A stretch of 33,867 bases of DNA from the IMG/VR virus record IMGVR_UViG_3300007559_000014, positions 1-33,867 of that record. The stretch is one strand, 5' to 3'. The translations under genes were made by a program, and so were the position numbers. Numbering within the stretch: the stretch's first letter is position 1; the number at the start of each line of letters is the position of its first letter. Positions 1-33,867 of the stretch are shown here, in pieces. Under the pieces are notes generated by a model. It was given only the letters and a program-made list of their open reading frames with translations, was not told the origin of the DNA and made no database searches. The DNA comes from a virus.

Positions 1-58
1 AGATTTACCTACATTTGATACAGGAGTTACAACAGAAATACCTACCTTTACGCCATGA
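1..58 (+). CDS. 3' end of junction-spanning small structural-region protein (continues from 33632)
   Basis: In the frame that starts at base 2 this segment has no stop until TGA at 56-58. The portal ATG is at 55-57, so the two genes overlap as ATGA. The frame matches that of the open gene leaving the right edge: the last two bases of the window (GA) plus base 1 (A) make a Glu codon. Joined, the protein is about 97 residues. The part here encodes 18 residues ending in EIPTFTP. This is the C-terminus of the gene listed at 33632; it is only meaningful if the molecule is circular or circularly permuted. Confidence 0.75.
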   Translation, partial: DLPTFDTGVTTEIPTFTP

Positions 59-1221
59 AAATATTTGGATTAGATATAAGCAGAAATAAAGAGGAAATAA
101 TTAAAGATGCCTCAGTAATGTTTGGCTCACAAAATTATATAGCTACTCCTATTGCTAAGGAAAAACAAGGGGATAAATATATTTCATTTGGTGAGGATAA
201 CTTAGTGCCTCAGTATTGGATTTCTTTACTTATGCGCTCTGCCATTCATAGAGCCTGTGTTGTTTCTAAAGCCACAATGATAGCGGGTAAGGGTATTGAG
301 TTTATTGGTTATGATAATCTCTCTATCGAGGCAAAAGCGAAGCTGAGAACGCTAATAGAAAACCCGAATGGTACAGACCAATCATTAAGTGATTTGGTTT
401 ATCAATGGGCTTATAATAGTGTAGCATTTGGCGCAATGGCTATCGAGTTAATTAAGTCAGTAGATAAAGGAAAATATACACAGATTAATAATATTGATGC
501 CGCTCATTTAAGAAGTGGAAAATATAATAATTACGGTAAGGTAGATACTTATTATTACTCTCGTCATTGGGAATTAGTGAATAACAAAACTGAGAAACCT
601 AAGGAGATACATACAGTTGGAAATGATGAGCAAGATAGAAGTGCTATTATGTATTTTAAGAAACCTGACCTATCAAATGAGTATTACGGTTTACCCGATT
701 ATTACAGTGCTATTAATTGGATAGAGGCGGATGCTAAGTCGGGAGACTTACAATTAAATAATGTTAACGAAGGATACCAACCTAGTTTAGTTATTAAGTT
801 TTATAAAAAACCAAGTTCACCTGAGCAAGAGGATGAAATTGTAAGAAGTTTAAATAGACAATATTCTGCAAGTGGTAAAAAGAATAAGGTGCTAGTAATG
901 TTTAGTAATTCGAAAGAGGATGCGCCTGATGTAGATCCCTTGAAAATTGAAAACTTTGATGACAAATTAATCACTTTATCTGAGCAATGTGTTCAACAAA
1001 TATTAACGGTTAATAGAATTACTTCTCCTAGCTTATTAGGTATTCCTGTGCCGAGTGGTTTAGCAGGTGGCGGAGCAGAGTTAGAGAGTGCCTATAAGAT
1101 ATTCGATGGGGTTGTGATTACTCCTGAACAAATTTGGATAGAGAAAAATATGCAAAAGGCATTATACAGAATGGGTATCCACGTTCAGCCGAAAATTATT
1201 AAACTAAATCCACTAGAATAA
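55..1221 (+). CDS. Phage portal protein
   Basis: This is the probable portal, the dodecameric ring at the head vertex through which DNA enters and leaves. At 388 residues it is near the short end for portals. The N-terminal part contains ISFGEDNLVPQYW followed by a helical stretch and a GKGIEF segment, then a region describing a moderately conserved alpha/beta stem-wing core (residues about 80-290), and ends with SLLGIPVPSGLAGGG near 330-345, a loop seen in portals of Bacteroidota phages. Its position fits: it is followed by connector and MuF-type genes and preceded, around the circle, by capsid and tail-tube genes. The start overlaps the stop of the junction gene (ATGA). It overlaps the next gene by one base. 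The portal call is by pattern and context. Confidence 0.85.
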   Translation: MKIFGLDISRNKEEIIKDASVMFGSQNYIATPIAKEKQGDKYISFGEDNLVPQYWISLLMRSAIHRACVVSKATMIAGKGIEFIGYDNLSIEAKAKLRTLIENPNGTDQSLSDLVYQWAYNSVAFGAMAIELIKSVDKGKYTQINNIDAAHLRSGKYNNYGKVDTYYYSRHWELVNNKTEKPKEIHTVGNDEQDRSAIMYFKKPDLSNEYYGLPDYYSAINWIEADAKSGDLQLNNVNEGYQPSLVIKFYKKPSSPEQEDEIVRSLNRQYSASGKKNKVLVMFSNSKEDAPDVDPLKIENFDDKLITLSEQCVQQILTVNRITSPSLLGIPVPSGLAGGGAELESAYKIFDGVVITPEQIWIEKNMQKALYRMGIHVQPKIIKLNPLE

Positions 1222-1778
1222 TGGCAATCACTAAAGCGACATTTATAAACGAAACTTTTTTACAACAGTACACTCCTATTAGTGCTAACGTTGACATTAA
1301 GTTAATCGCTCCATTTATTATAACTGCACAGGATAAATACGCACAGCATATTTTCGGAAGTGAATTTTACGAGAGATTGATGCTTGGTATAAGTGCAGGA
1401 AATTTGATAACAAAAGAAACAGAACTATTACAATTATCTCAACCCGCTATCGCTTGGCTTACCTTAGTTGAGGCTATTCCTTTTATTAATGTAGGAATAA
1501 GAAACAAAGGTATTTTGAAGGGTACTAGTGATACTACTGAGTCGGCATCGTTCAAAGAGGTGGGAGATTTAAAGCAATCGTGCATGGATAACTATGAGCA
1601 TTATATGCAAAGGGTTCAAGAGTGGTTATGCCTTTCAGATAATAACGCTACATTAACATTATATAATAATCCAACTAGGAATATGTATCCCGATCATGGA
1701 GACGTTTACACTAGTGATATTTATACAGGTCAAAATAGAACAGAAAAAAGTATTCAGAATTTTTTTAGAAGTATGTAA
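1221..1778 (+). CDS. DUF6712-like head-tail connector protein
   Basis: A 185-residue protein whose composition and pattern fit the DUF6712 family, which sits just downstream of the portal in many Bacteroidota phages and is thought to be a head-completion (connector) protein. Visible features are an N-terminal segment resembling FINETFLQQYTPI, a helical core with LIAPFIITAQDKYAQHIFG (about residues 28-47), LSQPAIAWLTLVEAIPF (about 72-88) and a late YPDHGD segment. Its ATG shares one base with the portal stop, indicating coupled translation. The role in DNA retention at the neck is inferred from gene order. Confidence 0.65.
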   Translation: MAITKATFINETFLQQYTPISANVDIKLIAPFIITAQDKYAQHIFGSEFYERLMLGISAGNLITKETELLQLSQPAIAWLTLVEAIPFINVGIRNKGILKGTSDTTESASFKEVGDLKQSCMDNYEHYMQRVQEWLCLSDNNATLTLYNNPTRNMYPDHGDVYTSDIYTGQNRTEKSIQNFFRSM

Positions 1779-1780
1779 CT

Positions 1781-2236
1781 ATGTGTGACGCATTAAAAAA
1801 ATATAAAGAGGCTAGATTAAAAGTAGATGCTGAAATTATTTTAGAATTTCTATCTAATACTGGCATCTCTAAAGATTTAATAAAAGAGGAAGACGTTGAG
1901 TATATTGAACTAGCTAAACAAGTAGATACCTTACAGGCTTACTATTATTATAAAGGTCGCTATGATGACAAAACTAGACCATTTTGTAAAAGAGTTTTAG
2001 ACTTAAATAAATACTGGGGAGAAACTGACTTGTTAATGATTTCCGAGAGATTAGGATATTCAGTATTTTTATTTCAGGGCGGGTTTAATTGTAGGCATAT
2101 TTGGCAGAAGGCTAGAATAAGTAAAAAACAATTAGAGACAGGTGCTATCATTCCTGACCAACCTAAGACTATTCAGATATGGAGTGCTGCTAATCGTCAA
2201 CAAAAAGGATTAGGTAAGTATTTCCCTCTAGCTTAA
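1781..2236 (+). CDS. MuF / SPP1 gp7-like head morphogenesis protein (C-terminal type)
   Basis: The 151-residue protein carries DDKTRPFCKRVLD (about residues 62-74) and, later, FQGGFNCRHIWQKA (about 98-111). This pairing of a TRPFC motif with a GG(F/Y)NCRH motif is what is seen in the C-terminal part of MuF/gp7-type minor head proteins, which are carried inside the capsid near the portal. Only that region is present here; the long N-terminal helical part of full-length gp7 proteins is missing or reduced to about 55 residues. It ends in a TTAA that also supplies the stop of the convergent leftward gene. The family assignment is by motif only. Confidence 0.6.
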   Translation: MCDALKKYKEARLKVDAEIILEFLSNTGISKDLIKEEDVEYIELAKQVDTLQAYYYYKGRYDDKTRPFCKRVLDLNKYWGETDLLMISERLGYSVFLFQGGFNCRHIWQKARISKKQLETGAIIPDQPKTIQIWSAANRQQKGLGKYFPLA

Positions 2237-2424
2237 ATTAAGTCTTTTCTGAGGCTTTTGAGCATCCTCCTAATACAACTACCACATTGAGTATATTCCT
2301 GATGAGGATTGAATCTAAACCGATATAGACGTACTAATTCTTTTATCTGTTCATGAGTGAACTTATTACTAGTTACTCCTTCAAAAAATAACTTAACGTC
2401 TTCGTGATATTCTCTATCGCTCAT
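2233..2424 (-). CDS. Small conserved CxxC protein of leftward module
   Basis: A 63-residue leftward gene starting at the ATG at 2424 (protein begins MSDREYHEDVKL). An in-frame ATG at 2475 would add 17 residues but lies deep inside the upstream gene, so the later start is preferred. The C-terminal part has QCGSCIRRMLKSL, a CxxC pair that may bind metal or be structural. It is the last of three leftward genes, overlapping the stop of the membrane protein gene by 11 bases. It converges with the rightward MuF-like gene, sharing four bases. Function unknown. Confidence 0.6.
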   Translation of the reverse strand: MSDREYHEDVKLFFEGVTSNKFTHEQIKELVRLYRFRFNPHQEYTQCGSCIRRMLKSLRKDLI

Positions 2425-2677
2425 AGCTGATATATTTAGAAATGATTTCCGAAAGTATTGCCGAAATAACTGCACTAAATATTGAGCCAGTATAAATAAG
2501 GCAACTCCAAAAACTAAAGCATAAAGAACAGTAAAAAATGTATTTAAAAATTGAGTAAAAAAAGTTAGTGGTTTCAGAGGTAAAAATTAAATCTTTAATT
2601 TTATCTGAGATGTCTGTTTCCGCAATAATATATCCGATACAGGAAAATGCGAGGATGGTGAACAAGATTGATTCCAT
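2414..2677 (-). CDS. Small membrane protein of leftward module
   Basis: An 87-residue protein with hydrophobic segments at about residues 3-20 and 42-75, and a pair of cysteines in YCSLCFSFW followed by SAVISAILSEII. Proteins with an N-terminal hydrophobic stretch ending in an acidic turn, then a CxxC and FW motif, occur in Bacteroidota phages next to small CxxC proteins; their function is not known to me. The start lies 91 bases inside the end of the sigma-like gene, an unusually long overlap. A holin-like role is possible but the lysis genes are elsewhere. Confidence 0.6.
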   Translation of the reverse strand: MESILFTILAFSCIGYIIAETDISDKIKDLIFTSETTNFFYSIFKYIFYCSLCFSFWSCLIYTGSIFSAVISAILSEIISKYISYER

Positions 2678-3228
2678 TGGTTAATTATTAATAGTTTTAA
2701 ATCGTTTACTAAATTATTTACTGAGGCTTTCGGAATATTAATCCTAATAGCTATTTGACCTAGTGAGAGTTTTTCATTTATATACAAGTCATAAAGACGT
2801 TTAAAGTGGGGCGGTAGGTTGCTTTCAATTTGCCTAACTACCTTAATTTTTTCAGCGTTAAAATCTCCGTAAAACTTAATCATATCTAAATCCTCATCAC
2901 AATTCTCTTCACAGTCTGCCATTATATCTATAAAATCATTTTCGCTCTCTTGGTGTATTGGAGTAATATATTGATTAGTTAATTTCATTTGTTGCCAAAA
3001 TTTCCCTCCTTGCTTCCAACGATAATTATCTTTTAAAAACCTTGCGAATAACCATTTATAATCGTCAACTTCTAAGCCTTCATATTTCTTTGCATCTATT
3101 ATTTCGATAGTTACAAAAGATAAAAGGTCATATTTTAATTCAGAAGAGTTAGAGTCTGTTGCTGTTATGTTAGTGGCTACCGAGAGTAACCATTGGTGAT
3201 TATCATTAACAAATTTGTTTATAGTCAT
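2587..3228 (-). CDS. Sigma-70-like (region 4 HTH) transcription factor
   Basis: A 213-residue protein. Residues about 137-180 read LPPHFKRLYDLYINEKLSLGQ then IAIRINIPKASVNNLVNDL, the layout of a sigma region 4 helix-turn-helix (S-x-x-x-IA-x-x-x-x-I-x-x-x-S-V). The N-terminal 80 residues are helical with aromatic and basic positions and may be a diverged region 2. It has its own candidate promoter and faces against the structural genes. I infer a transcription regulator that could direct RNA polymerase to late phage promoters; a simple DNA-binding protein is the alternative. The last 30 residues overlap the next gene and look unlike the rest, which may be a read-through extension. Confidence 0.65.
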   Translation of the reverse strand: MTINKFVNDNHQWLLSVATNITATDSNSSELKYDLLSFVTIEIIDAKKYEGLEVDDYKWLFARFLKDNYRWKQGGKFWQQMKLTNQYITPIHQESENDFIDIMADCEENCDEDLDMIKFYGDFNAEKIKVVRQIESNLPPHFKRLYDLYINEKLSLGQIAIRINIPKASVNNLVNDLKLLIINQWNQSCSPSSHFPVSDILLRKQTSQIKLKI

Positions 3229-3242
3229 ATTTAAACGAAAAT

Positions 3243-3271
3243 CAAAGATACTACATTTAAATCAATGGCAA
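3243..3271 (-). promoter_or_regulatory. Bacteroidota-type promoter for leftward module
   Basis: On the minus strand a -7 element TATCTTTG (3243-3250) exactly matches TAnnTTTG, and a -33 TTG (3269-3271) lies 18 bases upstream. The start of transcription would fall about 15 bases before the sigma-like gene. The -33 element overlaps the first codons of the rightward gene at 3265. Confidence 0.55.
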
Positions 3272-4545
3272 CCTACTCATTAAATCAATTAATAAAAATC
3301 TTTAGTGATTTTGCAGATTCGCATTTACAAATTAACTCATTTGGATTTGGCGAAGTTTACGAGGCTAATGGTAATCCTAAAGTAACAGGTAATACGCCTA
3401 CTTTATGGATTTATCCCACTCAGGCTACTCCTTTAGAAAATACAACTATCTACTCTTTTGATGTACGTTGTTGGGATTTGGTTACTAAGGGTGAAGAGAA
3501 TGAAAACGATGTACTCTCAGATTGCCAACAGACGCTATTTGATTTTATCCAGTTTATTAAGCATAACGAAATCTTTGATATTAATGTTTCGGGCGATCCC
3601 TCAATGACACCGTTTACTGAGCAATTAGCAGACGATGTTACAGGGTGGGAGTGTTCTATTGATATAGAGGTTAATTCAATCAATAGTGATTGTATGATAC
3701 CTATGGGAGTTATTACTCCATTTCCTAGTCCTAATGACTGCACAGGCGAAGTAGAAATATTAATTAATGGCTCAACGTGGGGAACTTTTACGGTCCCCGA
3801 TACGGAAGATATTCCAGTAAAAAATACAGCGGGTACTAATCTAGGTAGTAAGGTAGGCGCAAATTGGCAAATTGCTAATATAACATTAACGCAACCTAAT
3901 AGTAGCAATGAAAACAAAGTAGCGGGAATAAATTTATCCTGTACTTTAATTAGCGCATTGGCTAATCAAGATTTGAATGATGACCTTACACCTACTCAGA
4001 TTAATCAAATACAAAGACAGCAACCTACGAGAAGCGCACAAATTACGAGTTATAGAACAGGTGATGACGGTGATTTAGAAATGGGAATTGGTGCAAGTTT
4101 TTCTACACTTTCAGATAATAATATTTTCGGAAATACAAATAGATTTACTTCTGAATTAGGAAGTCAAACCTATACTAATAATTTTGTTTTAGACCATTTA
4201 ACTGGGTTGATGTGGTATAAAATACCTAATGCAGTTGACACTTGGAATAATGCAATAGATGGATGTTTAGCATATACAAACGGAACTTTTACAGATTGGT
4301 TTTTAGCAAATATTAATCAGCACATGACTATCATATCTTGGGAAGCTGGTGCAATAGGTTTAAATTATGCGCCATTTTCAATATCAGCTGCTGAATTTTA
4401 TTGGACATCTACAACTTTGCCATCAGGAACAACAAATGCTATTCGATTAAATAATATAAGTTCACTTCCTGTTGCAGCAATAAAAACTGGAACAAATAAA
4501 TATTTATACTGTCGCAAGTTTATTCCTGCTGATTTTGGATTATAA
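3265..4545 (+). CDS. Tail-completion/terminator-like protein fused to DUF1566 lectin-fold domain
   Basis: A 426-residue protein in three parts. Residues 1-147 resemble a conserved Bacteroidota phage protein placed after the connector genes, where a tail terminator is expected (FADSHLQINSFGFGEVYEAN at the start, TPFTEQLADDVTGWE near 115-129). Residues 155-260 are Thr- and Asn-rich and probably beta. Residues 305-418 fit DUF1566 (Lcl C-terminal) with LDHLTGLMW, WNNAIDGCLAYTNGTFTDW and a closing YLYCRKF. DUF1566 has a C-type-lectin-like fold and can bind ligands. I infer a tail or neck protein with an added surface-binding domain. No reverse transcriptase is nearby, so there is no sign of a diversity-generating retroelement. 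An alternative is that the N-terminal part is not a terminator. Confidence 0.65.
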   Translation: MATYSLNQLIKIFSDFADSHLQINSFGFGEVYEANGNPKVTGNTPTLWIYPTQATPLENTTIYSFDVRCWDLVTKGEENENDVLSDCQQTLFDFIQFIKHNEIFDINVSGDPSMTPFTEQLADDVTGWECSIDIEVNSINSDCMIPMGVITPFPSPNDCTGEVEILINGSTWGTFTVPDTEDIPVKNTAGTNLGSKVGANWQIANITLTQPNSSNENKVAGINLSCTLISALANQDLNDDLTPTQINQIQRQQPTRSAQITSYRTGDDGDLEMGIGASFSTLSDNNIFGNTNRFTSELGSQTYTNNFVLDHLTGLMWYKIPNAVDTWNNAIDGCLAYTNGTFTDWFLANINQHMTIISWEAGAIGLNYAPFSISAAEFYWTSTTLPSGTTNAIRLNNISSLPVAAIKTGTNKYLYCRKFIPADFGL

Positions 4546-4557
4546 AAAAATAAAAAT

Positions 4558-4809
4558 ATGAATTACAAGTTCCCCGATTTTAAAGTTGAAATAGTTAACC
4601 CAACTATTACCGTTGTTAATGTTTCCGATAAGATTCAACTAAAATATTGCGTTGTTTCAATTTTATTAATTGATGAAGTTGGAACACAATTCGGCTTTAC
4701 ATTTCCTAAGTTGTTTACCTATGTAGATACTTGGACTGATGCTGATATTGATGAGTGGGTGAGTAAAGAATTAATCCAATACGAAGACGTAAAACAATTA
4801 AAAAAATGA
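4558..4809 (+). CDS. Hypothetical protein, 83 aa
   Basis: Not recognised. The protein is mostly beta-like in its first 55 residues (VEIVNPTITVVNVSD, then YCVVSILLIDEVG) and ends in an acidic amphipathic helix with DADIDEWVSKELIQYED. The pattern would fit a small structural or chaperone-like protein associated with the preceding fused tail gene. An A-rich leader (AAAAAAATAAAAAT) precedes the ATG. Its TGA overlaps the start of the next gene as ATGA. Confidence 0.6.
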   Translation: MNYKFPDFKVEIVNPTITVVNVSDKIQLKYCVVSILLIDEVGTQFGFTFPKLFTYVDTWTDADIDEWVSKELIQYEDVKQLKK

Positions 4810-4988
4810 CACATCACACAGATACAACAGGCGATTTACTTAGCATTATGCTAGGGTGGGTTACAGCCTTTTTTGGACAAATGGCACTATTCGGAATAGA
4901 TATGTTAAAGGCTGCTATCTTAGGTGGCGTAGGAGCATTTGCAGGATTAATAGTTAGGCACTTTTGGAAAAAGTATTTTACAAAATGA
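4806..4988 (+). CDS. Small membrane protein, holin candidate
   Basis: A 60-residue protein with a polar N-terminus rich in His and Thr, two hydrophobic helices at about residues 11-30 and 33-51 separated by ID, and a basic tail (HFWKKYFTK). This two-helix, positively tailed layout fits small phage holins, which permeabilise the inner membrane to time lysis. It lies about 2 kb upstream of the CHAP endolysin with another small membrane protein after it, consistent with a lysis cassette, but topology alone does not prove a holin. Confidence 0.55.
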   Translation: MTHHTDTTGDLLSIMLGWVTAFFGQMALFGIDMLKAAILGGVGAFAGLIVRHFWKKYFTK

Positions 4989-5182
4989 AGACAGGATTTA
5001 AAGAGCGTTATAGTGATATTTGGAAAGTAGTAAGTGATTCTCTTATCACGCTAAGTACGACCATTACAGGCTTTGCTATCTACGAAAAAATAGATTGGCT
5101 AGGTTATGCCTCACTAGGTGCTATGGCACTTGGTAAGATAGGATTAAACATTGCAGAGTATTACGCTAAAAAAGAAGCGTGA
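4985..5182 (+). CDS. Small membrane protein, second holin/antiholin candidate
   Basis: A 65-residue protein starting at the ATG at 4985, which overlaps the stop of the preceding gene as ATGA; an upstream in-frame ATG at 4964 lies inside that gene and is less likely. It has a charged N-terminus (KTGFKERYSD), hydrophobic segments at about 18-33 and 38-55, and a basic end (EYYAKKEA). The pair with the preceding membrane gene suggests holin plus partner. Function is inferred from position and topology. Confidence 0.55.
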   Translation: MKTGFKERYSDIWKVVSDSLITLSTTITGFAIYEKIDWLGYASLGAMALGKIGLNIAEYYAKKEA

Positions 5183-5451
5183 TAAGAGCAGCGAAAATAG
5201 ATAAAAACCAACCTGAGATAGTACAGGCATTAAGGTTGCATGGCGCAAAGGTTCGTAGTGTGGCACAGTTAAAAAAAGCATTTGATTTATTAGTTTTCTA
5301 CGGTGGGAATACTTTTATCGTAGAAGTTAAAGATGGGAATAAACCATTAACAGATGGCGAAATTGAGTTTAAAGAAATTGTAGAAAGTGCAGGAGTAAAG
5401 TACTGGGTTATTAGGAATGTTACCAGTGCTTTGGAAATGATAGGTAAATAG
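5179..5451 (+). CDS. VRR-NUC-like phage endonuclease
   Basis: A 90-residue protein resembling small phage nucleases of the PD-(D/E)xK superfamily. It begins with KIDKNQPEIVQALRLHGAKV, then FDLLV (Asp36), a beta strand ending VEVKDG (Glu49, Lys51) and LTDGEIEFKE. The D...ExK arrangement is the catalytic signature. In relatives the first Asp lies in a G-x-PDLLV context; here it is KAFDLLV, so Pro is replaced by Phe while the Asp is kept. It starts with GTG overlapping the previous stop (GTGA). A role in trimming or resolving DNA during packaging or recombination is inferred. Confidence 0.6.
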   Translation: MIRAAKIDKNQPEIVQALRLHGAKVRSVAQLKKAFDLLVFYGGNTFIVEVKDGNKPLTDGEIEFKEIVESAGVKYWVIRNVTSALEMIGK

Positions 5452-5461
5452 TTTAGATTTG
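5430..5461 (+). promoter_or_regulatory. Bacteroidota-type promoter upstream of metallophosphoesterase gene
   Basis: TTTG at 5430-5433 and TAGATTTG at 5454-5461 are separated by 20 bases, close to the TTTG-N19-TAnnTTTG consensus. Transcription would start near 5468, leaving a very short A-rich leader before ATG at 5484. It lies across the end of the nuclease gene. Confidence 0.55.
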
Positions 5462-5483
5462 TCGAAACAATAAATAAAACAAA

Positions 5484-6485
5484 ATGGCTAAACTTTCTTT
5501 TCATGGCGAAATGGCTAGAGAATATTTAAAGAAGTTTCCTAATACGCCATTAATGACACTAGCTAAAAAAATACATAAAGAACAGCCTCTAGTATTTGAT
5601 TCTGTTGAAAGGTGCAGAGATATGTTAAGGTGGCACTCAGGATTAAAAGGTGCTAATGAAATAAATAAAATGGCAGATAAATCTTTAGTTAGAGAAAAAA
5701 CATATAACTATAATCCATTTGATTTACCTGAGTCTCATAAAAAGACTACTAATGTATGGAGATTACCAAAGGCTTATTCTAAGACATTAATTTTATCCGA
5801 CTTACATTTTCCCTTTCAGGATAACGATGCTATTGTAGGGGCGTTAAAATACGGTAAAGAGAAGGGAGTAGATTCCATTTATATTAATGGAGATATGCTA
5901 GACTTCTATCAATTATCGTTTCACGAAAAAGACCCTAGAAAAACAAGTATAAAAACTGAGTTAGAAATGGGGCGCGAGTTCTTTGCTATGCTTCGTAGAG
6001 ATTTCCCTGAATGTGCTATTTACTTTATTCAAGGTAATCACGAGAATAGAATGGAGCGTTATTTAAGAGTGAAAGCTCCTGAACTGTTAGACGTGGAAGA
6101 ATTTCGGTTGGACATTCTTTTACGAATGGCGGAGCATGGAGTAGTAGAAGTGCCTTATGCCTCTAAGTGTTATTTTGGTAAATTACTTGTTGAGCATGGA
6201 GATAAAATGAGAGGAGCGGGTGGAGTTAATCCTGCTAGGACTTTATCATTAAATTTTAAACGTGCTACTTTATGTGGACATTTTCATAGAACTTCGTCTA
6301 GTAATAGTGTGGTTTATGACGATAATAATATTATGTGTTGGTCAACTGGATGCCTATGTGAATTAGAGCCATCTTATATGCCTTTAAATAATCATAATCA
6401 TGGCGCAGCTATTGTAGAGGTTGACCATTTAACAGGCTCATTTAAGGTAGAGAATTTTATTATTATAAAAGGAAAGGTTTACTAA
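5484..6485 (+). CDS. Calcineurin-like metallophosphoesterase
   Basis: A 333-residue protein with the full metallophosphoesterase motif set: DLH (Asp106, His108), GDMLD (136-140), GNHENR (184-189), HGD (238-240) and GHFH (265-268). These residues bind two metal ions and hydrolyse phosphoester bonds. The first 95 residues are a separate helical N-terminal part (CRDMLRWHSG, then a linker with NYNPFDLPE) of the sort found in phage phosphoesterases. Its substrate cannot be read from the sequence; nucleic acid or a nucleotide is plausible. The gene has its own promoter candidate and an AATAAATAAAACAAA leader before the ATG, unlike the tightly overlapping genes around it. Confidence 0.85.
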   Translation: MAKLSFHGEMAREYLKKFPNTPLMTLAKKIHKEQPLVFDSVERCRDMLRWHSGLKGANEINKMADKSLVREKTYNYNPFDLPESHKKTTNVWRLPKAYSKTLILSDLHFPFQDNDAIVGALKYGKEKGVDSIYINGDMLDFYQLSFHEKDPRKTSIKTELEMGREFFAMLRRDFPECAIYFIQGNHENRMERYLRVKAPELLDVEEFRLDILLRMAEHGVVEVPYASKCYFGKLLVEHGDKMRGAGGVNPARTLSLNFKRATLCGHFHRTSSSNSVVYDDNNIMCWSTGCLCELEPSYMPLNNHNHGAAIVEVDHLTGSFKVENFIIIKGKVY

Positions 6486-6811
6486 TGGATTTCTTTGAAC
6501 TAAATATACTTTATCAAACTCGTAGTTCTTTATCTGAATTTGACGATGAAGAGGATGACGATGTATTAAAAAAGGTAAGGTTAAATAATGATGGCGATGG
6601 CGAATTTAAAAACGATATTGGTTTTTTTAATTTAATAGCCGATCCAATTATGCACTTAGAACCTAGCTACCTACTAACAAAGGATGGTAGTACTAAAAAG
6701 TATTTCACTATTGTAGTTTTCGAGAGTGGTAATAGTGTTTATGCTATTGGTAAGCCTGAGAGTGTTTATAAAAAATTATGTGATTATATGGATAACTTAC
6801 CTAGTGAATGA
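6485..6811 (+). CDS. Hypothetical acidic protein, 108 aa
   Basis: Not recognised. Residues 15-30 are strongly acidic (SEFDDEEDDDVLKK). The C-terminal half looks like a small alpha/beta domain with TKKYFTIVVFESGNSVYAIG. Its start overlaps the previous stop (TAATG) and its own stop overlaps the next small gene (ATGA). It lies between the phosphoesterase and the endolysin, with no motif tying it to lysis. Confidence 0.55.
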   Translation: MDFFELNILYQTRSSLSEFDDEEDDDVLKKVRLNNDGDGEFKNDIGFFNLIADPIMHLEPSYLLTKDGSTKKYFTIVVFESGNSVYAIGKPESVYKKLCDYMDNLPSE

Positions 6812-6966
6812 ATATGAAAAAGGCTACATATTATTTTAATTATAGAGATAAGATTTATTACATTAAACTTACAGAAAAAGAAATTAATGAGTTAAACTTA
6901 CCGGTACATCCTGAGTTTATAAACGATGAGCAATTTGAAAAACTAAGAAAATACTTTAAAAAATGA
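6808..6966 (+). CDS. Small hypothetical protein, 52 aa
   Basis: A short gene filling the gap before the endolysin. It starts at ATG 6808, overlapping the previous stop as ATGA (a second in-frame ATG is at 6814), and ends at TGA 6964-6966, overlapping the endolysin ATG in the same way. The protein begins MNMKKATYYFNYRDKIYYIK and ends in a basic helix (EKLRKYFKK). Coupling at both ends and a full-length open frame with no slack support a real gene. Function unknown. Confidence 0.6.
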   Translation: MNMKKATYYFNYRDKIYYIKLTEKEINELNLPVHPEFINDEQFEKLRKYFKK

Positions 6967-7469
6967 TTAGAGATTCTATAATAGCATTAGCTGAACAGGA
7001 AATGGGTACGCTTGAAAGTCCTCCCGAATCGAATGTGGTAAAATATAATGACTGGTATTATGTTGAAGGGCATACCTATTTTAAAAATAGTAAACCTTTT
7101 GCGTGGTGTGGCACTTTTGTAAGTTATGTTTATCACTTTGCAGGTTGGACGTTACCAAAGATTGATACTGAAATAGGATTTCATTATGTGCCTACATTAT
7201 ACCATAAGGCTAAAGCTAAGAGGTGGGAAACTGATAATCCTATTCAGGGCGATATAGTTATTTTTGATTTCAAACAAGATAAAGTAATTGATCACGTTGG
7301 AATATTTCATTCGTGGTTAGAGAAGGGAAAAAGATTTACTTGTATCGAGGGAAATACTTCGGCAGGTGAAAAAGGTAGCCAGTCCAATGGCGGAGGAGTT
7401 TTTAAAAGGGTTCGGAATATGAGAGATGTAATTCAATTTGTTAACTTATTAGATAACTATAAATTATGA
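6963..7469 (+). CDS. CHAP-domain endolysin
   Basis: A 168-residue protein with the CHAP (cysteine, histidine-dependent amidohydrolase/peptidase) pattern: AWCGTFVSYVY with the probable nucleophile Cys49, GDIVIFDF (about 96-103), DHVGIF with His111, and IEGNTS (about 128-133) supplying the third polar residue. It would cleave peptidoglycan cross-bridges or the amide bond to release phage. There is no signal peptide, so release probably depends on a holin. It is directly followed by a spanin-like gene (ATGA overlap), which completes a lysis cassette for a host with an outer membrane. Confidence 0.8.
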   Translation: MIRDSIIALAEQEMGTLESPPESNVVKYNDWYYVEGHTYFKNSKPFAWCGTFVSYVYHFAGWTLPKIDTEIGFHYVPTLYHKAKAKRWETDNPIQGDIVIFDFKQDKVIDHVGIFHSWLEKGKRFTCIEGNTSAGEKGSQSNGGGVFKRVRNMRDVIQFVNLLDNYKL

Positions 7470-7954
7470 GATTAAAATTTTTTAACGATAATGATTTGCT
7501 GATAATAGCCTTTTGGTTGCTTATCACTTTTTTATTATTAAGTACTATTGGATGCGTAAGTAAAAAAAAATGTTTAGATAAATTTCCTCCTACTATTGAA
7601 ACTATCACTAATCATACTACTGAGATTATAAGACGTGATTCACTTATTCAGGGTGCAAGTGTAACGAATACTATTTATAAAGATTCGATTGTATTGATGC
7701 CAGTAAACAAGTGGCACTATATTAAGGACACTAACGGAATAGCTTCTCTAAGGTGGTATAAAGATGCCTACGGTAATATTCAGATGCAATGTGACGCTAA
7801 TAGTAGATTAGTGGAGTTGGTTAGGAAGGAAATGAAAGTAAAGGATAGCACTAGTAGTAAAACGATTGTAGAGAAAAAGGTAGTACCATTTTGGGCATTA
7901 TTAGTTATTGCTGTATTATGTTTGTTATTATTAAAAAAATATATAAATTTGTAA
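7466..7954 (+). CDS. u-spanin-like lysis protein
   Basis: A 162-residue protein with a hydrophobic N-terminal segment (about 11-29) ending in LSTIGC, a loose lipobox with Cys30 as the lipidated residue, then a polar region with several Thr and Asn, and a C-terminal membrane helix (about residues 137-157, PFWALLVIAVLCLLLLKKY). An outer-membrane lipid anchor plus an inner-membrane helix is the layout of unimolecular spanins, which fuse the two membranes in the last step of lysis of Gram-negative hosts. The lipobox is not canonical; if not lipidated, the protein would be a two-helix membrane protein instead. It is the last gene before a terminator. Confidence 0.6.
   Translation: MRLKFFNDNDLLIIAFWLLITFLLLSTIGCVSKKKCLDKFPPTIETITNHTTEIIRRDSLIQGASVTNTIYKDSIVLMPVNKWHYIKDTNGIASLRWYKDAYGNIQMQCDANSRLVELVRKEMKVKDSTSSKTIVEKKVVPFWALLVIAVLCLLLLKKYINL
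7921..7951 (+). promoter_or_regulatory. Consensus-like promoter just before terminator
   Basis: TTTG at 7921-7924 and TAAATTTG at 7944-7951 are 19 bases apart, an exact match to the Bacteroidota TTTG-N19-TAnnTTTG pattern. It overlaps the last codons of the spanin-like gene. Transcription would start near 7958, only about 25 bases before the hairpin at 7982. It could be a chance match in AT-rich coding DNA. Confidence 0.35.
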
Positions 7955-7981
7955 TGTGTTTTGTTTCTATTGTTTCACGAG

Positions 7982-8012
7982 AGCCACTTTAAAAGGTGGC
8001 TTTTGTGTTTTT
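7982..8012 (+). terminator. Rho-independent terminator after lysis genes
   Basis: AGCCAC (7982-7987) pairs with GTGGCT (7996-8001) around a short TTT/AAAAG loop, followed by TTTTGTGTTTTT. It lies 28 bases after the spanin-like gene and probably ends the late transcript before the early region. Confidence 0.75.
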
Positions 8013-8019
8013 AGTCGAT

Positions 8020-8037
8020 ACCTAAATCGGTTTAGGT
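8020..8037. promoter_or_regulatory. Near-perfect palindrome, candidate operator
   Basis: ACCTAAATCGGTTTAGGT is symmetrical in eight of nine positions. It lies between the terminator at 7982-8012 and the weak promoter at 8046-8078, where an operator for the early operon would be expected. Its 13-base core is repeated at 30887-30899. Confidence 0.4.
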
Positions 8038-8045
8038 CTAAATTA

Positions 8046-8078
8046 TTTGTAGGGTTTAAAAAATTGCCTTTACTTCGC
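8046..8078 (+). promoter_or_regulatory. Weak promoter candidate for early operon
   Basis: TTTG at 8046-8049 is followed 21 bases later by TACTTCGC (8071-8078), a degenerate TAnnTTTG. The leader that follows is A-rich (AGAAACAAAAAACAAATAAT) before the ATG at 8099. The poor -7 match makes this tentative, but the position at the head of the early operon fits. Confidence 0.35.
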
Positions 8079-8098
8079 AGAAACAAAAAACAAATAAT

Positions 8099-8380
8099 AT
8101 GAAAACGAAACACACACAGGGCAAATGGATTGTATTAAAGTCTAACGAACTTGAATCCACTATTATTACTGAAAATCAAATAAGAATTTGCGAGGTTAAA
8201 TCTTTTACAGGTTCATCTTTTAACGATGCGACTTATGAAGAGCAAATAGCTAACACTAAATTAATTGCTTCTGCTCCTGAATTATTAGAGGCTTTAATGT
8301 GCGCTTACTTAAATTGTAAAAAATTAACTCCTGAGGCGGATGAGTTTATTAAGTCAGTAATTTTAAAAGCAACTGTATGA
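8099..8380 (+). CDS. Conserved phage early protein, APELLEAL family
   Basis: A 93-residue protein with the pattern common in small phage proteins of many hosts: an N-terminal KHTQGKW motif, a short beta region, and AEEQIANTKLIASAPELLEAL-like sequence near residues 48-68 (here EEQIANTKLIASAPELLEAL). These proteins are usually made early; their function is not established. It is the first gene of the early operon, preceded by an A-rich leader, and its stop overlaps the next start as ATGA. Confidence 0.7.
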   Translation: MKTKHTQGKWIVLKSNELESTIITENQIRICEVKSFTGSSFNDATYEEQIANTKLIASAPELLEALMCAYLNCKKLTPEADEFIKSVILKATV

Positions 8381-8613
8381 TTATCGAACTAGAACTATTC
8401 GGCAACCTAACTGTTATGAATGTAGAGGTAACAGGCTATTTTACTCAATATACAGAAGCTACATACTGGCAACCATCAGAAGGCGGTTACTTCGAGATTG
8501 AGAAGATTGAGCGTAAAGGACGTGACATTACTAATCTACTTGACAAGTTAAAAGGTAATAAAAATTTACTAGAAGATATTGCAAATAACATTGAGGAAAA
8601 CTATAACGATTAA
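8377..8613 (+). CDS. Hypothetical early protein, 78 aa
   Basis: Not recognised as a named family. The protein is mostly beta in the first half (IIELELFGNLTVMNVEVTGYF, here split by eye into three strands), has YWQPSEGGYFEIEKIERKG near 33-51 and an acidic helical end (EDIANNIEENYND). Small phage proteins with a PSEGGYFEI segment occur in early regions. It begins with an ATGA overlap and is followed by an AAAACAAAACAAA leader. Confidence 0.6.
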   Translation: MIIELELFGNLTVMNVEVTGYFTQYTEATYWQPSEGGYFEIEKIERKGRDITNLLDKLKGNKNLLEDIANNIEENYND

Positions 8614-8625
8614 AAACAAAACAAA

Positions 8626-8847
8626 ATGAAAAAATCAATTTTAAGTATTTTTGAAGCTGCCGAAAAAGGTGGCTACAAAGTAACAGAGATTAACTGTAAC
8701 AAGTCAGGATGCAAGGTGTGGTTAGAGCGTGACTACCTATTTATTCATTGTTACTTTGATCTAAGTAAAAATGAGTTTAAGCATCATTATTTATCTGTAA
8801 TGGACGATAAATTTATTTTAGCCAAAGGCGTAAACTTCTCTAAATAA
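8626..8847 (+). CDS. Hypothetical early protein, 73 aa
   Basis: Not recognised. The protein begins with a helix (SILSIFEAAEKGGY), has two cysteines in INCNKSGCKVW and a beta-rich remainder with DYLFIHCYFDLSKNEF. The start is preceded by the A-rich leader AAAAACAAAACAAA. The three Cys residues are too few and too scattered to call a metal site. Confidence 0.55.
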   Translation: MKKSILSIFEAAEKGGYKVTEINCNKSGCKVWLERDYLFIHCYFDLSKNEFKHHYLSVMDDKFILAKGVNFSK

Positions 8848-8883
8848 TTATTAAATTTGTAAAACAATTAAAAACAAAACACT

Positions 8884-9087
8884 ATGAAATTCGAAATTAT
8901 CAAAGACATTAAATTAGACGGTACAACTTACTATCTAGTTTACACAACTACCTCAGAAGGTATCAGACATTATCATACTCTTTTTACAACTGAAGAGGAG
9001 GCTTATGATTTTATGAATATCCTTATCGAAAACCACGATCAAAAAGGTTACCCAAAACAAGAGGTTATTTTTTCACAAACATTTTAA
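8884..9087 (+). CDS. Hypothetical early protein, 67 aa
   Basis: Not recognised. A small alpha/beta protein with a first half of strands (FEIIKDIKLDGTTYYLVYTT) and a helix with FTTEEEAYDFMNILIENH. Preceded by AATTAAAAACAAAACACT and by a lone -7-like TAAATTTG at 8852-8859 without a clear -33 partner. Confidence 0.55.
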   Translation: MKFEIIKDIKLDGTTYYLVYTTTSEGIRHYHTLFTTEEEAYDFMNILIENHDQKGYPKQEVIFSQTF

Positions 9088-9096
9088 TTATAAATT

Positions 9097-9381
9097 ATGA
9101 GCAACGTACAATTCCCATCAGGCATAAGTGCCTTCAAACCGAATGATAAAGCACCTTCATTTATCAAAGCTAATTTAAGTATTAAAAAGGCTGAGTTAAT
9201 CGAGTGGTTAAAATCACAAGGTGACACCGTTAAATTAGATTTAAAAGAATCAAAAGATAGCGGTAAGTATTACCTATCTGTAAATGATTTCACAGCTACT
9301 AAAAAGGATGAAACTAAAGCGGGTGCATATACTGAGCAAGTAAAGAAACAAGTAATTGAATCGGATGACTTACCATTTTAA
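9097..9381 (+). CDS. Probable single-stranded DNA-binding protein (SSB-like tail)
   Basis: A 94-residue protein ending in VIESDDLPF. An acidic tail ending in Asp-Asp-x-Pro-Phe is the hallmark of SSB proteins, where it recruits replication and repair partners. The body (residues 1-60) is rich in Lys, and has KANLSIKKAELIEWLKSQGD and KDSGKYYLSVNDF, which could form a compact nucleic-acid-binding fold, though I do not see a classical OB-fold SSB sequence. It is followed by a possible annealing protein gene, a usual pairing in phage recombination modules. The call rests on the tail and the neighbour. Confidence 0.55.
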   Translation: MSNVQFPSGISAFKPNDKAPSFIKANLSIKKAELIEWLKSQGDTVKLDLKESKDSGKYYLSVNDFTATKKDETKAGAYTEQVKKQVIESDDLPF

Positions 9382-9404
9382 AAACAAACTAAAAACAAAA
9401 CACA

Positions 9405-9830
9405 ATGGACAAAAGAGAAACACTAAAAAAACTATTCCTAGAGAATGGTTTAGAAAAAGAGGACGTATTTAAGTCGCCTCAGGGTTATGTGATAATCACA
9501 CGCTCAGGTATTGAGAAAATCCAGTACAAAAATAAGATTGAGATTGATTTCTCTAGTGAAATGTTAGCTAAAGATTTTGTAGTAATTAAAGCTACTGGCA
9601 CGAAAAAGCTAGTAACTGAAAAAGGTATTAGCTACGATTTACAGATTGAAACTTATGGCGAGGCTTCACCTGAAAATTGCAAAAATAAGTACATCGTTTC
9701 TATGGCTGAAAAAAGAGCATTATCGAGATGCGTATTAAAAATGGTAGGTTTCTATCAGTTAGGTGTATTTGGCGAAGATGAGGCGGATGCTTTCACACGA
9801 ACTAATGAGCCAGTAGATGGAATGGATTGA
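9405..9830 (+). CDS. Possible single-strand annealing/recombination protein
   Basis: A 141-residue protein. The middle (KDFVVIKATGTKK, then TYGEASPENCKNKY) and a helical segment SMAEKRALSRCVLKMVGFYQ followed by GVFGEDEADAF look like the conserved AE-x-RA-x-SR helix found in ssDNA-annealing and related phage recombination proteins, which are helical and often follow an SSB gene. I cannot assign it to RecT, Erf or Sak with confidence; it may be a hypothetical family with similar composition. Preceded by AAAACAAACTAAAAACAAAACACA. Confidence 0.5.
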   Translation: MDKRETLKKLFLENGLEKEDVFKSPQGYVIITRSGIEKIQYKNKIEIDFSSEMLAKDFVVIKATGTKKLVTEKGISYDLQIETYGEASPENCKNKYIVSMAEKRALSRCVLKMVGFYQLGVFGEDEADAFTRTNEPVDGMD

Positions 9831-10092
9831 TGAGTTACTAGACGATTCTCCTAAGCCTGAGTTAATCGGTGTATGGTTTGAATCTATGATTGAGGGAATG
9901 ATAGAATGTGCCTCGATAGACGAGAGATTGAGGCACTCACTCATAATTGAGTTAAGGGATGGGTTAACTTGGCATAGGGCAAATGATATTAAAAGGATGC
10001 TCGAAGATTACCAACCCGATCCAATTACTCAGGGAAGTAAATATACATTAAGTGACATCACTAGAAAACTAAAGCAAATAGTAAATGAATAA
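9817..10092 (+). CDS. Hypothetical early protein, 91 aa
   Basis: Not recognised. The frame overlaps the end of the previous gene by 14 bases and has no later in-frame ATG at the N-terminus. It is acidic in the first 30 residues (EWIDELLDDSPKPELIG, IEGMIECASIDERL) and helical after that. The next ATG lies at 10085, again overlapping. A role in the recombination/replication module is only suggested by position. Confidence 0.55.
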   Translation: MEWIDELLDDSPKPELIGVWFESMIEGMIECASIDERLRHSLIIELRDGLTWHRANDIKRMLEDYQPDPITQGSKYTLSDITRKLKQIVNE

Positions 10093-10297
10093 AGATAGAT
10101 TTTACCAAATTTTCTACGGTTATAAAAAAAGAGAATGTACTACTAGGGATTTAAAAGAATTACTAGAGGCTTATATTTTTGACCGTACAGGTAAATCTAT
10201 TAGCATTAATTCACTATCTATGATTCACGATACTGATCGTACTAATAGTATGCTATCCTATGCCTTTGATTATTATAACGAAAAATTTAGCCAATGA
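10085..10297 (+). CDS. Hypothetical early protein, 70 aa
   Basis: Not recognised. A helical protein with KKRECTTRDLKELLEAYIFD and a second half containing ISINSLSMIHDTDRTNSML. The basic and acidic residues alternate as in a small helix bundle. It overlaps both neighbours (8 bases before, 4 bases after as ATGA), supporting coupled translation. Confidence 0.55.
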   Translation: MNKDRFYQIFYGYKKRECTTRDLKELLEAYIFDRTGKSISINSLSMIHDTDRTNSMLSYAFDYYNEKFSQ

Positions 10298-10689
10298 AAT
10301 TAGAAAGTATAATTCCTGAGATTAAAAAAATAATCATTGATTCTAATAAGACAAATGACATCGACAAGCTAATAGGGTTCAATCTACGAATGGCGGGTTA
10401 TTCATTTTATCTAGGCGAATATGTTAATGACTGTTACCGTACATCATTAGACTGTTACAACCTTCGTAAAGAATTTGAGGCTAATTACATTGTTACTGGT
10501 GAAGGCGGGGTAAGTAGGTTACAAGCTGAGAGCATCGTTAAATCGAAAGAATATAGGGTTAATGAGGTGGATAGTGAAGTATTACATAATAGGTTAAAAG
10601 GTTATCAGAATAATATTGATCAGTTCATTCAGGCGAATACTCAGAAAATTGCACACCTCAGAAAAGAATTTGAAAATAGTAAGAAATAA
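10294..10689 (+). CDS. Hypothetical coiled-coil early protein, 131 aa
   Basis: Not recognised. The protein is almost wholly helical with an N-terminal IIPEIKKIIIDSNK, a central DCYRTSLDCYNLRKEFEANY and a C-terminal coil (NRLKGYQNNIDQFIQAN, then KIAHLRKEFENSKK). The central GEGGVSRLQAE loop is the only glycine-rich part. It is the last gene of the early operon; a promoter and leader follow. Confidence 0.6.
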   Translation: MKLESIIPEIKKIIIDSNKTNDIDKLIGFNLRMAGYSFYLGEYVNDCYRTSLDCYNLRKEFEANYIVTGEGGVSRLQAESIVKSKEYRVNEVDSEVLHNRLKGYQNNIDQFIQANTQKIAHLRKEFENSKK

Positions 10690-10691
10690 AT

Positions 10692-10722
10692 TTTGTAGAT
10701 TAAATAATTATACTTAACATTG
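10692..10722 (+). promoter_or_regulatory. Promoter for replication operon
   Basis: TTTG at 10692-10695 is followed after 19 bases by TAACATTG (10715-10722), one mismatch from TAnnTTTG. Spacing is ideal. Transcription would start near 10729 and give a leader of about 120 bases before the ATG at 10850. Confidence 0.6.
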
Positions 10723-10849
10723 CGCCATCCTAAATGACCATACGGATTATGAATAAAAATTCACATTTAAAATATACCCCGAAATTAAGATAGGTCTTGT
10801 AACGCTCGTTGCAAGTGGTCGACTATTTTAACAAGGGGTTTCCTTATTT
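10723..10849 (+). promoter_or_regulatory. Structured leader with short open frame before replication gene
   Basis: The longest gap inside the rightward operons. A 19-codon frame (10734-10793) begins at ATG right after the predicted start site and stops at TAG just before a hairpin: CTTGTAAC (10796-10803) pairs with GTTGCAAG (10808-10815) around GCTC. ACCCC (10776-10780), inside the short frame, can pair with GGGGT (10835-10839) near the gene start, enclosing the hairpin. No A-rich leader precedes this ATG, unlike other genes. Together this suggests an attenuator or translation-controlled leader. Confidence 0.45.
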
Positions 10850-11464
10850 ATGGCTATTAATAAAAAATCTTTTGTGCTTTATTCCGATCAAAAAGTAATT
10901 ATTGACTTGTTAACGGATGAACAGGCGGGTAAATTGCTTAAACATTTATTAGCGTATGTTAATGATGAAAATCCTGTTTTGGATGACGTTTTATTAAATA
11001 TTGCGTTTGCTCCAATTAAGCTACAACTCAAAAGAGATTTAGAGAAATGGGATGATATTAAGTTAGTTAGGTCTAAAAATGGTAAGGCGGGAGGTGTTAA
11101 AAGTGGTGAAGCAAAACGAAGCAAAACGAAGCAAACAAAGCAAAGTGAAGCAAATGAAGCTGTAAATGTTAATGTAAATGATAATGTAATAAATAATATA
11201 GATAGTAAACAAACCCTTTTTAAAAACTCTATCTATTTTGATAAGGATAAATTTAAAGAGGCATTTCCTGAATGGTCAGTTGAGAAACTTAAACACTATT
11301 ACGATTCAGCTTTAGACTGGTCAGATAGTAAAGGTAAGTTAATGAAGGACTGGAAGGCAACTATACGAGGGTGGGCGAGAAAGGATGAACAGGAAGGTAA
11401 GATAAAGTTTGATGTTAAAAAACCAACTATTAGTATTAATAATCAATTCGCATTAATGAGATAA
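10850..11464 (+). CDS. DUF6291-like replication-associated protein
   Basis: A 204-residue protein. Residues 1-90 fit the DUF6291 pattern seen in Bacteroidota phages: KSFVLYSDQKVIIDLLTDEQ, AGKLLKHLLAYVNDE, PIKLQLKRDLEKWDD and a KNGKAGGVKSGE linker. The middle (about 86-125) is low complexity, first Lys/Ser/Gln/Glu repeats and then Asn/Val repeats. The C-terminus (YFDKDKFKEAFPEWSVEKL, MKDWKATIRGWARKDE) looks like the end of phage replication proteins that bind origin DNA. The low-complexity codons coincide with iteron-like repeats. Role as replication initiator or helicase loader is inferred from position before the helicase genes. Confidence 0.65.
   Translation: MAINKKSFVLYSDQKVIIDLLTDEQAGKLLKHLLAYVNDENPVLDDVLLNIAFAPIKLQLKRDLEKWDDIKLVRSKNGKAGGVKSGEAKRSKTKQTKQSEANEAVNVNVNDNVINNIDSKQTLFKNSIYFDKDKFKEAFPEWSVEKLKHYYDSALDWSDSKGKLMKDWKATIRGWARKDEQEGKIKFDVKKPTISINNQFALMR
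11108..11215. repeat. Candidate origin: iteron-like repeats plus AT-rich stretch inside replication gene
   Basis: Six near-direct copies of GAAGCAAA(A)C lie head to tail: 11108-11117, 11118-11127, 11128-11137, then shorter variants at 11138-11146, 11147-11155 and 11156-11160. They are followed by an almost pure AT tract (11161-11205) with TGTAAATG repeats. Iterons next to an easily melted tract inside the initiator gene is the lambda O/ori arrangement. Low-complexity protein coding is the alternative explanation. Confidence 0.45.
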
Positions 11465-11488
11465 ATATAAACAACTAAACAAAACAAA

Positions 11489-12856
11489 ATGGATTACAAT
11501 GATTTCATTCAAAACAAAAAGCACTCAATCGGAAACTTTGGATTTGAGGCTAATTTCATTCCTGATATAGCTTTTGACTTTCAAAAGTTTATTATCGAAA
11601 AGTCTGTTAAAAAAGGTAGGATAGCAATTTTTGCCGATACTGGATTAGGTAAAACTTTAATTCAATTATCAATAGCTAAGAATATTGTTAATCATACTAA
11701 TAAAAAGGTTTTAATATTAACTCCTTTAGCTGTTGCCTTTCAGTTTATTTTAGAAGCTGAAAAATTAGGTATTGACGACATCGAATATTCAAAGGATGGC
11801 AAACACTCAAAGAAAATAGTAATATGTAATTACGAGCGGTTACACTATTTTAATGAGAATGATTTTGTAGGTGTTATCTTAGATGAAAGTTCAATACTTA
11901 AAAACTTTGATGGTGCTATTAAATCACAGGTAACATCATTTGTTAAGAAAATACCTTATCGTTATTTATCCACAGCTACGCCTAGTCCGAATGACTTTAT
12001 AGAACTAGGAACAAGTTCAGAGGCTTTAGGGTACATGGGTTATATGGATATGTTAACAAAGTTTTTTAAGAACAATCAAAATAGCGTAGATAGTACTAAT
12101 AGAAATATTGGTGAAAAGTTTTATTTAAAGCCTCACGCTGAAAAAGATTTCTTTGCATGGGTTAATCAGTGGTCTATAATGGTTAAGATGCCATCCGACT
12201 TAGGGTTTTTAAATGATAGATATGCCTTACCTAAATTGATATTAAATAAGCATACTGTAGAAAATCAAAGTCTAATTGATGTTAATGGTCAGATTCAAAT
12301 GTTTACTCCTATTGCTAAATCTATGACAGAGGTTAGACATGAGCAAAAACAAACAGAAGATAAAAGATGCGAAAAGGCTATTGAATTAGCAAAAGATAAA
12401 ACTTCTGTTTATTGGTGTAACACTAATAACGAAAGTAGTATTTTAAAACATTCCGATAAGGATGCTGTTGAAATTATCGGTAGTCAATCAATAGAACGTA
12501 AAGAGGAAATACTACTAGCATTTTCAAAAGGTGAAATAAAAAGAATTATTACGAAAGCTAAAATGACTTCATTCGGTTTAAATTGGCAACATTGTAATCA
12601 TTCAGTATTTTTCCCTACTTGGTCATACGAACAATACTACCAAGCTATAAGAAGGTTTTGGAGGTTTGGACAAAATAATGACGTAACAATAGACTTAGTT
12701 GTTTCCGATGGACAAACTAGAGTATTAGAGGCTTTACAACAGAAAACACAAAAGGCTATCGAACTTCATGAAAACCTAACTAATAATGTAAATAGACAGT
12801 TTATTCACAAAACAAAAGAATTTAATAAAGAAATAATTAAACCAAGTTTCATATAA
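11489..12856 (+). CDS. SNF2/SF2-type helicase
   Basis: A 455-residue superfamily 2 helicase: FADTGLGKT (Walker A, about 48-56), LDESS (Walker B-like, about 131-135, in place of DEAH), STATPSPND (motif III, 161-169), KMTSFGLNWQHC (motif V, about 358-369) and YQAIRRFWRFGQ (motif VI, 384-395). The RRFWRFGQ motif is like the RxxRxGQ of SNF2 ATPases. It is followed after 16 bases by a DNA methyltransferase, a pair often found in phages. A DNA-translocating role in replication or recombination, or a function linked to the methyltransferase, is inferred. An ACAACTAAACAAAACAAA leader precedes the ATG. Confidence 0.8.
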   Translation: MDYNDFIQNKKHSIGNFGFEANFIPDIAFDFQKFIIEKSVKKGRIAIFADTGLGKTLIQLSIAKNIVNHTNKKVLILTPLAVAFQFILEAEKLGIDDIEYSKDGKHSKKIVICNYERLHYFNENDFVGVILDESSILKNFDGAIKSQVTSFVKKIPYRYLSTATPSPNDFIELGTSSEALGYMGYMDMLTKFFKNNQNSVDSTNRNIGEKFYLKPHAEKDFFAWVNQWSIMVKMPSDLGFLNDRYALPKLILNKHTVENQSLIDVNGQIQMFTPIAKSMTEVRHEQKQTEDKRCEKAIELAKDKTSVYWCNTNNESSILKHSDKDAVEIIGSQSIERKEEILLAFSKGEIKRIITKAKMTSFGLNWQHCNHSVFFPTWSYEQYYQAIRRFWRFGQNNDVTIDLVVSDGQTRVLEALQQKTQKAIELHENLTNNVNRQFIHKTKEFNKEIIKPSFI

Positions 12857-12872
12857 CCTAAAACAAAACAAA

Positions 12873-13892
12873 ATGGAAAACAAAGTAAAAGACCAAGTAG
12901 TAACGGATAAATATGCAATATACAATTCAGATTGTATGTTAGTGTTACCTACTTTAGAAAATGAAAGCATTGATTTATCAGTGTACTCCCCACCATTCGC
13001 AGGGCTTTATAATTATTCAAGCTCAGAAAATGACTTTAGTAATTGTGAAAACAAAGAACAATTTTTACAGCAATATGAATTTCTAATAAAAGAAGTTGCA
13101 AGGGTAACTAAGAAAGGTCGTATTAGTGCTGTTCATGTTACCGATGTGTTTGATAATACTTGTCGATTATGGGATTTCCCTCACGAAGTAATTAAATTAC
13201 ATGAGAAGTACGGATTTGAATATCGTAACCGTATTACTATTTGGAAAGAGCCTTTAAAGGTTAGAATGAGAACAATGGTTCAATCTTTAATGCATAAATT
13301 TATAGTAGAAGATTCTACTAAATGTTTTACAGCTATGCCTGATTACGTTTTAATATTTACTAAGAAAGGCGAAAACCAAGTGCCAGTAACTCATAAGTTC
13401 GGAATTAATCATTATGCAGGTGAAATACCTATTTTACCTAATATTTTAAGAGCATGGAATAACGCTAATAATTCTAATCTTAATGAAGTAGAATTATGGG
13501 AGCACTTAAATAATATAAATGAAGAAGGTAAAATTACAAAACTTAATCATTATATTTGGCAACGATACGCATCTAGTGTTTGGGATGATATTAGAATAGA
13601 TAATGTTTTACCGTTCAGAGATTCAAAAGAAGAAGATGACGAAAAGCACGTACACCCATTACAATTAGATGTAATTGATAGGATAGTAGAATTATATTCA
13701 AATCCTAATGAAGTTGTTTTAACTCCATTTATGGGAGTGGGTAGTGAGGTTTTTAGTCCTGTATCTATGGGTAGAAAAGCTATCGGTATTGAATTAAAAG
13801 ATAGTTATTATAAACAGTCTATTTTAAATTTAAAAGAAGCTGAAATAAGATTCAGAGAAAATAGTAAACAATCACTTTTATTTAACGACTAA
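12873..13892 (+). CDS. Beta-class DNA methyltransferase (N4-cytosine or N6-adenine)
   Basis: A 339-residue protein with the amino-methyltransferase motif IV SPPF (39-42) near the N-terminus and the SAM-binding motif TPFMGVGSE (about 284-292) followed by GIEL (305-308) near the C-terminus. Motif IV before motif I defines the beta class. SPPF is more usual in N4-cytosine enzymes, DPPY in N6-adenine ones, so m4C is favoured but not certain. The long region between holds the target recognition part. No restriction endonuclease gene is adjacent, so it is an orphan enzyme that could protect phage DNA from host restriction. Preceded by AAAACAAAACAAA. Confidence 0.85.
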   Translation: MENKVKDQVVTDKYAIYNSDCMLVLPTLENESIDLSVYSPPFAGLYNYSSSENDFSNCENKEQFLQQYEFLIKEVARVTKKGRISAVHVTDVFDNTCRLWDFPHEVIKLHEKYGFEYRNRITIWKEPLKVRMRTMVQSLMHKFIVEDSTKCFTAMPDYVLIFTKKGENQVPVTHKFGINHYAGEIPILPNILRAWNNANNSNLNEVELWEHLNNINEEGKITKLNHYIWQRYASSVWDDIRIDNVLPFRDSKEEDDEKHVHPLQLDVIDRIVELYSNPNEVVLTPFMGVGSEVFSPVSMGRKAIGIELKDSYYKQSILNLKEAEIRFRENSKQSLLFND

Positions 13893-13897
13893 ACAAA

Positions 13898-14875
13898 ATG
13901 ATAGTAACGATAAAGGATAAACAAAAGCAACTGAATAGATTCAGAGAGAAAGGGGAATACTTTAAAACCCTATCTACTGGTTTGTCTACATTAGATGAAA
14001 TCTATCGCATAGTGCGTGGTTATCCTTTATTTATCGGGGGTGCTGTTCATCAGGGTAAATCTGAGTTCACATTAGAACTAGCGGTATCATGCGCTAAGTT
14101 ACATGGGTTCAAGTTTGCGGTTTACTTAGGTGAAGCGGGATTAACCGAAATATCAATAGCAGAGATTTGTCAGAAGTATATCGGTAAACCATACTTAGGT
14201 CAGTTTGCAATGAGTGAATCAGATTTAATAGAGGCTCACCAATTTATAGAGCATCATTTTGTATTCCTGCAAATAGAAGATTTGACCGTAAAATCATTTT
14301 ACGAAGAGGTGGATAAGGCAGAAAAAGAACTGGGGATAAAATTTGAAGGTACTATTCTGGATCCCTTTAACGATGTACGCAATGAGTCGGGTAATCATGG
14401 CGGTACTCACATTTGGTTAGAAGAGGATTTAAAATATATCCGTAAGGTTTCTGAGAAGTCAAATAGATTAGATATTGTAGTGTTTCACGTTAGCGATATT
14501 AAACCAATGAAAGACGATAATACTGGTCAATGGTATGTACGAGGCGCATTGAAAACTGAATGGGCAGGAGGGCAAGTAGTGAGCCGTAGGGCAATGACTA
14601 TGCTACTTGTTTACGTTCCGCCTGAATGGTTATGCGATGAAACAGGGCAACCATACGGTAAAAACAAAACTATTGTTTATAATCAAAAGGCTAAGCCGAA
14701 AGGTAGCGGTAGGTTAGGTCATGCTGTAATTAATTGGGACTGGAAAAAGAATAGATATTTTGAGGAGGTGAATGGAGTTAGAAAATATATGCTAGATAAA
14801 CCTACTAATAAAATTGCACCTCAGATGCCGATGAACGTAGGATTCGATTCAGTAATTAATGAAAACCCTTTTTAA
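13898..14875 (+). CDS. DnaB/RecA-like replicative helicase ATPase
   Basis: A 325-residue protein with a P-loop GAVHQGKS (48-55), a STGLSTLDEI entry motif (about 26-35), a probable Walker B GTILDPFND (151-159) and a later IVVFHVSDIKPMK (about 188-200), all in the order of a DnaB C-terminal or RecA-like ATPase core. It lacks the DnaB N-terminal domain, as do many small phage helicases. The protein ends in INENPF, a short acidic-Pro-Phe tail. It probably unwinds DNA at the fork. It starts six bases after the methyltransferase stop. Confidence 0.75.
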   Translation: MIVTIKDKQKQLNRFREKGEYFKTLSTGLSTLDEIYRIVRGYPLFIGGAVHQGKSEFTLELAVSCAKLHGFKFAVYLGEAGLTEISIAEICQKYIGKPYLGQFAMSESDLIEAHQFIEHHFVFLQIEDLTVKSFYEEVDKAEKELGIKFEGTILDPFNDVRNESGNHGGTHIWLEEDLKYIRKVSEKSNRLDIVVFHVSDIKPMKDDNTGQWYVRGALKTEWAGGQVVSRRAMTMLLVYVPPEWLCDETGQPYGKNKTIVYNQKAKPKGSGRLGHAVINWDWKKNRYFEEVNGVRKYMLDKPTNKIAPQMPMNVGFDSVINENPF

Positions 14876-15159
14876 TGGAAGAGATTAACACACTAAAATT
14901 AAAGGCTCGTATATTAGCAATGGCTACTTACCTTTATTCGTCAACTGAAAAAGAAGGCATAAGCGAAGAGCGTAAAGAGTTTGCATATAAGTTAATTGAT
15001 TTGCTTAACGATAGCCAATTAACAATAGAACAGTTAATAAAAAAAGAGTCTAAGTATATGAGTAGTTACTTTGATTTCAAAAACAAAGTATTAGTATTGC
15101 AAAAGGAATTAAATAAATTAGAAGCTGAAAATAAAAATCTAAAAGATAACTTATGTTAA
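14875..15159 (+). CDS. Hypothetical coiled-coil protein, 94 aa
   Basis: Not recognised. The C-terminal half is a clear coiled coil (KNKVLVLQKELNKLEAENK), the N-terminal half helical (LKLKARILAMATYLY, ERKEFAYKLIDLLND). Starts with TAATG overlap after the helicase, and its stop overlaps the next gene. A small scaffold or regulator role is possible. Confidence 0.6.
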   Translation: MEEINTLKLKARILAMATYLYSSTEKEGISEERKEFAYKLIDLLNDSQLTIEQLIKKESKYMSSYFDFKNKVLVLQKELNKLEAENKNLKDNLC

Positions 15160-15506
15160 AATCAAATGAGTTCAGAATAGGTAATTTACTTACTGATTTA
15201 AACGGTCAAAATAGGGAAGTTACTTGTATAACTAAAGAAGGTATAATGACTGAGCCTATATTTCCTTTTGTTATTAATCCAGTTATTCAAATTGAAGATG
15301 TATTTGAATTTATCTTACCTATTGATTTTAATGAAGAGTGGTTTAAAAAAATAGAGTTTGAATATCTTGAAATAAGATACGAATTTGATAGATTTTGGAT
15401 TTATCAAAATTATAGGAGGGTATCTTCATTTAAGTATTTACACGAACTGCAAAATCTTTGTTTTATATTAACAGGAAATGAATTGAATTATGCTAACATT
15501 ATTTGA
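15153..15506 (+). CDS. Conserved Bacteroidota phage protein, 117 aa
   Basis: Matches by eye a widespread Bacteroidota phage protein: EFRIGNLLTDLNG at the N-terminus, a middle section FILPIDFNEEWFKKIEFEY (about 53-71) and a C-terminal LHELQNLCFILTGNEL (about 96-111). The family is usually in early or replication modules and has no known activity. It overlaps both neighbours (7 bases before, 17 after). Confidence 0.65.
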   Translation: MLKSNEFRIGNLLTDLNGQNREVTCITKEGIMTEPIFPFVINPVIQIEDVFEFILPIDFNEEWFKKIEFEYLEIRYEFDRFWIYQNYRRVSSFKYLHELQNLCFILTGNELNYANII

Positions 15507-15729
15507 AAACCAACGATTATCATTTAAACCAGTATTAAATGATACGGTAGAGAATCTATCGGGTAAGAAATTTAGATGCTATGGATTCGGTGTAACGTTT
15601 CAAAGCGGAATTAAAGAGGATTATTATTTGTATCGTCAGTTTAATACTGAGGGTGCGCCTATCGAGTTTACTGTTACCGATATTGAATATTGCAAGGCTA
15701 TGGAGAATAAAAGATTATTTAAGATATGA
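15490..15729 (+). CDS. Hypothetical protein, 79 aa
   Basis: Not recognised. A beta-rich protein with FENQRLSFKPVLND, GKKFRCYGFGVTFQSG and YYLYRQFNTEG. The start lies 17 bases inside the previous gene and the stop overlaps the next start as ATGA. Just beyond its stop, another frame reads NNPYNNANLWQRLYN, which looks protein-like but has no start (see rejected items). Confidence 0.5.
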   Translation: MLTLFENQRLSFKPVLNDTVENLSGKKFRCYGFGVTFQSGIKEDYYLYRQFNTEGAPIEFTVTDIEYCKAMENKRLFKI

Positions 15730-16076
15730 TTATCCCCCTAATAATCCGTATAACAATGCTAACTTATGGCAACGTTTATACAATTTGCGTTATACAAAAT
15801 GTGAAATTTCCTGAAGTGGTATCGGCTCAATCGGTACTTGAAACTGGTTGGTATCAATGCCAAAACTGTTCTTTAGAGAAAAATAATATCTTTGGGTTTT
15901 ATTCAGATAGATACCTAGAGTTTGACCATTGGATTGAATCGGTAGCATATTATAAAAAGTGGCAGGATAAATATGCTCCTGAATTATGCAATAATGACGA
16001 ATACCTGCAATGGCTAAAAGACTTTGGTTACTTCACAGACGAAAACTATATTAAAAAAATAAACGATATACTATGA
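15726..16076 (+). CDS. GH73-like glucosaminidase (small)
   Basis: A 116-residue protein whose core VVSAQSVLETGWYQC, then NNIFGF, then YLEFDHWIESVAYYKKW, fits the FlgJ/GH73 endo-beta-N-acetylglucosaminidase pattern, with Glu39 in LETGW as the catalytic acid. The C-terminus (YLQWLKDFGYFTDENYIKKI) also matches. The first ten residues (MIIPLIIRIT) look out of place; ATG at 15756 (Met11) is the likely functional start, with 15726 kept because of the ATGA overlap. It would cleave peptidoglycan glycan strands. A second wall hydrolase, separate from the CHAP lysin and inside the early operon, is unusual. Confidence 0.65.
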   Translation: MIIPLIIRITMLTYGNVYTICVIQNVKFPEVVSAQSVLETGWYQCQNCSLEKNNIFGFYSDRYLEFDHWIESVAYYKKWQDKYAPELCNNDEYLQWLKDFGYFTDENYIKKINDIL

Positions 16077-16267
16077 ATGATTTTGAATTATTATTTGATG
16101 AATTACTAGAAATAGAGCTAATGTATATTAATGATAGTATTATAGATAACTATGAATGGGATAACGATTTAGGATGGGGAAAGACTATTCATTATTCTCA
16201 ACTTGGTGGGCAAGATTATAAAAGATTATTATTTCAAAATAAAACAATTAAGCAATTTAATATATGA
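16073..16267 (+). CDS. Small acidic hypothetical protein, 64 aa
   Basis: Not recognised. The N-terminal half is strongly acidic (FELLFDELLEIELMYINDS), with a Trp-containing DLGWGKT centre and a basic end (YKRLLFQNKTIKQF). ATGA overlaps at both ends. Acidic small early proteins sometimes act as inhibitors, but nothing in the sequence shows this. Confidence 0.55.
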   Translation: MNDFELLFDELLEIELMYINDSIIDNYEWDNDLGWGKTIHYSQLGGQDYKRLLFQNKTIKQFNI

Positions 16268-16482
16268 AAGCTATATTAGAATTTGATCTAAATGATTTTG
16301 ACGAAGAAAAAAGGTTTAACCATGCAACCAGTAGCGTTAGATATTCCATAGCACTTTGGGAGATTGCTCACCTTCGTAGCCATTTTAAACATTGCGATAA
16401 AGCTGTAACATTTGACCAAGTGCTACAATACATTGACGAAGTATTTGAAACAAATAATATTAACATAAACGAACTAGACTGA
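16264..16482 (+). CDS. Conserved small phage protein, 72 aa
   Basis: Resembles small proteins seen in many Bacteroidota phages that begin MKAILEFDLND, contain SIALWEIAHLRSHFKH and end in an acidic helix (QYIDEVFETNNI). No activity is known. Sits between two overlaps (ATGA before, TGATG after). Confidence 0.6.
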   Translation: MKAILEFDLNDFDEEKRFNHATSSVRYSIALWEIAHLRSHFKHCDKAVTFDQVLQYIDEVFETNNININELD

Positions 16483-16790
16483 TGACAGGAAAAATGCCAA
16501 AAGAAACATTTAATGAAATCTCTAGGGGACATTGGGAGTACCTATCTAATGTTTATACTAACTCAGGATTTAGTGCCATTAAGCCTGAGGCAAAGTTACT
16601 AGGCGTACACGCTACTCATCTAGTGGCAAAGATTAAACAATTTAATAAAGAAGTTATTGAATTTAAAAAAATCACTAGCGAGTTAGATGTACTTAAAGAC
16701 TTATCGTTTACTGAGCGTTTACAATTAGCTTTGAATTATAGTAATAATTATTTTGAGTTTAGCGATAATAATAGTAATTTAGCCGAATGA
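16482..16790 (+). CDS. Hypothetical HTH-like protein, 102 aa
   Basis: Not recognised. The segment PEAKLLGVHATHLVAKIKQF (about 35-54) has the spacing of a helix-turn-helix, with a Gly at the turn, so DNA binding is possible. The rest is helical, ending in TERLQLALNYSNN and an Asn-rich tail. Its stop overlaps the first glycosyltransferase gene as ATGA, so it may be co-translated with it. The HTH reading is uncertain. Confidence 0.5.
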   Translation: MTGKMPKETFNEISRGHWEYLSNVYTNSGFSAIKPEAKLLGVHATHLVAKIKQFNKEVIEFKKITSELDVLKDLSFTERLQLALNYSNNYFEFSDNNSNLAE

Positions 16791-17494
16791 AAATATCTGT
16801 TATTCACCCATCACGAAATAGACCTGAGAGAGCCAGTAAGGTTTTTAAGGAAATGATTTCTAAAGCAGATAAACCTGAATTAATCGAATACATAATATCT
16901 ATTGACAATGATGAAACTAAAGATTATACGAATATCACTAGCGGTATATATGCTCCTATTACACTTGTTAGCGATAATAGGTATTGTGTCGGTGCTATAA
17001 ATAATGGCGCAAAGGCTTCTAGTGGCGATATATTAATGGTGGCATCAGACGATTTTGACGAGTGGCCAAAAGGATGGGATACTTTAATACGTGAGGCTTT
17101 TAGAGGCTATAAGTGTAAAATGTTAAAAACAAATGATGGCTCTCAGGGTTGGATAGCAACCTTACCGATAATGGATAGGGCATTATATGAAAAACTAGGT
17201 TACATTTATAATCCTGAATACTTGCATATGTTTTGCGATACAGACCTATCTAGTGTCTGTGATTTAATAGGAGCAACAGTTTACCGATTAGATATTATGT
17301 TTAGGCATAATCACTATACTAAGTTGAAAAACAAAGATAGTATTAACGAAAGGAATGATGCTACTTGGAATGAAGGCGAAGCTATTTACTTAAGACGTTG
17401 GAGAGAAAACTTTGGCTTAGATAAGAGTGAAGTAATTGGTATGATTAGAGACCAACGCCACAAAGACTGGGTAAGGAGAAAACTAAATGGTTAA
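16787..17494 (+). CDS. GT2-like glycosyltransferase A
   Basis: A 235-residue GT-A protein. It begins ISVIHPSRNRPERA (the nucleotide-sugar-binding strand), has SIDNDETKD near 39-46, GDILMVASDDFDEWPKGWD with the SDDFDEW metal-binding acid motif at 87-93, and FCDTDLS (149-155) as the probable acceptor-side acidic motif. The pattern is that of family 2 glycosyltransferases found in phages. It has no membrane segment, so it probably works in the cytoplasm. First gene of a six-gene sugar-modification cluster; its start and end overlap neighbours. Confidence 0.75.
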   Translation: MKISVIHPSRNRPERASKVFKEMISKADKPELIEYIISIDNDETKDYTNITSGIYAPITLVSDNRYCVGAINNGAKASSGDILMVASDDFDEWPKGWDTLIREAFRGYKCKMLKTNDGSQGWIATLPIMDRALYEKLGYIYNPEYLHMFCDTDLSSVCDLIGATVYRLDIMFRHNHYTKLKNKDSINERNDATWNEGEAIYLRRWRENFGLDKSEVIGMIRDQRHKDWVRRKLNG

Positions 17495-18077
17495 GTTATC
17501 TATACTTATTTGCTCCATTAAATCTAGGGCTAACCAACTTAATGAGGTGCTAAGACTTTTAGGCACTCATCCCGAAGTAGAGATACTTATTGATGTGGAT
17601 AATAAAGAGGTGTCAGTAGGTGTCAAACGTCAAAGGTTATTAGAGAAGTCAGTAGGTAAGTGGATAGTTTACTTTGACGATGACGATGAGCCTTATTATG
17701 GATATATTGATAAGATACTATTTGGTATAGATAATTATCCTGAGATTGATTGTATGGGTATCTATGGCGATATGACAACTAACGGTATTAATCCTAAGAC
17801 TTGGATTCATTCAATCCAATTTAAAGAATGGCGAGGCGATGGTAGAAAAAAACTAGAATCGGGATTTGATTACGAGAGAAACATTATACACTTTAATCCA
17901 GTATTAAGGTCTAAAGCTATTCAAGTAGGCTTTAATGATATTCGTTTCGGTGAAGATAAAGATTACGCTATGAGGCTTTATCCTTTGCTTAGTAAAGAAT
18001 ACTTAATAGCTACTCCATTATTTCATTATAAATTTACAACTTCAAATAATCATAACGATAAATATGGAATCAAATAA
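17487..18077 (+). CDS. GT2-like glycosyltransferase B
   Basis: A 196-residue GT-A protein: LSILICSIKSRA at the start, VGVKRQRLLEKSVGKWIVYFDDDDEP (metal-binding DDDD at about 64-67), and FGEDKDYAMRLYP (about 154-166), which fits the ED-x-D-x-A-x-R-L catalytic segment of inverting GT2 enzymes. It is close in kind to enzyme A but with a different acceptor end. Overlaps A by 8 bases and C by 14. No membrane segment. Donor and acceptor sugars cannot be read. Confidence 0.75.
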   Translation: MVKLSILICSIKSRANQLNEVLRLLGTHPEVEILIDVDNKEVSVGVKRQRLLEKSVGKWIVYFDDDDEPYYGYIDKILFGIDNYPEIDCMGIYGDMTTNGINPKTWIHSIQFKEWRGDGRKKLESGFDYERNIIHFNPVLRSKAIQVGFNDIRFGEDKDYAMRLYPLLSKEYLIATPLFHYKFTTSNNHNDKYGIK

Positions 18078-18783
18078 CGCTATCGTTTGTTTAACGAGAG
18101 GCTATCATAACCTTGCTCAGTACGATTCATTAATTGAGCGCAATAAGGCTATTAGATTGCATATTAATAAGAATAATCAATATCCTTTAATTATATTCCA
18201 CGAAGGAAATATTAACGAAGAGCATCAGGATTATATTACTCACTTTGCAGAAGGTCAAAGATTAATTTTTAAAGATATTAGCGAAGTATGGGCAGGAGGT
18301 TATGAAGGTATGTGTAGGTTTCAAACTTATGACATTTGGAATTACTGTAAGGATTACGATAACATAATGAGAATAGATGAGGATTGTATCATTCAATCCT
18401 GTGGAGATAATCCTTTTGATATGAAAGGGAATGTTTATTTACGATCAATTTACTTTGCTGAGTCACATTCCGAAACTAATGCTACTCTGCCGTTATTCAT
18501 TCACAACTTAACTGGTGAAAACATTACATCATTCTATAACGATAAATTTGTTTATACAAATGTAGGTATTGGTAACGTTCAGTTTTGGTTAGAGCCTAAA
18601 ATGAATTTACTTATTAAATCTATTGCTTATTCAGATTTACAATTATATAATCGGTGGGGTGACTTACCGGTACTAGGTAGCTTACTTAATATTTATGCAA
18701 AAGGTAAAGTCGGGCATATCGAAGGGTTAAGCTATAAACATTTATCTCACGATAACTACATAACCAGTAATGGAATTGATTAA
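18064..18783 (+). CDS. GT15-like (KRE2/MNT1-type) glycosyltransferase
   Basis: A 239-residue protein with MCRFQTYDIW (83-92), IMRIDEDCII (101-110) and LYNRWGDLPVLGS (about 194-206). The MCRF, R-x-(D/E)-x-D and RWGD-x-P motifs match the GT15 family, known from yeast alpha-1,2-mannosyltransferases and sporadic in bacteria and viruses. It lacks the N-terminal membrane anchor of the yeast enzymes, so a cytoplasmic role is expected. A retaining mannosyl-type transfer is inferred from family only. It overlaps enzyme B and is followed after 17 bases by a methyltransferase. Confidence 0.65.
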   Translation: MESNNAIVCLTRGYHNLAQYDSLIERNKAIRLHINKNNQYPLIIFHEGNINEEHQDYITHFAEGQRLIFKDISEVWAGGYEGMCRFQTYDIWNYCKDYDNIMRIDEDCIIQSCGDNPFDMKGNVYLRSIYFAESHSETNATLPLFIHNLTGENITSFYNDKFVYTNVGIGNVQFWLEPKMNLLIKSIAYSDLQLYNRWGDLPVLGSLLNIYAKGKVGHIEGLSYKHLSHDNYITSNGID

Positions 18784-18788
18784 TTTAT

Positions 18789-18796
18789 TATCTTTG
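18789..18796 (+). promoter_or_regulatory. -7 element, possible leaderless promoter
   Basis: TATCTTTG exactly matches TAnnTTTG and lies five bases before ATG 18801, so a transcript would start at or next to the start codon. No TTTG lies at the -33 distance. One of few non-overlapping junctions in the cluster. Confidence 0.3.
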
Positions 18797-18800
18797 TAAT

Positions 18801-19391
18801 ATGACACAACTAGAATACCAAAACCAAAACAAATTAGGATTTGAAGGCGATACTTTTTTAAAGGAAACTTTTAAGAATATAGTAAAAGACTTTAATATCA
18901 ATCACATAATTGAAACTGGAACGTATCATGGATATACTACTAAGCACTTATCTAAAATGGTAGAGAGGGTAGATACTATTGAAGTAGTGCAGGAAAACTA
19001 TTTGACAGCTTTAAAACATTTGAAACGTTTAAAAAATGTTAATTGTCATCTCGGTAACTCTTCTGAATTATTAGAATCAGTATTACCTATTGAGCCAACT
19101 AATCTATTTTGCTTCTTAGATGCTCATTGGCAGCAGTACAACCCTTTGATAGATGAGTTAAAGGTAATTGCTAAGTCAGGGTTAAAACCTATTATAGCTA
19201 TTCACGATTTCAAAGTACCTAACCGAGATGACTTAGGTTTTGACGTTTATAAACAGACAGGCATAGTATATGAATGGAACTGGATAGCTAAGTCAATAGA
19301 AGCTATTTATGGTAAGGATGGGTATAGCATTAAGTATAACGATAAGGCAACTGGTGCTAAACGTGGAGTCATATTTATATTTCCTAAGTAA
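18801..19391 (+). CDS. Class I SAM-dependent methyltransferase (sugar-type candidate)
   Basis: A 196-residue protein with HIIETGTYHGYTTKHL (motif I, about 35-50, in place of the usual glycine-rich loop), IEVVQENYL (acidic motif II about 60-68), LGNSSELLE and CFLDAHW (104-110). ETGTYxGxTT motifs and a LDAHW strand are seen in small methyltransferases of polysaccharide and glycan clusters (FkbM-like or TylF-like). Set between glycosyltransferase genes, it probably caps or decorates the sugar. Substrate unknown. Confidence 0.65.
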   Translation: MTQLEYQNQNKLGFEGDTFLKETFKNIVKDFNINHIIETGTYHGYTTKHLSKMVERVDTIEVVQENYLTALKHLKRLKNVNCHLGNSSELLESVLPIEPTNLFCFLDAHWQQYNPLIDELKVIAKSGLKPIIAIHDFKVPNRDDLGFDVYKQTGIVYEWNWIAKSIEAIYGKDGYSIKYNDKATGAKRGVIFIFPK

Positions 19392-19410
19392 ACATTTAAA
19401 AATAAACAAT

Positions 19411-19752
19411 ATGAAAATTACATTATGTGATAAAGTTTTAGTTGGAGATATTCCTACTTATGATTTCAAAGACCAAGAGGAAGCATTAACATTTATCTAT
19501 TCATGGTTAAGCACTAAAGATTTTGATAAAAGTGTATTTGTATGTTTCGCCACGTTTGATGGATTAGAAAATAAAGATTTAAGGAATGAGCAAAATGCCA
19601 TCTTAGTAAGTCATTGTTGGGATAATATTACAGATATGTTAGGGGCTTATATTGATGTTGTTAATTATCATAATGTTAACTTCTCTGTATTTGAATTTGA
19701 AGACTATCAAGAGGCTTTTGGATATTGTACTGATTTAAAAGAATCATTCTAA
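19411..19752 (+). CDS. Hypothetical protein in sugar cluster, 113 aa
   Basis: Not recognised. The start is ATG 19411, after an A-rich AAAAATAAACAAT leader; the longer open frame back to 19309 runs into the methyltransferase and its first 34 residues are not needed. Features are a beta start (KITLCDKVLVGDIPTYDF), a helix (EEALTFIYSWLSTKDF) and an aromatic, acidic C-terminus (FSVFEFEDYQEAFGYCTD). No membrane segment. Position suggests a partner of the sugar enzymes. Confidence 0.55.
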   Translation: MKITLCDKVLVGDIPTYDFKDQEEALTFIYSWLSTKDFDKSVFVCFATFDGLENKDLRNEQNAILVSHCWDNITDMLGAYIDVVNYHNVNFSVFEFEDYQEAFGYCTDLKESF

Positions 19753-20364
19753 ATGATATTCTTTATTCATAATGACCAAAGACCTGAAAGGGTTAAGAAC
19801 TTAAAGGAGCAAACCGAGTTTACAAATATAGATACCTTCGGTATTCAAAAGGCTATATTTACCAGTTCACCTAAAGCGGGAATATCACAGGCGCATAGGT
19901 CAGTAGTTGAAAAGGCTAAAGAACAGAATTGGCCTTATGTGGTAATAATGGAGGATGACATAAAGTTTACTGATAAAGATTCCTTTATGCTTTTTATGAA
20001 TATGATTACCTTATGTCCTGACGAAGTAGATATATTATTAGGTGGGTTATACACTACCTCCCAGTTAGATAACTATAAAGGGATGCCATTCTTTAAACAA
20101 GTGGATAACGTTTCAGGGTTTCATTGTTACTGCGTATTTCAAAAGGCTTATGATAGATTTTTAGAAGCGCCAGACAATTATCATATAGACAAGTGGGTAA
20201 CGGGATCTAAGTTAGGCAACCTATTAACGCTTACCTGCTATCCATTTTTAGCAATTCAGCAGGATGACTTTTATTCTGACAATAAGAAACAAGTTAAAAA
20301 CTATTCACATTTACTAAAGAAGTATGAACTATTTGAAAGTAAGAAACTTAGTAAAGTTAAATAA
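19753..20364 (+). CDS. GT25-like glycosyltransferase
   Basis: A 203-residue protein starting IFFIHNDQRPERVKNL, the usual GT25 opening (hydrophobic strand then an R-x-E-R). GISQAHRSVVEKAKEQNWPY and VVIMEDDIKF (about 62-72; EDD at 67-69) are the family's cis-His/Ser helix and metal-binding triad. The later half (GFHCYCVFQKAYDRFLEAP) fits the A-Y-x-x-s region. GT25 members add galactose or glucose to lipopolysaccharide in bacteria. Starts one base after the preceding stop. Confidence 0.7.
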   Translation: MIFFIHNDQRPERVKNLKEQTEFTNIDTFGIQKAIFTSSPKAGISQAHRSVVEKAKEQNWPYVVIMEDDIKFTDKDSFMLFMNMITLCPDEVDILLGGLYTTSQLDNYKGMPFFKQVDNVSGFHCYCVFQKAYDRFLEAPDNYHIDKWVTGSKLGNLLTLTCYPFLAIQQDDFYSDNKKQVKNYSHLLKKYELFESKKLSKVK

Positions 20365-20459
20365 TGAAAACAAAGATAGCGATATTTGAAGTGAGGGCGA
20401 TGAGGGTTAAATACTTAGATTGGCCTATTAGACACTACTTCTATATTTTTAATAATTAG
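20364..20459 (+). CDS. Possible small ORF before terminase, 31 aa
   Basis: A short frame begins at ATG 20364, overlapping the preceding stop (TAATG), and ends at TAG 20457-20459, three bases before the terminase small subunit ATG. The peptide MKTKIAIFEVRAMRVKYLDW then ends IFNN. It fills the gap exactly, as coupled genes here do, but it is short and unrecognised. Confidence 0.35.
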   Translation: MKTKIAIFEVRAMRVKYLDWPIRHYFYIFNN

Positions 20460-20462
20460 ATT

Positions 20463-20927
20463 ATGGCACAGGAAGGCAGAGACGAAAACGGTAAGTTTAT
20501 ACATAAGAACTTATGGCACTTAATGAGGTCTAGGATAGGGCAACCTAAGAAGTTCCTAACTCCTGAGGAACTTGCATCAAAAGGATTAGATTACTTTGAG
20601 TGGGTAGCTGAAACAAAACAAAAGATAACTTTTGCAGGACTTAGATTATACGTTGGATTTAATCGTACAGATTGGTCGAGATATAAGAATGATTATGCCG
20701 ATTACTGTGACACAATGAATCATATCGAATTATTATTAGAAGCTGAATGGGAGGGTAAACTTGGATGGGCAGGTTCAACACAGGGTGCTATCTTTTGGTT
20801 AAAAAATAAAGCGGGTTGGAAAGATGAGATTACTCAAAACCAAAATCAAACAGTTACAACGGTTCAACCTTCGATTATTTCAGGGAGTCCTAAATTAGCT
20901 AATGACGAAAAACAAATAGATGTTTAA
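20463..20927 (+). CDS. terS: Terminase small subunit
   Basis: A 154-residue protein placed directly before the large subunit and overlapping it by 8 bases. It has KKFLTPEELASKGLDYFEWV, a helix-turn-helix-like middle (ITFAGLRLYVGFNRTDWSRY) and GAIFWLKNKAGWKDE near 117-131, which is the usual end pattern of small terminase subunits of the P22 gp3-like/Terminase_6-type groups. It recognises phage DNA ends and recruits the motor. Assignment combines pattern and position. Confidence 0.75.
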   Translation: MAQEGRDENGKFIHKNLWHLMRSRIGQPKKFLTPEELASKGLDYFEWVAETKQKITFAGLRLYVGFNRTDWSRYKNDYADYCDTMNHIELLLEAEWEGKLGWAGSTQGAIFWLKNKAGWKDEITQNQNQTVTTVQPSIISGSPKLANDEKQIDV

Positions 20928-22077
20928 ATGCTCAACCGTATATTTAGCAAACTGGGAGGCTCAGGAAGATACGATAGTAAATCAAGGCGGTACATCGAGC
21001 GGAAAAACCTATTCCATTATACAGGTTTTGTTTTCCATTGCAATATCTGAGAAGGCTACAATTACAATAGTAGGGCAGGATATACCTAACCTTAAAGTAG
21101 GAGCGTTGAGAGATGCCTTAGAAATATATGAAAACTCACCCGAATTAAAAGGGTTAGTTACTTCATATAATAAGACAGACCGTATATTCGAGTTTGCCTC
21201 AGGTTCGATAATGGAGTTTAAATCTTATGGCAATCCTCAGGATGCGAAGAGTGGTAAAAGAGATTACTGTTTTCTAAATGAGGCTAACGGTATTCCTTTC
21301 GATATTTATACCGAGTTGGCACTCCGTACTCGTAAAAGAGTATTCCTAGACTATAACCCTAATAACGAATTTTGGGTGCATCAAAAGGTAATAGGCAGAC
21401 CGAATACTAAACTAATAATCTCAGACCATAGGCATAACCCATTTCTATCTGAGAAGGTAAGAGAAAAAATAGAAGGGTTAAAAGAAATTGACCTAGACCT
21501 ATGGAAAGTTTACGCTCGTGGTATGACTGGTAAGATAGAGGGATTAATATTCCGTAATTGGCAATATTGCGATGAGATACCTAATGATGCTAAGTTAGTG
21601 GCTTTCGGTTTAGACTTTGGGTTTACAAATGATCCAACGGCTATACTTTCAGTTTATAAACAGGATGGCGAACTATGGATTAATGAGGAGGTATATTCAA
21701 GTGGGTTAACTAATCCTGACATTCATAATCTAATTAAAGACGTGGTTAAAAATAATGAAGTAATAGGGGATAGTGCAGAGCCTAAGTCTATCGAAGAGTT
21801 GAGAAGGTTAGGACTTGCAATATACGGAGCAAAGAAAGGGGCTGATAGTATTCGTACTTCTATCGACATTCTAAAACGATATAAGTTAAATGTAACAAGG
21901 TCATCTACTAATTTAGCTAAAGAGTTAAATAGTTATAAATGGAAAACAGATAAGCATACAGGTACATCTATTAATGAGCCTGTGGACTTTCTTAATCATG
22001 GAATTGATGCGTTAAGGTATGTTGCATTAAATAAATTAAATAGTAATGGAGATTTTGACTACTCATTTAGATTATAA
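20920..22077 (+). CDS. terL: Terminase large subunit
   Basis: A 385-residue ATPase-nuclease of the PBSX/Terminase_3 kind. Walker A is NQGGTSSGKT (21-30), the Walker B-like acidic strand YCFLNEAN (116-123) carries the catalytic Glu121. The RNase H-like nuclease half has LDFGFTNDP (Asp232), GDSAEPKS (Asp284) and DFLNHGIDALRY (Asp363). It pumps DNA into the head and cuts it. It is on the short side but both domains are complete. The type of end generated cannot be told, though the genome's circular assembly fits headful or cos packaging. Confidence 0.9.
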   Translation: MFKCSTVYLANWEAQEDTIVNQGGTSSGKTYSIIQVLFSIAISEKATITIVGQDIPNLKVGALRDALEIYENSPELKGLVTSYNKTDRIFEFASGSIMEFKSYGNPQDAKSGKRDYCFLNEANGIPFDIYTELALRTRKRVFLDYNPNNEFWVHQKVIGRPNTKLIISDHRHNPFLSEKVREKIEGLKEIDLDLWKVYARGMTGKIEGLIFRNWQYCDEIPNDAKLVAFGLDFGFTNDPTAILSVYKQDGELWINEEVYSSGLTNPDIHNLIKDVVKNNEVIGDSAEPKSIEELRRLGLAIYGAKKGADSIRTSIDILKRYKLNVTRSSTNLAKELNSYKWKTDKHTGTSINEPVDFLNHGIDALRYVALNKLNSNGDFDYSFRL

Positions 22078-22129
22078 ATTTAATGATGGATTTGCAGATG
22101 AGTTATCTGTTTGGACTAAAAAAGAAACT

Positions 22130-22801
22130 ATGAAAAAAATAATAATACCTGAATCGTGGAGCGAAGTAACCATATCACAATTACGTGAGATACTCCAGTT
22201 AGAAGCAACTAATAAAATGAAGTACGCTATTGAGGTGGCATCTATACTTTCAGATACCGATACCGAAACAATAAGAGGTTTAAGTGCAACATACCTAAAT
22301 GAAGTAAACAAGTCTTTAGGGTTTATTCACGAGTTACCTAAGTTGGGTTACTCAAATAACTTTACTGTTGACGGTCAAATGTACGCTGTCAACGATTTTA
22401 AATACTTTACTCTAGGGCAATGGATAGATATTGAGATGCTCGGTAAGGATTGGAAATCTAACCTTCATAAAATATTAGCGGTTATTTACCTACCTGCTAC
22501 GGAAGTAAAAGGTAAGTTAGTTATTGATAAGTATGATGGCAAAATTGACGATAGGGCGGAGGTAATGGATAAGATGAAAGTATCGGATGTGTATAGTGCA
22601 TCGGTTTTTTTTTCGAATTTCGGGCAGGAACTTACCGTCGCTTCTTCCCTGAAAGCTATGAACAAGCAGATAAAGGAACTGAGGAAGAACTTACCATTGA
22701 GGAAAAGGATAATGAACAATGGAACTGGTATAAAGTTTTGGATAGGCTCTCAGGTGAATCGTTTGTCGATATGGAGAAGGTGGCGGAGAAAAACGCTTTA
22801 G
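22130..22801 (+). CDS. Tail assembly chaperone-like protein, zero-frame product (gpG-like)
   Basis: The zero-frame protein is 223 residues from ATG 22130 (MKKIIIPESWSEV). An in-frame ATG at 22046 lies inside the terminase gene and is rejected. Residues 1-155 are compact alpha/beta (VTISQLREILQLEATNKM, DFKYFTLGQWIDIEMLGK, KILAVIYLPATEVKG). At 22605-22613 lie nine T's in the form G TTT TTT TTT CG, giving a perfect slippery heptamer T_TTT_TTT (22606-22612). Beyond it, the zero frame continues 62 codons with an unusual Lys/Arg-rich end. The gene precedes the tail genes, where the lambda G/GT pair sits. Confidence 0.65.
   Translation: MKKIIIPESWSEVTISQLREILQLEATNKMKYAIEVASILSDTDTETIRGLSATYLNEVNKSLGFIHELPKLGYSNNFTVDGQMYAVNDFKYFTLGQWIDIEMLGKDWKSNLHKILAVIYLPATEVKGKLVIDKYDGKIDDRAEVMDKMKVSDVYSASVFFSNFGQELTVASSLKAMNKQIKELRKNLPLRKRIMNNGTGIKFWIGSQVNRLSIWRRWRRKTL
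22606..22612 (+). other. Slippery heptamer T_TTT_TTT for -1 frameshift
   Basis: In the zero frame the codons are GTT TTT TTT TCG, so the heptamer X_XXY_YYZ is T_TTT_TTT. The downstream -1 frame is open for 90 codons. I did not find a clearly strong hairpin just after it by eye; a weak structure could exist. Confidence 0.7.
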
Positions 22802-22884
22802 CCTGTTTTCAACATTTAATATACTTAAAGTATAAAGATGCGCTCAAAAATAGACAGATTAAAGCCACTCAAAGATTATCTTGA
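22612..22884 (+). CDS. -1 frameshift extension of tail assembly chaperone (gpGT-like)
   Basis: In the -1 frame the sequence is open from just after a TAG at 22594 to TGA at 22882-22884, with no ATG before the middle of it. It encodes about 90 residues: ESYEQADKGTEEELTIEEKD, then NEQWNWYKVLDRLSGESF and VAEKNALACFQHLIYLKYKD, far more protein-like than the zero-frame tail. A -1 slip at T_TTT_TTT (22606-22612) would fuse it to the first 161 residues, giving a product of about 251 residues. It overlaps the start of the next gene by 47 bases. RNA polymerase slippage on the T run is an alternative mechanism. Confidence 0.75.
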   Translation, partial: FEFRAGTYRRFFPESYEQADKGTEEELTIEEKDNEQWNWYKVLDRLSGESFVDMEKVAEKNALACFQHLIYLKYKDALKNRQIKATQRLS

Positions 22885-23326
22885 AAAAGAAGGTAAGGCA
22901 TCCGTTAAGGAGATGCGAGGGTGGTTATCTAGTTGGTCTATTGATGGCGGTAAGTTAGCTAAGTCAATAAAAAGCAAAGTAATTAAAAAGAATAATTTCT
23001 TTGAGGTTAGTTACGAGTTAGAGGATTATTATGATTATGTCGATAGCGGTGTGAATGGTAAAAAGAAAAATGCTAATGCTAAGAAAAATAAGTTCGGTAA
23101 ATTTTACAAGTTTAGAAACGAGAATCCTTCACGAGCGCACGTTAAAGCTATTGAGAAGTGGGGCAAAAATAAAGGAATACCTAAAGAGGCATCCTATCCA
23201 ATAGCAAAGAGTATAAAGAAAAAAGGATTACAACCTAAGTCCTTTTATAATATAACATTGAAAAGAAGACGAAGCAATATGGAGAAGCAAATTGAAAAAG
23301 TAATATTTGATATTTTAAACAAATGA
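22838..23326 (+). CDS. HK97 gp10-like tail-completion/minor tail protein
   Basis: A 162-residue very basic protein. DYYDYVDSGVNGKKK (about 63-77), a FYKFRNENPS stretch (about 88-97), AIEKWGKNKGIPKEASYPIAKSI and GLQPKSFYNITL follow the layout of small gp10-like tail proteins in Bacteroidota phages. Such proteins occur between the tail chaperone or connector and the distal tail genes. It starts inside the -1 frameshift gene (47-base overlap) and overlaps the next gene by 4 bases. Function by family and position. Confidence 0.6.
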   Translation: MRSKIDRLKPLKDYLEKEGKASVKEMRGWLSSWSIDGGKLAKSIKSKVIKKNNFFEVSYELEDYYDYVDSGVNGKKKNANAKKNKFGKFYKFRNENPSRAHVKAIEKWGKNKGIPKEASYPIAKSIKKKGLQPKSFYNITLKRRRSNMEKQIEKVIFDILNK

Positions 23327-24558
23327 GTGTAACAGTAGAGAGACAACCTGAGGATTTTCAACCAGTATTCAATCAGAATAGATGGATAGTTGAAAGTAAT
23401 AATACAGCGCAAACTAATTTTGAGTATATCTGTGACGTTTACGTTAATGCAGGGGCTACTTATATTGCTAGGTTAAAAAGATTTCCTGATTCAGATGGTT
23501 ACGGTGATTTCGACCTTTCGAGAGTGTTAGCCGATTACGTTTCTGTTACTTTAGCAGCTTCGAATGATAATGGGTTTAACTTACATCGTAGCCATTATGT
23601 TAATTATGTATTGAAGTTTGGCGAGATTTACAATGGCACTACCTATACTAACTTAACAGTTACTTCTAGTCAGGTAGCGTTAATGATGGCATTATCTTTT
23701 AATCAATTTTATGATTACGATTATGAACAATATGCTTCGGGCGTTGGTTCACCTTCGGTAGATATAAAATTTTTAACCAATTCGCCACGTACATTAAAGG
23801 CTAGGAGAAACGGATATGCTGAATTACATTTTCTTAATGCCACTACTTCTAACTCTAGTTATTTAAAGATTAATAGTTATTTGCCTAGTGGTAGTTTAAT
23901 TGCTAGTTATACTATTGCTAATCCTTACGTAACAGTTAATGTTAATAATAAATGGTTAAGTGTGGGCGTTGGTATTTATAATTTGAATACTGCTACGCTG
24001 AGTAGTGGGGTACAATTAGTAGTAGATGACGATGCAGGTAGTTATGATGTGGCACTATACGATACTAGTAATAATAGAACTTCTGAGATAATTACATTTG
24101 AGATAGATGATACCTGTAATAGATACGATGGTAAGCATATTAAATTCTTAAATAGATTAGGTGGCTTTGATACTTTCTTTTTTAGTTCAAATGAAAATGT
24201 TTTTATCGATGTAAATAACCGAGAGCAATACACTAAGTTAGCGGGTACGGTTTCAGGTTCACCAGTAACGTGGGGTTATAACTTATCTGACAGAGGGCAA
24301 AAGGTTATAGCGGTAGATTCACAGGAGCGCACTATATTAAAGTCAGGAGCGTTAACAGATGCTGAGTATGTTTGGTTACGTGAGTTAATTACTTCACCTG
24401 AGGTTTATGCTGTGGAAACTTATAACGGTACGATATACGATAGACCGATAGTTATTACTACTTCTAGTTACGAAGAGGTTTATAAAAGAAATAAAAAGAT
24501 GAGCCAGTTAACACTTGAATATAAATATGCTCATAAAGAAAATATTCAAATGCTATGA
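23323..24558 (+). CDS. Distal tail protein (Bacteroidota siphophage type)
   Basis: A 411-residue beta-rich protein starting MSVTVERQPEDFQPVFNQNR, with YICDVYVNAGATYIARLKRF and GYGDFDLSRVLADYV in its first 90 residues. This opening is typical of a large tail protein in Bacteroidota phages found just before the tail tip. Later, DDTCNRYDGKHIKFLNRLGG and WLRELITSPEVYAVE suggest a second domain. It has no hydrolase motif. A distal-tail (Dit-like) or baseplate role is inferred from gene order; it could be a tube or tip component. Confidence 0.65.
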   Translation: MSVTVERQPEDFQPVFNQNRWIVESNNTAQTNFEYICDVYVNAGATYIARLKRFPDSDGYGDFDLSRVLADYVSVTLAASNDNGFNLHRSHYVNYVLKFGEIYNGTTYTNLTVTSSQVALMMALSFNQFYDYDYEQYASGVGSPSVDIKFLTNSPRTLKARRNGYAELHFLNATTSNSSYLKINSYLPSGSLIASYTIANPYVTVNVNNKWLSVGVGIYNLNTATLSSGVQLVVDDDAGSYDVALYDTSNNRTSEIITFEIDDTCNRYDGKHIKFLNRLGGFDTFFFSSNENVFIDVNNREQYTKLAGTVSGSPVTWGYNLSDRGQKVIAVDSQERTILKSGALTDAEYVWLRELITSPEVYAVETYNGTIYDRPIVITTSSYEEVYKRNKKMSQLTLEYKYAHKENIQML

Positions 24559-27500
24559 CAGAAGTAATAATATACGATACCGATAATACTGTTTGGAAAT
24601 TAGATGTAACTGCTGACGTTAGTATTCCTTTACAATTTGGAATAGCTGACGTGAGAGAGCCACAAAACGCAAAAGGTACTTGGAGTAAGACTGCTACATT
24701 TAAAGGTACTGCAAATAACAATAAAGCGTTCAAACACGTTTACGAAATTAGCGGAGATAGTTTATTCAATGTAAATAAAAAGGTACGTTGTGTTATTATT
24801 CAGGATGGCGTTAATGATTTCGTAGGGTATGTAAGATTATTAAATATCAAAAGAAAAAATAACGGTAGTAATGATTATAACCGTATTCAATATGAGTTAT
24901 CGTTCTTTGGTGAAACTGCTGACCTATTTAAAAACATTACAGGTGACTATTTGCACGATTTAGATTTTAGCGAATGGGATCACGATTATACTTTTACGAA
25001 TGTTACCAACTCTGCAATAGGTAACACAGTATTAAATGGAGTAACTGGTCAAAATAGTATAACGCTAGGCACGTCAATATTTATAAATTCGTTTGCATAT
25101 AACTCAGGATATTTACAAGTAGTTTTTGCTTCTGCTCATTCCTTAGCGGTGGACGATGAAGTGTATATTGTCAAAACAAGTAATGCTAATAACTCACATT
25201 ATAACGGTTTCTTTTTCGTTAAGTCGGTAGATAGTTCCACTACTGTTACCTTGTGGATGGTTTACGGTGAAAACACAGGCATAGAAACGGGGACAGGTAG
25301 AAAAATTACTAGGCTAGGTGTGGGTTATGTTTATCCTATGATAGATTATGGATTAAACACAGGCTCGTCTTGGGATATAGAACATACCTTTCCTGCTATC
25401 TATGTAAAGAATTATATTGATAAGATTTTTGAAAATGCAGGATATACTTATAGTTCTACTTTTTTCGATTCACAATATTTTAAAAGTTTAATCATACCAT
25501 TCAATAAAGATACTTTTGCAATATCACAGGCAGAAGTATTAGAGAGAGAATTTAAAGCTACACTAACAGCGAATGAAACTACTGTTACCGATTCGTCAAC
25601 TGGTATATTTTATTCATTTTATTTCGATGAGCCAATAGAACCTGACAATGATTCTACCAATGGTAATAATGATGACAATGGTAATTACTATGTACCTACG
25701 GGGGAATATACTGCACCAGTAACAGGTTATTATAATTTTAATTGGAATATAATTAAGTCAGTTACTTTGGATGCTGTGCCTATTGGATATACTAGACCAA
25801 TAACTACGAATCAATTATCTGTTAGTTGTAGAGTAAATGGCTTTAATTTTCATTCACAATCTTACTCAGGTCAATTTACAAATTCGGGAATCTTACAAGG
25901 CACAACTCCAAGTATTTTTTTAAATGCGGGTGACGTAGTAGATTTTAGATTAATAGGTAGTTTAGCCTATAAAATTATAGATGCTAGTAATAATTATTAT
26001 ACTACTTCACAGGATGTAGATTTACAAATATTACAGGGTAGTTTTTTACAATGCCGAATATTAAACACTGTAATTAATGAGGGTTTCAATATTGAATTAA
26101 ATAACGCTATCCCTAAAGATATTTTACAGAGTGATTTCCTTTCGTCTATAATTAAAACATTCAAACTATTTGTTGAGCCTGACGGTGACAATAGTAAAAA
26201 ATTAGTTATCGAACCTAGAGATAGTTTTTATAGTAATACCGTATTAGACTGGACAAGTAAAGTAGATATTAGTAGAGATATTGATATTACTCCGATGGGT
26301 GAGTTAAATTCTAAAAGATATACACTAAAATATAAATCTGACAAGGATGCTTTTAACCAAAATCACGAACAGTATTATGCGAGGGTATATGGAACTAAAA
26401 TTGTGGATATTGATAATGATTTTGTATCGGGGGAAACAATTATAGAACCTATATTCTCAGCTTCACCATTAGTAGATTATCCAGTAGGTACGGATAGAGT
26501 AATTACATCAATAGTTAAAGAAGGTATTATAACTCAGAATAGAATAGCGAGTAATATTAGATTATTATTTTACTCGTTGAGAGGTACTAAATTTCCTTAT
26601 ACTATTACCTATGGCACTTCGTCTAGTGCAACAGTTTACACTTATGCCTATGCAGGTCACTTAGATAATGTTTGGATGCCTATTCACGATTTAAACTTTG
26701 GTTATCCTGATGCTACCTATTATAATTATGGAGCGTGGACAAATAACAATTTATACAATAGATTTCACGCAAGGTACATAGATGAGATTACTGATAAGAA
26801 TAGTAAGTTAGTTAAGGCTTATTTGCATATTAAACCTATGGATATTCTTAATTTGGATTTCGCTAAATTGATAAGAATAGACAAGCATTTACTTAGGTTA
26901 AATAAGATAATGGATTACGATATTAACTCAACAGGATTAACATTGTGTGAGTTTATTTTAGCTAAAGATTTTACAGCATTTAGTAAAACTACTTTACAAG
27001 TTGCCTACGGTGTAGATGCTACATTAGGAGGGGATTTAATACCTAGACCTTTGCGCAATGGATTTGGGTTAGGTAACTCTGAAAATCCAACTAGACAAAT
27101 GGATGGGGTAAATAATTTTTATGGAGGTAATAATACAGGTATAAAGGTTTCAGGCGATAATAATATAATAGGTTTTGGAGCAAGGAATATAACTATTAAT
27201 GGAGATAATAATTCTGTTAGTGGAGATTTTGAGAATGTAGTTATTTTCGGAAATAACACAACGGCAACGAGGAGTAATACTACTTATATGAATGGTGTGG
27301 CTATTGATGGCGAAGGTTCAATAGAGTATGTGAACACTAATTTTAAAGCGGGAATAGGAACAGGTAATTTAATTCTAGTGGATGCTAGTGGTGGAGATAT
27401 TACAATTACTTTAGATTTATGCGCTGATGTTATAGGTATTCCGATCACGATTAAAAAAATAGATTCAAGCGTAAATACTGTAACTGTTAATCCTGCAAGT

Positions 27501-27596
27501 GCAGAAACTATTGATAGCGTATTGACATATACAATAAGGGTACAGTATGATATTTGTACTATTGTGAGTGACGGAGTAAATTGGAATTTAATATGA
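24555..27596 (+). CDS. Large tail tip/hub protein with Asn-Gly-rich beta-helix C-terminus
   Basis: A 1013-residue protein, the largest in the window. The first 150 residues (WKLDVTADVSIPLQFGIADV, SKTATFKGTANNNKAFKHV) fit the N-terminal hub domain of Bacteroidota phage tail-tip proteins. The centre is long and beta-rich. Residues about 850-930 repeat N-G-D-N-N and S-G-D steps (KVSGDNNIIGFG, TINGDNNSVSGD, IFGNNTTAT), a pattern of a right-handed beta-helix. The very C-terminus is a small beta domain. It probably forms the tail tip and may touch the host surface. The start overlaps the previous stop (ATGA). Confidence 0.7.
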   Translation: MTEVIIYDTDNTVWKLDVTADVSIPLQFGIADVREPQNAKGTWSKTATFKGTANNNKAFKHVYEISGDSLFNVNKKVRCVIIQDGVNDFVGYVRLLNIKRKNNGSNDYNRIQYELSFFGETADLFKNITGDYLHDLDFSEWDHDYTFTNVTNSAIGNTVLNGVTGQNSITLGTSIFINSFAYNSGYLQVVFASAHSLAVDDEVYIVKTSNANNSHYNGFFFVKSVDSSTTVTLWMVYGENTGIETGTGRKITRLGVGYVYPMIDYGLNTGSSWDIEHTFPAIYVKNYIDKIFENAGYTYSSTFFDSQYFKSLIIPFNKDTFAISQAEVLEREFKATLTANETTVTDSSTGIFYSFYFDEPIEPDNDSTNGNNDDNGNYYVPTGEYTAPVTGYYNFNWNIIKSVTLDAVPIGYTRPITTNQLSVSCRVNGFNFHSQSYSGQFTNSGILQGTTPSIFLNAGDVVDFRLIGSLAYKIIDASNNYYTTSQDVDLQILQGSFLQCRILNTVINEGFNIELNNAIPKDILQSDFLSSIIKTFKLFVEPDGDNSKKLVIEPRDSFYSNTVLDWTSKVDISRDIDITPMGELNSKRYTLKYKSDKDAFNQNHEQYYARVYGTKIVDIDNDFVSGETIIEPIFSASPLVDYPVGTDRVITSIVKEGIITQNRIASNIRLLFYSLRGTKFPYTITYGTSSSATVYTYAYAGHLDNVWMPIHDLNFGYPDATYYNYGAWTNNNLYNRFHARYIDEITDKNSKLVKAYLHIKPMDILNLDFAKLIRIDKHLLRLNKIMDYDINSTGLTLCEFILAKDFTAFSKTTLQVAYGVDATLGGDLIPRPLRNGFGLGNSENPTRQMDGVNNFYGGNNTGIKVSGDNNIIGFGARNITINGDNNSVSGDFENVVIFGNNTTATRSNTTYMNGVAIDGEGSIEYVNTNFKAGIGTGNLILVDASGGDITITLDLCADVIGIPITIKKIDSSVNTVTVNPASAETIDSVLTYTIRVQYDICTIVSDGVNWNLI

Positions 27597-28666
27597 GCAT
27601 GATATTTAATATAATTAGAAAGGCGGGTACTTTAATAGGTAAACGTAAATCATTAAATTTTATTGAGGGTAGTAATGTTACTTTAACTGTTGCTGACGAT
27701 TCAGCTAATGATAGAGTAAATATTACTATTGCATCTAGCGGTGGCGGTGGTGGAGTTACTTCGGTTAGTGGAACAAGTCCAATAGCATCAACGGGTGGAG
27801 CAACTCCAGACATATCAATAGCGGATGCGATTGCTGATGGGGCAACTAAGGGAGCGGCATCATTTAACGCTTCAGATTTTAATTCTGCAAGTGGAGTTAT
27901 TGCTATTGATTATACCAATGGACAAGCATCATCATTATCAAATAAAGGATTTTTGACAAGTGCAGACTTTACAATTTTTAATGGCAAACAAGCTGCCTTA
28001 TCAAGTGGCGTTAACATAAAAACTGTTCAATCTACTTCCATAGTAGGTAGTGGTGACGTTACAATTACAGATGCTAATTTATCTACGAGTGACATTACTA
28101 CTAACGATGTTAGCACAAGTAAACATGGATTTGTTCCTAAAGCACCTAATGATACTACTAAGTTTTTGAGAGGCGATGGAACTTGGGCAGTAGTAAATAA
28201 TAATGGAGGTTGGACAATAATTGTAAAGAGTGCTAACCAAGATGTGACGAATAACGCAACTTTACAAGACGATACCGATTTACAATTTTCGGTAGTGGCG
28301 GGTGGACATTATATGATTGAAATGGATATTGTAATTTCAGCAAATAATACAACGGGCGATTATAAAAATGCGTTTTTCGTTAGTGCGGGAACAATGTTAG
28401 GAAAAGGATATATGATAGGACCAACGGCAACGGGTGCAGCACAAGTAAATGAATATGCATCAAACGCAGCAGCTACATCATCAGCTTTAGCATTAGGCTC
28501 ACCTTTAGCTAATTTAGATTATTTAGTAAGCACAAAAATTATATACTCTTTTCAGGCGTCTGCAAATGCTACCTTATCATATCAATTTGCAAATAATACA
28601 GCAGCAGCGGGAAGAACGTCAAGAACTTGGAAAGGTTCAATTTTGAAATATAAAAGAATAGATTAA
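27593..28666 (+). CDS. Tail fibre/receptor-binding protein candidate
   Basis: 357 residues from ATG 27593, which overlaps the previous stop (ATGA); a TTG at 27581 is the start of a longer frame and is less likely. It has a short N-terminal attachment part, a Gly-rich linker (SSGGGGGVTSVSG), repeats of the type SGTSPIASTGG/TPDISI, and FLRGDGTW near 190. The C-terminal part (from about 200) is a Thr/Asn-rich beta domain ending in WKGSILKYKRI, like jelly-roll receptor-binding tips. Alignments of such phage fibres show modular variation in the C-terminus. Host-recognition is inferred. Confidence 0.65.
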   Translation: MSMIFNIIRKAGTLIGKRKSLNFIEGSNVTLTVADDSANDRVNITIASSGGGGGVTSVSGTSPIASTGGATPDISIADAIADGATKGAASFNASDFNSASGVIAIDYTNGQASSLSNKGFLTSADFTIFNGKQAALSSGVNIKTVQSTSIVGSGDVTITDANLSTSDITTNDVSTSKHGFVPKAPNDTTKFLRGDGTWAVVNNNGGWTIIVKSANQDVTNNATLQDDTDLQFSVVAGGHYMIEMDIVISANNTTGDYKNAFFVSAGTMLGKGYMIGPTATGAAQVNEYASNAAATSSALALGSPLANLDYLVSTKIIYSFQASANATLSYQFANNTAAAGRTSRTWKGSILKYKRID

Positions 28667-28667
28667 T

Positions 28668-29018
28668 ATGGGATTAGAAATTAGCAAAGGTTTGCCAACG
28701 CAAATCACAAATGAGGATGGCACAATTACTACGGTGGATGCAAAAGTAATTTACATCAAAGGAACGGATATTGAGTTGAAATCTGTCTATGGTCGAGCAT
28801 CATTAATTTGCTCACAAGATGGGTTCACAATATCGGTAAGCGTTAAGACGTATATGGATTATTACGCCTATAAAAATGCAAGTGAGTTAACTACTGACAT
28901 TAGTCAATTATCATTTGATTTTGTTATTTTGGAAACGGAAACGCAATCCATTCAAGTTGGATTAGAATATGCGAAAAATAGATTTATCGAAATGGGTTAT
29001 AACTGTGAAATAAATTAA
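28668..29018 (+). CDS. Hypothetical tail-region protein, 116 aa
   Basis: Not recognised. It sits between the fibre and the tape measure. The protein is alpha/beta with IYIKGTDIELKSVYGRASL, SVKTYMDYYAYKNASELTTD and a C-terminal helix (SIQVGLEYAKNRFIEMGYN). It starts immediately after the fibre stop and could be a fibre chaperone or tail accessory, but nothing in it proves this. Confidence 0.55.
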   Translation: MGLEISKGLPTQITNEDGTITTVDAKVIYIKGTDIELKSVYGRASLICSQDGFTISVSVKTYMDYYAYKNASELTTDISQLSFDFVILETETQSIQVGLEYAKNRFIEMGYNCEIN

Positions 29019-29020
29019 AT

Positions 29021-30889
29021 ATGGCAAAGACAATAATAATAGATACAGAGGTTAAAGGTGTTGACCAAGCATTACAGGATATTGACAAAATTGATAATGC
29101 TGTCGATGGGGTTAATCAAAAAAATATTTCGCCTAAGTTTGATAGCGCTAAGACTGAAAAAAGTTTAGAGAACTTACAAAAGAAGGGTGAACAGATTGAG
29201 AAGGTAGGACAAGGTATAGCGGGAGGCTTCGCATTAGCTACTGGTGTAGTAGGTTCGTTTGGCTCTGAGTTAGGATATAGTACAGAAGAGATAGAAAATG
29301 CACAGGCTAAGGCTAGTTCTTTTATCGGAATACTTGTATCTATTAAACCAGTAGTAGAGGGTGTTGGTTCAGGATTTAAGTTATTAGGTTCTATTTTAAA
29401 AACTAATCCATTAATATTATTAGCTACAATTATAGGTGGTATCATTGTATCGTTCTTAGATATGGGAGCGATAGTAGATGGGATTAAAAAAGGGTTTAAG
29501 GTTTTTGGAGATGCTGTTTCTGCTACTTTCGATTTCATTGTCGATGCTGCTATGTTTGCTATTGATATGTATACTCAGTTTTTAGATATTGTTACTTTTG
29601 GATTATTTGATATTAATAGTTCTTATAAAGGATATGTAAAATCTGTTGAGAACGCAAGTGCAGCGGAAAAGAAAAGAGAGGAAAATGCAATAAAGGAAAG
29701 GGCTTTAATTGTTCAAAATATACTTGAATTAAAAAAGAAAATAAAGATATTAGATGAGGAAATAAAAATAATAGAGAAAACTAAAGCAGCGGTAACAGCT
29801 AGATATGACCAAGAGATAAGATTGGCACAAGCATCGGGTAAAGAAACCTATGCTATTGAGAAGCAAAAACTAGCAGACCTTATTACTTTTACTGAAAAAG
29901 AAATACAGTTAAAATTAAAAAAATATCTATTTGAAAAACAACTTCAAGGAGAGGAAAGTAAATTTACTAAAAGTTTGTTTGGAGAAAATATGGCTTTTGT
30001 TCTAGCGGATCAACAGGCTAACATTAAAGCAAATAATGTAAAAGTGAGAGAACTTGCCGAGTTAAGAAAGCAAGTTAATGGATTTAAAGATGACGATGCT
30101 GTACTAGATGCAACTAGAAATAAAGAAAATTATGATAAATGGAAAACTTTAGAGGAGGAAAAAACAGCTAAAGCAAAAGAAGAGGCTGAAAAAAGGAAAG
30201 CGTGGGAAGACCAAGTTAATAGTGAGTTAAAAGTAATTGAAAGTAAAAAGTCAGATAATTATTTAGTAGGTCAACAAAGCGTAGCCGATGCTACTAAAAA
30301 TGTATGGGCTTCTATGTATGGTGAAGTAGCTAGGACAGGTAATGAAACAGCCACAAAAGATTTAGCTAATCAAAAGGAAGTTAATAATGCTAAGGTTCAA
30401 ATGCTATCGGATACATTAGGCACTCTCTCATCACTAACTGAATTATTTGGTAAAAAAAGTGAGGCTAGTGCTAAAAAAGCATTTCAGGTAAACAAAGCTA
30501 TAAGTATAGCGGATGCAATTATTAAAACATATCAAGGTGCTAATGCAATATTTGCTACTGCTGCTGCTAATCCTAAATCTGTTTTATTTCCTGCTCAACC
30601 TTTTATAGCGGCAGGTTTAGCTATTGCGGGTGGTTTCGCAAACGTGGCTAAAATTTCAGCAACTCAATTTGGTGGCGGTGCTTCTGCTTCAGGAGGTGGT
30701 GGTGGAGATAGTGGCTTCGGTTCTGGGCCATCATTACCAACCGTAGATACTTCATCTACTCCATTTCAATTTCCAACAGTAGGTGAAAATAACCCACAAT
30801 CTAACCAACAAACATTTGTATCCGTTACTGAAATAAATAACGTTAACAATAGGGTGCAGGTGGCTGAGGCTAACGCAACCTTTGGTTAA
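29021..30889 (+). CDS. Tape measure protein
   Basis: A 622-residue protein with the tape measure hallmarks: a helical, Lys/Glu/Gln-rich body with a coiled coil (about 215-410), hydrophobic segments at about 128-150 (NPLILLATIIGGIIVSFL) and near 520-545, repeated Gly/Ala stretches (GIAGGFALATGVVG) and a Gly-rich tail (GGGASASGGGGGDSGFGSG). Tape measures set tail length at about 0.15 nm per residue, so a tail of about 90 nm is expected if all of it is helical. The long rigid tail supports a siphovirus morphology. The C-terminal end is Gln- and Asn-rich. Confidence 0.75.
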   Translation: MAKTIIIDTEVKGVDQALQDIDKIDNAVDGVNQKNISPKFDSAKTEKSLENLQKKGEQIEKVGQGIAGGFALATGVVGSFGSELGYSTEEIENAQAKASSFIGILVSIKPVVEGVGSGFKLLGSILKTNPLILLATIIGGIIVSFLDMGAIVDGIKKGFKVFGDAVSATFDFIVDAAMFAIDMYTQFLDIVTFGLFDINSSYKGYVKSVENASAAEKKREENAIKERALIVQNILELKKKIKILDEEIKIIEKTKAAVTARYDQEIRLAQASGKETYAIEKQKLADLITFTEKEIQLKLKKYLFEKQLQGEESKFTKSLFGENMAFVLADQQANIKANNVKVRELAELRKQVNGFKDDDAVLDATRNKENYDKWKTLEEEKTAKAKEEAEKRKAWEDQVNSELKVIESKKSDNYLVGQQSVADATKNVWASMYGEVARTGNETATKDLANQKEVNNAKVQMLSDTLGTLSSLTELFGKKSEASAKKAFQVNKAISIADAIIKTYQGANAIFATAAANPKSVLFPAQPFIAAGLAIAGGFANVAKISATQFGGGASASGGGGGDSGFGSGPSLPTVDTSSTPFQFPTVGENNPQSNQQTFVSVTEINNVNNRVQVAEANATFG

Positions 30890-30899
30890 ATCGGTTTAG
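30887..30899. promoter_or_regulatory. Repeat of operator-like motif TAAATCGGTTTAG
   Basis: The 13 bases TAAATCGGTTTAG equal the core of the palindrome at 8020-8037. The site begins at the stop codon of the tape measure gene and lies in the 52-base gap before the protease/scaffold gene. A related ATAAACGATTTAAAG follows. A 13-base repeat can arise by chance in this AT-rich genome, so the regulatory reading is tentative. Confidence 0.3.
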
Positions 30900-30941
30900 T
30901 TTTCAAAATAAACGATTTAAAGTAAAAATACATATAAAGGT

Positions 30942-32090
30942 ATGGATAAGGACACTTTGCCAACCTATGAGCTTGTTTTGAATAAATCGGAACATGGCAC
31001 TCAATTCATAAGTTTAGTTGACGAACCTGCAATTCAACTTAACTGGTTTGCATTTAACAAGCATTTTAGTTTAGCCGAAATAACTGAGCAAAAGAAAATA
31101 GCGGGAGCGTTCTTAATTCCTGAGCAAAAGATTTACCGTAAAGATGAAAATGGCGAATACTATATTAAATTCTCAAAAGAAACGATTCAGGAAATAGCAG
31201 ACAAGTTTAATAGCGAACAAAGAGGTAGGTCTATTAATTTAATGCACCAAGACGGTAGCACCTTATCGGTTGCTTTCGTTTCTGAAAATTGGGTAACTGC
31301 TTTAGAGAATGATAAGAGCAAAAACTTTGGATTTGATTTGCCTGAGGGTACTTGGTTCGGTGTTGTGAAAATAGAGGATGAGGACTTTTGGCAATCGGAA
31401 ATAAAAACACAAAAGTTAAGAGGCTTCTCTATTGAGGGTTTCTTTGATATGAAAAAATTAAAAATGAATAATATGGAGTACGGAAAATTTAAACTAGAAA
31501 AAGAAGCCACTCTCGAAGATGGCACAGTAATTTATACAACAGCATCTGACTTTGAAGTTGGCGCACCTGTATTTATGGTAGATGAAAACGGTCAGCAATT
31601 TGCTGCTAAGGATGGCGATTATGTGCTAACTGGTGTAGGTGTAATTACTGTTAAAGACGGATTAATTACAGAAGCGGTTAAGGAAGAGGTTGCAGAAGTA
31701 GAGCCAACTCCTGAGGTAGAAGCAGAGGTTACTAAGGTAGTAGAGCCAAACGCTCCTGTTAAAGCAGAGGTTACTCCTATGGATATTGAATCTATTAAGG
31801 CAATGTTACAACCAGTAATAGACGAAATGAACGCTAGAGTATCTGCATTGGAACAAAGATTTAATGAAATTGAGGCGGGAACTGGTGAAGCTATTAACGA
31901 ACTTAAAAACGATAAAGAAACTTTAAGAACTGAGTTATCTGCAATGAAGGATAGTATTCCTACTAATTCAATATCTAAACCTGAAAACAATAGAGTAAGA
32001 TTATCTACTGAGCCTCCTGTAAAATTAACTAGTGAGGAACTATTACAAAAGGTTATCGCACTTAGCAAAATAAACGAAAAAGCAATTTAA
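30942..32090 (+). CDS. XkdF-like prohead protease/scaffold fusion
   Basis: A 382-residue protein. Residues 1-170 fit the XkdF family: VDEPAIQLNWFAF, FLIPEQKIYRKDE, IKFSKETIQEIADKF, a NLMHQDGS segment with His96 or so, and KLRGFSIEGFFD (about 163-174). XkdF-type proteins are predicted serine proteases of head maturation. The C-terminal part is acidic, with a linker (VAEVEPTPEVEAEVTK) and a coiled coil (MDIESIKAMLQPVIDEMNAR to about 345), as expected of a scaffold. It is directly upstream of the capsid gene. Protease activity is inferred; the catalytic Ser is not certain by eye. Confidence 0.7.
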   Translation: MDKDTLPTYELVLNKSEHGTQFISLVDEPAIQLNWFAFNKHFSLAEITEQKKIAGAFLIPEQKIYRKDENGEYYIKFSKETIQEIADKFNSEQRGRSINLMHQDGSTLSVAFVSENWVTALENDKSKNFGFDLPEGTWFGVVKIEDEDFWQSEIKTQKLRGFSIEGFFDMKKLKMNNMEYGKFKLEKEATLEDGTVIYTTASDFEVGAPVFMVDENGQQFAAKDGDYVLTGVGVITVKDGLITEAVKEEVAEVEPTPEVEAEVTKVVEPNAPVKAEVTPMDIESIKAMLQPVIDEMNARVSALEQRFNEIEAGTGEAINELKNDKETLRTELSAMKDSIPTNSISKPENNRVRLSTEPPVKLTSEELLQKVIALSKINEKAI

Positions 32091-32117
32091 TACATTTAAT
32101 TCAAATACTAAAAAATT

Positions 32118-33014
32118 ATGCCTACAATTACTGACAGTACGTCTACATGGGACGGGATACAAGCGCAAGAGTTCTACTCTGCAATTTTGTTACAAGGAAA
32201 TTCTAAGTCAAAAGCTAGAAAACTTGTAAACGTTAAATCAAAAATGAACATTCCTTCTATGTCTGTGGCAAACTTGCTACAAGCAGGGGCGTGTGATTAT
32301 AGCTCTCAGGGTACAGTTACGATCACTGAGAAGTCAATCGAAACTTGTGATTTAATGGTTAACAAAACTATCTGTAAAAAAGATTTTTATAATATGTGGT
32401 TGTCTGAGCAAATGGGTGCAGGTGACATGAAAGAAAAAATTCCTGCTACTTTTCAAGAGTATGTATTATTCAAAATGAAAGAATTTTTGAATTTAGAAAT
32501 TGAAGAGGGTGTATGGCAATGGGATACTGCTGCTTCTCCAGTTGACTTATGCGATGGTTGGTTAAAAGGATTCTTAGCTGATGCTACTGTAATTGATGTT
32601 GTAGGAACTACTTTAAGTGCTTCTAACATTATCACAGAATTACAAAAAGTTTATGATGCTATTCCTAATACCATCATTGACGATGAGAGAACTCGTATTT
32701 TGATTTCTCCTGCTGCTGCACGTTTCTATCGTACAAAGATTGCTGCTACTTCTGTTGAAACTTATATGCAGAAAAATGTACCAATGATGTTTTTAAATGT
32801 TCAAATGGAAGTTGTAAACGGATTACCTACTAACGATGTGGTTGCTTGTCAATGGGAAAACCTTTGGTTCGCTACTGACCTTATCGAAGACTTCGAGACT
32901 ATCAAATTAATTGATACTGGCGAAACTTTAGGAGATAAGAATGTACGCTTCGTTGCAGGTTTCAAGTTCGGAACTGGTCATGGTGTAGGTGCTGAAATTG
33001 TTTATTATACATAA
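32118..33014 (+). CDS. Major capsid protein (Bacteroidota phage type)
   Basis: A 298-residue protein expected in this position and of a length fitting HK97-fold capsid proteins. It begins DSTSTWDGIQAQEFYSA, and has KMNIPSMSVANLLQAG, a CDLMVNKTICKKDFY segment and, later, RTRILISPAAARFYRT (about 193-208) and GDKNVRFVAGFKFGTG (about 277-292), the last two matching strands seen in capsids of this phage group. The gene has its own A-rich leader and is followed by a terminator. The fold call rests on position and general pattern. Confidence 0.75.
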   Translation: MPTITDSTSTWDGIQAQEFYSAILLQGNSKSKARKLVNVKSKMNIPSMSVANLLQAGACDYSSQGTVTITEKSIETCDLMVNKTICKKDFYNMWLSEQMGAGDMKEKIPATFQEYVLFKMKEFLNLEIEEGVWQWDTAASPVDLCDGWLKGFLADATVIDVVGTTLSASNIITELQKVYDAIPNTIIDDERTRILISPAAARFYRTKIAATSVETYMQKNVPMMFLNVQMEVVNGLPTNDVVACQWENLWFATDLIEDFETIKLIDTGETLGDKNVRFVAGFKFGTGHGVGAEIVYYT

Positions 33015-33026
33015 TAATAATAATCT

Positions 33027-33050
33027 AAGGGGTGTAAAAACCCCTTTTTA
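33027..33050 (+). terminator. Rho-independent terminator after major capsid gene
   Basis: AAGGGGT pairs with ACCCCTT around a GTAAAA loop, followed by TTTTTA. It lies 13 bases after the capsid stop and 15 bases before the next gene, so it probably works as an attenuator that gives the capsid message more copies than downstream genes. Confidence 0.75.
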
Positions 33051-33064
33051 AAATAAAATAAAAT

Positions 33065-33580
33065 ATGGCTTGTACATTATTAACAGGTGGCGTTACCATC
33101 GCCTGTTCACCTAACATAGGTGGAATTAAAAAGGCTTACATTACTGATTTCGTAAATGTAGAAAATGGATTCACAGAAGCGGCGGGAGTAATTTCTGCTG
33201 TGGCTATTGATTCAGGAGAAAACTATTACGAGTTTGAGTTTAACAAAAATACTTCATTCTATACCGAGAGCGAAGCTAACAGTATTGAGAATGGAACTAA
33301 TTTTAAGACTCAGGTTATTACTTTAGTTATCCCTCGTAGAGAAGTAGCAAAAAGAAACGTTATTCGTTTACTAGCACAAAAAAGACTATCTATTATTGTT
33401 AAAGACCAAAACGGTTTAAACTGGGTTTTGGGAATGACAAATGGAATGGACTTAACTACTAACGAAGGTGGCTCAGGAACTGCTAAAGCGGATATGAATG
33501 GATATACATTAACCTTCACAGGAGAAGAGTCTGAAATGGCTTCTACTGTATCAGATGCTATCTTAGCGACATTAATTTAA
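33065..33580 (+). CDS. Probable major tail (tube) protein
   Basis: A 171-residue beta-rich protein with IGGIKKAYITDFVNVENG in the first 35 residues, FNKNTSFYTESEANSIENGT (about 58-77), REVAKRNVIRLLAQKRLSII and an end of WVLGMTNGMDLTT then ADMNGYTLTFTGEE. The GGIK-x-x-x-I opening and D-x-NGYTLTF ending are of the sort seen in tail tube proteins of Bacteroidota phages following the capsid gene. Length suits a tube subunit. A head decoration protein is a possible alternative. It is flanked by two terminators. Confidence 0.65.
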   Translation: MACTLLTGGVTIACSPNIGGIKKAYITDFVNVENGFTEAAGVISAVAIDSGENYYEFEFNKNTSFYTESEANSIENGTNFKTQVITLVIPRREVAKRNVIRLLAQKRLSIIVKDQNGLNWVLGMTNGMDLTTNEGGSGTAKADMNGYTLTFTGEESEMASTVSDAILATLI

Positions 33581-33600
33581 TCTAAATAAAATTTAGGGAG

Positions 33601-33628
33601 AGCCATCTGTAAAGGTGGCTTTTTTTTT
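33601..33628 (+). terminator. Rho-independent terminator after tail-tube gene
   Basis: AGCCATC (33601-33607) pairs with GGTGGCT (33614-33620), with one wobble, around TGTAAA, followed by nine T's. It ends three bases before the ATG at 33632. It is a near copy of the hairpin at 7982-8012 (both within GAGAGCCA...AAGGTGGCTTTT). Confidence 0.75.
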
Positions 33629-33631
33629 AAA

Positions 33632-33867
33632 ATGATAAAACTAAAAAAAGATATTACTACGGATGTGGCTTTGACGTTAAGCGAAAAAGTTACTATCACT
33701 TCGCCTATTTATATTTTTTCATTTGTTCACGATTTGACTTTTGAAGTAGTTAATTTTATTTTGCCTGACGTATCTCCATATCCTGAAAGATTTAATTTAT
33801 TCGAGATTAATGAAACTACTTTAGATTTAAAAAAGGGTTTTCATTGTTATACTATTTACGAGGCAGA
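33632..33867 (+). CDS. Small structural-region protein, 5' part; joins 1-58 across the window ends
   Basis: An open frame from ATG 33632 to the right edge with no stop. The protein begins MIKLKKDITTDVALTLSEKV and has strands YIFSFVHDLTFEVVNFILP and DLKKGFHCYTIYEA. This pattern is found in a small protein between tail-tube and portal genes in Bacteroidota phages; its role is not known to me. Continuing at base 1, the same frame runs on to TGA at 56-58, for a total of about 97 residues and an ATGA overlap with the portal. The terminator just upstream means it must be read through or translated from its own message. Confidence 0.7.
   Translation, partial: MIKLKKDITTDVALTLSEKVTITSPIYIFSFVHDLTFEVVNFILPDVSPYPERFNLFEINETTLDLKKGFHCYTIYEA

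Follow-up and report, generated by a model that had tools for sequence, protein, structure and literature searches.

A conserved nine-T run beside the terminase genes of Bacteroidota phages and its probable -1 recoding product

The slip site and its reading frames

The window, that is, the entire 33,867-nucleotide stretch of viral DNA that we analysed, comes from a virus that infects Bacteroidota-type bacteria. Downstream of its terminase genes lies a reading frame that is crossed by a run of nine T's (T9; 0-frame codons GTT TTT TTT TCG) and accompanied by a second, open frame at -1. The features concerned are as follows.

20463 to 20927, plus strand: small terminase gene (PHROG 606, E=1.7e-20)
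20920 to 22077, plus strand: large terminase gene, conserved as the neighbour on the 5' side (PHROG 5653, E=5e-34)
22046 to 22801, plus strand: 0-frame gene, 251 aa, overlapping the 3' end of the large terminase gene
22130 to 22612, plus strand: N-domain, 161 aa, ending ...SVFF and common to both products (alignment A5 of 16 divergent members; AlphaFold2 mean pLDDT 90.5)
22605 to 22613, plus strand: T9 slippage run, read from the sequence and conserved in relatives
22606 to 22612, plus strand: slippery heptamer T_TTT_TTT, in frame (Phe-Phe); all 35 clusters described below have an in-frame T_TTT_TTY
22612 to 22884, plus strand: -1 frame C-domain, 90 codons plus TGA, the second half of the putative fusion, with a conserved W-G-W/Y motif and C-terminal helix
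22613 to 22801, plus strand: alternative 0-frame extension, 62 codons plus stop, dual-coding with the -1 frame and open for longer than simulated
22618 to 22654, plus strand: possible weak stem-loop 5 nt 3' of the heptamer (-10.4 kcal/mol; z -0.1 to -1.5, without statistical support)

A first-pass annotation of the window had drawn attention to the T run and its zero-frame heptamer, both of which were confirmed when the sequence was re-read. The site thus has the in-frame X_XXY_YYZ pattern looked for in -1 programmed ribosomal frameshifting, here as T_TTT_TTT, and also the homopolymer looked for in programmed transcriptional slippage. In the -1 frame a TAG at 22594-22596 is followed by open sequence from 22597 to a TGA at 22882-22884, which provides 90 codons past the slip point and overlaps at its end the next gene, beginning at 22838. 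The first start codons in this frame are TTG at 22738 and ATG at 22771, so that the annotation was right to call the frame open without an early ATG; it was equally right that gene callers would overlook these 90 codons. Public annotations also miss the fusion. The +1 frame, by comparison, reaches a stop within 13 codons, and the 0-frame extension ends at the TAG at 22799-22801. An in-frame ATG at 22130 starts the conserved domain and may be the true start of the 22046-22801 gene; the start is not the same in three relatives (L010, L012 and L014).

We propose that programmed -1 recoding at U9 very probably decodes 22046-22884 into a 0-frame product and a fusion. Most products would end in the 0 frame at 22801 and consist of the N-domain with a 0-frame tail, while a fraction would shift to the -1 frame, giving a fusion of 279 aa (251 aa if translation starts at 22130) in which the N-domain is joined to a helical C-domain. 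The shift could arise through -1 slippage of tRNA-Phe on U_UUU_UUU, through RNA polymerase adding one U, or through both.

T9 occurs twice in the window, at the slip site and at a terminator-like intergenic site at 33620. In the latter region (33600-33628), 3' of the 33065-33580 gene, a GC-rich inverted repeat (GAGCCATCTGTAAAGGTGGC) precedes the T9, an arrangement that resembles an intrinsic terminator. An A9 at 7562-7570, in frame (Lys-Lys-Lys) within an ORF at 7466-7954, is possibly a second slippage-prone site.

Conservation of the slip site and of both frames

A search of IMG/VR returned 15 loci that are 89-99% alike, 13 of which span the slip site, and in all 13 the T9 and both frames are kept. 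Among these 13 close relatives, variable positions 5' of the T run fall predominantly on third positions of the 0 frame (of 140 such positions 90 vary, against 24 at position 1 and 12 at position 2); 3' of the run they fall on third positions of the -1 frame, of which 16 of 63 vary, with 7 each at positions 1 and 2. The phase of selection switches at the T run. A more distant homologue, L024, shares 26% identity over the N-domain, has G-T9 at the equivalent place and is followed by a related -1 domain. When its -1 domain was used as a query, 80 of 543 confirmed loci were kept for examination, and each of these 80 further relatives has T9 or T10.

Further lineages were added through relatives of the terminase, and genomes were searched with a profile (A5) built from 16 divergent N-domains. 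Of 395 genomes sampled from the phylum of G001 (Bacteroidota, as assigned from two seed genomes), 8 carry the N-domain gene according to this profile. Of 400 genomes drawn from the order of G216, 92 do, usually in a single copy, and a second search of that order gave identical results; prophages with the gene are thus very common there. A re-scan covering viral contigs and prophages condensed 285 loci into 233 distinct proteins and these, at 45% identity, into 35 clusters. Despite their divergence the 233 proteins share the N-domain, a Phe-Phe codon pair at the slip site and a C-domain that is open in the -1 frame, with an in-frame T_TTT_TTY in every counted member. The alignment of homologues that the first-pass annotation had proposed as a check therefore finds slip site and both frames conserved, with few exceptions: Flavobacterium phage 6H has a T_TTT_TTC but no -1 ORF and was rejected as a recoding case, and one homologue (L017) is without a slip site. 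In another homologue (L233) the N- and C-domain are encoded in a single frame (C-domain E=8.8e-8), as they are, more weakly, in L258.

Direct searches with the window's own sequence reached less far. Neither its 0-frame and -1 products nor the -1 domain of L137 matched GenBank phages by tblastn, where only the L024 N-domain reached the cultured Nonlabens phages P12024L/S; megablast of 19 kb gave no phage match, and a genome scan with the window's -1 domain as query gave no confirmed relative. Among the papers searched, none was found to describe this slip site.

Selection also acts on the frame that the fusion leaves behind. Given the -1 protein, the 0-frame tail is open for 62 codons in the window's clade against 26 in simulations (P about 0.008), and in the L024 clade for 83-87 codons against 0 simulated, a length that no simulation reached. 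The 0-frame extension is thus under selection in its own right, and because it stays open for longer than simulated, the 0-frame tail and the -1 frame are probably both expressed.

Could the layout arise without recoding? One might imagine that the C-domain is made separately through internal initiation, which is how the second ORF is annotated in P12024L/S. Yet the first -1 starts, TTG 22738 and ATG 22771, fall inside the conserved domain, and -1 conservation reaches right up to the T run; we therefore rejected this explanation as very unlikely. A sequencing error in the homopolymer, a pseudogene or phase variation by replication slippage is more improbable still, to the point of being negligible. 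T9 runs are indeed prone to errors and mutation, but an identical T9 is present in contigs of many samples and in cultured phages, and shorter or interrupted runs (T7 followed by A, T6C) keep the same -1 layout. Programmed -1 recoding into a fusion, by contrast, is well supported by comparison: close relatives retain the T9 together with both frames, the 35 clusters retain the Phe-Phe slip codons and the open -1 C-domain, and P12024L/S carry the arrangement as well.

Run length and the slipping agent

Counted over distinct proteins, the junction run is T9 in 156, T7 in 55, T10 in 11, T8 in 7 and T6C in 4, whereas 1.09 Mb of flanking sequence contains 84 runs of T7, 15 of T8, 3 of T9 and 1 of T10. 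T9 at this one site is therefore not a matter of chance. At least nine T's are held in 31 of the 35 clusters, nearly always exactly nine, with T8 rare and the codon phase of the run varying; exactly nine T's dominate in three codon phases, including a lineage of 58-60% GC. Considering only T_TTT_TTT clusters, 31 of 34 have at least nine T's where codon usage, given the in-frame heptamer, predicts 22% (binomial P about 8e-18, a value that overstates the evidence since clusters are treated as independent). The flanking codons behave in a compensatory manner: where the codon before the Phe pair supplies two T's, the next codon has a T and then a non-T in 16 of 16 clusters, and where it supplies one, TT opens the next codon in 11 of the 14 clusters; the contrast has a Fisher P=7e-6, and the three exceptions are exact T7 runs followed by A. 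This pattern should be read keeping in mind that the base 3' of the heptamer belongs to a Leu or Phe codon of the -1 product as well, so that T is favoured at this position. The tree of one prophage clade requires no fewer than six changes between T7, T8 and T9, and 13 diverged prophages that form a T9 clade nested in a T7 clade have stayed T9. A single site that occurs with T6C, T7, T8, T9 and T10 amounts to a natural experiment on ribosomal versus transcriptional slippage.

Downstream structures that stimulate -1 ribosomal frameshifting are common but not obligatory. In the window, the stem-loop at 22618-22654 yielded no covariation. For the T9 class, neither upstream nor downstream structure gave a signal as a general stimulator (downstream mean z -0.28; control windows -0.05 and 0.06). 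A strong hairpin is found about 6 nt downstream of the site in the T_TTT_TTC lineage represented by L179 (z -4.2, about -21 kcal/mol), and since this is a classic arrangement, ribosomal slippage is favoured there. The four loci L179, L184, L186 and L188, each combining a T_TTT_TTC site with a strong downstream hairpin, would serve well as positive controls wherever ribosomal frameshifting is studied in this family.

How do these observations bear on the agent? Were the ribosome acting by itself, tRNA-Phe would re-pair at -1 on U_UUU_UUU, with any T's beyond the heptamer being by-products of the protein sequence or mild enhancers. This is quite conceivable, if short of probable: the in-frame T_TTT_TTY is the sole element common to all clusters, all 55 T7 proteins carry the run in the exact phase needed, the L179 lineage has its strong hairpin, and the window has a weak stem 5 nt downstream. 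It does not readily account, however, for the excess of runs of at least nine over codon-usage expectation, the rarity of T8, flanking codons that co-vary to total nine T's or a T9 class devoid of downstream structure. Alternatively, RNA polymerase, on an A9 template with U9 RNA, would add a U in some transcripts, the resulting U10 mRNA then being read normally into the -1 frame. Here the dominance of exactly nine T's in three codon phases and at 58-60% GC, the concentration of T9 at one site in 156 distinct proteins against three such runs in the flanks, and the persistence of T9 in the 13-prophage clade are all favourable, and we hold polymerase slippage to be a real possibility with a somewhat less than even chance. 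Against it, dependence on polymerase slippage is unlikely in homologues with T7 or T6C, and the T's after the Phe codons are partly demanded by Leu/Phe in the -1 product.

Nine A's or T's is the published threshold for transcriptional slippage in many bacteria (PMC1088944), and homologous dnaX genes use either agent, ribosomal or transcriptional, according to the passage of PMC3711429 that cites Larsen 2000. A run of at least nine with compensating flanks is not required by a ribosomal heptamer and matches the 9T threshold; of the programmed -1 ribosomal frameshift put forward in the first-pass annotation, the conservation evidence thus upholds the programmed -1 recoding, with the ribosome as one candidate agent. 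We suggest a polymerase contribution because run length is held at nine while all recoded homologues keep the heptamer, and polymerase slippage, added or alternative, would best explain a run held at nine whichever of three codon phases it takes, even where the lineage is GC-rich. Chances are about even that it adds to the shift in the window's T9 class. For lineages with T7 or T6C the ribosomal heptamer probably suffices. That the fusion is made mainly by RNA-polymerase slippage at T9, with T7/T6C relatives using ribosomal frameshifting (one family, two agents), is a more tentative suggestion.

Product, gene order and known systems

What might the products do? The N-domain model is confident and matches uncharacterised phage proteins, including one of P12024S; in BFVD it weakly matches a single annotated "tail assembly chaperone" (E=0.028), and no PDB fold match was found for it, although this does not prove the fold to be new. 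The C-domain was modelled with low confidence (pLDDT 69), and its BFVD matches are not taken as proof. Pfam gave no match for the window protein; one of 16 members matches PF10109 weakly (E=0.067) and one member matches PHROG 166, "tail protein" (E=7e-5). From its architecture, the most likely role, and a reasonably probable one, is that of a tail-assembly-chaperone-like morphogenesis protein. A G/GT-type chaperone binds the tape measure and major tail proteins and is absent from the virion. Of the tail assembly chaperone fusion proposed at first pass, the -1 fusion of two conserved domains stands, and the chaperone identity is suggested by architecture and weak matches.

Across surveyed members the gene usually lies directly 3' of the large terminase gene, and the window shares the order small terminase, large terminase, recoded gene with prophage L354, where the N-domain gene again comes after the terminase genes. 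The tape measure gene (29021-30889) lies 6 kb downstream of the recoded gene, with a likely major tail protein gene (33065-33580) farther on. One surveyed record, L018 (PP511318.1, Dulem virus 31), has the terminase, portal and sheath genes of a tailed phage yet carries a Microviridae taxonomy line. Taken broadly, a missed fusion gene adjoins the terminase in hundreds of Bacteroidota phages and prophages, part of the family being dual-coding across 60-90 codons.

The obvious comparison is with tail assembly chaperones made by -1 frameshifting, phage lambda G/GT among them (Xu, Hendrix and Duda 2004; reviewed in PMC5009743). Shared are two overlapping frames, the -1 direction, an N-domain product alongside an N-C fusion, this layout being conserved in homologues, and a location in a morphogenesis operon. 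The lambda-like placement envisaged at first pass is correct in that the gene precedes the tail genes, but it directly follows the large terminase gene instead of lying between those for the major tail protein and the tape measure. The window family differs further: its site is a U run and not the heptamer of lambda, its 0-frame extension of 60-90 codons is under selection, and no sequence homology is detectable. With Thermus dnaX (A9) and the genes in which transcriptional slippage occurs at 9A/9T, most of them in IS elements (Baranov 2005, PMC1088944), the window gene shares a nine-A/T homopolymer mid-gene and an open shifted frame; unlike them, its family resides in phage structural operons and always has an in-frame ribosomal heptamer. 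Also comparable are the cultured Nonlabens phages P12024L/S (genes P12024L_40/_41), which have an equivalent site (CTT TTT TTT TAT in P12024L), synteny and a homologous N-domain (30% identity to L024), and differ in that the gene is annotated as two separate hypothetical proteins.
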